Positions 1 through 50,878 of a DNA stretch of 50,878 nucleotides are shown here, piece after piece. Below the pieces are notes generated by a model that searched no databases, was not told the origin of the DNA, and saw only the letters and a list, made by a program, of their open reading frames with translations. How positions within the stretch are numbered: position 1 is the first letter of the stretch; each line of letters starts with the position of its first letter. The translations under genes were made by a program, and so were the position numbers. Source of the DNA: Thermoplasmatota archaeon (GTDB taxonomy: Archaea > Thermoplasmatota > Poseidoniia > Poseidoniales > Thalassarchaeaceae); contig JAURCP010000009.1 of NCBI GenBank assembly GCA_030828405.1, positions 1 to 50,878 of the forward strand. The letters run 5' to 3'.

Positions 1-368
1 GCTGTTGTATTGATAGCCCAAGATATTAGTTCTCCTAGTTCGATTACTTCAACTAATACATAGAAAGCAGCTGTTGAAACTATCCAAAGAACAGTATAAA
101 CAATCATCATTTTAGTAAAACTGGTTTTTATGTTAGAATCAGACTCAAAAGTTAACCAACGATGTAAAACAAAAGCTTGGGCAGAACTAATCGCAAATGA
201 AACGGCCCAACCAAATGTTTCAGGAGAACTTGTAACAGTTAGATAATTAGAAAAAAACCAGTATAAACCTGCAAATATAGCTACGTTGATACAACCAACT
301 GCACAATACATCACATACTCTCGTAATAACTTGGTCCAAGGATATTCGTCACTTACAATCCTAGACAT
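1..368 (-). CDS. GtrA-like membrane protein, partial (C-terminus beyond window)
   Basis: Reading the minus strand from the ATG at 368 gives an open frame of 122 codons that runs off the left edge. It contains at least three hydrophobic segments (about residues 20-40, 50-65 and 88-110) and the motif FVLHRWLTF near residue 66, which resembles the NRxWTF-type motif of GtrA-like proteins (PF04138). That family consists of small four-helix membrane proteins linked to transfer or flipping of lipid-linked sugars. The gene follows the NSS transporter by 17 bases on the same strand and has no obvious Shine-Dalgarno sequence, so it is probably the last gene seen of that transcript. Family assignment is moderately sure; the substrate is unknown. 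Confidence 0.72.
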   Translation of the reverse strand, partial: MSRIVSDEYPWTKLLREYVMYCAVGCINVAIFAGLYWFFSNYLTVTSSPETFGWAVSFAISSAQAFVLHRWLTFESDSNIKTSFTKMMIVYTVLWIVSTAAFYVLVEVIELGELISWAINTT

Positions 369-385
369 TTTATTCACGAAATATT

Positions 386-2173
386 TCACGACTGAGCATG
401 GAGAGTATGTGTTTGTGTCTCTCCATATTCATTTACAAAGGTCTCTGGCAATGATTCTCCGACCTCTATGATGAATGGATCTTCACCACCAGGTAATGTA
501 TCAATTGATACTTCAGCACCAAATGGAACATTTCTGTAAAGTGGACGCGGTTCTAAATCCCAACTAGGTGGCCAAATTGTACCATTCATAGAAAGAACAC
601 GGTTAACTAAAATATATTTATTCATGCTAATGAATAAACCAGCTGTGACACCCCAGAATAATAGAATTATTGTAATTCCATCCGCATTAGTAGGATCCCA
701 TGGATTGTTGACATTCAGAATTAGATCGCTGAAATATGATAATATTAGAACACCAAACATTATTGGGAATCCTAGATACATGATGTAGTCCCACCATTTT
801 CCAATCCACCAATCGTTATCGCCTGTGTTGATGAAATCATCACGGAATGAAGATACACCATTATCTAGATAATCTCTGAGATTAAAACCAGTTATATCAT
901 TCTCATCTTGCCAAACTCTATATCTATTCCAGCCATATTTCCAAATAGAATAAGCAATAAATAATCCGCTAAACATTAATCCATATCCCCAGATATGGTC
1001 TTGAACTTCTAAGAATTGTGGGAAAGCAACTCCAGTTTCTGGATCAACTAATATCCATAGAGCCGCGCTAGGTAATCCGAACAAGAAGATTGCTAGAGTA
1101 GTGAAACCCACTGCTTTTTGTCTCTCTATTCCATGGTCTACGAAGTTCCTAACACAAAGTTCTACTGTTGAAATCATTGATGTTAGAGCAGCAAATGATA
1201 GTGCTAAGAAGAACATTGTAACCATTAGTAGTTGAACTATTGGACCACCAGGTGCTTGAGCAAAAACTTCTGGAAGTACTAGGAATGTGATTGCACTACT
1301 ACCACCACTAACTGCTCCTAGAGGGTCATCGCTAACAGAGAAAACAGCCATCATTACAGTCAAACCAGCGATTATAGAAATACTATTGTTAGCAAGACAC
1401 ATTGTTGCTGCATTCAGAGTAGTATCCTCATCTTTTCTCATGTAAACTGAGTAAGTAATAGCCATACCCATACCTGCAGAACATGACCAAGCAGATTGTG
1501 ATAATCCGTTGATCCATGTTTCTGGCTGAGTAAGATACTCTGGTTGAATGCTAAACATGTAGACAAATCCATCCAATGTACCATCATCTAAATCCATTAC
1601 GAAAGATAGGAAAAGTGCAGCGAATAATAGAATGAAAAGTGAAACCATTAGTGTTACGTTTACTTTCTCAATCGCCTTGGCACCTTTCCATATTGCGGCC
1701 ATAGTAATCAAAACAGATAATGTCTGGAAGAAAATTACTTGTGATGGATCTTGTAAGAAATCATTCCATACCTGAACAGTATCTACTTCTGAACCAAGTC
1801 CACCACGGATAGCAGTCTGAAAGTAATTTATGCACCATCCAGTCACAACTGCGTAGTAGAATCCTATCGCTGTTGAAATCCATGCAGTCCACAATCCCAT
1901 CCATGCAAATCTGTTACCTGCAAAGATTCTGAATGTTCCAACGGTACCTGTCCTACTTCTTTTACCTAGAGCGAACTCTGCAATAATCAAAGGAACTGAC
2001 CAGAGGAACAAGAAAATAAGCCATGGTACAAGGAAAGACCCTCCTCCGTTAGCACCTACCATTCTAGGGAAACGCCAAATATTTCCTGTACCAATTGCAG
2101 CACCGATTGTAGCAAAAATCAGCCCTAATCTTCCACTAAACTCATCCGAGCCGGCTTCACCTTTAGCCTCCAT
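386..2173 (-). CDS. Sodium-dependent transporter, NSS/SNF family
   Basis: This 595-residue integral membrane protein belongs to the neurotransmitter:sodium symporter family, which uses the sodium gradient to import amino acids or related amines. The first membrane helix carries the family signature GAAIGTGNIWRFP near residue 25, matching the sodium and substrate site of LeuT-like proteins, and is followed by about eleven more hydrophobic segments. A long hydrophilic tail follows the last helix. The start overlaps the stop of the upstream carboxypeptidase gene in a TAATG arrangement, so the two are likely translationally coupled. A secreted carboxypeptidase that frees amino acids beside a symporter that could import them makes functional sense, but the transported substrate cannot be read from sequence. 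Confidence 0.93.
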   Translation of the reverse strand: MEAKGEAGSDEFSGRLGLIFATIGAAIGTGNIWRFPRMVGANGGGSFLVPWLIFLFLWSVPLIIAEFALGKRSRTGTVGTFRIFAGNRFAWMGLWTAWISTAIGFYYAVVTGWCINYFQTAIRGGLGSEVDTVQVWNDFLQDPSQVIFFQTLSVLITMAAIWKGAKAIEKVNVTLMVSLFILLFAALFLSFVMDLDDGTLDGFVYMFSIQPEYLTQPETWINGLSQSAWSCSAGMGMAITYSVYMRKDEDTTLNAATMCLANNSISIIAGLTVMMAVFSVSDDPLGAVSGGSSAITFLVLPEVFAQAPGGPIVQLLMVTMFFLALSFAALTSMISTVELCVRNFVDHGIERQKAVGFTTLAIFLFGLPSAALWILVDPETGVAFPQFLEVQDHIWGYGLMFSGLFIAYSIWKYGWNRYRVWQDENDITGFNLRDYLDNGVSSFRDDFINTGDNDWWIGKWWDYIMYLGFPIMFGVLILSYFSDLILNVNNPWDPTNADGITIILLFWGVTAGLFISMNKYILVNRVLSMNGTIWPPSWDLEPRPLYRNVPFGAEVSIDTLPGGEDPFIIEVGESLPETFVNEYGETQTHTLHAQS

Positions 2174-4371
2174 TAATCTTCCTCCAAATTACGCATTTCA
2201 GGAGGTAAACCAAGAACATCGCGCTCATCATTGAACATCTCTTTTAGGGTGTATCCAAGTCCACCCCAGACCATGGTTGCAATTAATGAAAACATTAGGA
2301 GAGCAAGTACTGATGAACCAAACGATGCCCTGTATGGTATTGATAATTCATAGTAATTAGCTCCCTCGGCAACAGTGGGATAAGAAAACGGAAATGCCCC
2401 GTTAGTAGTCCCTAACATTGCTTTATAGTGAATTTTTCCTACTGAACTATCAGGAGCAGGTATATGTGCTTGGAGAACTGTTCCATTGCTGCCATCTAAT
2501 AATTCACAAGAACTTCCGATGTCAGCGAAACCTGACATTTCCCATGGAACCATTTTCCATTCTGTAGGGCCGAAGTCATCTTGTTGTCGAGTAGGTTCGA
2601 CTAATCTCCACATCAAATGTGTATAAGTCATATTTGTTGTATAAGGGAAAGTTGAATCTAAACAGAAGTCAATAGGAATTGGTCCTTTTGAAGGCACAGC
2701 AACATCAGATGGCGAAGAAAGCCACTGTGATGCAGTAGTGTTCTCTATTCCAACAACTGCTCTATATCTTGGATCATCGGTAATTTCAATCATATAGAAT
2801 GGTATACCCAAATTACGTACCGCTATGTGCGCTATATCTTCAGGATATTCATGGAAAGCATTTCCAATTTCCATGGTGTAACAATAAGAGTCATGAACAC
2901 CATAATGCCAGTCACAAAAATCACCAGTTGTTGGATAAAGATCTGAAGATTGCATTGGAGCATAAGCAGTCATTTCACCCATTATATTTCCATGATATTC
3001 GAGATATTCTTGATCTGGATTATCACAATTCTGACAATGCCCCCAAGGCCATAGAACTAATTCTGAGAATGAATGCCATGTCAAAGTTGCTTTAAATTCT
3101 GAAGAGCCATCTCCATCATCATCATTCATTTCAGTCATATCCTGAATGAACTTAGTTTCAGGCTCACTATTACCGCCTAGCCAATCTTCATCAGTTAAAC
3201 CATCAGAATCATCATCTTTGCCATCAACATGGTCTTCATTCAGACGTCCGTCTCCGTCCTGATCTACAGTATCGACAGGGCCATTGTAAACATCATTATT
3301 TGCACCTGCTTCACCTGCGTAACACATTCCAGGGAATAATGGTCCTGTTGCACCCAAAGGTGCTCCCCATTCATATTGATAATTACGGTTTAGATCGACT
3401 CCATCACAGGATGGGTCTACTTGTTCATCAATATCAGGGAGGGGCGTGACGCCAGTAACTGTATTATCTCGTAGATTCTTTCTCCAACCACTTTGATAAC
3501 AAGTTTCCCAAGCTGACTCACCACAGTATTCCTCTCTATCATATCGATTTCCATCTACATTAAGCATTGGAATCAGATAGATTTCTCTTGTATTAACCAT
3601 ATTTGTGATAAATTGTTCTGAGAAGTCTTCATCGACACCTAAGTCTCCAGGACCACAGGGGATACCGTCTCCGTTACTGTCTTGGAAGCTGGAGTTGAGC
3701 ATCAAGCAATCTCCATCGTTATCTATTCCATCCCAACCATCTTCATCAATAAGTCCATCACCATCATTATCGACACCAGCCATTCCGTAGTAGTAAGCAA
3801 CTGTTTCCAAGAAGAACATAGGAACTTCGTAAGACATCCACTCTCTAGCATGATGATTACCTACCAGCATAATATCTGGAATATCGGCATAATTACCGCA
3901 ATCTCCTACAAAAGTATTGCAATCTCCTCCTGTAACTCCTTCTAATTCTTCACCACCGCCTGTCATCTTAATCCAAGGACTTGCGTGATTGTAATACCAT
4001 CCTTCATAATCATCAGTGCCCATCTCTTGACCTCTTGCGTTTACACCGCCAACAAGGCCTTCATGAAAACTCATGAAATTGCTATTCTGATCGGCTAATT
4101 GTTGCATTCTGTCTTTCATACTGAAATAATCATGATATTCGCGAAATTGTAATCTATCATTACCTCCCCATGGAAATATCTGATTAGAGTACTCTTCAGA
4201 CCAAATATCTTCGGGCGCCATACCACTATCAGATTCTTGCGCACCCACAGGAGCAATCAAGGAAACTGGGGCTAAAACGGATAGCATCAAAGGCATTAGA
4301 AGAGCCAATGCTGGAATTCTTCGGGGATTTGAAACAAATTTTTGACTGGTTTCTATGTTACTGCCTGCCAT
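2173..4371 (-). CDS. Secreted, membrane-anchored M14 zinc carboxypeptidase
   Basis: A 732-residue zinc carboxypeptidase of family M14. Residues 20-44 form a signal peptide ending in VGA. The zinc motif HARE lies at 174-177, with the third ligand His near 433 in LTWHSFSE. DLNRNY near 326 matches the substrate-binding region, and the catalytic Glu is probably in YTMEIG. Two clusters of acidic DxDxDG calcium-binding-like repeats (about 200-225 and 368-396) are inserted within the catalytic domain. A hydrophobic helix near 690-712 followed by a short charged tail suggests anchoring on the outer face of the membrane. It should trim C-terminal residues from proteins or peptides. A weak TATA-like TTAA lies about 25 bases before the ATG, which could mean a leaderless message. 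Confidence 0.92.
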   Translation of the reverse strand: MAGSNIETSQKFVSNPRRIPALALLMPLMLSVLAPVSLIAPVGAQESDSGMAPEDIWSEEYSNQIFPWGGNDRLQFREYHDYFSMKDRMQQLADQNSNFMSFHEGLVGGVNARGQEMGTDDYEGWYYNHASPWIKMTGGGEELEGVTGGDCNTFVGDCGNYADIPDIMLVGNHHAREWMSYEVPMFFLETVAYYYGMAGVDNDGDGLIDEDGWDGIDNDGDCLMLNSSFQDSNGDGIPCGPGDLGVDEDFSEQFITNMVNTREIYLIPMLNVDGNRYDREEYCGESAWETCYQSGWRKNLRDNTVTGVTPLPDIDEQVDPSCDGVDLNRNYQYEWGAPLGATGPLFPGMCYAGEAGANNDVYNGPVDTVDQDGDGRLNEDHVDGKDDDSDGLTDEDWLGGNSEPETKFIQDMTEMNDDDGDGSSEFKATLTWHSFSELVLWPWGHCQNCDNPDQEYLEYHGNIMGEMTAYAPMQSSDLYPTTGDFCDWHYGVHDSYCYTMEIGNAFHEYPEDIAHIAVRNLGIPFYMIEITDDPRYRAVVGIENTTASQWLSSPSDVAVPSKGPIPIDFCLDSTFPYTTNMTYTHLMWRLVEPTRQQDDFGPTEWKMVPWEMSGFADIGSSCELLDGSNGTVLQAHIPAPDSSVGKIHYKAMLGTTNGAFPFSYPTVAEGANYYELSIPYRASFGSSVLALLMFSLIATMVWGGLGYTLKEMFNDERDVLGLPPEMRNLEED

Positions 4372-4471
4372 AATATCAAGCCTTCGAGAGGTGTTAAGGT
4401 CTTGAAAGCCTCGGATTTATGGTACGAAGTATCGGAGAGGGTTTCATAAGTGGCTGTTGAGGCGACCAAAT

Positions 4472-5548
4472 ATGGATATACTCAATGACTTCATGGATGG
4501 AGAGGCTGCTTTCCAAGGTTTTTCGAACGGAACTCTGATAATTTTCTTAGCTTTAATTGGCCTTTCAATTGTTTCTGGAGTTCTCTCTAGAAGATATGTA
4601 TTCCCTAGATTGATGAATCTTCTTTCTAAGAGTGAAAGAATTGATGGCAAAACGTTGTTTGCTCCCGCATCATTAGGGTGGATGGTTGGAACACTGGTTT
4701 TCACACAAGGCATAGATTATCTTACTACAAATTGTGTTCCTGTTTGGAATCAAGATCTAATATCTAATCTTAATGAGATTGTTTTCACTGGATTCATAAT
4801 TTTGATGTTAATTGCTGCATACAGATTAGTGGATTATCTAGATGCATTTATTGTTGTAGAAGGTGATGACAATATTGCTTCAAGGCGTTCACTGGCAAGT
4901 GTAGCAGAATCTGTTGGAAGAGTAGCGGTTGTTGTGATCGGTGCATTCGTTATTGCTGGGTATGCAGGTGTTGATTTGAATGGACTAATTGCTGGTCTAG
5001 GAATTACTGGTTTAGCATTAGCTCTTGCAGCAAAAGATTCGGTTTCAAATATTTTTGGAGCCGTTTCAATTCTTGTAGATCAGCCATTCAATGTTGGAGA
5101 TTGGATTATCGTGGATGGGGTTGAAGGAGAGGTTGTAAATATTGGACTAAGAACTACTTTGATTAGAACATCTGCTGATACAATGATTACCGTGCCTAAC
5201 TCGAATATGGTCAACTCACCTGTTGAAAATTTCAGTAAAAGAAGATTCAGAAGAATTACTCCAAAGTTTGAGTTTGAAGAAGATAGTAATCCTGAACATT
5301 TGAAAGAATTCTGTGAGATTTTACTGAACAAAGTGAATGATGATGCTCGGTCAATTAAAGAAGAAGATTCTTGGGTTAGAGTTCAAGCATTCGGTACTGC
5401 AATGGTAGTAGTTGCTGGAAACTTTTACTGTGTGTCATCTGCGGCCACACAAAGAGAATTAAACGAAGACCTTCTAATGATGGCACGTGAAACTGCTGCT
5501 AAACTAAATTTGATATTCTTTGAGCCAAGATTAAGAAATAATAAGTAG
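4472..5548 (+). CDS. mscS: MscS-family mechanosensitive channel
   Basis: Small-conductance mechanosensitive channel homologue of 358 residues. The N-terminal half has four or five hydrophobic segments; the pore-lining helix is in the glycine- and alanine-rich stretch GLGITGLALALAAKDSV, followed by the conserved beta domain with DQPFNVGDWI and TVPNSNMVNSP. The C-terminal third is the cytoplasmic alpha/beta cage. Such channels release solutes on osmotic downshock. I chose the ATG at 4472 because GAGG at 4459-4462 is spaced nine bases before it; an in-frame TTG at 4457 would add five residues. The downstream phosphoglycerate mutase starts eight bases after the stop, so the two are probably cotranscribed. 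Confidence 0.93.
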   Translation: MDILNDFMDGEAAFQGFSNGTLIIFLALIGLSIVSGVLSRRYVFPRLMNLLSKSERIDGKTLFAPASLGWMVGTLVFTQGIDYLTTNCVPVWNQDLISNLNEIVFTGFIILMLIAAYRLVDYLDAFIVVEGDDNIASRRSLASVAESVGRVAVVVIGAFVIAGYAGVDLNGLIAGLGITGLALALAAKDSVSNIFGAVSILVDQPFNVGDWIIVDGVEGEVVNIGLRTTLIRTSADTMITVPNSNMVNSPVENFSKRRFRRITPKFEFEEDSNPEHLKEFCEILLNKVNDDARSIKEEDSWVRVQAFGTAMVVVAGNFYCVSSAATQRELNEDLLMMARETAAKLNLIFFEPRLRNNK

Positions 5549-5556
5549 GTGAAACT

Positions 5557-6159
5557 TTGGTTACTCTTGTACTTATTAGACATGGACAATCACTTTGGAA
5601 TGCTGAAAATAAATTTACAGGATGGACCGATATCGGTCTTTCAGAAAAGGGCATTAAGGAAGCACAAGATGCTGGGAAAAAATTAGAAGATGTTTCATTC
5701 GATGTAGTCCACACAAGTGCACTGATTAGAGCTCAAAAAACAGCTGAGATAATTATTGAAAAAAATAAAAAATCTAAAGACATTCCTGTTTACAAAGATA
5801 AGAGGTTAAATGAAAGACATTACGGTTCATTACAAGGACTAAACAAGAAAGATACAGCAGAAAAGTATGGAGCAGAACAAGTTCATATCTGGAGACGATC
5901 TTTTGATGTCCCTCCACCTGATGGAGAAAGTCTGAAAATGAATGCTGAGAGAACTATTCCATATTTCAAAGAAAACGTCATTGAAGACTTAAAAAAAGGG
6001 AAAAATGTGCTAGTTTCAGCACATGGTAATTCATTAAGATCAATTGTAATGTATATTGAAAATATTTCGAAAGAAGATGTTGTGAAATTAGAAATTCAAA
6101 CAGGTGTTCCAAGAACATATCTGTTTGAAAACAACAATTTTACAAGAATCAACGACTAA
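5557..6159 (+). CDS. gpmA: 2,3-bisphosphoglycerate-dependent phosphoglycerate mutase
   Basis: A 200-residue histidine phosphatase-fold enzyme interconverting 3- and 2-phosphoglycerate in glycolysis and gluconeogenesis. The phosphorylated His is in LIRHG at residues 6-10, followed by LWNAENKFTGWTDIGLS, which is characteristic of cofactor-dependent mutases; NERHYGSLQG carries the catalytic Glu and SAHGNSLR the second His. The start is TTG with GGTGA just before it, overlapping the stop codon of the MscS gene, which suggests coupling. It is slightly shorter than bacterial GpmA (about 230-250 residues), lacking part of the C-terminus. The stop overlaps the convergent membrane-protein gene by four bases. 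PGK, the preceding glycolytic step, lies about 6 kb away. Confidence 0.92.
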   Translation: MVTLVLIRHGQSLWNAENKFTGWTDIGLSEKGIKEAQDAGKKLEDVSFDVVHTSALIRAQKTAEIIIEKNKKSKDIPVYKDKRLNERHYGSLQGLNKKDTAEKYGAEQVHIWRRSFDVPPPDGESLKMNAERTIPYFKENVIEDLKKGKNVLVSAHGNSLRSIVMYIENISKEDVVKLEIQTGVPRTYLFENNNFTRIND

Positions 6160-7427
6160 TGTTTTGATTTCTCGTTCCATACTCTTAGAATTGATAATTC
6201 AGGAGATGGTGCTAATCTTCTATAAGAATAATAAAGTCCAATTGTTATTGGGAGTAAAATTAGTGGAATGAAAACCTCTTTCGAATTACCAATTAGGTAC
6301 TGATAAAATCCGCTTGCGGAGAAGAAACCTGTCATGAATGAAAGCGCTGCAATAATTCTATGGTTGAACATCGTTCTTTGAATTCCAGGAACTTCTCTGA
6401 GCATTGAAACTGCTGGCTCCGGCTTCCCGGATTGATGAGAAACTGCTTCGATTACATCAAGTAAGCATTGTTCATATTCCCAAAAGAATACCCCCCCTCG
6501 TGGAGTGTAAAAAGAACCTTCAGAGGCCCATTTCTCAGGAGCAGTAGATCGCCAGCCATCAATCATAGATTCTCTTAAATCTCTGATTGAAAGTTTGGAT
6601 TTACTAGAATAATATATTCTATTAAGATCATGAAGTAATGAGGAAAAATCTCTCATTGCCGGAAACTCACAATTGGGTTTGGCAATGCTATCTGACAATC
6701 GGGGTCTATTGAAGTAAATACCATATTCATCATCAGAATCATCTATCATGTCTGAGAATCTGACATCCCCAATTGTAATTATACAAACGGTATCTTTTGT
6801 ATGAGGGGCACGCCAAATTGTATTTGCACGCAATAGAGCCTCAAGAGTTTCAACTCTCTTATTCCATTTTCTAGCATCTCGAGGAGTAATTCTACCACTT
6901 TCAGCAGATCTATGGAAACTCCCTATTGCAGCTGCAGATTTGAATACAATTTCTTTTGAAGTTTCTAAATCATTAGAATTTAATGCAGAAATAAGTTTAG
7001 ATTTCACTTGGCGAGGATTCTCTTCCCATTTTCTTAAAGAAATTAAATCAATATCATTCCAAGAAAAAAGACCTATTGGAGTATCGCTTTTGCCAGTAGC
7101 AAGACTAATTCTTGATCTTAATCTACCGTCATTACCCCAAGGAAAAAATTCAGCTAACCAGTAAGTATCATTATCTTTTAGTTTCAGATTGATTCCTCTA
7201 TCAGAATGGATTATTTCTTCTACAGACGAATCTTGTGAAGGAATTTCCCCCCATGATTTAAGACCTGAAATAGTGGCTAACCAATTTTCCGGATGAGTGG
7301 GTTCCAGCATTTCAGATTTCATTCCAATTCCTACAAAAACAAGACTCTGGAATCCTGGCGGTGATTCATTAGTAGTCTCAATGCTTGACATCGCCGCAGG
7401 TTTCCAAGCAATCTTATCCTCGGACAT
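6156..7427 (-). CDS. Unrecognised protein with a soluble domain and two C-terminal membrane helices
   Basis: I do not recognise this 423-residue protein with confidence. Residues 1-345 are soluble; two hydrophobic helices at about 362-378 and 385-402 follow, and the tail is short. In the middle, TVCIITIGDVRF followed about 13 residues later by GIYFNRPRLSD loosely resembles the catalytic and metal-binding loops of small-molecule or lipopolysaccharide kinases, and the alternating strands before it would fit a kinase-like N-lobe, but the canonical residues are not clear. It overlaps the convergent gpmA gene by four bases and is divergent from the HAD gene. The kinase-like idea is only a hypothesis; a structure prediction would settle it. 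Confidence 0.6.
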   Translation of the reverse strand: MSEDKIAWKPAAMSSIETTNESPPGFQSLVFVGIGMKSEMLEPTHPENWLATISGLKSWGEIPSQDSSVEEIIHSDRGINLKLKDNDTYWLAEFFPWGNDGRLRSRISLATGKSDTPIGLFSWNDIDLISLRKWEENPRQVKSKLISALNSNDLETSKEIVFKSAAAIGSFHRSAESGRITPRDARKWNKRVETLEALLRANTIWRAPHTKDTVCIITIGDVRFSDMIDDSDDEYGIYFNRPRLSDSIAKPNCEFPAMRDFSSLLHDLNRIYYSSKSKLSIRDLRESMIDGWRSTAPEKWASEGSFYTPRGGVFFWEYEQCLLDVIEAVSHQSGKPEPAVSMLREVPGIQRTMFNHRIIAALSFMTGFFSASGFYQYLIGNSKEVFIPLILLPITIGLYYSYRRLAPSPELSILRVWNEKSKH

Positions 7428-7514
7428 ACTAGTTACCCTACACCTACGAGGGAGTTGTTTACTTCATGCAATCGGTCAGGGAATCTTTGATATGGTGTCG
7501 GTTCAGGCAACAAC

Positions 7515-8057
7515 ATGGGCGAGATATCGGACATACCACTAGCGGTTGATATGGATGGCACGCTAATCTTAACAGATATGAGTTATATTAGTATCAAAAA
7601 GGTATTACTTAGGAAACCATGGATGATATTTAGTGTCCTAACAAAAGAGGTAACAAACAAAAGAGCTCAATGGAAAAGAGACTTGGCGAAGAAGTTGGTT
7701 TTCGACCCAGCGGAACTTGAATATCATGCTGCTTTTTTAGATTGGCTTACCGGAGAACATGCACGTGGAAGAACTCTGATTTTAGCTACCGCTTCAGATA
7801 GAATTGTTGCCGAGCAAGTTGCAGCTCATGTAGGTCTATTCTCCGATGTCATGGCATCTGATGCTCAACACAACCTTCGTGGTAAAAAGAAGGCTGAAGC
7901 ATTAATTGCAAGATATGGTAATATGAAATTTGGATATGCAGGAAATAGCCATCACGACTTACCGGTTTGGGAACATTCGGGGCAAATTATTGTTGTAAAT
8001 CCTGAAAAAAATCTCTTAGATAAGATAAATGACAAGGCAGATATTGTATTTGAATGA
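7515..8057 (+). CDS. Stand-alone HAD-family hydrolase, like the HAD domain of UbiA fusions
   Basis: A 180-residue HAD-superfamily phosphatase. Motif I is DMDGT at residues 12-16 (nucleophile D12, acid/base D14), motif II is the Thr/Ser in LATASDR, the lysine of motif III lies in RGKKKAEAL, and motif IV acidic residues lie in YAGNSHHDLPVW. The stretches around ARGRTLILATASDR and YAGNSHHDLPVW closely resemble, from memory, the N-terminal HAD domain of large bacterial HAD-UbiA prenyltransferase fusions; here the protein ends where the UbiA part would begin. The next gene, 48 bases on, is the cis-prenyltransferase uppS. A role in dephosphorylating a prenyl or phosphoribosyl lipid intermediate is therefore plausible, but this is inference from fusion partners and neighbours. 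Confidence 0.82.
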   Translation: MGEISDIPLAVDMDGTLILTDMSYISIKKVLLRKPWMIFSVLTKEVTNKRAQWKRDLAKKLVFDPAELEYHAAFLDWLTGEHARGRTLILATASDRIVAEQVAAHVGLFSDVMASDAQHNLRGKKKAEALIARYGNMKFGYAGNSHHDLPVWEHSGQIIVVNPEKNLLDKINDKADIVFE

Positions 8058-8105
8058 GGATTCTTCAATCCAACTACTATTAGGTGCAGAGATTTTCGCT
8101 GTTAC

Positions 8106-8987
8106 ATGGGTCGTATGCGCAGAGCTACTGGTCGACGTATCGATTCCCTAGCGAAATGGCTTCTTAAATTTAGAATTATTTCAATTCCTGCAAATGCAAT
8201 TGCAAGTTCAAGCGTTGCTTGGAGCTTTGTATCAAGAACTGATAGAATACGGACCAATAGACTCAAAGATAGGATTAAGAAAGGAATTGTGCCAAATCAT
8301 GTATCAATAATTATGGATGGAAATAGAAGGTTTGCTTGGAACTCAAAAATTGAAACTAATTTAGGTCATGTAAAGGGAAAAGAGAAACTTAAACAGGTGA
8401 TGGATTGGATTCTAGATCTTGGAATACCTTATCTCTCAGTATATGCACTTTCAACGGAAAATATCAAAGAAAGAAATCAAGAAGAACTTGATGCATTATA
8501 CAGTCTTTACTGTAATGGACTAAATGAGATGGCAGAAGACCCCAAAATTCACAGTAGAAAGGTGAAAGTAAAAGCCGTTGGAAGGTTGGAGATGTTACCA
8601 GATAATGTTAGAGAGGCAATAAAAAATGTTGAAGAAAAAACTGCCGATTACTCTGATTTCTTATTCACTGTATGCTTAGCATATGGGGGAAGAGAAGAGA
8701 TTGTTGATGCTGTCCGGAAAGTATCTCAAGAATATGCATCTGGTACAATTAAGTTAGAAGAAATAGACACTGACAAAATATCCAATAATCTATATTCTTC
8801 AGATATGCCTGACCCTGATTTAGTAATCAGAACAAGTGGAGAAGAAAGAATTTCAAACTTTTTACTTTGGCAAATAGCATACTCTGAGTTACATTTCACA
8901 GATGTTCATTGGCCTTCTTTCAACAAAAACGACCTGTATGAAGCAATAGAATCATATCAAAACAGAAGGAGGAGATATGGTGGCTAA
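8106..8987 (+). CDS. uppS: Polyprenyl diphosphate synthase (cis-prenyltransferase)
   Basis: Cis-prenyltransferase that adds isopentenyl units to an allylic diphosphate to make the long-chain lipid carrier (dolichol or undecaprenol type) used in glycan assembly. Catalytic IMDGNRR sits near residues 69-75, YALSTEN follows in the middle, and the C-terminal signature IRTSGE...SNFLLWQ...[11 protein letters not shown] is intact. At 293 residues it is longer than the typical 240-250, because the core is preceded by about 63 residues that are basic and partly amphipathic or hydrophobic; this may be a membrane-association segment, or the real start may be internal. The Nudix gene starts inside its last codons, overlapping by 11 bases, which points to an operon with the HAD, Nudix and RidA genes. 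Confidence 0.95.
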
Positions 8988-9429
8988 AAGATGTCAAGAA
9001 TGTGGAAGAGATGATTATCAAAATCCTTCAGTAACAGTAGATGCTGTTGCGACTAGAGAAGGAGTTGATGGACTGGAATTATTGATGATTAAAAGAGGGA
9101 AAGACCCTCAAGAGTGGGAAGGCATGTGGGCATTTCCTGGAGGTTTTGTTGACTACGGAGAAGACCCTGAAGAGGCTGTAGTTAGGGAGTTATTAGAAGA
9201 AACAGGAGTTGTCGGAAAGTATCCATTATCTCTAACAATATTAGGAAAACCAGGTAGAGATCCGCGAAAACATTGTGTAGGACTATTTTACCTGGTAGAA
9301 GTAGATAGTGAATCTGAGCCTGTAGGAGGTGACGATGCAGTCGATGCACAATGGGTTCCAATTAATCAATTAACACCACAAAATGTTGCTGGAGATCATT
9401 CAGAGGTAATAGAATTACTTCGTGAATAA
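8977..9429 (+). CDS. Nudix hydrolase
   Basis: A 150-residue Nudix-fold pyrophosphohydrolase. The full Nudix box is present: a Gly-Gly start in [15 protein letters not shown], then REL and EETGV, giving the Mg2+-binding glutamates (residues about 50-72). The N-terminus has a CxxC pair in [13 protein letters not shown], recalling half of the zinc ribbon of ADP-ribose and NADH pyrophosphatases, and the sequence is closest to the ADP-ribose pyrophosphatase type. The start is the ATG at 8977, preceded by the purine-rich AGGAGGAGAT inside the uppS gene. The substrate is not certain; hydrolysis of nucleoside diphosphate compounds is the family function. Confidence 0.92.
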
Positions 9430-9459
9430 ACATATCAGCGATAACACCCTGCGAACTTC

Positions 9460-9837
9460 ATGGCTCGCAAGTTAAAAATTGATAATGGAGGAAAAGTTTG
9501 GGCTCCTTACAGTCCTGGGATAACCGTAAGAGACCATATTTGGCTGGCTGGCCAAATAGGGATAGAAGGAGGAGAAGATATTGTTTCTCAGACCTCTGAG
9601 GCTTTGAAAAAGATAGGCAATCTATTGGAAATAGCTAACAGTTCAAGAGATGACTTAGTTATGGTAACAATACTTCTAACAGACATAGGAAATTATTCTG
9701 ATGTAAACGAAGTTTATGGGAAATGGCTTGGAGAATCAATGCCACCTGCTAGAGCAGCATATGAAGTTAGTAAATTACCAGGCGATGCACTAATAGAAAT
9801 TATATGTGAGGCTTTTAGAGGCTCGGGAAATAATTAA
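9460..9837 (+). CDS. ridA: RidA (YjgF/YER057c/UK114) family protein
   Basis: A 125-residue member of the RidA family, trimeric enzymes that hydrolyse reactive enamine/imine intermediates released by pyridoxal-phosphate enzymes. The diagnostic arginine lies in MPPARAAYEVSKLP (around residue 100), followed by ALIEIICEAF, which holds the conserved C-terminal Glu; WLAGQIG near residue 30 is the usual strand. Length matches the family. The gene follows the Nudix gene by 30 bases and precedes the phosphomannomutase gene by 15, so it is probably part of the same transcript. There is no specific metabolic partner nearby, so a general housekeeping role is the safest reading. Confidence 0.92.
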   Translation: MARKLKIDNGGKVWAPYSPGITVRDHIWLAGQIGIEGGEDIVSQTSEALKKIGNLLEIANSSRDDLVMVTILLTDIGNYSDVNEVYGKWLGESMPPARAAYEVSKLPGDALIEIICEAFRGSGNN

Positions 9838-9852
9838 AATTGAGGTATAGAA

Positions 9853-11241
9853 ATGAGTGTTTTCAAAGCTTATGATATTCGTGGGCTTGCTCATTCTGAA
9901 TTAGATTCAGACTTTGCAGAAAGATTGGGTAAGTCTCTTGCGACTCACCTTAATGCAAATACTATTGCAGTAGCTCGAGATATTAGAGAGTCTGGACCTG
10001 AATTACATTCTGCTTTCCTAAAAGGATTAAATTCCTCTGGAGTAGATGTACTAGATCTTGGAATAACAACAACAGGAGTACTTTACAGAGCGACTGTAGA
10101 CCTTTCTGTAGATGCTGCTGTTGTAATTACAGCAAGTCACAATCCTCCTGAATATAATGGATTTAAGATTTGTAATGGTACCTTACCAATGGCTGGACAA
10201 GAGTTACAGGATTTGAAAAAGACCTTTGATGATAATTTATTTAAACAAGGAAATGGAGTTGTAGAAGATTTTTCTCATTTCGAAAATCAGTATCTAGATA
10301 CAATAGTCGCAAACGCAGGAAAACCTCGAAGAAAAATAAAAATCGCTATTGACTGTGGAAACGCAGTACCTGGCCCATTAACGATTAAGTTAATGGAAAA
10401 ACTAGATGTTGATTTGATACCTGTACATTGTGATTGGGATGATAAGTTTCCAAATCATCCGCCTGATCCTACAAGACCCGAGAATATGAAAGATTTAGCA
10501 AAGTCAGTGGTTGAAAATAATGCTGAATTTGGAATAGGAATGGACGGCGATGGAGATAGAATTGGCGTAGTTGACCAAGAAGGTAAATTTATTCATCCAG
10601 ACAGATTAATGACTATTTTTGTTAAAGATATTTTAGGAGAAAGAAAAGGCGGGACTGAGTCTGAAAGAACTGTTTTCTACGATGTAAAGTGTAGTATGGC
10701 GCTGGAAGAAGCAATCTATTCATCAGGAGGTATACCCAAAATGGTTAGAACTGGACATTCATTCATGAAAAGAGAATTAAAAGAAAATCCCGATTCACCT
10801 TTAGCTGGAGAAATGTCTGGTCATTTCTTCTTGAATGATAGATGGCCGGGGTTCGATGATTCATTGTATAATACTGCTAGATTGCTAGAAATAATTTCCA
10901 GAGAACCGTCGCCGGACGAAGGTGGTCCTAAATTTTCAGACTGGTTTGATGACTTACCTGAATATGCGTCAACCGGAGAAGCAAAAGTTCCTCTAACTAT
11001 GAATAGAATAGAAACCATGGATTCTGTGGAAAGAATATTTTCGGATATGAAGTACTCTAATGTTGATGGAGTTAGAGTTAGTTATCCAGAAGGATGGTTT
11101 CTTTGTAGGCCTAGTAATACTGAACCAATTCTTGTCATGAGAGCTGAGGCTAATGATCAAGAGGGCCTAATTAAGATAAAACAAGATGTAGAAGATAGAC
11201 TAGGTGAAATTATTAATCTAGAAAAATTCCATAATGCTTAG
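9853..11241 (+). CDS. manB: Phosphomannomutase / phosphoglucomutase
   Basis: A 462-residue alpha-D-phosphohexomutase interconverting sugar 1- and 6-phosphates (mannose and/or glucose) for glycan precursor synthesis. All four domain signatures are visible: VITASHNPPEYNG with the phosphoserine near residue 97, the metal loop GMDGDGDR near 232-239, the sugar-binding loop GEMSGHFF near 320, and the phosphate-binding RPSNTEP near the C-terminus. The N-terminal KAYDIRG and overall length match the AlgC/ManB subfamily better than GlmM. GAGGTAT six bases before the ATG is a plausible ribosome site. Its place after uppS suggests a shared link to lipid-linked sugar assembly, but that is inference. Confidence 0.94.
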   Translation: MSVFKAYDIRGLAHSELDSDFAERLGKSLATHLNANTIAVARDIRESGPELHSAFLKGLNSSGVDVLDLGITTTGVLYRATVDLSVDAAVVITASHNPPEYNGFKICNGTLPMAGQELQDLKKTFDDNLFKQGNGVVEDFSHFENQYLDTIVANAGKPRRKIKIAIDCGNAVPGPLTIKLMEKLDVDLIPVHCDWDDKFPNHPPDPTRPENMKDLAKSVVENNAEFGIGMDGDGDRIGVVDQEGKFIHPDRLMTIFVKDILGERKGGTESERTVFYDVKCSMALEEAIYSSGGIPKMVRTGHSFMKRELKENPDSPLAGEMSGHFFLNDRWPGFDDSLYNTARLLEIISREPSPDEGGPKFSDWFDDLPEYASTGEAKVPLTMNRIETMDSVERIFSDMKYSNVDGVRVSYPEGWFLCRPSNTEPILVMRAEANDQEGLIKIKQDVEDRLGEIINLEKFHNA

Positions 11242-11410
11242 GATACAGTTTGGAATCTTTTCATTATCTCAATCATTAGTTGCACCTTCATGATTCATCT
11301 ACATCATTGCAAGTATACTGACTAGGGAATTGATGCTAGTAGGGCAGCTAGTAGAGTATCTCTCTGACTCAACTGTGCTACGGCAAAAATAATCTAGGCA
11401 GTAAGCAAAA

Positions 11411-11427
11411 TCTTGATACAATCAAGA
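11411..11427. other. Small hairpin in the gap between convergent genes
   Basis: TCTTGAT and ATCAAGA form a perfect seven-base stem around a three-base loop, between the convergent manB and small-membrane-protein genes. It could mark a 3' end for either transcript, but it is AT-rich and weak. The rest of 11242-11455 shows no open frame or RNA gene I can support; GCTAGTAG occurs twice (11335-11342 and 11347-11354) as a short direct repeat of unknown meaning. Confidence 0.25.
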
Positions 11428-11455
11428 ACTAAACTCTGCATCTAATTACCTTCGA

Positions 11456-11986
11456 TTATTCTAAACCGCTGTTTGCCATAAACAATGGAATGCATACTAT
11501 TATTCCACATAATGCTACGCAGAATATCCCACAAAATCCTTGCAGCATTACATCGACTCCTGCATCTCCTGTACCACCAGAATAATCAGAGGTTAGAGCA
11601 GTGTTAGCAATACTAATTAGCCAACCAGCAACTATCGCACCGAGTGTGATCCAAATTCCTTGCTTCTTATATTGAAATATTTTAAATCCACCAAAAATTC
11701 CAATCACTGCAGGAATCAAACTAAGGAAAATGACTCCCAATAATAATCCTGTGGGCAATGCCTCAACTTGTCCTGTTTCATCAAGGTCTGAAAGAAAATC
11801 TAGCGATAAAAACCCAAGCAAACTAAACAAAGTAGTTAGGATATAGTAAACAATTACTAAAATTCCAATTACTTGTGGTGCAGAACTCCTTTCGACCATA
11901 TACATAGGCCCTGATGTTTGTACATTCACCATCTGGGGCTGTGAGGTCACAGAACCAGAGAATACTTCATTTTCTTCTTCGTTCAT
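11456..11986 (-). CDS. Small four-helix membrane protein, function unknown
   Basis: I do not recognise a family. The 176-residue protein has an acidic, hydrophilic N-terminus of about 45 residues (Asn, Glu, Ser, Gln rich) and four hydrophobic helices at roughly 45-65, 88-108, 114-136 and 153-172, the last with several Cys. The start at 11986 is supported by AGGAGAAT immediately before the ATG; a longer frame opening at 12082 would overlap the pgk gene and adds residues with no hydrophilic or signal logic. It sits 49 bases after pgk on the same strand. The pattern of a disordered tail followed by four helices is common among archaeal proteins of unknown function. Confidence 0.72.
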   Translation of the reverse strand: MNEEENEVFSGSVTSQPQMVNVQTSGPMYMVERSSAPQVIGILVIVYYILTTLFSLLGFLSLDFLSDLDETGQVEALPTGLLLGVIFLSLIPAVIGIFGGFKIFQYKKQGIWITLGAIVAGWLISIANTALTSDYSGGTGDAGVDVMLQGFCGIFCVALCGIIVCIPLFMANSGLE

Positions 11987-12035
11987 ATTCTCCTGTGACG
12001 TGTATTCATTGATAATACTTGAGACGACACAAGAG

Positions 12036-13313
12036 TCAATTATCAAGTTCAAGAGAGGGTAATAGAGAACGAAACTTATCATTGGATTTATTTAAACATT
12101 CGATTACGGGCATTGACCCTCCAGATAACATAGTCAAACATGCTCCACCACCAGTACTATTGTGAGTCACTGAGTTAGAAACTCCTCGATTACTTACCAA
12201 TGAGCTAGTATGTCCGCCTCCAACAATGGTGACTGCTGATGATTCTGTACACATATTGAGGATTTCGATAGTTCCAAAGGCGAATCCAGGTAATTCAAAA
12301 TAAGACGCTGGGCCATTCCATAATATACATCCCGCATTAATCATTAATGGTCTGATTTCTTGAAGTGTTGAAATTCCTATATCATAAATTGGATATTTAG
12401 TAGGTAGTTCTGAAACATTCATAGCCACTCTTTTTCCATCAACTTCTACTGCTACATCGCTGGGTAAAAGGAAGAATTCTTTATGGTTTTCATACAAGAA
12501 TTCTGCGAGAGACCATGTGTCTTGAAAAACATCACCTAGAGCATTTCTGATAAACGATTTATTCCCTTCACCAATATCTACTCCACTTGCCCAAAGCATC
12601 ATATTTCCAACAACTCCAACTACAGGAATTGTATCGATGATTTCCTTATCTATTAGATTCTTAGCCACTTTCAAAGAATCATCACATTTTGTTCCACCGA
12701 GGATAGCTATGTATGGACGAGGTGGGTCATTAACTGCAATCTGAAGATTAGAGATTTCCTTAGACATTAAGTGGCCGGCAATACAAGGTACCGAATCATA
12801 AAAACCAGTTAGAGAAGGAGAATTTCTATGAGACGCTGCAAAAGCGTCAGTAACATAGACATCGATTACTGACGATAATTTTCTGACTATCTCCGATTGT
12901 GCAGTTTCCTCTAAAGAAGCTTTTTTCATAGAATTTTCATCGTCGTGCATACGAATGTTATCTAAGAACAACATTTCACCAATTTTGAGATTTTTAATAG
13001 ACGAAATTGCTTCATCTCCACAAATATCTGAGATAAATTTTACCTTTTTACCGATTAACCGCGAAATCCTATCTGCATGTTGTTCCATATTTGTAAAATC
13101 TATTTTCCCTGGTCTCGATTGATGACCTAACATCACAACTTTAGAATTTTGTAACGTTCGAAGAGTGGGAATAATTGCCCTTAATCTACTATCGTCAAGA
13201 AAGGCTCCTGATGATGGTTCTAGAGGAGAATTTACGTCTACACGATAGAGAACTACTTTGCCGCCGAGGCGGACATCGTCCAGCGTAAGGACGTCACTCA
13301 CGTTCAAGCCCAA
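12036..13313 (-). CDS. pgk: Phosphoglycerate kinase
   Basis: Phosphoglycerate kinase, 425 residues, transferring phosphate between 1,3-bisphosphoglycerate and ADP in glycolysis/gluconeogenesis. Family motifs run in order: YRVDVNSPL near residue 23, DDSRLRAIIPTL, VMLGHQSRPGK, VTDAFAASHRNSPSL, AILGGTKCDDSLKVA, LWNGPASYFE and a glycine-rich nucleotide loop VGGGHTSS. HQSRP in place of the bacterial HLGRP, and the length, fit archaeal-type PGK. The start is TTG (13313), or GTG at 13301; there is no clear Shine-Dalgarno sequence. A TATA-like element at 13338-13350 is about 32 bases upstream, so the leader would be very short. Divergent from the M24 peptidase gene. Confidence 0.94.
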   Translation of the reverse strand: MGLNVSDVLTLDDVRLGGKVVLYRVDVNSPLEPSSGAFLDDSRLRAIIPTLRTLQNSKVVMLGHQSRPGKIDFTNMEQHADRISRLIGKKVKFISDICGDEAISSIKNLKIGEMLFLDNIRMHDDENSMKKASLEETAQSEIVRKLSSVIDVYVTDAFAASHRNSPSLTGFYDSVPCIAGHLMSKEISNLQIAVNDPPRPYIAILGGTKCDDSLKVAKNLIDKEIIDTIPVVGVVGNMMLWASGVDIGEGNKSFIRNALGDVFQDTWSLAEFLYENHKEFFLLPSDVAVEVDGKRVAMNVSELPTKYPIYDIGISTLQEIRPLMINAGCILWNGPASYFELPGFAFGTIEILNMCTESSAVTIVGGGHTSSLVSNRGVSNSVTHNSTGGGACLTMLSGGSMPVIECLNKSNDKFRSLLPSLELDN

Positions 13314-13337
13314 AGGCTAACACTCTTTGACCGTAAT

Positions 13338-13350
13338 GGTTGAATTAACC
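13338..13350. promoter_or_regulatory. Near-palindromic TATA-like element between pgk and the M24 peptidase gene
   Basis: GGTTGAATTAACC is nearly self-complementary and sits between two divergent genes. Its centre is about 33 bases from the pgk TTG on one side and about 27 bases from an in-frame TTG (13373) of the peptidase gene on the other. Archaeal TATA boxes lie about 26 bases before the transcription start, so one symmetric element could serve both directions with leaderless or nearly leaderless messages. No BRE could be assigned with confidence. Confidence 0.35.
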
Positions 13351-13399
13351 TAACATCCCTTACACAATACCTTTGTCTTTGGTATCACTACGCGTCTAC

Positions 13400-14656
13400 A
13401 TGACATGGGATAAGGAGAGTTTAACCGGACCCGATGGAGTTGACTGGAGAGTCCCCGTATCTGAACTAGAAAATCGTAGAAGATTACTCTCAGAAATATT
13501 ATCAAAACACAAAATAGAATCTGTGCTAATTGACGACCCTGTAGAGCTTTACTGGTTAACTGGAGGAAGACAAAATGGCATTATATTGGTTGGGTCAAAA
13601 GACTCTGATATTGAAACTACACATTGGGTGAAGAGATCTTTAGAAAGAGCAAAATTTGAATCGGGAGGCGATAATAGTCCTGATCCTGTAATTTCACAAC
13701 CTAGAATGGCGGATTTAGCAGATGAAATTAGAGGGAAAGGAGGGGTTGAGAAACCTGCATTACTTGAAGGAAAGATTCCACATGATCGCTGGAAATTCAT
13801 TAATCAAAAATTGAGTTCTTTAGAAGGAAAAAGTAAAGATTGTACAAAAATAATGTATGAATTAAGGGAAATAAAATCTGAATGGGAAATCAAAATGCTC
13901 AGAGAAAGTGGAGAAATTAACAGAACAATGTTCGAGGCTATAAAAGAAAATGGAGGTTTAGGAAAAACTGAATTAGAAATGGCTTCAATAGCAGATAAAG
14001 TTAGTAGAAAGGCTGGATTTGGCGGAAGAATAAGGATGAGAAAATGGCCAATGGACTGTGATAGAGTAGTGATTGTTGCTGGAAGTTCAGCATCTGTACC
14101 TTCATATTTTGATTCTGCAATTGGAGGAGTTGGAGCAAGCCCAATATCATCATTAGGATCTGGACATACAAAAGTAGAATCAAATTCACCAGTTACAGTA
14201 GACATCGTACATTTACACAGAGGGTATGTTTCAGATTGTACTCGTATGTTCAGTGCAGGAAAACTAAATGATAAGTGGATGGAAAGGCTGGATGACATGA
14301 TAGAAATTAGACAGAAAGTTGTGTCCAGTTTAGGTTCCGGAGATAACTGTTCAAAAACTTGGGATATTGGAAGTCAACTCGCTAAAGAAATGGGTTATGA
14401 GAATAATTTGATGGGAATGTTACCTGATAAATCTTATTTCTTAGGCCATTCAGTAGGATTAGAGTTAGATGAAACTCCAGTAATTGCTAAAGGTTTCGAT
14501 AGACCACTAAATATCGGTGGAACAATGGCAATTGAGCCAAAAGTAATCTATGAAAATGGATGTATAGGGACTGAAGATACTTTTGTTAGAACAAGAGATG
14601 GCATGGAATATATTACTATGGGAGATAAATTCCCTTTCATTACAGATTGGAATTAA
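13400..14656 (+). CDS. M24-family metallopeptidase (Xaa-Pro aminopeptidase-like)
   Basis: A 418-residue pita-bread-fold metallopeptidase. All five metal ligands of family M24 are visible in order: the two Asp in VDIVHLHRGYVSDCTR, His in LGHSVGLELDE, Glu in AIEPKVI and Glu in GTEDTF. A creatinase-like N-terminal domain of about 150 residues precedes the catalytic domain, as in prolidases and Xaa-Pro aminopeptidases, which release residues next to proline. It probably acts in the cytoplasm on imported or recycled peptides. I use the ATG at 13400, although TTG at 13373 would fit a leaderless message from the shared TATA-like element. No Shine-Dalgarno sequence precedes either. Confidence 0.9.
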   Translation: MTWDKESLTGPDGVDWRVPVSELENRRRLLSEILSKHKIESVLIDDPVELYWLTGGRQNGIILVGSKDSDIETTHWVKRSLERAKFESGGDNSPDPVISQPRMADLADEIRGKGGVEKPALLEGKIPHDRWKFINQKLSSLEGKSKDCTKIMYELREIKSEWEIKMLRESGEINRTMFEAIKENGGLGKTELEMASIADKVSRKAGFGGRIRMRKWPMDCDRVVIVAGSSASVPSYFDSAIGGVGASPISSLGSGHTKVESNSPVTVDIVHLHRGYVSDCTRMFSAGKLNDKWMERLDDMIEIRQKVVSSLGSGDNCSKTWDIGSQLAKEMGYENNLMGMLPDKSYFLGHSVGLELDETPVIAKGFDRPLNIGGTMAIEPKVIYENGCIGTEDTFVRTRDGMEYITMGDKFPFITDWN

Positions 14657-14686
14657 AAATAAGCAACATACTAATTCCTAGACCTC

Positions 14687-14992
14687 TTGCGCTATTATGT
14701 GTCTCAGTCCTCCGGTTCAGTCGAAAGAAGATTGGCTAAGATTCTGAGAGAAAGAAAAGAACCACATGGCAAGCTATTGAAGGAAAAAGAAATCCTGAAA
14801 GGAGTTGAAATTAGTGAGGGGGGGATTGTTGAACTTTGGATAACTCCAACACATCCTTACTGTCCTTGTTGTGTGAACGATTTAATTGAGTTACGAAATG
14901 AAGTTAAGAAAACAAGAGGTGTTCTTGCCTGCCACATTGAAGTTGTGGGTATACCACAAGCAAATAGATGGACTGCTGCAATAAATGAGTAA
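14687..14992 (+). CDS. Small MIP18/DUF59-like protein with a Cys cluster
   Basis: A 101-residue protein. The C-terminal 65 residues follow the strand-helix pattern of the MIP18/PaaD (DUF59) fold: an amphipathic strand GIVELWITPT, then YCPCCVNDLIELRNEV, then a strand in LACHIEVVGI. In DUF59 proteins a single reactive Cys occurs in a TxxxCP context; here there are three (CPCC). Such proteins help deliver Fe-S clusters, which would fit the ferredoxin encoded next door on the other strand. The similarity is remote and is my pattern judgement only. The start is uncertain: TTG at 14687 or GTG at 14699, neither with a strong ribosome site. Confidence 0.6.
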   Translation: MRYYVSQSSGSVERRLAKILRERKEPHGKLLKEKEILKGVEISEGGIVELWITPTHPYCPCCVNDLIELRNEVKKTRGVLACHIEVVGIPQANRWTAAINE

Positions 14993-14996
14993 AGAT

Positions 14997-15152
14997 TTAC
15001 TCTTCTTCTCTTGTCCATCTCTTAGATTTTCTTTCATTTACTTCAATAATTTTTGACTTGACTCTTCTAGAAAGCCACCAAACAGCAAATGATAGTGCTA
15101 AAACATCAAAAATAAGTAGGAATATTAGTTCATTATTATTCCAATCAACCAT
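14997..15152 (-). CDS. 51-residue single-pass membrane protein downstream of ferredoxin
   Basis: A short gene below usual size cut-offs. The minus-strand ATG at 15152 opens 51 codons ending in TAA. The protein has a short acidic-polar N-terminus, one hydrophobic helix at about residues 9-26 (leucine, isoleucine and phenylalanine rich, ending in VWWLSRR) and a highly charged Lys/Arg/Glu tail. GAGGT is seven bases before the ATG and spans the stop codon of the ferredoxin gene, so the two should be translationally coupled. The positive-after-helix pattern predicts the tail in the cytoplasm. It could anchor ferredoxin or a partner at the membrane; that is only an inference from the coupling. Confidence 0.68.
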   Translation of the reverse strand: MVDWNNNELIFLLIFDVLALSFAVWWLSRRVKSKIIEVNERKSKRWTREEE

Positions 15153-15161
15153 TTCAAGACC

Positions 15162-15449
15162 TCAAATAGGTGGAATTATATCGATATCACAGGAGCCTTT
15201 TGACATCATACAACAAGAAAGAATCCCGGAATCTTCTATCAAAAATTCATCTAAACCTGGAGGTAATGGTTCGGGATATTCAATATCTCCAGCTATTAGT
15301 CTAACAAGACAAGTCCCACAATTACCAGAGGTGCAATTCCGAGGGATATCTATCCCAATTCTATCTGCAACATCTACAATGAAATCTCCTTCTTCGACTT
15401 CGGCAGAACCTAAAAGCAATCCTCCACGAAAGAATCGAATGATTGCCAT
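15162..15449 (-). CDS. 2Fe-2S ferredoxin
   Basis: A 95-residue plant-type ferredoxin. The cluster ligands C39, C44 and C47 are in CTSGNCGTC, and the fourth is C79 or C80 in LSCCMM, giving the Cx4Cx2C...C spacing of the [2Fe-2S] fold. It would carry one electron between cytoplasmic partners, which are not identifiable from the neighbourhood. It lies about 60 bases after the HhH/zinc-ribbon gene on the same strand, and its stop codon is embedded in the ribosome site of the small membrane protein gene. Proteins of this type also occur in photosynthetic and dioxygenase systems, so the partner cannot be guessed from the fold. Confidence 0.92.
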   Translation of the reverse strand: MAIIRFFRGGLLLGSAEVEEGDFIVDVADRIGIDIPRNCTSGNCGTCLVRLIAGDIEYPEPLPPGLDEFLIEDSGILSCCMMSKGSCDIDIIPPI

Positions 15450-15510
15450 GATTGACCCAGCGAGTAGTTTTTATTCAAACCATCTAATAAATATTGTATA
15501 ATTTGAGGTA

Positions 15511-16605
15511 CTAACGATCTTCCCAGCGAGTCCAGCGTCCTGTTTGTTTATTGAAATACAAACCTGCTTTCTTCATCCATTTATTGAATTTAGTAGCACC
15601 TGCACCAGTAGCAAGAATGAATTCTTCTCTATGTTCCTGAGCTTGTATGTATCCTTTGTCAGCAATTTTTTGCTCAATCCAATCTTCAATACTCATTAAC
15701 CCACCTGATAATTTGCTTGCTTCTACAGCAGCCTCGAGTTCTGCAACAGAAGCACCAGTTGATTCTAGATCTCTCTTAATCAGATCATCAACGCTTAGAG
15801 TTTCGGATTTCTTGGGTGGCAGATGTACTTTCAATCGCGGACCTTTTCTAGGATCAATTTGGATTCTATCTCCACTTTCTAATTTATCTTCTACTACTTG
15901 GGCCATAGGCGCACGGAATTCTTTCTCACAATCCCAACAAATTAACATGAAATCAGTCATATCTTCCACCACATTACCCCCTCTAGGGTCCATTTCTTCA
16001 CCACATTCTGGACAGGCATGCATGCATAATATAGGGGCTATCTTTCGACGAAAATCAACTATATCTTGAGGTGTTCCAGATAAATCCAATAATTCATGAT
16101 CTCTTGCTGCTTCAAGGCCACGAGTCTCTAACTGATCTCTGAGTTTGGTCCTCTGTTCATCTTTACCTTCTTCATCAAAAGTATTCTCTAATTTTACTAT
16201 TAATTCAACAGTCTTACCTAATCGGTTCATTACAAGCTTCTTTTCACGGAATTGCTCTACTTTAGCAATCCGAAGCTGCTCTTTCTTTTCTAATAGTTCA
16301 GCATGGAGGTCTTTCTGTTCTCTCTTGAATCTCTGTTCTTCAATTTTGTCAACTTTCTTCTTACTGCCACTATCTGAAAGAACATCTGCTAAGTATCTCT
16401 GCTTTGCTGAAGAACGCGGTCCGGATTTGACAGAATCAAGTACTGAAGTGGCTATTTCTTTCTTTAAACCATAATTATTTGTTAAAGTTTCAACATCTAA
16501 AGTTTTCAAATCACCAACTTTAATCCCACCATCAGATAAGATTTGAGCAGTTTTTTCATCTATACCACGACGCAATAACGCGAGATAGGTGTCTTTTTTT
16601 GCCAT
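15511..16605 (-). CDS. Unrecognised protein: HhH-like N-terminus, coiled coil, zinc ribbon
   Basis: I do not recognise this 364-residue protein as a named family. In order it has a helix-hairpin-helix-like segment (about 1-60, with GIDEKTAQILSDGGIKVGDL), a highly charged probable coiled coil (about 68-160), a zinc-ribbon pair CPEC (198-201) and CWDC (223-226), a basic linker, and a C-terminal helical domain ending in an aromatic and basic tail. HhH plus zinc ribbon implies nucleic-acid or ribosome binding. It lies directly after ksgA on the same strand, with its own 92-base gap, in a block of RNA polymerase and ribosome genes, so a role in transcription or ribosome maturation is a reasonable guess. 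The start has GAGGT nearby. Confidence 0.72.
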   Translation of the reverse strand: MAKKDTYLALLRRGIDEKTAQILSDGGIKVGDLKTLDVETLTNNYGLKKEIATSVLDSVKSGPRSSAKQRYLADVLSDSGSKKKVDKIEEQRFKREQKDLHAELLEKKEQLRIAKVEQFREKKLVMNRLGKTVELIVKLENTFDEEGKDEQRTKLRDQLETRGLEAARDHELLDLSGTPQDIVDFRRKIAPILCMHACPECGEEMDPRGGNVVEDMTDFMLICWDCEKEFRAPMAQVVEDKLESGDRIQIDPRKGPRLKVHLPPKKSETLSVDDLIKRDLESTGASVAELEAAVEASKLSGGLMSIEDWIEQKIADKGYIQAQEHREEFILATGAGATKFNKWMKKAGLYFNKQTGRWTRWEDR

Positions 16606-16697
16606 AACAAAACCTCTTATGCGAATCTTGCCATAGGCTTCGCAGTAACCCGTCGAATCATGCGTATTGTATTAAGTCACGGTCATAATTGTCTCAA

Positions 16698-17603
16698 TTA
16701 CTCGCCATAAGAGGATATTCTATTAGCAATTATAGCCCATTCTTCTGGTTCAAGCATATCAGGTCTATTATCAAACCAATTTTCAGAAAATCCATCAGGA
16801 GGATTATCCATCAAATCTTCAATTGCAGCCTTCCATCGAGATTTATGCCAGCCACCAACTCTATTAATTCTACGAGGAGTTTTAAATAATAATGTCTTAA
16901 TTTTCTTTCTACGGCTAGAAAAACAATGTTGTGTAATAATTCTGAACATCTTACGATTGATTTTTCCATTTTTAATTGAACGATCTATTGGAATAAGTGA
17001 AACTAATCGAGAATTAACTCTTGGTGCGGGGCTGAATGCTCCACCTGGAACTTTCCTGTCTAATTTGACATCAAAGTCGAGCCAGAGGGATAGCCCCAGG
17101 GGACTTAATGAACCAAAATGTTCCATAGACATTCTTTCAGCGAATTCGTCCTGAACTAGTATGACTATCACATCTAATGGGCTTCGGTAATGATATTGCT
17201 GAATTAAATCAAGGACTGGGCTGGATATCTGATAGGGTAAATTAGCGACAATATGAGAGAGGTCTTGAGGCCATTTTACTTTCAAAATATCGCCTGAAAT
17301 AATTTCAAGCTTACCTTCTGCATCTCCAAAGACTCTTTCTAAATGTAAAATTGCTTCACTATCTATTTCAACTCCGATTACATTAGAACCAGTTCTGAGA
17401 AGAGATAACGTTAGAGAACCTGGGCCCGGTCCAATTTCAAGAACCTTAGACTCTGAATTTAGTGGAGAATCTTGTTCCAGACATATCTCTATGGAACGAG
17501 ATATTACATCTTGATCGAGAAGAAAATGTTGACCCAGTGACTTATCAGGAATAATATGATCTCTAAGTAGGTCGACTAGTAATCTAGGGTCTAGATCGTC
17601 CAT
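16698..17603 (-). CDS. rsmA: 16S rRNA adenine dimethyltransferase (KsgA/Dim1)
   Basis: A 301-residue enzyme that dimethylates the two adjacent adenines of the 3'-terminal helix of 16S rRNA, a late step and checkpoint in small-subunit assembly. The N-terminal GQHFLLD, SAM-binding motif I EIGPGPGSLTLSLL and the catalytic motif IV NLPYQISSPV are intact; the C-terminal helical rRNA-binding domain follows from about residue 200. It starts 12 bases after the stop of the DUF655 gene. The order L21e, Rpo4, DUF655, KsgA is a long-recognised conserved archaeal cluster, which strengthens all four assignments. Confidence 0.96.
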   Translation of the reverse strand: MDDLDPRLLVDLLRDHIIPDKSLGQHFLLDQDVISRSIEICLEQDSPLNSESKVLEIGPGPGSLTLSLLRTGSNVIGVEIDSEAILHLERVFGDAEGKLEIISGDILKVKWPQDLSHIVANLPYQISSPVLDLIQQYHYRSPLDVIVILVQDEFAERMSMEHFGSLSPLGLSLWLDFDVKLDRKVPGGAFSPAPRVNSRLVSLIPIDRSIKNGKINRKMFRIITQHCFSSRRKKIKTLLFKTPRRINRVGGWHKSRWKAAIEDLMDNPPDGFSENWFDNRPDMLEPEEWAIIANRISSYGE

Positions 17604-17615
17604 AGTAATTCCAGA

Positions 17616-18188
17616 TTATTTAGATGAACGGATAAGATGATCTAGGATACTTCGATTATTTAGAGGGTCTTCGATCTCAATTAGATATCTTTCAGCCAAT
17701 AGTCTGACGGAATCTATTTCACAAGCTTCATCAACTTCTGAAAATTCCATCCAGCCTGCCATTCCGCGTGACTGAACCATTTTCTGAGCCTTAGATTTAC
17801 CAATTCCGGGAAGGAGTTGGAAGGCATGTACTTTCAAAGAAATATTATTTGCACGATTATAGAAACCTAAGTGAATTTCAGAATTATCTTTTATCGCACC
17901 CATTAATTCATCAAGAATAATATCTTCACTATTTGATGATAAATCTCGATAGCGTAGTAAAGATAGTGGGCCGACTTTATTTTCTTCGATAATCAATCTT
18001 GAACCACTGGTAATCCCTTCCTTATCTATGACTCTAGCACGAACTAGATAAAGAGACGGTTCAGTCAATGCATGAACTTCGTAGCCTACAGGTCTCCTTT
18101 CGGAAATATCTAAAATTCTCAAGTGAGTTTCGCTCGAAAAAACAGATGATGGCCCGTCTCCGGTATCAGAAGGGGTGTTCGCATACAT
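17616..18188 (-). CDS. DUF655 family HhH protein
   Basis: A 190-residue member of the archaeal DUF655 family (PF04919). The C-terminal part has the helix-hairpin-helix LLPGIGKSKAQKMV near residue 125, a nucleic-acid-binding element, and the N-terminal half is a beta-rich domain, probably OB-like. The family is found almost always between rpoF and ksgA in archaea, exactly as here, so a role linked to transcription or rRNA processing is suspected, although no activity is established that I know of. It follows rpoF by 65 bases, with its own AT-rich leader, and precedes ksgA by 12. Confidence 0.92.
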   Translation of the reverse strand: MYANTPSDTGDGPSSVFSSETHLRILDISERRPVGYEVHALTEPSLYLVRARVIDKEGITSGSRLIIEENKVGPLSLLRYRDLSSNSEDIILDELMGAIKDNSEIHLGFYNRANNISLKVHAFQLLPGIGKSKAQKMVQSRGMAGWMEFSEVDEACEIDSVRLLAERYLIEIEDPLNNRSILDHLIRSSK

Positions 18189-18253
18189 GATTTACAACCA
18201 CCTGAGAAAGGTCTTTATTCAAGAATTAATTCATTAAAGGGTACTATTTTGAC

Positions 18254-18607
18254 TTAAAGTACGTGTTGACGGATTACAGTAATGATTTCTTCAACCTCTG
18301 ATGTGTCCATTGCAATTCTCTTACTTGAGATTACTACTCTAACTCCTTTCACGTTCAAAGGAGTTAATTCAGCTAACTTTGAACAGATTTCTGGGTATTG
18401 AGATAATTTTTCATTTTCAGATAGCGCATTATAAAGTGCGGCGAATACCTTAGGATCTGTCTTGGTTCCTCCTCTGTTAGTAGATGCAGCCCACTCTGCG
18501 TGTTGTAGAGCCATTATTTGTTCGTATGACAAATCGCCACGTCTTTCTCTTGCATCTGATAGAAGTTCACGCACTGTAGCGAAATCTACAAATTCTTTTT
18601 CTGTCAT
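18254..18607 (-). CDS. rpo4: DNA-directed RNA polymerase subunit Rpo4 (RpoF)
   Basis: A 117-residue archaeal homologue of eukaryotic Rpb4, which forms the stalk of RNA polymerase together with Rpo7. It carries the family pattern: VREL near the N-terminus, a basic LSDARERRGDLSYEQIMALQHAEW region, then the HRDC-like helical part ending in the paired VEEIITVI helix. An ATG at 18616 overlaps the L21e stop (ATGA), but AAGGA at the L21e 3' end is spaced nine bases from the ATG at 18607, so I take the latter. The two genes are clearly cotranscribed and probably translationally coupled. Confidence 0.94.
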   Translation of the reverse strand: MTEKEFVDFATVRELLSDARERRGDLSYEQIMALQHAEWAASTNRGGTKTDPKVFAALYNALSENEKLSQYPEICSKLAELTPLNVKGVRVVISSKRIAMDTSEVEEIITVIRQHVL

Positions 18608-18612
18608 TAAAA

Positions 18613-18909
18613 TCATTCCTTAATTGGTTTGAGATGCTCTGGACGAGCAACTACTGTTTTTTTCATGTTGCCATCTTTAAAGTTGACAATGTACGCACGT
18701 CCTTGCTTACCAGCAATTATTCCTGTACGTCCCTGAAATCTACGGTGAGGCATTCCTTTATGCTGAGCACCATCTAATACGATAGCTACTCTATCGCCTT
18801 CGGCATAAGGATGCATTACTCTATTAATGAATACTCGGCTTTTGTCACGCTTACTTTTTTTAAGAATAGAACGTGTTCCTTGACGTTGTCCATGTGTTCT
18901 TGTCACCAT
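18613..18909 (-). CDS. rpl21e: Large-subunit ribosomal protein L21e (eL21)
   Basis: A 98-residue ribosomal protein shared by archaea and eukaryotes, binding 23S rRNA near the central protuberance. The basic N-terminus ending in RSILKKSKRDKS, followed by GDRVAIVLDGAQHKGMPHRRFQGRTG, is diagnostic, and the length is typical. AAGGTGAT before the ATG is a strong ribosome site, and a TATA-like stretch (TTAAGAATAC on the minus strand, about 18953-18964) lies some 45-55 bases upstream. It leads the L21e-Rpo4-DUF655-KsgA transcript. Confidence 0.96.
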   Translation of the reverse strand: MVTRTHGQRQGTRSILKKSKRDKSRVFINRVMHPYAEGDRVAIVLDGAQHKGMPHRRFQGRTGIIAGKQGRAYIVNFKDGNMKKTVVARPEHLKPIKE

Positions 18910-18988
18910 GATATCACCTTACAGACCATAGGTCTTGGAAGCGGTCGACCTGACTCGTATTCTTAAGTACTCGGATTTAGTTAATTAC

Positions 18989-20416
18989 TCAATCATAGTG
19001 AATATCTTCAACATCAAGCCAAATTACAGCGCATTCTTTATCGCCTAAAACACTGCTAACAGAAGGTACTGTTCGACCTTCGTCCGAATGTACTAACTCC
19101 TTTACATAAGTACCTGCCTCACAACGAACAAAGAACTGAACTTCATCACCTTCTACCATAATATCTGAAAGTTGGATTACCTTTCTCTTACGAGTTTTTG
19201 CGGCTCTACGATGAGAAACTCGCTGTGGCGTCTCTTGTGCTAGAGTAACTCCTGAAAGCGTTGATATAGCCTCTATTACAGTTTCTTCATCGGGAATATT
19301 TTCTACTTTGAACCGTATTGTATATGATTTCTCAGAGCGGCTTTCTTTCACTTTAACAACTTCAGAACGATTAGACCATCTAAGACTGTTAATCTCAACT
19401 TTTTCTTTGGCATTTTGATTCACGATATTTTGTATTTCTTCTAAATTGATTATTCTAGTCCCGGGTTTCTTAATCTCAATAACAAATGGACGGCCCTGTC
19501 CTAGGCATCTAACATCGATATCTTCCCTCCCCATTCCATGAAAGGACGTATCTTCAGCGGATAATGCTAGACGGATAGGCTCGCCTATCAAATCTTGAAC
19601 TGATTCAAGGTATTGTAACCCCGTATTATTACATGATTCACAACCTTCTGAACGTCCTCTACAAGCCCTACATGGCCATCTAGTCTGAGGTAGCGCACGA
19701 ATGAGTTTTCGGTACCTTCCATACATGAATACAGGCCTTACATCAACATCAACTTTGAGAGTTAAACCGTCGACTAAAATCATTAAATCAGGCCTTTCCT
19801 TAACAAAACTAATGCCCTCTACCTTCAAAGATAATTTTTCTTGAATTGCCAGAACGAAAGATGGCTTCAATGGGGCAGAACCGGGAGACCCATGTCTTGA
19901 TCTTATTTTGTCTTCATCATCTACTAGGTCTTTAGGTAGATGTATTCCAAGTTGAATTGTAGAATGTTCTACTTTTCCTGTCTGCTCTATTATTCTAGTA
20001 ACAATATTATCGACATCATCAAATAAATTTTCACACATCGGGCATAATTCATTTTTTACTGAAGACTCTAATTCAGAATTATTTTGATACGCCTCTTTAC
20101 GTATTTCTTTGCCTCCTTCTTCTCCTTTCGAAGTGGTACGCCTACCCGCCAATCTTTGGACGCAAAAATTACAGCATCCAATGCGAATAATATGCTCAAT
20201 TCCAAGTGGAGCTGGGCAAGGCGGAGCATCCCAATTTATAGTGGAGCCTTCAAATTCAAAATCATCTCCATCGAACCATTCCTCCTCTTTTTTCGGCTCC
20301 GACTCAATATTGGTATCAGATTCAATAACTGAATTTCCATAACTAGCATCAGCATATAATGCCCATGAATCATCCTCAATTCCATCATCATTATTTTCTT
20401 CTTTCATATTTACCAC
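18989..20416 (-). CDS. pus10: tRNA pseudouridine synthase Pus10
   Basis: A 475-residue archaeal Pus10, which makes pseudouridine at positions 54/55 in the T-loop of tRNAs. The N-terminal THUMP-related domain has zinc-binding pairs (CCNFC near 80 and CPMC near 121). The catalytic domain includes RPVFMYGRYRKLIRALPQTRW, a Cys-rich insert CRACRGRSEGCESC, and the catalytic Asp, probably in GREDIDVRCLGQGRPFVIEI. It is longer than some homologues because of an acidic N-terminal extension of about 65 residues, rich in Glu, Asp and Asn, with no visible domain. It lies upstream of rpl21e on the same strand but with a separate promoter region between. Confidence 0.95.
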   Translation of the reverse strand: MVNMKEENNDDGIEDDSWALYADASYGNSVIESDTNIESEPKKEEEWFDGDDFEFEGSTINWDAPPCPAPLGIEHIIRIGCCNFCVQRLAGRRTTSKGEEGGKEIRKEAYQNNSELESSVKNELCPMCENLFDDVDNIVTRIIEQTGKVEHSTIQLGIHLPKDLVDDEDKIRSRHGSPGSAPLKPSFVLAIQEKLSLKVEGISFVKERPDLMILVDGLTLKVDVDVRPVFMYGRYRKLIRALPQTRWPCRACRGRSEGCESCNNTGLQYLESVQDLIGEPIRLALSAEDTSFHGMGREDIDVRCLGQGRPFVIEIKKPGTRIINLEEIQNIVNQNAKEKVEINSLRWSNRSEVVKVKESRSEKSYTIRFKVENIPDEETVIEAISTLSGVTLAQETPQRVSHRRAAKTRKRKVIQLSDIMVEGDEVQFFVRCEAGTYVKELVHSDEGRTVPSVSSVLGDKECAVIWLDVEDIHYD

Positions 20417-20497
20417 AGCCGCAAAACGGGGATAACCCGTACATTCGACAATCTATTGCGGATGAGAATTACATTTCAGGACTTCGGAAGTAAGTTT

Positions 20498-20824
20498 CTA
20501 ATCTAATTGCTCTCCGAGTTCCTCTGAAACTTTCCTTAAGTGGGTAAAAGAGTGTATTCCTGATGAGCATCCGGTGGGCCATTCAAAACGAATACCATAT
20601 CTGCCAACAAGCTCTACTTTTGGCTTCTCTAACATTAAACGTGAAATTTCTTCCTCTAGTTCTATAATTCTCTGTTCATTTTCTTGCCTAGGTTTACACT
20701 TAGCACATTGACAACGTGATCTAATAGACAAGTAACTCAATTTGTATGATTTTCCATCATCAAATCTTAGAATGCAATTTTCATCACTTCGCTCTAAATC
20801 AGTAAGTATATTCCCATCGCCCAT
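20498..20824 (-). CDS. DUF971 domain protein
   Basis: A 108-residue protein with the DUF971 fold, the small N-terminal domain seen in gamma-butyrobetaine hydroxylase. It shows LRFDDGKSYKLSYLSIRSRCQCAKC, split by a charged helix of about 25 residues, then VELVGRYGIRFEWPTG and GIHSFTHLR. The Cys and His residues (RCQCAKC and the late GIHS) match the zinc-binding pattern of that domain. Stand-alone copies are often linked to Fe-S cluster carrier ApbC/Mrp in bacteria. Here it is divergent from crtB, with a TATA-like box about 31 bases before its ATG, suggesting a nearly leaderless message. Confidence 0.88.
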   Translation of the reverse strand: MGDGNILTDLERSDENCILRFDDGKSYKLSYLSIRSRCQCAKCKPRQENEQRIIELEEEISRLMLEKPKVELVGRYGIRFEWPTGCSSGIHSFTHLRKVSEELGEQLD

Positions 20825-20850
20825 AATGTTTCGGAAGAGGTTTCATGCTT

Positions 20851-20860
20851 CAATATAAGG
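20851..20860 (-). promoter_or_regulatory. TATA-like box for the DUF971 gene
   Basis: On the minus strand CCTTATATTG is centred about 31 bases before the ATG at 20824. With the usual archaeal distance of 26-27 bases, transcription would begin about five bases ahead of the start codon. Confidence 0.45.
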
Positions 20861-20900
20861 GGTAGGGAAATATCATTTTCTGAGTAGTCGAGAAACACTC

Positions 20901-20910
20901 ATTCATAATC
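20901..20910 (+). promoter_or_regulatory. TATA-like box for crtB
   Basis: ATTCATAATC is centred about 26 bases before the crtB ATG at 20931, and no Shine-Dalgarno sequence lies before that ATG. This is the arrangement expected for a leaderless archaeal transcript. Together with the box on the other strand it makes a compact divergent promoter region of 106 bases. Confidence 0.4.
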
Positions 20911-20930
20911 TATGTACATTTCAGAGATAC

Positions 20931-21953
20931 ATGGTTTTGTTCAGTAAGGAGAAGGCTGACAGTAAATTTTCTGTATCTGAATCATATCAGATATGCGAAG
21001 ACATAACTCGGGCAGCATCTACTTCATTCCTGAGGTCATTCAAATCATTGCCTATTGAAAAAAGGTCATCAGTGCATGCATTGTATGCTTTTTGCAGAAA
21101 AGTTGACGATATTGTAGATGGAGATTGGTTACCTAATCTCTCGGTTTTAGGAAAACAAGAAATGTTAGAACTGAATCAAAGAGCTGAATATAGAGCAATT
21201 GCTTTAGGTATAGAAAGAATGAGCGAGCCGTCAAATAGTGATAAAAATCATTTTCAAAGAGTAAGAGCACTGCTATGGTTCAGAGATAATCTTGATACTA
21301 TAGAAATTGGAGGAGAAGTTCAACATCCTATCTTTATCGCTCTGAAAGATACCATGAAAAAATTTCCAATCAGGATTACTGATTTAAAATTACTATTGGA
21401 AGGAATGGAAGATGATCTATTTCCAACAAATTATCAAAGTTTTGAAGATTTGAGAAGTTACTGTTTCAAAGTTGCATCAACTGTTGGTTTGAGTTTGATT
21501 GAAATATATGGCTACACTGACCCAGATGCAAGAGAATATGCTGAAGAAATGGGGATATTTCTGCAAATGGTCAATGTGCTACGCGATATTCAAGAAGATA
21601 GGGAAAGAGGTAGACTGTACTTACCAACTGATGAGTTGGAAATGTTCAATATTAAGCCCGAAGAAATTGAAGATGTCAATCTAGCTAGTAGTAGGAAATG
21701 GAAGAGATTCATGAAGCATTACATTAGTAGAACAAAGACACATCGTAATATAGCATTGAACTTGATACCTTTAGTGGAAAAGGATTCAAGAAGAAATCCT
21801 CACATGATGTGCGCAGTATATTCAAGCATATTGTCAGAAGCTGAAAGAAGAAATGGAGATGTTTTATCAAAAAGATTACAATTAGGATTTATGAAAAAAA
21901 TAGGTTTCGCCCTATCTGCTCTCGGACTTTGGTCTATTTCTGCAAGGAAATAA
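20931..21953 (+). CDS. crtB: Phytoene synthase (squalene/phytoene synthase family)
   Basis: A 340-residue head-to-head prenyl synthase that condenses two geranylgeranyl diphosphates into phytoene, the first carotenoid. The two aspartate-rich motifs are FCRKVDDIVDG near residue 57 and MVNVLRDIQEDRERGRLYLP near 210; the latter, with RGR(I/L)YLP, is the signature of phytoene synthases rather than squalene synthases. The N-terminus is about 20 residues longer than usual. A phytoene desaturase gene lies 1 kb away on the other strand, so carotenoid synthesis is strongly supported, perhaps to supply retinal for a rhodopsin encoded elsewhere; no rhodopsin is in this window. Confidence 0.93.
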   Translation: MVLFSKEKADSKFSVSESYQICEDITRAASTSFLRSFKSLPIEKRSSVHALYAFCRKVDDIVDGDWLPNLSVLGKQEMLELNQRAEYRAIALGIERMSEPSNSDKNHFQRVRALLWFRDNLDTIEIGGEVQHPIFIALKDTMKKFPIRITDLKLLLEGMEDDLFPTNYQSFEDLRSYCFKVASTVGLSLIEIYGYTDPDAREYAEEMGIFLQMVNVLRDIQEDRERGRLYLPTDELEMFNIKPEEIEDVNLASSRKWKRFMKHYISRTKTHRNIALNLIPLVEKDSRRNPHMMCAVYSSILSEAERRNGDVLSKRLQLGFMKKIGFALSALGLWSISARK

Positions 21954-21954
21954 A

Positions 21955-22383
21955 TTATTTTCTAACTAAAATTATGCTCATCATCAATCCTATAGGCATT
22001 AACATAACTCCGAAAAATACGGATAGCCATAATTTCCATATTTCACATTTTGAATCAATACATCTTTTCCAAATCCATCGTGTGACAAATATGTCGCCAG
22101 CAACCATATGAGACCAAGCCGCAGATGCTCCAGCTTTGGTTCCAAGTAAATCTGCAAGACTTTGTAATGCTAAATTCGGATCCATTGTATCTACAAATAG
22201 ATCTATTAAACCTGAAATATCTGAAAATGACACTAAGTACCATATCAATATAGGTCCAAGGAAAAACCAAGGTCCTTCCATTAATTGATGTGTTTTTTCA
22301 TGGTTTGGATAAAGCAGCATTGCTATCCAAAAAGGTCCAATCCACATGGTCGATAAGAAGAATGATAAGTCATATAAATCCAT
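21955..22383 (-). CDS. ABA4-like four-helix membrane protein
   Basis: A 142-residue membrane protein resembling the ABA4-like family (PF14108, formerly DUF4281). The diagnostic region is HMVAGDIFVTRWIW near residue 90, preceded by a hydrophobic pair (about 8-24 and 38-58) and followed by a last helix at about 115-138. Plant ABA4 is needed for neoxanthin synthesis, and bacterial and algal relatives are often near carotenoid genes. Here it stands between crtB and crtI, nine bases after the thioredoxin-like lipoprotein, so a role in carotenoid modification is an attractive inference. Family assignment is from memory of the motif. Confidence 0.78.
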   Translation of the reverse strand: MDLYDLSFFLSTMWIGPFWIAMLLYPNHEKTHQLMEGPWFFLGPILIWYLVSFSDISGLIDLFVDTMDPNLALQSLADLLGTKAGASAAWSHMVAGDIFVTRWIWKRCIDSKCEIWKLWLSVFFGVMLMPIGLMMSIILVRK

Positions 22384-22392
22384 TTTTAAACC

Positions 22393-22983
22393 TCAATTGA
22401 TAAAATATTTAATCTCTTCAAGAACTTCTAAAGTTGGCCAATATGTCTTAGATGTCCAGATAATTCCTCCATTAGTATCCATAATTTGGAGAGTTGGAGT
22501 TGAAGGATTTCCAAATGAAGTGTAAAATCCGGAATTACTTTCATATCCAGTCTCAAGATCGTAAACGACAGTATCTTCAGAAGGTAGGACTAGTGGCCAA
22601 AGAACTGGATTGCTGGAATTTTGATGATTACCATACACTTCCTCAACATAAGATTCGGATTCAAAAGAGGAGTATCTGTGAACACTGAGTAATGAGGATT
22701 CACTTATATTCCCATTTTCAACTTCATCCACTAATAAATCCGTCCAAGAATGACAACCCCTACATCCAGCCGCTACCCAAAGCATCAAAACAGGACCATC
22801 TGAGACGTATTCTTCGAGAATAAAGTTACTAATATTCGATGACCCATTTAATAAAGGTGCGGAGAATGATAATCTTTCGGGAATCTCGCTAGAAGAAACT
22901 TCTGAAACTTGTTCTCCATCGGATATACATCCTGAAAGTGCACTAGAAACTAAAATGAAGAAAATAAATATTGAGGATTTCAT
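22393..22983 (-). CDS. Thioredoxin-like lipoprotein
   Basis: A 196-residue secreted protein. The N-terminus is a lipoprotein signal: a basic start, hydrophobic core and lipobox LSGC near residue 18, so it should be lipid-anchored outside the membrane. A thioredoxin-like domain follows, with VLMLWVAAGCRGCHSW near residue 80, where CRGC is the redox-active pair, and a cis-proline-like SFGNPSTPTLQIMD near residue 160. Such proteins reduce or oxidise disulfides outside the cell or assist cytochrome maturation. I start it at 22983, three bases after the crtI stop; a longer frame starting at 23037 would overlap crtI and hide the signal peptide. Placement in a carotenoid operon is unusual. Confidence 0.85.
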   Translation of the reverse strand: MKSSIFIFFILVSSALSGCISDGEQVSEVSSSEIPERLSFSAPLLNGSSNISNFILEEYVSDGPVLMLWVAAGCRGCHSWTDLLVDEVENGNISESSLLSVHRYSSFESESYVEEVYGNHQNSSNPVLWPLVLPSEDTVVYDLETGYESNSGFYTSFGNPSTPTLQIMDTNGGIIWTSKTYWPTLEVLEEIKYFIN

Positions 22984-22985
22984 AA

Positions 22986-24554
22986 TTATGCCACTAATTT
23001 GTTTACTATTTTTGGTTTCTTTAATTCTCCAAACCAAATGTCAATTCCATTCCAGTCTGGCTCAACACCCAAATCTGAAAGTATCAATTTACTAGTGATT
23101 CTTCCGCTTTCAAATATTGTTGGGAGGCCACTACCTGGATGTGTGCCCCCGCCGACAAGGAATAGATTATTGAATTCTTCAAATCTATTCTGAGGACGAC
23201 GCCATAGCATTTGATCTAGGGAATGAGCTAGATTGAAAACTGCTCCACGGTAAATATCAGATGAATCCCAATCATCAGGAGTAACTATGGTCTTAGAAAC
23301 TATCGAATCCCTAACATTTTCAAAACCAAGTTTACTTTCCATCATATCGAGTATAATTTCACTATATTCGTCTTTAATGTCATCCCAAGTTATACTATCG
23401 TCAGTATTTGGAACAGGTACTAATACATACAATGTAGATTGACCTGGAGGTGCTAGAGTGGAGTCTGTAACACAGGCATTCTGAACATACAATGATGGAT
23501 CTTCCCAAGTGATTTTGTGATTAGTAATATCCTTCAGATTTTCTTCGTATTTTTCAGATGCATAAATTTGGTGATGAGGTTGATCATATTGCTTATCAAT
23601 TCCTAGATATAGCATAAATGTAGAACAAGAATATCCTTTACTTTCTAATTTCTTGTCAGACCAACGTTTTCTTTTATTGTTTGGAACCAACGTAGTCATA
23701 GCATGAGCAAAATCAGCATTTAGAACTACCTTCTTTGCTCGATACTCCCTCTCATTTGTCTTTACTCCAACTACTGTTTTATTATCAAAAATTAATTCTT
23801 CTACCTCAGTTTCAAGTTTGATATCGACTCCGAGTTCAATTGCAATTTCTGACATTCTCTTCGTAATAGATCCCAACCCCCCTTCAGCATGGAATATTCC
23901 ATGTTCATATTCTAAAAATGCCAATATTGTAAACAATGATGGGGCATGAAAAGGACTCATTCCAAGATACTTAGTTTGGAAAGACATTGCTAACCTAACC
24001 CTCTCATCATCAAAAAGTCGTGATAAATCGCTTGCAACCGATGCCCATGGTTTCAATATGGTTGCAACTTTCATAGCCCTCTTAGTAAGTAAATCAGAAG
24101 GACCCTTCCAAGGAGTCTGCAAACACACTCTAGAGAAATCTAATTTTTTCCTGTTTTCTAGGACATATTTCTCAAACCCTTTGGCATTTTTATCTCCAGA
24201 AAGTTCTCTGATCCTCTCAGTCATTTCATTGAGATTAGAAGTTGCATCGATGGAACCACCGGCACCAAAGGTCAATCGATATGAAGGATCTAGAGGTATC
24301 AAACCTAACTCTTTGTGAGCATCTCTACCAATTGCTTGAAAAATTTCTTCAATTACTTCGGGGTAATGGAAAAAGGTTGGACCTCTGTCAAACTTGAATC
24401 CATCCATTTCTACGATTTTAGTTCGACCACCGACAGAAGAAGATTTTTCCAGCATTGTCACTTTGACGCCTGAATGAGCCAATAAAAGTGCAGAAACCAA
24501 ACCACCTGGACCTGCCCCCACTATCAAAACATCTTGTGAATCGTCTACGTCCAT
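22986..24554 (-). CDS. crtI: Phytoene desaturase (CrtI-type FAD oxidoreductase)
   Basis: A 522-residue FAD-dependent desaturase converting phytoene stepwise towards lycopene. The N-terminal dinucleotide-binding motif VLIVGAGPGGLVSALLLAHSG and VGGRT start at residue 9, and the C-terminal carotenoid-desaturase signature LFLVGGGTHPGSGLPTIFESG is intact. Length and motifs fit CrtI, although related CrtD/CrtN-type desaturases or ketolases share them. A minus-strand TATA-like box 27 bases before the ATG and the absence of a ribosome site suggest a leaderless message, with the lipoprotein and ABA4-like genes following closely as an operon. Confidence 0.93.
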   Translation of the reverse strand: MDVDDSQDVLIVGAGPGGLVSALLLAHSGVKVTMLEKSSSVGGRTKIVEMDGFKFDRGPTFFHYPEVIEEIFQAIGRDAHKELGLIPLDPSYRLTFGAGGSIDATSNLNEMTERIRELSGDKNAKGFEKYVLENRKKLDFSRVCLQTPWKGPSDLLTKRAMKVATILKPWASVASDLSRLFDDERVRLAMSFQTKYLGMSPFHAPSLFTILAFLEYEHGIFHAEGGLGSITKRMSEIAIELGVDIKLETEVEELIFDNKTVVGVKTNEREYRAKKVVLNADFAHAMTTLVPNNKRKRWSDKKLESKGYSCSTFMLYLGIDKQYDQPHHQIYASEKYEENLKDITNHKITWEDPSLYVQNACVTDSTLAPPGQSTLYVLVPVPNTDDSITWDDIKDEYSEIILDMMESKLGFENVRDSIVSKTIVTPDDWDSSDIYRGAVFNLAHSLDQMLWRRPQNRFEEFNNLFLVGGGTHPGSGLPTIFESGRITSKLILSDLGVEPDWNGIDIWFGELKKPKIVNKLVA

Positions 24555-24575
24555 GTTATACCCAACGCTATGATA

Positions 24576-24586
24576 GATATAAAAAA
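24576..24586 (-). promoter_or_regulatory. TATA box of the crtI operon
   Basis: On the minus strand TTTTTTATATC is centred 27 bases before the crtI ATG at 24554. That is the spacing at which archaeal transcription would start at or within a base or two of the A of the start codon, so the transcript is probably leaderless. No Shine-Dalgarno sequence is present. Confidence 0.6.
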
Positions 24587-24703
24587 GCGTTTTTAAATTT
24601 CTATGTAATAAAATTTTGAAAACAATCTTTAATATACGTTGAATATGGATTGTATTTCCAATTCATACATCTATTAAATAGGCAAATAAAATCGCACCGA
24701 ATC

Positions 24704-26650
24704 ATGCACAAAAGAAATGCACTGATTGCCCTAATAATGACTGCCTGTCTTGTGACGATGCCTGTAGCTATGGCTGATTCAAACGAAGACATACCCACTA
24801 ATGCTACAAATACTGGAGTGCATGACACGTTAGTCGATGCTCTTGTACAAGCTGATCTAGTAAGTACATTACAAGGGGATGGACCATTCACAGTGTTCGC
24901 TCCAACAGATCAAGCATTCGCTGATGCTGGAATTGACTTGTCAACATTTGATACAGATGAAGAAATTGCTGTTCTAACAGATATCTTACTTTACCATGTT
25001 TACACAACGGGTGCAGTGTATGCAGCTGATGTAACAGATGGATTAACTGTTGCAATGGCTAACGGAGATGATGCTTCATTTACAGTAACTAATGGGACTG
25101 TAATGATTGGAGATGCTGCTGTAACTACAGCTGATGTTATGGCTTCAAACGGTGTTATCCATGTCATCGATAAGGTACTAATGCCACCAGCTGACCTAGT
25201 AGACATTGCAGCAGTTGCAATGTCAACAGGAGTACACGACTCATTAGTTGCTGCTCTAGTAAAGGCTGACTTAGTAAGTACAATGCAAGGCGTAGGACCT
25301 TACACAGTATTCGCTCCAACAGATCAAGCATTCACAGATGCTGGAATCGATTTGGATGCTTTCACAACTGATGAAGAAATTGCTGCTTTGACAAACATTT
25401 TACTTTACCACGTTTACTCTGGAGCAGTAAATGCTGCTGATGTGACAGACGGATTAGCAGTGCAAATGGTTAACGGAGATGATGCATCATTCACAATAAC
25501 AAATGGAACTGTTATGATTGAGGATGCAACAGTCACTGCGGCTGATGTTATGGCATCAAACGGTGTTATCCATGTCATTGACAAGGTACTAATGCCACCA
25601 GCACCATACACAGGAGTCGGTATTTGCTACAACTCTGTAACACACATGATTGCTGCTGGAGCATCAATGGAAGAGTGTGGAGCGTACATGTATGTAGAGA
25701 ATTACAGCATGAATGGAGAAGAGTTCACAGGTTGCTACAATACTGTGTCTCACTCATTAACAGATACTACACAAGCAATTTGTGAATCTTACATGTGGAC
25801 ACCGCCAGTAGACATTGCTACAACTGCAATGGCCACTGGAATACACACTTCCTTAGTTGCTGCACTGTCTGCATCAGAATTAGTTTCTACGTTACAAGGT
25901 GATGGTCCGTTTACAGTATTCGCTCCAACAGATCAAGCATTCGCTGATGCTGGAATCGATTTGGCAGCGTTTACAACAGATGAAGATATTGCTACACTAA
26001 CTGATATCTTACTTTACCATGTTTACTCAGGTTCAGTCAATGCTGCTGATGTAACAGATGGATTAACTGTAGCAATGGTTAACGGAGATGATGCATCATT
26101 CACAGTAACAGATGGAACTGTAATGGTTGGAGATGCTACTGTAGTGTTGGCTGATGTTCCTGCATCAAACGGTGTTATCCATGTCATCAACAAGGTACTA
26201 ATGCCACCAGCTGATGAACCTGTTGTTCCAGAGGGATGTGACTTTGTAATCGGATTAACAGATGATGGCATGGCTTTCGACAATACTGAACTAAGTATTG
26301 CAGTAGGCGAAACTGTATGCTGGATCTGGAATGATGCAGCTATGGCACATAACGTTGCACAAATCAGAGAAGAAGGAGATACTACAAGAGATGTAGCTGG
26401 AGAATATAGCGGTGCAGCAGCTACAACTGTTGATTATCGTGTCACCTTTACTGAAGATGAAACATTCTATTACATCTGTGAACCTCATGCAACCATGGAA
26501 ATGAACGGAAAGGTAGTTGTTGGAACTGGTATCAGTGAAACACCAACTCAAGTAGTAGATTCAGATGACAATACCCCAGGATTTACAGCGGGTATTGCTG
26601 CAATAGCACTAATCAGTGCATTGGTTGTCGCAGGCTCACGCCGTAGATAA
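24704..26650 (+). CDS. Surface protein: three fasciclin domains, cupredoxin domain, PGF-CTERM-like anchor
   Basis: A 648-residue exported protein. Residues 1-24 are a signal peptide ending AMA. Three fasciclin (FAS1) domains follow (about 36-163, 174-300 and 377-503), each with TVFAPTDQAF and ILLYHVY motifs. A Cys-containing linker (about 300-375, with repeated GICYN/GCYNT and ECGAY/ICESY units) separates the second and third. A plastocyanin-like domain then carries all type 1 copper ligands: His in MAHNVAQ and Cys, His and Met in YICEPHATMEM. The end, PGF then a hydrophobic helix then RRR, matches PGF-CTERM signals processed by archaeosortase. FAS1 implies adhesion, and the copper site implies electron transfer or redox sensing. 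I start at 24704 because the earlier in-frame ATG adds a segment before the signal peptide. Confidence 0.92.
   Translation: MHKRNALIALIMTACLVTMPVAMADSNEDIPTNATNTGVHDTLVDALVQADLVSTLQGDGPFTVFAPTDQAFADAGIDLSTFDTDEEIAVLTDILLYHVYTTGAVYAADVTDGLTVAMANGDDASFTVTNGTVMIGDAAVTTADVMASNGVIHVIDKVLMPPADLVDIAAVAMSTGVHDSLVAALVKADLVSTMQGVGPYTVFAPTDQAFTDAGIDLDAFTTDEEIAALTNILLYHVYSGAVNAADVTDGLAVQMVNGDDASFTITNGTVMIEDATVTAADVMASNGVIHVIDKVLMPPAPYTGVGICYNSVTHMIAAGASMEECGAYMYVENYSMNGEEFTGCYNTVSHSLTDTTQAICESYMWTPPVDIATTAMATGIHTSLVAALSASELVSTLQGDGPFTVFAPTDQAFADAGIDLAAFTTDEDIATLTDILLYHVYSGSVNAADVTDGLTVAMVNGDDASFTVTDGTVMVGDATVVLADVPASNGVIHVINKVLMPPADEPVVPEGCDFVIGLTDDGMAFDNTELSIAVGETVCWIWNDAAMAHNVAQIREEGDTTRDVAGEYSGAAATTVDYRVTFTEDETFYYICEPHATMEMNGKVVVGTGISETPTQVVDSDDNTPGFTAGIAAIALISALVVAGSRRR
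24812..26211 (+). repeat. Three internal repeats of about 380 bases encoding FAS1 domains
   Basis: Repeat units lie at about 24812-25191, 25226-25602 and 25835-26211. They share long identical DNA stretches, such as GCTCCAACAGATCAAGCATTC (starting at 24899, 25313 and 25922) and GGTGTTATCCATGTCAT before AAGGTACTAATGCCACCAGC. Identity at silent positions suggests recent duplication or gene conversion. Differences in the second copy (EDATVTAADV) and third (GDATVVLADV) show they are beginning to diverge. Confidence 0.9.
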
Positions 26651-27022
26651 TCGGACTTCGACCCACCCGTCGAGCTCTCTCGTCTCATGGACGACGAGAG
26701 GGCTCGGCCTCCTTAGGGAGCCAAGAAATCGTCCATAAAGAGGAAAAAGAGGGAATGGTGACCATTCCTTTACCTCTCCATTGTTTAGATCATAACGAGT
26801 TTGATGTAATGGACAAGTAATACAATCATCTTTCACTTTGCCACCGTAAGCGAGTGGCCAAGCCATATGCCTACAGAGAGCATCTGTCGCATGAACTGTT
26901 GATTCTTGTCTAAGTAACATTATACTTTTAAGACCAATATTTCGCATCTTTTTTTTACCTAATTTTAATTTATCACTTCTAATAACCTGATGCCAATTAT
27001 CGCCTTCCACTGGTAATTTCAT
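26636..27022 (-). CDS. Rieske 2Fe-2S protein
   Basis: A 128-residue soluble Rieske domain. The cluster ligands are C50 and H52 in CRHM and C70 and H73 in CPLH, with spacing typical of small Rieske ferredoxins and dioxygenase-type domains. No signal peptide or membrane helix is seen, so it should act in the cytoplasm as an electron carrier. Its 3' end overlaps the convergent fasciclin gene by 15 bases and encodes, within its last 25 codons, a strong GC-rich inverted repeat. The Rieske gene has an AT-rich leader of about 58 bases after the SDR gene on the same strand. Confidence 0.9.
   Translation of the reverse strand: MKLPVEGDNWHQVIRSDKLKLGKKKMRNIGLKSIMLLRQESTVHATDALCRHMAWPLAYGGKVKDDCITCPLHQTRYDLNNGEVKEWSPFPLFPLYGRFLGSLRRPSPLVVHETRELDGWVEVRLSTA
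26671..26706. repeat. 14-bp GC-rich inverted repeat at the convergent gene ends
   Basis: CGAGCTCTCTCGTC (26671-26684) pairs with GACGAGAGGGCTCG (26693-26706) with one G-T wobble and an eight-base loop. It lies 20 bases after the fasciclin stop on the plus strand and inside the Rieske coding region on the minus strand. It could protect or define the 3' end of the abundant surface-protein message. Confidence 0.75.
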
Positions 27023-27080
27023 AACGATTCAAGTTATGAAGTGACATTTGAATGTCTGTAATCAGTAGAGATAAAAATAT

Positions 27081-27821
27081 CTATTTTAGGTTAGTTAAAC
27101 CACCATCGACAGGTATAATGTCGCCAGTCATCCAATCAGGAGCACTAGTGATTAACCACTCTGCTACTGAGGCAATATCATCAGGTTCACCTATTTTACC
27201 TACTGGATGCATCTCTTCACTAATTTTTCTACTTTGTTCACTTGCCAATAAATGTGATGAAAGAGGAGTATCTACTAATCCTGGAGAAATTACATTTACT
27301 CTGATACCGCGCTTTGCATAATCAGATGCTGCTGCCCTAGCTAAACCTTCAACTCCGGCTTTTGCTGCTGAAATAGCAGCGTGATTGGGCATACCTAGCG
27401 ATGCTGCTGCAGATGAGAAAAGTACAATTCGCCCACCATTTCCTCTCATCATTATCTTTGCAGTAGCTCTAATTACATTGAATGAGGTAACTAAATTTTG
27501 GTTAATAGTTTCCATGAATTGCTCCGAACTTGTTGCATGAAGAGGTCGGAGAAATATTGATCCTACCGAATTTATAACAGCGTCTAATGAACCATAAGTC
27601 TCATTAATCTGTTTTGCTTTTTCTTGGACATCATCAGCGTTTGTTGCATCGACGATTAGGCTATCTATAGATCTACCATCAGAAACTAGATTTAAATTTT
27701 CTATGTTTCTAGCACTAATTATGACTTTCCAACCATTGTCCGACATACGTCTGGCAAGGTTAGAGCCTATACCACCAGAACCTCCAATTATCCAAACTAC
27801 TTTACTATCTACATCTGACAT
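27081..27821 (-). CDS. Short-chain dehydrogenase/reductase-like protein lacking the catalytic Tyr
   Basis: A 246-residue Rossmann-fold protein of the classical SDR type. The nucleotide motif GGSGGIG starts at residue 13, NSVG near 84-87 replaces NNAG, the structural Asn is N109 and the catalytic Ser is S137. Thirteen residues after S137, where Tyr of the YxxxK motif belongs, the sequence reads HAAISAAKAG, so Ile150 replaces Tyr while Lys154 is kept. The C-terminal DDIASVAEWL and GDIIPVDGG are normal. Similar NHEAIAAAK-type SDRs exist, so this may be a distinct subfamily with altered chemistry or a non-catalytic role. It ends the SDR/ABC1 pair; the ABC1 kinase gene lies five bases downstream. 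Confidence 0.88.
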   Translation of the reverse strand: MSDVDSKVVWIIGGSGGIGSNLARRMSDNGWKVIISARNIENLNLVSDGRSIDSLIVDATNADDVQEKAKQINETYGSLDAVINSVGSIFLRPLHATSSEQFMETINQNLVTSFNVIRATAKIMMRGNGGRIVLFSSAAASLGMPNHAAISAAKAGVEGLARAAASDYAKRGIRVNVISPGLVDTPLSSHLLASEQSRKISEEMHPVGKIGEPDDIASVAEWLITSAPDWMTGDIIPVDGGLTNLK

Positions 27822-27825
27822 AACT

Positions 27826-29070
27826 TTACACCTTTAATTCACTAATTTTTTCATTTAAATTGAGGCCTAAACGGAATTCTTCGAGATAAGGCCCCATTGA
27901 CTCAATTAATTTTACATCAGGATGTGTTCGAAGGACTAATCCATCTAAGTACATCAATGCACGAATAATTGGAAATGCTTCTTCACCGAAATCAGCTCCT
28001 GCTTTTTCTACCGCAGCCTGAACTGTTTGCATCATGATTCTAGTCAAACTTTTCTCACCAACTGATTGATTTTCAAAGCCGTCATAAATCTTATTCATTT
28101 CTTTGTAGTAATTATCTAAATTACTAGAATTCAATGGAGAATCTGATAAACCGAGGAGTGAATCAAAGGCTTCCTTGAAGTTATTTGCAGATAAATACTC
28201 AAAGAATTGGAATAGCGACAGATTGACTTTGGAAGGAGCATGGCATATTGCTCCATTATCGATAAAAACAAACTTACCTTCATTGTCTATGATACAGTTT
28301 CCAGGATGTAAGTCTCCATGAAAAGTACCGATTCCAAATAGATAAGCCCCATGAATTCTAAATAATTGCAATAGAGTATCCCAAGTAAGTGATTTTTCTT
28401 CAATCCCGTCTTCTAGAGATTTACCTTCAATAAACTCAGAAACTAAAACATCCTCATTAGATAACTCAGACCAATATTTCGGAAATCGCAACAAATCCAT
28501 AGGGAAATTCTTAGAAATTTCATATTTTATTTCTTCTAGTTCTTTTGCCCCTTTGATTTCGTTACGTAAGTCGAGTTCTCTGGTCGTATAATCTGCAACA
28601 TGATTTAGTAAAGCAACAGGATTACCTACTCTGCGAAGTTTTCTGTTAAAGAATAGAAAAATTCTGAGCCATCTTCTCATTCTCTCGACATCTCTTCTAA
28701 ATGTTTTAGAATTTTGATTTTTAATTATTTTAACTACTACTTCTTCGCCTGTTTTTAATTTCCCTCTATGTACTTGACCAACAGATGCTGCTGCCAAAGG
28801 CATTTTCTCAATATTCTCAAATGCATCAAAAAAACCTTCAGGTGCTCTGGATTCAAGGTTAGCAAATACATCTTCAGTCGGAATACTGGCTGCATGCTGA
28901 TACAATTGTTGTAGTTGCCTACATTTTTCAACACCAATCAAATCGGATCTGAGAGCAAAAATCTGTGCCAATTTAACTGAAAGTAGTCCTTGTTTCTGAA
29001 TCCAGTCCAAATCTGCTGGTTTTTTCTTCAAGATTTCACGCATGAAGAATAAGAAAGTCAGTAATCTCAC
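27826..29070 (-). CDS. ABC1/AarF/UbiB family atypical kinase
   Basis: A 414-residue protein of the ABC1 family, atypical kinases linked to isoprenoid quinone or lipid metabolism. Near the N-terminus QGLLSVKLAQIFALRSDL corresponds to the family KxGQ motif, here KLAQ, so the Gly is Ala. The alanine-rich loop AAASVGQVHRG and the lysine in VVVKIIK follow, then the catalytic loop GTFHGDLHPGNCI and metal loop FIDNGA (DNG instead of the usual DFG). A slightly hydrophobic N-terminal segment may mediate membrane contact. It lies next to the SDR gene on the same strand, so both could act on a common lipid substrate; this is inferred. Confidence 0.9.
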   Translation of the reverse strand: MRLLTFLFFMREILKKKPADLDWIQKQGLLSVKLAQIFALRSDLIGVEKCRQLQQLYQHAASIPTEDVFANLESRAPEGFFDAFENIEKMPLAAASVGQVHRGKLKTGEEVVVKIIKNQNSKTFRRDVERMRRWLRIFLFFNRKLRRVGNPVALLNHVADYTTRELDLRNEIKGAKELEEIKYEISKNFPMDLLRFPKYWSELSNEDVLVSEFIEGKSLEDGIEEKSLTWDTLLQLFRIHGAYLFGIGTFHGDLHPGNCIIDNEGKFVFIDNGAICHAPSKVNLSLFQFFEYLSANNFKEAFDSLLGLSDSPLNSSNLDNYYKEMNKIYDGFENQSVGEKSLTRIMMQTVQAAVEKAGADFGEEAFPIIRALMYLDGLVLRTHPDVKLIESMGPYLEEFRLGLNLNEKISELKV

Positions 29071-29160
29071 ATATACAAGTAAGCACTAACCAATATAATG
29101 GGTCGTATCAATCCATAGAGAAAAATACAGCCAATTTCTACTGTAAATTAGTTTCCATCA

Positions 29161-30915
29161 TTAACAGCAACTATCGTTCTTACTCTCTTGAGCGCAGAAA
29201 CATGTCTTAGCAGGAATAATATCTGCTCGAGAACTTCTTTCGTTAAATTGAGAAGTTACTTTTTCTAGCTCACCAGAAGTATCTCCTCTGGCTTCTAAAC
29301 ATAATTTAAGTCCTAATAGACCCCACATATTATCTTTCCAAAGATCGATGTCTGCACGGTATACTGCTTCAGCTTCTTCTACTTCTCCTTGTTCTAGAAG
29401 TAGCGCACCTAGAATATGGCGTACGGGTTGCATTTGACCCCAAGGTTCGTTGTATGCAAGATTTAATGATAAATCTACTCCACGACGTAGGTGATCGAAT
29501 GCTGCTGTAAAATCAGCATCTTGACCTTTTTCTTTTGCGAGATACTGCCTACGATATTCAATTTCTCCATCTAAAATTGCATCATTCACTAAAAGAATAC
29601 AAGGACCTTCACTTGGATCTTGGTACATCAAATTATTATGAAGTACTCTACCTGCTAGAGCCGGATTCTGTAACGCTTCTTTGAACAAAACTTGTTCGGC
29701 TTCTGCTTCAGGTACCATTCCCATAGATGCATAAGCAACCCCTCTTGCATAATGCTGAGTAGCTATAGCCGCAGGGAATACATCTTTATCTGTATGTAAT
29801 GGTTCATTTAGAATCTCATTCCACTTACCGAATCTAATCATTACATGCCAAGGCATTGTAACATAGGATTCAAGGAAAATAGCTCCCATTGGTATCACTC
29901 CCGCTAACATGAACTGAACACCTGAATTGGCATCACCAGCAGGGAGTGTTTCAACTGCCTTGCGTGCATATTTTAAAGCGGTTTCATATTGACCATCGAA
30001 CATTGCACACCAAACAACGAAATGATGGTTGTGCATTCTGTAAAATTTATAAAATTGTGATTCATTACCTGTTATCTCGACATAGCGATCATCGGCCTCC
30101 ACTGCTGCAATATTGCAATCTATAGCTTCTTTCCACTGCCCTACCCAAGCATCAATATGAGAGGGCATATGAACTAAGTGGCCTAGACCGGGCATTCTTG
30201 TGCGGAGAACATCTGCAGCAGGAAGCGCTCTTTCAGGGAAGGGGGACAACTCTAATGCATGACAGTATAGGTGGCAAATAGCGGGATGGACCTTTGCTTC
30301 ATCACTGCTTTCAAATGCATCTTCCAGGACTTTCACAAGGAGTAAAGTATTATCATCAGCAGGAGTTATTTCGCCAGTTTTCGTATTCTTATCCCAAAGT
30401 TGCCATGCCTTTAGATTCATCAGAGCCTCCACATAAATTGCAGTTACATCCAAGTTCCCTTTATACTTCTCATAAAGAGGGGCCATGGCATCTGCGAAAG
30501 CAATATTTAATTCAGGGCTATTTCCCATGTTCAGGACTGAAGGATCTGCAGCATCACGAGCTTCTTCGGAATGTCTTTCTGCTAAGGCATTTATTAGATC
30601 TTGTTCTAATTCTGTACATTTATCTTTGAGAGACATAGCCTGTTGAATAGGATCATGCCCTGAACCTAGGCCAGGGGACCAGTTGTAATTTGAAGACAGG
30701 CAGTATGCAATGCCCCACCATGCCATAGCACAATCAGGGTCTAACTCGGTACACTTTTGAAAACACGCAATGGCTTCTTCATGATTATAATTTAACATGT
30801 GTCCATGTGCAAGGATATACATTTTTCGTGTTTCATCATTTCTACAAGTAATCTCGTTTGCAAAAGAATAATTCGAAGCGTCGCCAAAATCATAATCATC
30901 GGGTTTTAGTACCAT
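29161..30915 (-). CDS. Large TPR protein with Cys-rich C-terminus
   Basis: A 584-residue soluble protein of tetratricopeptide-type helical repeats. Clear units include residues 38-70 (GHMLNYNHEEAIACFQKCTELDPD) and others near 310-345 and 400-430, with a long region between them resembling a known family of large TPR proteins of bacteria that contains PSHIDAWVGQW and a His-rich NHHF motif. There is no signal peptide. The last 17 residues (TCFCAQESKNDSCC) contain four Cys and could bind a metal or be redox-active. A minus-strand TATA-like box 27 bases before the ATG suggests a leaderless transcript. The function is not known to me; a scaffolding role is the usual interpretation. Confidence 0.8.
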   Translation of the reverse strand: MVLKPDDYDFGDASNYSFANEITCRNDETRKMYILAHGHMLNYNHEEAIACFQKCTELDPDCAMAWWGIAYCLSSNYNWSPGLGSGHDPIQQAMSLKDKCTELEQDLINALAERHSEEARDAADPSVLNMGNSPELNIAFADAMAPLYEKYKGNLDVTAIYVEALMNLKAWQLWDKNTKTGEITPADDNTLLLVKVLEDAFESSDEAKVHPAICHLYCHALELSPFPERALPAADVLRTRMPGLGHLVHMPSHIDAWVGQWKEAIDCNIAAVEADDRYVEITGNESQFYKFYRMHNHHFVVWCAMFDGQYETALKYARKAVETLPAGDANSGVQFMLAGVIPMGAIFLESYVTMPWHVMIRFGKWNEILNEPLHTDKDVFPAAIATQHYARGVAYASMGMVPEAEAEQVLFKEALQNPALAGRVLHNNLMYQDPSEGPCILLVNDAILDGEIEYRRQYLAKEKGQDADFTAAFDHLRRGVDLSLNLAYNEPWGQMQPVRHILGALLLEQGEVEEAEAVYRADIDLWKDNMWGLLGLKLCLEARGDTSGELEKVTSQFNERSSRADIIPAKTCFCAQESKNDSCC

Positions 30916-30937
30916 ATTTTTATCGGAATAGGGTTAG

Positions 30938-30945
30938 AGTATAAT
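30938..30945 (-). promoter_or_regulatory. TATA box of the TPR gene
   Basis: On the minus strand ATTATACT is centred 27 bases before the ATG at 30915, and no ribosome-binding sequence is present. This predicts a leaderless message. Confidence 0.5.
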
Positions 30946-30976
30946 GGATGTCCCAATGGTTTATATCTAAGAAAGG

Positions 30977-30986
30977 AAAAAAAAAA
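30977..30986 (-). terminator. Poly-T terminator after the TrmB-like gene
   Basis: Directly after the TGA stop of the TrmB-like gene the minus strand has ten consecutive T, followed by CC and TTTC. Archaeal RNA polymerase terminates at such uridine tracts without a hairpin, so this should end the ribA-peroxiredoxin-TrmB transcript. Confidence 0.7.
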
Positions 30987-32354
30987 TCAATTCATGATTA
31001 TTTCATATCTACTATGGAAATTATTTGAAGAATCTCCAAGTATTCTGGTGACTTCTATGCCGTCTCTTGATTCATATCTTGACATAATAGCTCCTTCAAT
31101 TATACCGTCATCAAGAGCCCACAATGGAAGACTTTCTTCTGACAACTTCTCATCAAGATGGACTTCAATATGAAATACTGGGTCAATATCATAAGTCAGT
31201 TTACCTAAACCAGAATACTCCCACCAATCCATCATTTCATTCAAGTATTCAACATCGCCATTAATATCTTTCATTGAGAATGACAGTTCTTCTCCAATTC
31301 TTATTCCAACCTGTCTTAATAAAGTTTCAATATCAATTCCAAAAGCCGCGAGACTTTGAACTCCACCAGTTTCTAGTTTCTTTCTTGCTTGATTAATCTC
31401 CATGCCAGCATTAAGAATTGATTCCGGATCAAAAGGTGTATCTTCAGTTGGTAAATCATCATTGACATCAAGAATTTCTCTGATTCGCTCTAAAAATGAG
31501 CCCCCCTCAAATGTTAATCTCAAAGGATCAACAATTCTATTCTCTGTATATCTCTTAGATGCTGAATCTAGAGGGACACCTTCGGACCAAATGGATTCTA
31601 CAAGATTTGCCCATGAATTTGAAAAATCAGGAGATTCGATTACCAAGGCAGCATCTTCTTTACCTCTTCCAACGGGATTTTCTTCCATGTTCAAATATTG
31701 GATAGTTTCCAGATTATCCATCAAAGCACCTTGAGCCTCCAAATTATCTGTATGTCGAACTTCAATTAAGTCGTGTAAGTCTCCATAAAATCGTAAAGTA
31801 CGACGATCTAATTGTCCGATTACACGAATATTAATTCCTCTGTTAGCGGCATTATTTACAGCGGTAATTGCCGGGCTCCGGCAAAGGTGAAGGATCCCAA
31901 ATTTGCCTAATAATAATATTAAATTCTGTGTAGAATCATCCGCCATCTTTTCGATTCTCTTCATAATGTGGGTTCGTTCTTTTAGTACAGCGAATTTTGG
32001 ATTAATATCTGTACTCTCCTCAACTGTTTCATTAAATTTGAGAGTATTAGGATTTACTTGCACTTCTTCATACGCTTGCTCTATCCTTTGTAGCTGCAAT
32101 TTTCTAATTCCGATAAGGTGCTCAACTGCTTCAGTAATTGGAGGACAGGAAAATCTCATCGGCCTATCTGCAGTTGTTTTCACCAAACCTATTGACTGTA
32201 ATTTTTCTAGGGAATTGTAAGCATCTAAACGAGTAGTTTCTAATTCTTTAGCAAGCTCACTCGCCTTTAAATTTGATTTAGAAGAAAGAACCAAAACCGC
32301 TTTAATTTCTCTTTCATTCAATCCTGCGTCACTTAAGATGACTTCCCAACTCAT
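30987..32354 (-). CDS. TrmB-like transcriptional regulator
   Basis: A 455-residue protein with an N-terminal winged helix-turn-helix of TrmB type (about 10-75; LTSKSN-like recognition in ASELAKELETTRLDAYNSLEKLQSIGLV) followed by a large effector region. The middle (about 140-260) resembles a phospholipase D-like fold, as in TrmB C-terminal domains: it contains CRSPAITAVNNAANRGINIRVIG, then LNMEENPVGRG and LVIESPDFSNSWA. The remaining 180 residues have no match that I recognise. It overlaps the peroxiredoxin gene by one base (TAATG), so both may be regulated together, and the protein could control its own operon. The ligand is unknown. Confidence 0.82.
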   Translation of the reverse strand: MSWEVILSDAGLNEREIKAVLVLSSKSNLKASELAKELETTRLDAYNSLEKLQSIGLVKTTADRPMRFSCPPITEAVEHLIGIRKLQLQRIEQAYEEVQVNPNTLKFNETVEESTDINPKFAVLKERTHIMKRIEKMADDSTQNLILLLGKFGILHLCRSPAITAVNNAANRGINIRVIGQLDRRTLRFYGDLHDLIEVRHTDNLEAQGALMDNLETIQYLNMEENPVGRGKEDAALVIESPDFSNSWANLVESIWSEGVPLDSASKRYTENRIVDPLRLTFEGGSFLERIREILDVNDDLPTEDTPFDPESILNAGMEINQARKKLETGGVQSLAAFGIDIETLLRQVGIRIGEELSFSMKDINGDVEYLNEMMDWWEYSGLGKLTYDIDPVFHIEVHLDEKLSEESLPLWALDDGIIEGAIMSRYESRDGIEVTRILGDSSNNFHSRYEIIMN

Positions 32355-32827
32355 TAAAATTCTCTCCGTTTTGTAACGTCACTCATAGCAGCCAAAATCT
32401 TAGCCACATGATTTCTGGGACGGAATAACCAATCATAGACATAATGAATTTCTCTATCAGGGCCTATTACAAATGAAGACTTTGCAGGAAATTGTCCGAG
32501 ATATACAGGTACTTCGTACATGTCTGCAATAGATCTATCTGGGTCAGAAAGTAAAGGGAATGGTAGGCCAAGCTCTTCTTTGAATTCTTTGTGATCTGAT
32601 GTTGAATCTTGACTGATACCAATTATCTCTACAGGAGGTGTAAGAGATCGAAACAAATCATATTGTTCTTTGAAACTAAGACATCCTCTTTTGCAAGTTG
32701 GCGAACCGTCCTTTGCATAAAAGAAGATAACTTTCCATTCCCCATCTAAGTCTGAAAACTTAAACTCATTAGAATCACTATCTAACAATATAAAGTCCGG
32801 AGCTTTCTCTCCCACTGACACTACCAT
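32354..32827 (-). CDS. Peroxiredoxin (AhpC/TSA, Bcp-like) with an altered active site
   Basis: A 157-residue thioredoxin-fold peroxiredoxin that reduces peroxides. N-terminal GEKAPDFIL and SQDSTSDHKEFKEELGLPFPLLSDPD are typical of the Bcp/PrxQ group. The peroxidatic Cys is in KDGSPTCKRGC. Compared with the standard YPKDxxPGC(T)xxxC arrangement, Pro seven residues before the Cys is Ala and the second Cys is four rather than five residues after it. The enzyme may thus be one-Cys-like or use a different resolving step. A second, more typical Bcp lies at 36538. It is coupled to the TrmB-like gene downstream. Confidence 0.9.
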   Translation of the reverse strand: MVVSVGEKAPDFILLDSDSNEFKFSDLDGEWKVIFFYAKDGSPTCKRGCLSFKEQYDLFRSLTPPVEIIGISQDSTSDHKEFKEELGLPFPLLSDPDRSIADMYEVPVYLGQFPAKSSFVIGPDREIHYVYDWLFRPRNHVAKILAAMSDVTKRREF

Positions 32828-32858
32828 ATGTCCATCTCCTTTGATATTGCTAAAATAC

Positions 32859-33482
32859 TTACTCTAGGTCAAGTAGATGTCCCATACGCGCCTTCTTTGT
32901 ATTGAGATAGTCTCTATTTGACTCACACAAACCACTGACATGTGAGACTCTATCAGATACTGTGATACCATTATCTCTTAATCCTTTAACCTTCAATGGA
33001 TTGTTGGTCATTAGACGAACGCTAGTTACATTTTTTTTCTTCAACATTGTTGCTGCTATTTCGTAATCCCTGGCGTCTGCAGGTAGACCTAACGCAAGGT
33101 TTGCGTCGAGCGTGTCATAACCTCTATCTTGTAATGCATAGGCTTGAATCTTCGATTCTAAACCAATTCCTCGGCCTTCTTGTCTCAAGTATACAATTGC
33201 TCCAGAACCCTCTTTTTGTATTAATTCCATGGATTTCTTTAACTGTGCTCCACAGTCACATTTCAACGAATGAAAGGCATCTCCAGTCAGGCACTCAGAA
33301 TGAATACGAACTAGAGGATTTACTGATTTTGAAAACCCCTCCACATACAATAGAGCATGTTCCATTCCTCTCTCGTCAGGGGTGACAGCGATTCTAAAGT
33401 TACCACTTTCGGTAGGTAGAAAAGCATCCGATTCTATATTCTTCATCTCTGTGATTTGCAACTTTTTGACTTGAATGGTCAT
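32859..33482 (-). CDS. ribA: GTP cyclohydrolase II
   Basis: A 207-residue stand-alone GTP cyclohydrolase II, the first committed step of riboflavin synthesis. The zinc-binding Cys lie in RIHSECLTGDAFHSLKCDCG (CxxxxxxxxxxCxC), catalytic residues in YLRQEGRGIGL, and LMTNNPLKVKGLRDNG closes the signature. There is no DHBP synthase domain. The start at 33482 has GAGGC seven bases before it; a GTG two codons earlier is less likely. Most archaea are said to use the unrelated GTP cyclohydrolase III, so this looks bacterial in origin. Its position beside the FAD-dependent photolyase, divergently transcribed, may be coincidental. Confidence 0.95.
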   Translation of the reverse strand: MTIQVKKLQITEMKNIESDAFLPTESGNFRIAVTPDERGMEHALLYVEGFSKSVNPLVRIHSECLTGDAFHSLKCDCGAQLKKSMELIQKEGSGAIVYLRQEGRGIGLESKIQAYALQDRGYDTLDANLALGLPADARDYEIAATMLKKKNVTSVRLMTNNPLKVKGLRDNGITVSDRVSHVSGLCESNRDYLNTKKARMGHLLDLE

Positions 33483-33521
33483 AAGCACGCCTCGGCTTAC
33501 TCACTTATGAACTAATGTTTG

Positions 33522-33532
33522 TTTATACCGGT
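33522..33532 (-). promoter_or_regulatory. TATA-like box of ribA
   Basis: On the minus strand CGGTATAAAC is centred about 44 bases before the ribA ATG, predicting a leader of about 17 bases that contains the GAGGC ribosome site. Confidence 0.4.
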
Positions 33533-33577
33533 TATTGAAAACACTTGGTTATATGCTAGTAAGAAGGTGGAAGTACG

Positions 33578-35131
33578 GTGTCCCAGTTGTATTCATCATC
33601 TAAGCTCACAGAATCTCGTGTGTTGACGATGAACGATTGTCAAATAAATAATGACGGGGATTTTATATTATATTGGATGACATCTTGTAGACGATTCTCA
33701 TTTAATGCATCTCTTCAACATGCAGTTAATCTATCAAATCAACTGAAAAAGCCGATACTAGTTGTAGAGGCAGTGTCCATAACACATAAATTTGCTAATG
33801 ATCGAATATTATCTTTTATGGTACAAGGAATTATGGATAATATCGATGAATTCAGTGAAAACTTAGTATCTTACATTCCATGGGTAGAAATCAAACAAAG
33901 AGCGGGAGCAAAAATGTTAGCATCTCTATCTGAAAGGTCTGTTTGTGTGGTAATTGATGATTATCCCACCTACACACCGAGTAAGATTAGAGATGCTGCT
34001 GCAAGAAATCTACAAGTTAGAGTAGATGCTGTAGATTCAAATGGTATCTTTCCGATGAATTGGGCTGAAAAAGAATTTACTACTGCATACTCATTCAGAA
34101 AATATATGCAAAAAAATCTTTTAGATGCTTTTCAAACTATCCCAGAAAAGAATTCTGTTCAACATAGAGAAAATGACATAAGAATTAGTAAAGAAATTAT
34201 TAATAATTTGAAGAAGGATTTTGGGTTTGAGTCGACACCTCTAGAATGGTTATGGAGAGTTGCAGAGGGAGGAGAAATTGGAAATCAAGCAATGGAAGAG
34301 TTTCCAATTGACCACACAGTTCCAGCAGTATCAACTTCAAAAGGTGGGGTTAATCAAGCTAGAATACGTTTGCAAAAATTTCTAAATTACAGGCTTAACA
34401 AGTATAATACAGATAGAAATAATCCCGATAAGCCTGCAGTTAGTGGACTTTCTCCTTGGCTACACTTTGGCCATATATCCTCTTATGAAATAATTCAAAA
34501 TGTATTAACAAAAGAGAATTGGGGGCCTAACTCGTTGAACCATGAAGATACGGGTAAGGGTACAAGAAGTGGGTGGTGGGGTGTTTCTGAATCATCATCA
34601 TCATTTTTAGATCAAATTATTACTTGGAGAGAACTAGGGTTTAATTTTGCACACAACAGAGAAGACCATGCAACTATTGAAACTATTCCTAATTGGGCAA
34701 AATTATCTATGAAAGAACATATTAATGATGATAGAACCATATATTCATTGGAAGAATTAGAAAGAGCAGAAACTCATGATGAGATTTGGAATTCTGCACA
34801 AAGAGAATTACTCCGAACTGGTCAAATGCATAATTACATGAGAATGCTATGGGGAAAGAAAATCCTCGAGTGGTCTCCAAGCCCAGAAATTGCGGCTGAA
34901 AATATGATCTACATTAACGATAAGTGGGCTCTTGATGGAAGAGATCCTAACTCCTACACGGGAATATTCTGGGTACTCGGAAGACATGATAGAGCATGGG
35001 GGCCCGAAAGACCAATATTTGGTAAAGTTAGGTATATGTCTTCAGAATCTGCGTATAGAAAATTAAAATTAAAAAATTATCTTCAAAAATATGCAAAGGA
35101 AGAGAATGTGACTTTGGCAAAGTTCGGGTGA
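33578..35131 (+). CDS. phr: Class II CPD photolyase
   Basis: A 517-residue FAD flavoprotein that uses light to split cyclobutane pyrimidine dimers. An N-terminal Rossmann-like domain (LYWMTSCRRFSFNASLQHAV) is followed by the helical FAD domain with SGLSPWLHFGHIS, then TGQMHNYMRMLWGKKILEW and the class II signature LDGRDPNSYTGIFWVLGRHDRAWGPERPIFGKVRYM. Start is GTG with AAGGTGG nine bases before it; a TATA-like TTATATGC lies about 26 bases upstream, so two initiation modes are possible. An internal ATG at residue 18 is the alternative. It fits life in sunlit water. The next gene follows after four bases. Confidence 0.95.
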   Translation: MSQLYSSSKLTESRVLTMNDCQINNDGDFILYWMTSCRRFSFNASLQHAVNLSNQLKKPILVVEAVSITHKFANDRILSFMVQGIMDNIDEFSENLVSYIPWVEIKQRAGAKMLASLSERSVCVVIDDYPTYTPSKIRDAAARNLQVRVDAVDSNGIFPMNWAEKEFTTAYSFRKYMQKNLLDAFQTIPEKNSVQHRENDIRISKEIINNLKKDFGFESTPLEWLWRVAEGGEIGNQAMEEFPIDHTVPAVSTSKGGVNQARIRLQKFLNYRLNKYNTDRNNPDKPAVSGLSPWLHFGHISSYEIIQNVLTKENWGPNSLNHEDTGKGTRSGWWGVSESSSSFLDQIITWRELGFNFAHNREDHATIETIPNWAKLSMKEHINDDRTIYSLEELERAETHDEIWNSAQRELLRTGQMHNYMRMLWGKKILEWSPSPEIAAENMIYINDKWALDGRDPNSYTGIFWVLGRHDRAWGPERPIFGKVRYMSSESAYRKLKLKNYLQKYAKEENVTLAKFG

Positions 35132-35135
35132 TGAA

Positions 35136-36533
35136 ATGACTAATTATAGACATGAAACTGTTGTAAATGCAGATATTGAATCGACTTTTGATTGGTTTGA
35201 ACATGAAGGCTCTTTTAGAAGATTGATGCCACCTTGGGAAGTTGCAGAAGAAGTTCGGGCAGATGACTCTCTTGAAGTTGGATCTCAAAGAGTGTTCAGA
35301 TTTCCAGCTCCTGGACTACCATTTGTAAACATGACTTGGGTTGCTGAACATACGGCCTATGACAAACCAAACTATTTTGCAGATACAATGGTTAAAGGGC
35401 CTTTTTGGAAATGGGATCATGATCATTACTTGACTGAAAAAGATGGAGTTACAACTGTCGTTGATGATGTAAAATATAGTGTACCATTTGGACCATTCGG
35501 TATGTTAGTTGATAGAATACTTGGAGGAGCATTGGTTACAGGAAGAATATCTTCTATGTTCAAAGCAAGAGAACTGAGATTACAAAGAGATCTGAATGAG
35601 CATAAAAAATATCTTAATGAATCAAGAAAAAGAATCTTAATCGCTGGTTCATCTGGATTGATAGGGACACAATTAGTTGCTTTCTTAGATACTGGCGGAC
35701 ATGATGTATGGAGACTTGTACGAAGGCCGGCTAAAGAAGGAGCAAAAGAACTAAGTTGGAAACCAGATAAAGGTATTCTAAATCCAGAAGATATAGAAGG
35801 TTTTGATGTAATTATACATCTAGGAGGTGCAGGGATTGGTGACAAAAGATGGAGTAAAAAGAGAAAAGCCTTGATTATTAATTCTAGGAAAGATAGCACA
35901 ACATTACTTTCTGACACCATGAGTAAACTGGAGAAAAAGCCTGAAGCATTTATCGTGGCCAGTGCTGTAGGTTACTATGGTAATCGAGGAGATGAAGAAT
36001 TAACAGAAAATAGTGAACCAGGGGAAGGATTCCTGACAGATACAGTAATTCAATGGGAATCATATGCGGATTCTGCAAGAGAAGCTGGTATCAGGGTTAT
36101 TAATACTAGAAACGGTATTGTATTGGCAGCTACAGGTGGAGCTCTAGGACGCATGTTACTTCCCTGGAAAATGGGTGGTGGTGGCCCCCTTGCGGGCGGA
36201 AAACAATGGATGTCATGGATTTCTCTTGATGATGAAATATATGCTATTCATCATTTAATGATGAATCGTGATTGTGAAGGTGCTTACAACTTGACTGCTC
36301 CTAATCCTTGTATGCAGAAAGTTTTCTCAAAGACACTTGGTAAGGTACTCAGACGTCCTGCAATCGCTCCAATACCAGGATTTTCAATGAAAATCTTATT
36401 TGGTGAACTTGCTAAACATCTACTAATTGATGGGCAGAGAGTTTTGCCATACCGACTGGAAGAATCAGGTTATGAATTTATTCATAAAAATCTTGAAGAT
36501 GCCTTAAGAGATTCATTAGGTAAGTGGAGATAG
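35136..36533 (+). CDS. SRPBCC domain fused to TIGR01777-type NAD-dependent epimerase
   Basis: A 465-residue two-domain protein. Residues 1-150 form an SRPBCC (START-like) ligand-binding domain beginning RHETVVNADIESTFDWFEHEGSF. From about 168, an extended SDR of the TIGR01777/YfcH type starts with ILIAGSSGLIGTQL; the typical IHLGGAGIGDKRWS and SAVGYYGNRGDEEL motifs follow, with the catalytic Tyr in VGYYG. This fusion is known in several bacteria, and such genes frequently neighbour photolyase genes, as here (four bases away). Its substrate is unknown. The peroxiredoxin gene begins five bases downstream, so this is an operon. Confidence 0.92.
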   Translation: MTNYRHETVVNADIESTFDWFEHEGSFRRLMPPWEVAEEVRADDSLEVGSQRVFRFPAPGLPFVNMTWVAEHTAYDKPNYFADTMVKGPFWKWDHDHYLTEKDGVTTVVDDVKYSVPFGPFGMLVDRILGGALVTGRISSMFKARELRLQRDLNEHKKYLNESRKRILIAGSSGLIGTQLVAFLDTGGHDVWRLVRRPAKEGAKELSWKPDKGILNPEDIEGFDVIIHLGGAGIGDKRWSKKRKALIINSRKDSTTLLSDTMSKLEKKPEAFIVASAVGYYGNRGDEELTENSEPGEGFLTDTVIQWESYADSAREAGIRVINTRNGIVLAATGGALGRMLLPWKMGGGGPLAGGKQWMSWISLDDEIYAIHHLMMNRDCEGAYNLTAPNPCMQKVFSKTLGKVLRRPAIAPIPGFSMKILFGELAKHLLIDGQRVLPYRLEESGYEFIHKNLEDALRDSLGKWR

Positions 36534-36537
36534 TTGA

Positions 36538-37011
36538 ATGAGAGATACTCATGAATATCTAGTAGATACTAAATTTCCAGAGTTTAACTTGTATGATGAA
36601 AAGAGAGAATTAATTACTAAAGAAGACATAAATGGAAAATGGAGTGTAATATTTTTTTATCCAAAAGATGAATCTCCGGGATGTACTCTACAATCTTGTT
36701 CATTTAGAGATAAGTATGAAGAATTTAATAATCTTGGAGTTCAGATCTTTGGGGTATCTTCTGATTCAGTATCTTCGCATAAAAAATTCAAAGAGAAACA
36801 TAATCTTCAGTATTCTCTGTTGAGCGATAAAGGGGGCATACTTGCAGAATGTTTGAAACTGAAAAAAAATTTAGGTTTTCTTCCTGCCAGAGTTACGTTA
36901 ATTGTTAATCCGGAAGGAATCATAATTTATGCTCATACTAGTCAGCTGGGAGTTACCGGTCATGTAAGAAAAGCACTCAAAGAAATTAAAGTTCGAGAAA
37001 TCAAAATTTGA
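36538..37011 (+). CDS. bcp: Bcp/PrxQ-type peroxiredoxin
   Basis: A 157-residue thiol peroxidase with the canonical active site FFYPKDESPGCTLQSCSFRD: the peroxidatic Cys is in PGC and the resolving Cys five residues later. The conserved GVSSDSVSSHKKFKEKHNLQYSLLSD is present. It detoxifies hydrogen and organic peroxides using thioredoxin-like donors. It closes the photolyase-epimerase operon, which together looks like a light-stress module. It is a paralogue of the peroxiredoxin gene at 32354-32827, which is unusual at its active site. Confidence 0.94.
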   Translation: MRDTHEYLVDTKFPEFNLYDEKRELITKEDINGKWSVIFFYPKDESPGCTLQSCSFRDKYEEFNNLGVQIFGVSSDSVSSHKKFKEKHNLQYSLLSDKGGILAECLKLKKNLGFLPARVTLIVNPEGIIIYAHTSQLGVTGHVRKALKEIKVREIKI

Positions 37012-37026
37012 AATCACTCCAATCAT

Positions 37027-37036
37027 TAAATTATAG
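37027..37036 (+). promoter_or_regulatory. TATA-like box of the cold-shock gene
   Basis: AAATTATAGG is the most TATA-like sequence before the cold-shock gene, centred about 64 bases before its ATG. Transcription would begin near 37058 and give a leader of roughly 37 bases containing AGGT just before the ATG. Confidence 0.35.
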
Positions 37037-37094
37037 GTAATTTTGTTATCTTGGAGTACACTAGTTGAAGTAGTATGGTCAGCGCGTAGGTAAT

Positions 37095-37286
37095 ATGGCT
37101 CAAGGTACAGTCAAGTGGTTTAATCAGAAAAAAGGATTTGGATTTATAGAACAGGAAGATGGTGAAGACCTGTTTGTTCATTATACTCAAGTTGAAGGCG
37201 AAATTAAAGATGGAGACTCTGTTGAGTTTGAAGTTGGAGAAGGTCCTAAGGGTCCAAATGCCATCAACGTCTCTAAAGCAGAGTGA
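37095..37286 (+). CDS. cspA: Cold-shock domain protein
   Basis: A 63-residue cold-shock domain: a five-stranded OB fold that binds single-stranded RNA. RNP1 is KGFGFI near residue 14 and RNP2 is DLFVHYTQ near residue 26; the N-terminus [11 protein letters not shown] is canonical, although FVHYTQ replaces the usual FVHFSAI. It acts as an RNA chaperone. AGGT lies just before the ATG. Such proteins are uncommon in archaea but known in haloarchaea and marine planktonic groups. It is followed by a convergent amidohydrolase gene five bases later. Confidence 0.95.
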
Positions 37287-37291
37287 TTTAT

Positions 37292-38557
37292 TCAGATTTC
37301 AGAATAATAATCAATCGCAGCATCTTCAATGTCTTTACAGGCCTTGGATTCATCAATAGTTAGAGTTTTTCCGTTTCGGCGAATAGCTTCTCCTCCTACA
37401 AAAACATCTAAGACGTCTCCACCAGAATATATCGTATTAGCAAGGATTCTACGATTATCTCGGCCAATAGGGCGCATACGAATGTCATCAAGATTCCAAG
37501 TAATCCAATCTGTTGAACCTTTAGTGGCTAATTTCCAAGTTTCAATTGGGTCTAGAATTCTCGCATCCCAATGATCATGCCTTTGAACCAAACTCGCTGC
37601 TTTAGATTCAGAACGCATGTCGAGACTATTGTTACTAGCAGCACCATCAGTCCCCAATCTAACATCGACTCCTGCTTCTATCATAGCAGGATAAGAAAGA
37701 GTGCCTCCACAAGCTAATTTTTGGTTAGAAGTAGGACAATGAACTGCATGGGCCTCATGTTTAGCCAATATTCTCATTTCTTTTTTTGTAACCCATCCAC
37801 AATGAGCACAAACAGTATTACCATCTGAAAAGAAATCGAGTGAATCGAGATATTCTATTGGATACATTCCCGTCAGTGAGTGACAATCTGCAACTTCTTT
37901 ACGAGTCTCTGAAGTATGAATACTCAATTTACAATTAGTTTCTTTCGAAACTTCTGAGGCTTTTCTTAGAGTTTCTTCACTGCAAACATAAACTGAATGA
38001 GCGCCTATACCATATGATATTCTATCTGGACGAGATGAACCTTCTTTGATTAGGGACCGCATATGTTTCAATGCATCCCCTGAACCAGGTTTGAAATTTG
38101 GAGTTAAACCATCAGTTATTGGACCACATAATTCCGCTCTTAGACCCGTTTTCGCTAGTGTCTCTCCAATTACTTCAGTGTGAAAATACATATCACAAGC
38201 AAAGGTAGTTCCAGTCGATATCAGTTCTGCCGCTGCTGCACGAGTTCCAATTTCAACAAACTCTGGTGTTAGAAATTTCTCGACAGGAAATATTGATTTT
38301 TCTAACCACTCCATTAATGGAAGCCCTTCTCCCATTCCTCTGTTCAGAACCATGGGTAGATGTGTGTGCCAATTCTGAAAAGAACGAGTAATGAGCCGCA
38401 TTGAACCATCAAATACTTCAATTACATCTTCGTCTCCATTACTTTGAGAAAAACTACCATTTTCATGAAGTAAAAAATCTCCATATTTAACTATACCATC
38501 GTGGTCAATTAATCGAGTATTTGTTACTCTTCTAACACCAACCTCAGATACGAACAT
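37292..38557 (-). CDS. Amidohydrolase family protein, MTA/SAH deaminase-like
   Basis: A 421-residue TIM-barrel metal-dependent hydrolase. Metal ligands are visible in order: HTHLP near 70, IGAHSVY and the following His in SIHTSE, then VCAHCGW and the Asp in LGTDGAASNN. This order, with WLEKSIFPVE and ELISTGTTFACDMYF, matches S-adenosylhomocysteine/5'-methylthioadenosine deaminases and chlorohydrolase relatives, which remove an amino group from an adenosine-type ring. The exact substrate cannot be decided. It is divergent from the helicase gene. Confidence 0.88.
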   Translation of the reverse strand: MFVSEVGVRRVTNTRLIDHDGIVKYGDFLLHENGSFSQSNGDEDVIEVFDGSMRLITRSFQNWHTHLPMVLNRGMGEGLPLMEWLEKSIFPVEKFLTPEFVEIGTRAAAAELISTGTTFACDMYFHTEVIGETLAKTGLRAELCGPITDGLTPNFKPGSGDALKHMRSLIKEGSSRPDRISYGIGAHSVYVCSEETLRKASEVSKETNCKLSIHTSETRKEVADCHSLTGMYPIEYLDSLDFFSDGNTVCAHCGWVTKKEMRILAKHEAHAVHCPTSNQKLACGGTLSYPAMIEAGVDVRLGTDGAASNNSLDMRSESKAASLVQRHDHWDARILDPIETWKLATKGSTDWITWNLDDIRMRPIGRDNRRILANTIYSGGDVLDVFVGGEAIRRNGKTLTIDESKACKDIEDAAIDYYSEI

Positions 38558-38670
38558 GATTGTTCCAAGAGGTCATTTACCGTCAATCTTTGCTTGAAAG
38601 AAAGTGACAATCACTAAAATTAGGACGTGGTAGTCCATACATCTTTATCTTGGACTCTCTAGAGATAATT

Positions 38671-41454
38671 ATGAATAACTTCGGAGAGATTGGTTTCTCT
38701 GGAAAGTTACGTCCTTCGCAATTAGCATCATCAGACATAATTCGTAAACAATTAGATGCAGGCGAAAAAAATCTGCATATTGTAGCGCCTCCAGGTTCAG
38801 GAAAGACAGTTCTTGGACTGTATACTTGGTCTGATCTTGTAAGATTGCCCACTCTTGTTTTAAGCCCTAACTCTGCGATTCAAGCACAGTGGGTAGCTAG
38901 AGCTAAAGAATTGTTCAATTTAGACGGGAAGGAAGATCAAATTCTTACAAATACAAATTCTCCAGGGCTACTAACTTCTCTAACATATCAATCAGTTACT
39001 CTTCCAAAGAGAGATGATAAAAATCTAGATGATGCAGCAATGAAAATATGGATAAATAAACTAATTTCAGAAAATGAAGCAGATAGTGAGGATACTGCTG
39101 AAGCTTGGATTAAAGACTTAGAAGATAATAATAATGATTACTTTAATGATAGATTCAATTCTTATCGGAAACAAGTAAGAGATGATTTTGCTAGTCATGG
39201 TAATGCTTTATGGGTATTGCATGAATCTTCGAAAAAGAACCTAGAAAATCTTGCAAAAACAGGAATTGGCATGATAATCCTTGACGAATGTCATCATCTA
39301 CTCGGACACTGGGGAAGGGTCCTAAGTGAGATAAGAGAATATTTTGGAAATCCAATTGTTTTGGGGCTTACAGCTACACCTCCAGACATAGGTTCTGTGA
39401 GTATTGATGATGGTGAAAGATATAAAGAATTTTTTGGGGAAGTAGATTATGAAGTGCCTGTTCCAGCATTGGTTAGAGATTCGAATTTATCCCCTTATCA
39501 GGACTTAGCTTATTTTGTAAGACCAAACCCTGAAGAGTTGCAATATATTGCTAATGTTGATAAAGAATTTGAAGAATTAATTGAAGAAATTAGTAATGGC
39601 CCTGAAGATACTAGTAATCGTACACCAAAGTTAGATATTTGGTTAACTGAAGTTCTGAGTAAATTATTACTTCCTAGTGGCTCGGTAAAAAATTGGACCT
39701 CTTTTGTTAAAAGAGATGAGAATCTGGCTAATTCTGCTAGACTCTATCTTCTTTACAAAGAAATAGAATTACCGGAAAATGTACCATTCCCCGAACAAAA
39801 ATTAATTGATTTAGATTTAACAAAAAACCAAGTTATGATTACATTATTGGACCGTTATATTAGACATGGCCTTCTTCGTTCAAAAAATGAGAAAGATCAT
39901 GAATTAGCAGAATTGGCTATTCAAAGATTAAGGATGTTGGGGCATCAGATTACTGAAACCGGAATGAGGCCATGTGCGTCGCCTGTAGGGCGTGTAATGG
40001 CATATGCGTCGGCAAAATATGATGCGTTGAGAGATGTCTTAACTGCAGAAATGCAAGCTCTAGGGCCAGACATTAGAGCAGTAATTGTTACTGACTTTGA
40101 GAAAACTTCAGCTACTGCTCTAGTTGAGGGAGTCCTAGATAAAAATGCAGGAGGAGCCATCGCAGCATTCCGTTCACTTCTAATTGATGAGACAACTGAT
40201 CGACTTAATCCAGTTTTAATGACTGGCTCTACAGTATTAGTAGATGATGATTTATGTGAAATAATAATACCGAAATTTAAAGATTGGATTAAAGAAAAAG
40301 AATTAGATATAAAAATCGAATATGTCGAAAAAGAAGGTTATAATGAAATTAGAGGAAGAGGAAATCAATGGAAACCTAGATACTATACTGAGATGATTAC
40401 AGAATTGTTTCAAGAAGGGGTTACAAAATGTCTAGTAGGAACTAGAGGATTACTTGGAGAAGGTTGGGATGCTAGTAGAATTAATGTTCTAATTGATTTG
40501 ACAACAGTAACAACCAGTATGAGCATTAATCAATTGAGAGGACGTTCATTTAGACTTGATAAAAAGAATCCTGAGAAGGTGGCAAATAATTGGGATATTG
40601 TATGCTTAGCAGAAGAATTCAGCAAAGGATTTGATGACTATCATCGTTTCAAGAGAAAGCATTCGAGGCTTTATGGAGTGTGTGACGATAGTGCTATTGA
40701 GAAGGGCGTGGGTCATGTACATGCTGCATTTACCGAAGTGAGACCGGAAGGGATCTCTGAAACTTTGGATGTCTTCAATGAGGAAATGATTCGTAGAGCC
40801 AGAAATAGAGAAAGAACAAGAGAACTATGGAAAATTGGTGAACCTTTCGATGCAGAGCCGAAAGAAGCAATTGAAATGAAAATGAAAGACGGTTTTTCAG
40901 GTGGATGGCCAATATTGAGTACTTCATTTCAAAGACCTGAGTGGAATGATGAATCATTAGTACTCGCAATAGCAACGGCTGTTTCTGGAGCACTAAGAGA
41001 AACGGGAAATTTGGATACAAATCCTACTATTGCATCAGGAGATAGGGGAGGGGGTTGGATGAGAGCATATCTTGAAGACGCTTCAGAAGAAGATTCGAAA
41101 ATATTTACAGAAGCTATGGAACAAGTACTAGGGCCACTAGATAATCCAAGATACATGATTCCAAGACAAGTAAAGATGATTAGTGATACATGGGTTAGTA
41201 AATTACTTCCTGAAGTAATTGGGAAATATTTTAGAACAAAGAAAAAAAGGCTCGCAATGTTTCATTCTGTACCCAAAAAGTTAGCTCAAAATAAAGAAGA
41301 TGCAGCTATTTTCCAAAAACATTGGAACTTCGAAGTAAGCCCGGGGGAAGTAATGTATGGTTACAGTAAACAGGGTAGAGAACGAGTTCGTTGGGCAGTT
41401 GAGAAAAATCTTTCACCAAGAGGAGATTTTCATAGTAAAAGCGTATTTACTTAG
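38671..41454 (+). CDS. SF2 DEAD/DEAH-type helicase, large
   Basis: A 927-residue superfamily 2 ATPase. RecA-like domain 1 has the Walker A APPGSGKT near 39-46, a DECHH Walker B near 205 and TATPP near 234. Domain 2 has GTRGLLGEGWDASRINVLID and the arginine-finger motif QLRGRSFR. About 260 residues separate the domains, and another 250 follow the second; neither region matches a domain I recognise. Such proteins resemble XPB-like or restriction-type translocases. I chose the ATG at 38671; TTG at 38650 is possible. A weak TATA-like TTTATC is 25 bases before the ATG. Its 3' end overlaps the convergent zinc-finger gene by eight bases. Confidence 0.88.
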   Translation: MNNFGEIGFSGKLRPSQLASSDIIRKQLDAGEKNLHIVAPPGSGKTVLGLYTWSDLVRLPTLVLSPNSAIQAQWVARAKELFNLDGKEDQILTNTNSPGLLTSLTYQSVTLPKRDDKNLDDAAMKIWINKLISENEADSEDTAEAWIKDLEDNNNDYFNDRFNSYRKQVRDDFASHGNALWVLHESSKKNLENLAKTGIGMIILDECHHLLGHWGRVLSEIREYFGNPIVLGLTATPPDIGSVSIDDGERYKEFFGEVDYEVPVPALVRDSNLSPYQDLAYFVRPNPEELQYIANVDKEFEELIEEISNGPEDTSNRTPKLDIWLTEVLSKLLLPSGSVKNWTSFVKRDENLANSARLYLLYKEIELPENVPFPEQKLIDLDLTKNQVMITLLDRYIRHGLLRSKNEKDHELAELAIQRLRMLGHQITETGMRPCASPVGRVMAYASAKYDALRDVLTAEMQALGPDIRAVIVTDFEKTSATALVEGVLDKNAGGAIAAFRSLLIDETTDRLNPVLMTGSTVLVDDDLCEIIIPKFKDWIKEKELDIKIEYVEKEGYNEIRGRGNQWKPRYYTEMITELFQEGVTKCLVGTRGLLGEGWDASRINVLIDLTTVTTSMSINQLRGRSFRLDKKNPEKVANNWDIVCLAEEFSKGFDDYHRFKRKHSRLYGVCDDSAIEKGVGHVHAAFTEVRPEGISETLDVFNEEMIRRARNRERTRELWKIGEPFDAEPKEAIEMKMKDGFSGGWPILSTSFQRPEWNDESLVLAIATAVSGALRETGNLDTNPTIASGDRGGGWMRAYLEDASEEDSKIFTEAMEQVLGPLDNPRYMIPRQVKMISDTWVSKLLPEVIGKYFRTKKKRLAMFHSVPKKLAQNKEDAAIFQKHWNFEVSPGEVMYGYSKQGRERVRWAVEKNLSPRGDFHSKSVFT

Positions 41455-42013
41455 CCAAGTTTTCACAAGATTTACAATCAATTCCGATACCTTTGTGTGC
41501 ATCACAGAATCTTTTCCTACAAGTAAAACATCTGAAATCGAATGCATTTACGCTTTTTGAACAATTCACATCACCACAAATGTCTACACTTTGAGGAATT
41601 GGAACTGATGATGAAGGAATTGTAGAATTATTATCTGATTTAACATCCCACCAATTAACTACTTCAGATTGGATGTTAGATTCTAAAACTGGTTCTAGGT
41701 TTAATGCTCTGACTACATGGGGGTGATTGAAGAAATTTTTCGCATGCTCCGGATGAACATTATAGAAATAATAATGAAATTGCTTTATACCTTCTTCGAT
41801 AGTTTGAACTGGCTCTAAACGAGCAATTAATCGATTATATGAAATTTCCATTCTTTTGGTTAATTTACGATTGGGGTCTCTACGAGGATAATCGCTTGAA
41901 TCACGATAGTTAGGAGATTTCCAATCAATCTCGAACACATCAGGCAACCATGCTCCTTGCTTAGCTCTATCACTACCTGCAAATGCCTTTATGATTTTAT
42001 CAAAAAAGCCCAT
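41447..42013 (-). CDS. Protein with C-terminal AN1-like zinc finger
   Basis: A 188-residue protein. The final 45 residues have C..C spacing (CGDVNC, then FRCFTCRKRFCDAHKG and CKSC) like an AN1-type zinc finger, a fold that in eukaryotes accompanies ubiquitin-like stress proteins and occurs in many archaeal proteins. The N-terminal 140 residues, with a short helical start FFDKIIKAFAG and a conserved-looking HYYFYNVHPEHAKNFFNH stretch, are not recognised. It lies between the helicase (convergent, overlapping eight bases) and the GC-rich island that follows its 5' side. A role in protein quality control or nucleic-acid binding is possible. Confidence 0.75.
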   Translation of the reverse strand: MGFFDKIIKAFAGSDRAKQGAWLPDVFEIDWKSPNYRDSSDYPRRDPNRKLTKRMEISYNRLIARLEPVQTIEEGIKQFHYYFYNVHPEHAKNFFNHPHVVRALNLEPVLESNIQSEVVNWWDVKSDNNSTIPSSSVPIPQSVDICGDVNCSKSVNAFDFRCFTCRKRFCDAHKGIGIDCKSCENLAK

Positions 42014-42033
42014 TATTTCACCTTATTTGTTTT

Positions 42034-42131
42034 GGCCATGGCGCTGTCCCGGCGCCATGGCCTTTGGGTTCGTTGTGGTTGATGCGTAGCATCTGCAGTC
42101 ATCGCCGTGAGGCTCCTTCTTTGGGACAACG
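42034..42131. ncRNA. GC-rich structured island, possible RNA element
   Basis: This gap of 144 bases stands out from its AT-rich surroundings. GGCCATGGCGC (42034-42044) pairs perfectly with GCGCCATGGCC (42052-42062). Further on, CGTTGT (42071-42076) pairs with ACAACG (42126-42131), and inside lie GATGC-GTA-GCATC (42081-42093) and GCC-GTGA-GGC (42104-42113), the latter a GNRA tetraloop when read on the plus strand. No protein frame is apparent. It might be an independent small RNA, or the 3' end of the PriS transcript and leader of the zinc-finger gene on the minus strand. The strand is not determined. Confidence 0.4.
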
Positions 42132-42157
42132 CGTCGTCTGAAAACAAGGAGATAAAC

Positions 42158-43468
42158 TCAACGCCGGATTGCTACCCTAATTGGTACTTTATCACTTCCT
42201 GAGACTTCACCTTGATGCTCTCGAATAGGCAGGCCCAAACGTGAACATATCTCAAGATGAGGTGCAGACCAAGGGTGTAGACATTCATCAGAGAATTCGT
42301 ATCCGAGTACTGTTACTGGTTCAATCTCTCCTTCCCAATTTTCTCCAACTAGTCTACCTGATATTCTTGTCCAACTATGACCCATATGGCGTGTTTCATA
42401 AACAAAATTCTTGAAATCTTTTTGAGATAATTTACTAAGCAGAAAGTCTCTAGGAATTGCTCTCGGAATAATTACTAAAACTCTTTCATGGTCATGAAAA
42501 TATGCAATCGGGCCTAAATTTAATCGATAGAACAGTTCTTGTGATTTCTCTATTGATGAACGAATATCTCCCCATTTTCTGGGTAACCATGATACAAATG
42601 CAGAACGGTCTTTGGTTCCGGAAACATGACTACTTAATTCTAAACTAGTATGTTGAGGGGAACTTACTATTTTTTCGGGTGTAAATCTTAAATTCATTTT
42701 AGCAAGAGTAAATTTAGGTATTTTAATTGGTGGTCTTTTCGGGATTTTAATTGCAGATTCATGTTTAGGAATTTCATTTATCCATTCATTGACTGGTGAT
42801 TCAATCCATTCATTATTGAGAATTGTACAAATCCAACCAGTCTTACCATGAATAGTCCCCGGTAAACGAATTACTCGTCTAGTATCTGCAGTTACAACCT
42901 TATCAACAGGATGCCCCGCTTCAATTACTTGATTCAAAAGTTGCTTACGTTGAAATTTAACTTTCTCTTCTCTCAATACGGGATCAGGTTCAGAAAATGG
43001 AACTCTATTTGGGTCTTCAGCAATAATATGAAACCCCTTACTTCCTGAAAATGTGATATGTCTAATTTTAATATCAGTATTTTCTATTAACCAATTTCTA
43101 AGATTCAAAGTTGCTTTTCTTGCTTCTTCTAAGCGAATAAGACAAAAGGGTCTGATATCAATATCAAATACAACAAGATGATCTAAAAGTATGGGTGAGG
43201 GTTTTTTCGTATCTTTAATTCTAGGAAGATTGACTGGATTGAGCCATGAAGAAGTTGAAACATAAACATCAGTCGGAATTGAATCAGAAAATAGTTGAAT
43301 CAATTTTTTTGAAGAAGAAATTCTTCTGTCTGATGTAACCCATGGGCCTTTCAGTGACTTCCATCGAAACTGATGTCTAGAGGATTTATTGAGCCAAGAT
43401 AAGTCTATTTCTCTATCAAAATAGTAGGTTGATAGTTCGTCTTCAGACCAATTCAGAACACGACTCAT
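42158..43468 (-). CDS. priS: Archaeo-eukaryotic DNA primase, small subunit (PriS-like)
   Basis: A 436-residue primase of the archaeo-eukaryotic type, making RNA/DNA primers for replication with PriL. The N-terminal YYFDREI resembles the usual start of PriS. Metal-binding acids are D102 and D104 in VVFDIDI, and the third Asp is near 195 in VVTADTRRVIRLPGTIHGKTG; SGSKGFH at 141-147 and the final HGKTG are signature motifs. The zinc knuckle seen in many PriS proteins is not visible, and the last 200 residues are poorly conserved in my reading, so it is a divergent member. It runs towards the structured island. A stand-alone paralogue cannot be excluded. Confidence 0.85.
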   Translation of the reverse strand: MSRVLNWSEDELSTYYFDREIDLSWLNKSSRHQFRWKSLKGPWVTSDRRISSSKKLIQLFSDSIPTDVYVSTSSWLNPVNLPRIKDTKKPSPILLDHLVVFDIDIRPFCLIRLEEARKATLNLRNWLIENTDIKIRHITFSGSKGFHIIAEDPNRVPFSEPDPVLREEKVKFQRKQLLNQVIEAGHPVDKVVTADTRRVIRLPGTIHGKTGWICTILNNEWIESPVNEWINEIPKHESAIKIPKRPPIKIPKFTLAKMNLRFTPEKIVSSPQHTSLELSSHVSGTKDRSAFVSWLPRKWGDIRSSIEKSQELFYRLNLGPIAYFHDHERVLVIIPRAIPRDFLLSKLSQKDFKNFVYETRHMGHSWTRISGRLVGENWEGEIEPVTVLGYEFSDECLHPWSAPHLEICSRLGLPIREHQGEVSGSDKVPIRVAIRR

Positions 43469-43505
43469 ATTCTTAGGGATAAGTATGTGGTCTTTGATTA
43501 ATCGG

Positions 43506-44537
43506 TTAAAGACCCTTATTTATCAGTGGTGAGACCTCTTTTCCTATCAGACCTATAGTGTCCATTAACTGATTGTGTGTGAGACCTGCATTATCTAACT
43601 GGAAAGAAAAACGTGATATCCCTCCTAATGCATCACTATGTCTAATTATTTTCTCGGCAACTTCTTCTGGGTCACCAATCACATAAGCGCCAAGAGGCCC
43701 AGTTTGTTGATCGAATCTATGCCTAGTAACTGGAGGCCAACCTCTTTCCTTCCCAATTTTTGTGAAAGCCTTCGCATATCCTGGGAAATAAATATCTCTA
43801 GCTTCTTGCGAATCATTTGCAACAAACCCCAGTGAATGGAGGCCAACTTTCAGCTGTTCAGGATTATGACCAGCACGTTCACCGGCTTCCCTATATAGAT
43901 CAACTAATGGACGAAATCTGTGAGTTTCTCCACCAATGACTGCTATCATTAATGGTAAACCGAGCAATCCTGCTCTTACGAATGATTGAGGAGTTCCTCC
44001 AACTCCTAACCAAATAGGTAATTTTTCTTGTAGAGGTCTAGGATAAATCTCTTGATTGTGTAATGCGGGTCTAAAACGTCCAGACCAATTAACAGTCTCA
44101 TTATCACGTATTGATAATAATAAATCTAATTTCTCAGAAAAGATTTCATCGTATTCATTTAAATTTAATCCGAATAGTGGATAAGATTCGGTAAAGGAAC
44201 CTCTTCCTACTACCATTTCTGCACGGCCAGAAGATACTAGGTCTAGAGTAGCAAAATTTTGGAATGCCCTTACAGGGTCTGCCGCACTTAATACGGTAAC
44301 TGCACTCGTTAATCTTATGTTTTTTGTTCTAGATGCTGCTGCTGATAAGATAACTGAATTGGCAGAATCTAAAAATTCTTTACGATAATGTTCACCAATA
44401 CCGAAAACATCTAGGCCAACTTTATCAGCATGCTCTATTCTGTCAAGGAGATCAGAAATTGATTGAGCACTATTTTCAGAATAACTTTTCCCATTGTCTA
44501 GTTGTGCTTCTGCAAAACTATCTATCCCAATCTCCAT
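43506..44537 (-). CDS. LLM-class flavin-dependent oxidoreductase
   Basis: A 343-residue member of the luciferase-like monooxygenase family, TIM-barrel enzymes using FMN or F420. Recognisable features are the N-terminal MEIGIDSF strand, GLDVFGIGEHYRKEF, LTSAVTVLSAADPVR, then GRAEMVVGRGSF and GVGGTPQSFVRAG, typical of the bacterial group without a known substrate. The start at 44537 begins a canonical strand; the frame also contains an ATG six codons earlier. It follows the antiporter gene by a small gap and precedes priS on the same strand. Confidence 0.92.
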   Translation of the reverse strand: MEIGIDSFAEAQLDNGKSYSENSAQSISDLLDRIEHADKVGLDVFGIGEHYRKEFLDSANSVILSAAASRTKNIRLTSAVTVLSAADPVRAFQNFATLDLVSSGRAEMVVGRGSFTESYPLFGLNLNEYDEIFSEKLDLLLSIRDNETVNWSGRFRPALHNQEIYPRPLQEKLPIWLGVGGTPQSFVRAGLLGLPLMIAVIGGETHRFRPLVDLYREAGERAGHNPEQLKVGLHSLGFVANDSQEARDIYFPGYAKAFTKIGKERGWPPVTRHRFDQQTGPLGAYVIGDPEEVAEKIIRHSDALGGISRFSFQLDNAGLTHNQLMDTIGLIGKEVSPLINKGL

Positions 44538-44599
44538 AAATATCACATGGTACATTCACTATTATAAGTAGTAGTTTCAAATCTTAAACTACAAAATCA

Positions 44600-45724
44600 T
44601 CAGGGATGGAAAAAGAAGGCTAGCCCAAGAACTGCATATGTTGACAGCAGCATAAGTCCTTCTAACCAATTTGATTTTCCATCTGCTGCTATTAGATTAG
44701 CAATTGAAACTGCAAGGAATACTGCAATTGTTTCAAGAATTCCAAACTCAAAAGTTAATGGAACACCCCACATCCAAGCAACCATTATCATCAAAGGAGC
44801 TACAAATACTGCGATTTGAGTAGATGAACCGATAGAAATTGCAAAAGATAAATCCATCTTATTTTTTGCAGCTACTGATACTGCTGTGAAATGTTCTGCC
44901 GCATTACCAAATAGGGGTAGGAGAATAACTCCAATGAAAATATATGGAAGATGATATTGCTCGGCTGCTGATTCAACAGAATGAACTAATACTTCTGCCA
45001 TCCATGATACTAATATTGTCGCTAAAACTAGTAGAATTATAGCATCTTTTTGGTCCATCTGTGGTTCTTCATGATGAACATTATCAGTTGCAAACAAATG
45101 AGAATGAGTCTTCAATTGAAATAAAAGAAATAGTCCATATATTGCCAACAGGATTATTGCAGCCGCATGAGATAATTTTTCAACACCTTCATCACCTGCT
45201 GTTCCGTCTACTGTGAAATTAAACACTGTAGGAATTATCAAGACGATTACTGCGAGCAATAATAGTGAACTATTAGAACTCACTTGTGTTTCCGAAAATT
45301 TCTGTTCAGAATGATGTATCCCTCCCCAAACAAATGATAGCCCCATAACCAGCAATAGATTACCAAGAATACTGCCAATAAGACTAGCCTGGACAAGATG
45401 AATCATATTTTCTGCTGTTTCAGGAGAAGTTGTAGTGGATGCTGCATAAAGGGCGAACAAAGCAAGTATCATCTCTGCCGCATTACCAAAAGTTGCATTT
45501 AACAAACCCCCAACTGATTCAGAAGTTCTCAAAGCAATCTCTTCTGTGGCTTTACCCATTAGGAATGCTAGTGGCATTATTGCAATCATTGAAGTTATGA
45601 AGGAAATATTTGGGTCATGAGCGATGTAATTGAAATAAACTGTCAAGGGAACTGCAACTAACAAAATATTCAGTTTACTTTCTCTGGGATCGAAGGCTTT
45701 GGCAATGCTCGTAATGTTAACCAT
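44600..45724 (-). CDS. cax: Calcium/proton exchanger (CaCA superfamily)
   Basis: A roughly 374-residue antiporter of the CAX type with about eleven membrane helices. Both signature repeats are intact: EEIALRTSESVGGLLNATFGNAAEMI near residue 60 and LPLFGNAAEHFTAVSVA near 265; the GNAxE motif carries the cation-coordinating Glu. A charged stretch between the halves (HHEEPQMDQK, near 225) is the usual cytoplasmic linker. It should expel calcium in exchange for protons. The longer frame starts at 45754; I use the ATG at 45724 because it opens near the first helix. It is divergent from the AK6-type kinase gene. Confidence 0.9.
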   Translation of the reverse strand: MVNITSIAKAFDPRESKLNILLVAVPLTVYFNYIAHDPNISFITSMIAIMPLAFLMGKATEEIALRTSESVGGLLNATFGNAAEMILALFALYAASTTTSPETAENMIHLVQASLIGSILGNLLLVMGLSFVWGGIHHSEQKFSETQVSSNSSLLLLAVIVLIIPTVFNFTVDGTAGDEGVEKLSHAAAIILLAIYGLFLLFQLKTHSHLFATDNVHHEEPQMDQKDAIILLVLATILVSWMAEVLVHSVESAAEQYHLPYIFIGVILLPLFGNAAEHFTAVSVAAKNKMDLSFAISIGSSTQIAVFVAPLMIMVAWMWGVPLTFEFGILETIAVFLAVSIANLIAADGKSNWLEGLMLLSTYAVLGLAFFFHP

Positions 45725-45806
45725 CATACCTTGCGAGAGAACTAATGAAGTCAATGTTACGCCTGCAAAAGGGAGGATTCATTCGTTATACCAACTCCCA
45801 ACAAAT

Positions 45807-46349
45807 ATGCGAGAAGGATGTAGGGTTGCACTAAGTGGTACTCCTGGAACTGGAAAAACTACAATTTCTCGCCTTCTTCAGAGCGAAGGTTTCGATGTAT
45901 TATCTTTGGAAAAAATAGCAGATAAACATAATTGTTTAGGCGAGTTAGATACCTCGGATGATTCTAAACCAATAGATATAGAATTATTAATTTCAATACT
46001 TAGTAATGCTTGGGATATAATGCCTGAAAATATTACTATTATAGATGGACATCTTTCTCATTTTTTACCATGTGATCATACCATAATCCTACGTTGTAAA
46101 CCAGATATATTAGAAGATAGACTCGCAAAAAGAGGTTATTCAAAAAAGAAAATTCAAGGTAATGTAGAGTGGGAGTTAATTGGAAGTGCTTGGAATGATA
46201 ATGAAGATAGAGATGGTTGGTTAGAATTGGATACCACGGAATTAACTGCAAATGAAGTTAAAGAGCGTATCATAAAATGGATAGCAGATGACTTCAAACC
46301 AAATGCTAGTGACACAGACATAGATTGGATAGCGTCAATGGAGGAATAA
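45807..46349 (+). CDS. AK6/Fap7-type adenylate kinase
   Basis: A 180-residue P-loop nucleotide kinase of the archaeal AK6/Fap7/hCINAP group. The P-loop is LSGTPGTGKTT (residues 7-17), followed by the lid-like RGYSKKKIQGNVEWELI near 110, both diagnostic, and the GH of IIDGHLSH. In eukaryotes Fap7 binds Rps14 and helps mature the small ribosomal subunit, a plausible second role here. An earlier in-frame TTG start (45699) would add 36 residues lacking conservation, so the ATG is preferred. The CDP-alcohol phosphatidyltransferase gene starts one base after its stop. Confidence 0.9.
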   Translation: MREGCRVALSGTPGTGKTTISRLLQSEGFDVLSLEKIADKHNCLGELDTSDDSKPIDIELLISILSNAWDIMPENITIIDGHLSHFLPCDHTIILRCKPDILEDRLAKRGYSKKKIQGNVEWELIGSAWNDNEDRDGWLELDTTELTANEVKERIIKWIADDFKPNASDTDIDWIASMEE

Positions 46350-46350
46350 T

Positions 46351-47031
46351 ATGTTAGAAAGAATGAGAGACACATGGACAAAAGCAATACAACCAATAGT
46401 GCTTAAATTAGGAGATTTAGATCCTTCAGTATTAACTTGGACTTCTTTATTAGTTTCAGTAGTTGGATTTTACATGTTAGCAATTGCAGAAATGGATACT
46501 AATGGTTCATTGATGATAATACTGGCAGTAATATTAGTGTTAGTTGCTGGTGTATTAGATGCACTGGACGGAGCACTAGCAAGACATCAAGGTACAGATG
46601 GACCTTATGGGGACTTTTTAGATCATACAATTGATAGAATTGTGGATGTTGGATTACTAGTTGCAATAGGAATGAATGCTGCTTTTGTAAGTAACATGAG
46701 TGCAGGCCTTGCAGCCGGATTACTCACACTACTAGGTTCATACATGGGAACACAGGCTCAATCTGTTGGATTAGATAGAATTTATGGAGGATTTTCTAGA
46801 GCCGACCGTATGATTATCACTCTTCTTGGGTTACTGATTGCTGCTATGCAAGCCTATACCGGTAGTACTGGAATTGACTTAGTTAGTTACCATGAATTTT
46901 TCGAATATATTTTGCTGGGTAATGAAGAACTAAATGGAATGACTGGAGCGTTGGCTATCTCTGCTTGGGGTGGAATTTATACATTTATTGTACGCTTTAA
47001 TAGTACAAGAAGTCAGTTGTTAGAATTATGA
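46351..47031 (+). CDS. CDP-alcohol phosphatidyltransferase (phospholipid head-group synthase)
   Basis: A 226-residue membrane enzyme transferring a CDP-activated lipid to an alcohol. The catalytic pattern DGx2ARx8Gx3Dx3D is exactly met (DALDGALARHQGTDGPYGDFLDHTID, near residue 70-95). Six hydrophobic helices follow the usual topology. In archaea such proteins make archaetidylinositol phosphate, archaetidylserine or archaetidylglycerol phosphate; which applies cannot be told. GGAGG upstream, within the kinase gene, gives a strong start and coupling to it. Confidence 0.93.
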   Translation: MLERMRDTWTKAIQPIVLKLGDLDPSVLTWTSLLVSVVGFYMLAIAEMDTNGSLMIILAVILVLVAGVLDALDGALARHQGTDGPYGDFLDHTIDRIVDVGLLVAIGMNAAFVSNMSAGLAAGLLTLLGSYMGTQAQSVGLDRIYGGFSRADRMIITLLGLLIAAMQAYTGSTGIDLVSYHEFFEYILLGNEELNGMTGALAISAWGGIYTFIVRFNSTRSQLLEL

Positions 47032-47086
47032 TTCGTAGTTTGCATTATCTAACGAAACCGTAACTATACTCATTACAGTAAGGGTA

Positions 47087-48238
47087 ATGGTTATCCTCTG
47101 TACAATCCGCCTAAGCCTCGTGAAGAGTATCATCGACCGTGTATTGGAACTTCAAGAAGATGAAGGAATACCATCTGCACCAATAGATACAGAGAGTGAT
47201 TCTGAGCTTGTACAGTTACTATCATCTTTACAACCAAGGATACGAGTTTTTGGCTGTGGAGGTTGTGGCTCTAATACAGTAGCAAGATTAGAACAAGAAG
47301 GATTATTCGACGATACTTATGTTAGAGGTATGGCAATCAATACAGATGCTCAACATCTACTTAGAGTAGGAGTAGAGAATAAAGTTCTGATTGGAAGAAC
47401 TGCTCGCGGTAGAGGAGCGGGGGGAGACCCGGAAAAAGGAGAGCAGGCAGCATATGAATCTGAGATTTCTCTAAAAAAAGAAGTTGATGATTGTGATTTA
47501 GCATTCATCACAGCAGGCCTAGGAGGAGGTACAGGCACTGGTTCAGCTCATGTAGTTGCAAGATTAGCAAAAACTGCTGGTGCACTAACTATAGCGGTTG
47601 TATCTTATCCATTTCTTTCTGAGGGTGCTCTAAGGAGACAAAATGCAGAATGGGGTCTTGAAAGATTAAGAGAAGTTTGCGATACTGTAGTAGTGTTACC
47701 AAATGAAAGACTATTAGAAGTTGAAGGAGTAAGAGATTTACCTCTTGATGCAGCATTTAGAGTTGCTGATGAGTTACTGATGAGATCAATTTCTGGAGTT
47801 TCTGAAATGATTGCAAAGGAAGGTATCGTAAATCTTGATTTCCAAGATTTACGCTCTGTTATGGAAAATGGAGGAGGGGTTGCTATGATTGGGTTGGGAG
47901 AAGCCAACGGATCTAATCGTGCAGAAAAGGCAACAGAAGAGGCGCTACATTCCCCATTATTAGATATTGATATCTCAGATGCTAGGGGTGCGCTAATCAA
48001 CGTAGTTGGGGGCCCCGGACTATCTTTAGGAGATACTGAAAAATGTGCTAAGATTATACGTGATAAAATAAATCCTTATGCAAGAATAATTCTAGGCGCT
48101 ACTACAGATCAAGAAATGGGTGATGAAATACGTGTACTGCTTGTGTTAACAGGAGTGAAATCTGAACAAATTCATGGTGCTGCTTTACATACACAGATGC
48201 GTAATTTAAAAACAAGAACTGTAGAATTTATTAACTGA
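47087..48238 (+). CDS. ftsZ: Cell division protein FtsZ
   Basis: A 383-residue tubulin-like GTPase that builds the division ring. The GTP motif GGGTGTG is at residues 147-153, preceded by FGCGGCGSN near 55 and followed by NLDFQDLRSVM as the T7 loop near 250. The C-terminal part lacks an obvious linker and short membrane-anchor peptide. The N-terminus is uncertain: ATG at 47087, or GTG 33 bases later. A TATA-like stretch (AACTATACTC) lies about 20 bases before the ATG, compatible with a short or absent leader. It stands before secE, a location seen in several archaea. Confidence 0.95.
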   Translation: MVILCTIRLSLVKSIIDRVLELQEDEGIPSAPIDTESDSELVQLLSSLQPRIRVFGCGGCGSNTVARLEQEGLFDDTYVRGMAINTDAQHLLRVGVENKVLIGRTARGRGAGGDPEKGEQAAYESEISLKKEVDDCDLAFITAGLGGGTGTGSAHVVARLAKTAGALTIAVVSYPFLSEGALRRQNAEWGLERLREVCDTVVVLPNERLLEVEGVRDLPLDAAFRVADELLMRSISGVSEMIAKEGIVNLDFQDLRSVMENGGGVAMIGLGEANGSNRAEKATEEALHSPLLDIDISDARGALINVVGGPGLSLGDTEKCAKIIRDKINPYARIILGATTDQEMGDEIRVLLVLTGVKSEQIHGAALHTQMRNLKTRTVEFIN

Positions 48239-48332
48239 TATTACCCGAACTTGTCTAAGATAAATTCCAATGGGTCTCCCGACGTGCTTAAATGAGGTCG
48301 GTCGGTCGCCGAGGCGCTTCTGAGGGAAAGTC

Positions 48333-48596
48333 ATGGCTGTAGAGAACTCAAACGTTAGTGTAGTCGAGGAGAAAGTCCAAGACTGGCAAGACGAGATTGA
48401 GAGCCGTGTACGTAGTCTTCAAACAGGTTCTTATGCAAGAATTCTTAAGATGGCTAGAAAACCTTCCAAAGAAGAATTTCGTCAAACAGTAATTGTTTGT
48501 GGAATTGGAATGTTTGTGCTTGGAGGAATTGGATTTGTCATGTTATATCTGATGGACAATCTACTACCTTCATTCTTTGATTGGTTAACGAAGTAA
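48333..48596 (+). CDS. secE: Protein translocase subunit SecE/Sec61-gamma
   Basis: An 87-residue tail-anchored component of the SecYEG channel. An acidic, amphipathic N-terminal helix (about 10-45, with KPSKEEFRQT) precedes a single hydrophobic helix at 52-75. It begins the archaeal SecE-Spt5-L11-L1-L10 cluster. GAGG at 48322-48325 is spaced about seven bases from the ATG. A GC-rich leader of about 40-50 bases precedes it, and a TATA-like GCTTAAAT lies upstream at 48286. Stop and the Spt5 start are separated by a few bases only. Confidence 0.93.
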   Translation: MAVENSNVSVVEEKVQDWQDEIESRVRSLQTGSYARILKMARKPSKEEFRQTVIVCGIGMFVLGGIGFVMLYLMDNLLPSFFDWLTK

Positions 48597-48612
48597 ATTG
48601 AAAGTGGTTTTT

Positions 48613-49479
48613 ATGTCTGATGCATTTACAGTATTTATTCGTCATGAGGAAAAAGTTCTGCTTATGCAAAGAGCGGATGAGGTATCTGATTTACCCGGTG
48701 CTTGGGACGGAGTTTATGGCTATGGAGACCACAACGATCTAGATAATGTAGTATCTAGAATCGTAGAATCAACAGGAATACCCGCAGAAAAATTACAACA
48801 TGTTAGAACTGGAGAATCAAGAGGAATTGCAATGGGTAATACTCTATTAGAGATTACACCTATACTGTTCATTTCTGAAAGTAATGTTGTTACCCCTAAA
48901 ACATTGTACAAAAATTCAGAATGGGTAGATCCAGGAATGATTGGTAAGAAAGAATACTGTACTCCAAGTCTTAGAGATATGTATGGAGATGTTGCTTCTT
49001 TCTTGTATATCCTCAAAACTAGTATCGGTCAAGAGCAAAATGTGGCGAAAGAGATTCAAGCAAGACTATCAGGAAGTGGTTCACTTATGGATATTCAAGG
49101 AGAAATATATGGTGTATTAAGCCCTAACTACATGAAAGGATATATCTTTGTTGAAGCTTCAGCATTCCATCATGTTGAGAAATTAATTGGTAGAGCGGGA
49201 GTCTCAACAACTCCTATCAAAAACTGTAGAAAGGTATTGGATGGTGAATCGCCTCTTGAAGATGTGCTACCTTACTTAGAACCAAAAGCCGCTACCACAG
49301 GAATCGAAGAGGGTTGTATTGTGGAAATCCATGGAGGAGCATTCAGAGGACAATCAGCACGTGTTATTCGCGTTACTGAGTCAAAGGAAGAAGTTACTGT
49401 CGAACTATTCGAAGCTGCGGTCCCAGTGGCATTAACCGTAAGAGCAGATCAAGTAAGAGTTACACAACGTGTAGAATAA
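48613..49479 (+). CDS. spt5: Transcription elongation factor Spt5 (NusG) fused to an N-terminal Nudix-like domain
   Basis: A 288-residue fusion. Residues 129-215 are the NGN domain (YILKTSIGQEQNVAKEIQAR onward, with NYMKGYIFVEA) and 228-285 the KOW domain (EGCIVEIHGGAFRGQSARV), together forming Spt5, the elongation factor that clamps RNA polymerase with Spt4. Archaeal Spt5 is usually about 150 residues. Residues 2-125 here look like a Nudix fold: VFIRHEEKVLLMQRA, LPGAWDGVYGYGDH and SRIVESTGI. The box lacks the REx2EE glutamates, so it is probably not a normal hydrolase. The start at 48613 has GTGG upstream; TTG at 48598 is possible. Position between secE and rpl11 confirms Spt5. Confidence 0.93.
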   Translation: MSDAFTVFIRHEEKVLLMQRADEVSDLPGAWDGVYGYGDHNDLDNVVSRIVESTGIPAEKLQHVRTGESRGIAMGNTLLEITPILFISESNVVTPKTLYKNSEWVDPGMIGKKEYCTPSLRDMYGDVASFLYILKTSIGQEQNVAKEIQARLSGSGSLMDIQGEIYGVLSPNYMKGYIFVEASAFHHVEKLIGRAGVSTTPIKNCRKVLDGESPLEDVLPYLEPKAATTGIEEGCIVEIHGGAFRGQSARVIRVTESKEEVTVELFEAAVPVALTVRADQVRVTQRVE

Positions 49480-49564
49480 TCAAACATAGGAGACCGAATA
49501 CCAACGCAACACGCTCAAATAGTGAAGGTAGGTCGGCGAGACACAATCATAGGAGGTAATACAC

Positions 49565-49843
49565 ATGTCAGCACGTAATGAAACACCACACAAAGTTGTT
49601 CAAGCGTTAGGCAAAAAGAAATGTAATGGCTCTTGGGAAGAGGCTTCAGAAAATTTGACTATGGATCAAGTTAAGAAGATCGCTACCGAACAGGAAGAAC
49701 GCCTTACGGGCGCTAATCTGTATGCACGGTGCCGCGAAGTAATGGGTACATGTGTAGCAATGAGAGTGAATGTAGAAGGTTACGCACCTAAAGAAGCACT
49801 TGAAAGAATGAGTAAGGGGGAATTCAGCGAACACTTTAGCTGA
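49565..49843 (+). CDS. rpl11: Ribosomal protein L11, C-terminal domain only
   Basis: A 92-residue protein in the usual L11 location between Spt5 and L1. NLTMDQVKKIATEQEERL and EVMGTCVAMRVNVEG, then SKGEFSEHF at the end, match the C-terminal rRNA-binding half of archaeal L11, and TPHKVVQALGKKK matches the start of that half. The N-terminal domain (about 70 residues, contacting translation factors and the stalk) is absent; L11 is normally about 160 residues. The start is firm: a perfect AGGAGGT is seven bases before the ATG, and an in-frame TAG at 49550-49552 closes the frame above. The 85-base leader encodes no missing part. Confidence 0.85.
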   Translation: MSARNETPHKVVQALGKKKCNGSWEEASENLTMDQVKKIATEQEERLTGANLYARCREVMGTCVAMRVNVEGYAPKEALERMSKGEFSEHFS

Positions 49844-49856
49844 GTTATCACGAATT

Positions 49857-49883
49857 GTGGGAGAGGGAAACCTCGCTGACCAC
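49857..49883 (+). promoter_or_regulatory. Probable L1 autoregulatory hairpin in the rpl1 leader
   Basis: GTGG (49857-49860) pairs with CCAC (49880-49883), enclosing an asymmetric loop (GA on one side, GCTGA on the other) and an inner hairpin GAGG-GAAA-CCTC with a GNRA loop. The outer shape, GUGGGAG on the 5' side and GACCAC on the 3' side, resembles the L1 site of 23S rRNA helix 77 (GGUGGGAG with AUACCACC). It ends one base before the Shine-Dalgarno sequence of rpl1 (GGAGGTG, 49884-49890), so bound L1 would block initiation. Confidence 0.65.
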
Positions 49884-49896
49884 GGAGGTGAAAAAA

Positions 49897-50541
49897 ATGC
49901 AAGAAAATATCCAAAACGCTATTCAAGAAGCAATAGAGAATGCACCAGAACGTAAGTTCGTAGAATCTTTTGAGATGGCAATTACACTCAAAGATGTTGA
50001 TTTAAAGAATCCAGTAAACCGTATTCAAGAAGAAGTTCGATTGCCTTCGGGAAGAGGGAAAGAAGTTCGTATAGCAATGTTTGCTGGTAGTGAAATGGCT
50101 ACTAAAGCACGCGCTGCTGGTATTAACGTGATTGATCCTTCAACTATTGAAGATTTAGGCGGAAATAGACAACAAGCGCGAAAAATGGCTAAACAATATG
50201 ATTTCTTTTTGGCGGAAATCCCTCACATGGGTACTGTTGGAAGATATCTCGGTGTAGTTCTTGGTCCTCGTGGTAAAATGCCAAGACCAGTCCCTCCAAC
50301 TTTAGATCCAGCAATGATTGCAAATGGTTTACAGAGTACAACAATAGTAAGGTCAAGAGATAAAGTTACTTTCCACACAGCATTTGGTTCTCGGGAACAA
50401 GGTATGGAAGAATTAACCGCTAATGCTATGGCAATTTGGACTAGAGTTACAAGTAAATTAGAGCGTGGTGCAGGAAATATCCGCTCTTGCTATGTAAAAA
50501 CTTCAATGGGACCCGCGATAAAGGTAGAGGTGATTGAATGA
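49897..50541 (+). CDS. rpl1: Ribosomal protein L1
   Basis: A 214-residue large-subunit protein forming the L1 stalk, which helps release deacylated tRNA, and in archaea a translational repressor of its own message. Diagnostic stretches are RKFVESFEMAITLKDVDLK near the N-terminus, GRYLGVVLGPRGKMPRPVPP in domain II and KVTFHTAFGS. The start at 49897 has GGAGGTG directly upstream, whereas the longer frame opening at 49855 would begin inside the leader hairpin. The stop overlaps the L10 start in ATGA. Confidence 0.96.
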   Translation: MQENIQNAIQEAIENAPERKFVESFEMAITLKDVDLKNPVNRIQEEVRLPSGRGKEVRIAMFAGSEMATKARAAGINVIDPSTIEDLGGNRQQARKMAKQYDFFLAEIPHMGTVGRYLGVVLGPRGKMPRPVPPTLDPAMIANGLQSTTIVRSRDKVTFHTAFGSREQGMEELTANAMAIWTRVTSKLERGAGNIRSCYVKTSMGPAIKVEVIE

Positions 50542-50878
50542 TTACACCTAAAGTAGCACCTTGGAAAAAAGATCGAGTTCAAGAACTAACAGATGTTTTA
50601 AATTCTGAAGGAGTTGTTGGAATCGTAGACGTAGGCGGAGTACCTGCTGGAAACATGCTAGACATGAGAAGTAATCTAAGAGATTCAATGAAGATTACTA
50701 TGGCCAAAAAGACATTAATTAGACTAGCATGGGAAAATTCTGGAAGAGCTAGCGAAGAGTTAGAAACTCTAATGGAAGATGCAGTTCAACCATGTATTGT
50801 TCAATCTGATAAATTAAATCCATTTGAGTTATTTTTAGAATTAGAAAAAACACGTCAAGGACGTGCTGCGAAAGAGGG
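50538..50878 (+). CDS. rpl10: Ribosomal protein L10 (P0), partial
   Basis: The first 113 codons of the acidic ribosomal stalk protein uL10 (P0), continuing past the window edge. The N-terminal VAPWKKDRVQELTDVLNSEGVVGIVDVGGVP and the RSNLRDSMKITMAKKTLIRLA region match archaeal L10. It would anchor the L12 dimers next to L11 on 23S rRNA. It is translationally coupled to rpl1 by an ATGA overlap, and L12 should follow beyond the window. Confidence 0.94.
   Translation, partial: MITPKVAPWKKDRVQELTDVLNSEGVVGIVDVGGVPAGNMLDMRSNLRDSMKITMAKKTLIRLAWENSGRASEELETLMEDAVQPCIVQSDKLNPFELFLELEKTRQGRAAKE

Follow-up and report, generated by a model that had tools for sequence, protein, structure and literature searches.

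Every full-length Spt5 gene found in the order Poseidoniales (both families, 18 genera; a few genomes yielded fragments or nothing for Spt5) encoded an additional N-terminal domain with a predicted Nudix fold. In the window, the whole 50,878-nucleotide stretch of DNA that was analyzed, this domain made up the first 128 residues of Spt5. The protein is a standard Spt5 to which a converted Nudix domain is joined. The domain has lost catalytic residues that its free-standing relatives keep, so it is probably a binding or docking module on RNA polymerase rather than an enzyme.

The spt5 reading frame (48613-49479, forward strand) was open throughout and encoded 288 amino acids with no interruption. 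It started 16 bases downstream of the secE stop codon and was followed by the uL11 gene, which gives the gene order secE-spt5-rpl11 (Table 1). Residues 132-286 matched the archaeal Spt5 equivalog TIGR00405 (E 2e-33, 115.4 bits against a cut-off of 69.95), and the protein is an archaeal Spt5 in having the NGN and KOW parts with a score above this cut-off. The single intact frame agrees with the original prediction, made from this DNA alone, of a Nudix domain fused to Spt5 between secE and rpl11. An Spt4 gene (PF06093) was present in 39 of 40 genomes, that of the window included, and the idea that the Nudix domain stands in for a missing Spt4 was rejected for this reason.

Table 1. Features of the spt5 locus and its neighbors in the window.
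Feature	Position	Strand	Basis
Predicted pseudo-Nudix N-terminal domain of Spt5, residues 1-128	48613..48996	+	AlphaFold2 and Foldseek; Pfam NUDIX in homologs; order-wide conservation
Degenerate Nudix box, residues 36-58, GYGDHNDLDNVVSRIVESTGIPA; RE replaced by SR, EE by ES	48718..48786	+	Residue counts; comparison with aligned free-standing relatives
Predicted Nudix-NGN junction, residues 122-135, DMYGDVASFLYILK	48976..49017	+	Secondary structure of full-length AlphaFold2 model; invariant Y124-G125-V127
Spt5 NGN domain, residues 131-193	49003..49191	+	PF03439, E 3.9e-11
KOW motif, residues 236-264	49318..49404	+	PF00467, E 5e-4, slightly below its cut-off
secE, upstream neighbor	48333..48596	+	PF00584 (SecE), E 2e-5
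uL11 (rpl11), C-terminal domain only, downstream neighbor	49565..49843	+	PF00298 (Ribosomal_L11), E 1.4e-7; PF03946 absent from the order

The downstream uL11 was 92 amino acids long and comprised only the C-terminal RNA-binding domain. Its N-terminal domain (PF03946) was found in none of 79 Poseidoniales genomes, whereas 15 of 18 sister-lineage genomes and all 14 controls had it. This near-universal domain, which is adjacent to the GTPase center, appears to have been lost across the entire order.

No clear fold emerged from searches with one sequence. Residues 1-128 of the window sequence alone had no meaningful match in Pfam, and phmmer with the N-terminal part found one weak match in the PDB, a Nudix ADP-ribose pyrophosphatase (E 0.009); alignments and AlphaFold2 were therefore needed. 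Searching the PDB with a sequence profile was no more than suggestive (NADH pyrophosphatase, E 0.05), and the NUDIX family PF00293 was matched by 14 of 19 members of the order at E ≤ 1, with a best E of 2.4e-6, the window sequence by itself giving no match. AlphaFold2, run on residues 1-128 with 20 members of the order, produced a model (pLDDT 86, pTM 0.81) with the strand and helix order of the Nudix fold, in which residues 43-54 formed the Nudix helix. Comparison of this model with the PDB by Foldseek returned 443 matches at E ≤ 0.001. The 50 listed were all of the Nudix fold and included hydrolases, isopentenyl-diphosphate (IPP) isomerase and the Nudix-type domain of MUTYH, with a probability of 1.00 to Nudix structures and a top match from Methanosarcina mazei (3grn, TM 0.82). 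These models indicate that the N-terminal 128 residues of Spt5 are a Nudix fold, as had been proposed from sequence pattern; a fold search pointing elsewhere had been named as a possible refutation of that proposal, and the search instead gave Nudix structures.

In an AlphaFold2 model of the full-length protein, the last Nudix helix (residues 120-127) led into the first NGN strand (residues 129-135) with zero linker, but pLDDT was below 50 over most of residues 149-229, the NGN part and the interdomain geometry were of low confidence, and the poor model beyond the junction was left unused. Three residues at the junction (Y124, G125, and V127) were invariant.

A survey of Spt5 lengths across the Thermoplasmatota, which had been suggested along with the original prediction, showed the fusion to be fixed in Poseidoniales but not general in the phylum. 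A scan of named genomes confirmed 237 Spt5-Nudix loci, of which the best 80 were kept, and the named records with the fusion were Marine Group II, Thalassarchaeaceae, and Poseidoniales. In the sister lineage of the same class (f3), which we take to be Marine Group III, Spt5 was short, with matches beginning near residue 129, and it was also short in many further families of the phylum. Across the genomes compared, the Nudix-Spt5 fusion is fixed in Poseidoniales and is seen only there.

Two different Spt5-Nudix genes were found in single assemblies (G009; and MAG_45, JAJPRD01, with L161 and L221). These pairs probably represent mixed bins, not paralogs. TFE-alpha (PF02002) was absent from Poseidoniales, and its absence has been reported in Thermoplasmata (PMC7289017). 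Absence of TFE-alpha was ruled out as the reason for the fusion because the short-Spt5 sister lineage was all but without it too, having only marginal matches in very long frames.

Several other families of Thermoplasmatota also had long Spt5 proteins (L081-L100, for example L081, L084, L086, L089, and L092), in which roughly 120-150 amino acids of unrelated sequence precede the usual Spt5 part. Representatives of families f17, f24, f27, f30, f35, f37, f38, and f42 carried a different, beta-rich domain with weak Ig-like matches; this likeness comes from a scan of part of these families, in which four long non-Poseidoniales Spt5 proteins were tested and three gave sub-threshold matches to Ig-like or other domains and one gave none. 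That these proteins might bear the same Nudix domain was considered and rejected after their sequences were read. Since different domains occupy the same position on Spt5 in several families, the gain of an extra domain there seems to be a repeated event. The Spt5-like proteins of f7 and f33 (L097 and L095) had helical-looking repeats at the N-terminus; L097, from this pair, matched PF18780 (HNH_repeat, E 2e-9), and the HNH_repeat motifs were assigned to f7.

Outside Poseidoniales, a profile of the Spt5 domain found free-standing Nudix proteins of about 130-150 amino acids, with E values down to 1e-15. A free-standing family in Thermoplasmatota (L244, L251, and others) kept an intact Nudix box, and its members aligned along the whole Spt5 domain, including the C-terminal motif (EYRWIxPxEI..TVPxL versus EWVDPGxI..TPxL). 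In a phylogenetic tree the Spt5 domains formed one clade (100/100), and a further split (99/99) set the Spt5 domains and most of the free relatives apart from the remaining Poseidoniales Nudix proteins included, where the free set had been gathered with the Spt5 domain's own profile and the contrast consisted of the best PF00293 loci of Poseidoniales only. Because the stem branch of the Spt5 domains was long (2.2 changes per column), it is uncertain which members of the free family are their closest sister, a placement weakly supported at 94/46. The alignments and tree indicate that the N-terminal domain of Spt5 is related to this free-standing Thermoplasmatota family. Poseidoniales genomes encode several other Nudix proteins, yet in nearly all of these genomes the domain profile found Spt5 alone. 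This suggests that a free gene was captured rather than copied, and leaves unsupported the alternative that the domain arose by duplication from a Nudix gene which the order retains.

Some of the free relatives in Thermoplasmatota (L248, L250, L255, L256, L259, L260, and L261) were located behind an apparent aconitase-X swivel domain, which in L255, the sole one scanned, matched PF01989 with E 4e-27. Phosphomevalonate dehydratase contains a swivel domain of this type, a hint that the swivel-Nudix fusion may be connected with isoprenoid synthesis.

Analysis of the former active site showed that the Nudix box had degenerated in Spt5. Five glutamates (E39, E49, E52, E53, and E98) were invariant among the 22 aligned sequences of the free family; positions 49, 52, 53, and 98 correspond to the metal ligands of MutT. 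Among 103 distinct Spt5 domains, position 49 was arginine in 102 and lysine in one, position 53 was C, S, A, V, or T, and position 39 was D or N with a single E, while E52 was retained in 98. Position 98 was L, R, or I in the 19 Spt5 domains aligned. The Nudix box pattern GX5EX7REUXEEXGU, with its metal-binding glutamates, was absent from the Spt5 domain, where the corresponding motif (GYGD...SRIVESTG) lay at residues 36-55 as originally placed. The accompanying claims that the box is degenerate and that catalysis is unlikely are supported, as E49, E53, and E98 of the free family are replaced.

Other positions were held in common or newly fixed. R20, W31, G36, T54, G55, and W104 were common to the Spt5 domains and the free family. 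D32, R70, G71, Y99, and W104 were identical in 103 of 103 Spt5 domains, and D32, R49 (apart from the one lysine), R70-G71, and Y99 were new residues fixed in the Spt5 version. The dN/dS of the Nudix domain among close relatives was 0.03-0.07, which is strongly purifying yet above that of NGN-KOW. The fixation of new residues together with the low dN/dS indicates that the domain was repurposed and is not decaying. It was also acidic (20 D/E versus 12 K/R, pI 4.7), which argues against general nucleic-acid binding and makes recognition of a specific ligand or protein more likely.

The best explanation of these observations, with a rough probability of 0.55, is that the domain is a fused former Nudix enzyme that now serves as a metal-free recognition module on the elongation complex and tunes Spt5. 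A Poseidoniales ancestor would have fused a small archaeal Nudix protein onto the N-terminus of Spt5. Substitution of the catalytic-metal glutamates, with a fixed arginine taking the place of one, would then have abolished hydrolysis, and the domain would have persisted as a non-catalytic module for recognition, lying against NGN. Spt5 of T. kodakarensis contacts Spt4, the two large RNA polymerase (RNAP) subunits, and the upstream non-template DNA through its NGN domain, and its KOW domain reaches FttA at the RNA exit (PMC11616081). Because the Nudix domain is fused directly to the start of NGN, and NGN binds RNAP, it would be carried on every Spt4/5-bound elongation complex, presumably near the RNAP clamp and upstream DNA if the Spt5 structures of other archaea are a guide. 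The remodeled cleft would most likely bind a phosphate-bearing ligand without metal (nascent RNA, its 5' end, or a nucleotide) or engage a partner protein through the same surface. Arg49, in place of a metal-ligand glutamate, could hold a phosphate directly, although a putative protein-docking role fits the fixed Arg49 as well. Binding of the ligand or partner would in turn tune the recruitment or pausing activity of Spt5. The narrower proposal, that a metal-free pseudo-Nudix reader on every Poseidoniales Spt5 couples a chemical feature of nascent RNA or a nucleotide signal to Spt4/5 activity, is tentative and rather unlikely.

Four other explanations were weighed. The domain may be a pure scaffold without a ligand, its rigid surface touching RNAP, Spt4, the ribosome, or FttA or else stabilizing Spt5. 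Its acidity and the junction without a linker favor this, and the unrelated domains at the same position on other Spt5 proteins (the weakly Ig-like beta-sandwich and the HNH_repeat) suggest that a generic docking surface is useful there. The invariant changes at former catalytic positions (R49, and Y99 beside the lost E98) and the retention of R20, W31, and W104 from the free family suggest instead that the cleft kept a function, and the scaffold is a real possibility that is nonetheless somewhat doubtful. A metabolic sensor, which would relay nucleotide or isoprenoid phosphate levels to elongation through a ligand kept from the free-standing ancestor, draws on the conserved W31, R20, G36, T54, G55, and W104 and on the related Nudix domains fused to the aconitase-X swivel domain in some Thermoplasmatota; it is considered unlikely, as several pocket residues differ between the Spt5 domain and the free family.

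An active enzyme with altered chemistry, for example an E52-only pyrophosphohydrolase or an IPP isomerase, is very improbable. E52 is indeed widely retained and there were weak matches to TIGR02150 (IPP isomerase type 1, E about 1e-4), but the score of 22.3 bits was far under the cut-off of 105.8, so the domain does not qualify as a type 1 isomerase, and across the order the metal ligands at positions 49 and 53, like the second-site E98, have disappeared. An annotation artefact, with two separate genes or with translation beginning internally around residue 128, had been named at the outset as a possible refutation of the fusion and has virtually no chance of being correct: the frame extended over the complete N-terminal domain in roughly 55 of 60 related genomes, and the domain is under purifying selection.

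A search of the open-licence literature for Spt5 in combination with Nudix proteins or with either Poseidoniales or Marine Group II found no description of the fusion; the few papers that came up dealt with Spt5 in other settings. If the domain is indeed a pseudo-Nudix reader, it would be a previously undescribed sensory input on a universal elongation factor. Poseidoniales (Marine Group II) are among the most abundant archaea in the ocean, and the fixed domain would give them an elongation input or contact unseen in model archaea. It resembles a converted enzyme whose free relative with an intact site occurs in neighboring lineages, a clean candidate case of enzyme-to-adaptor conversion, and the different domains at the same place in other Thermoplasmatota mark the start of Spt5 as a place where innovation recurs.

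Compared with known systems, the Poseidoniales protein resembles the archaeal Spt5 described by TIGR00405 in its C-terminal match, gene order, and accompanying Spt4 gene, but differs in the extra Nudix-fold domain, and the fusion members of f2 additionally have extra sequence inserted within NGN. Long Spt5 proteins from f17, f24, f27, f30, f35, f37, f38, and f42 have an extra domain of similar length in the same place that is not Nudix. The free-standing Thermoplasmatota family shares the W31, R20, G36, TG, and W104 motifs with the Spt5 domain over a whole-domain alignment, but has E39, E49, E52, E53, and the glutamate of a WEH motif (98), most of which the Spt5 domain has lost. In eukaryotic 3'-end processing, CFIm25 (NUDT21) uses a Nudix fold to bind RNA without catalysis. 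A family-wide screen gave no clear substrate for NUDT21 (PMC5688067). The parallel with the Spt5 domain is one of use; CFIm25 was not among the 50 Foldseek matches listed and, in contrast to that domain, is not attached to a transcription factor. NrtR regulators combine a non-catalytic Nudix-type sensor domain with a DNA-binding domain in transcription. NrtR is a DNA-binding repressor, whereas the Poseidoniales Spt5 is an elongation factor.
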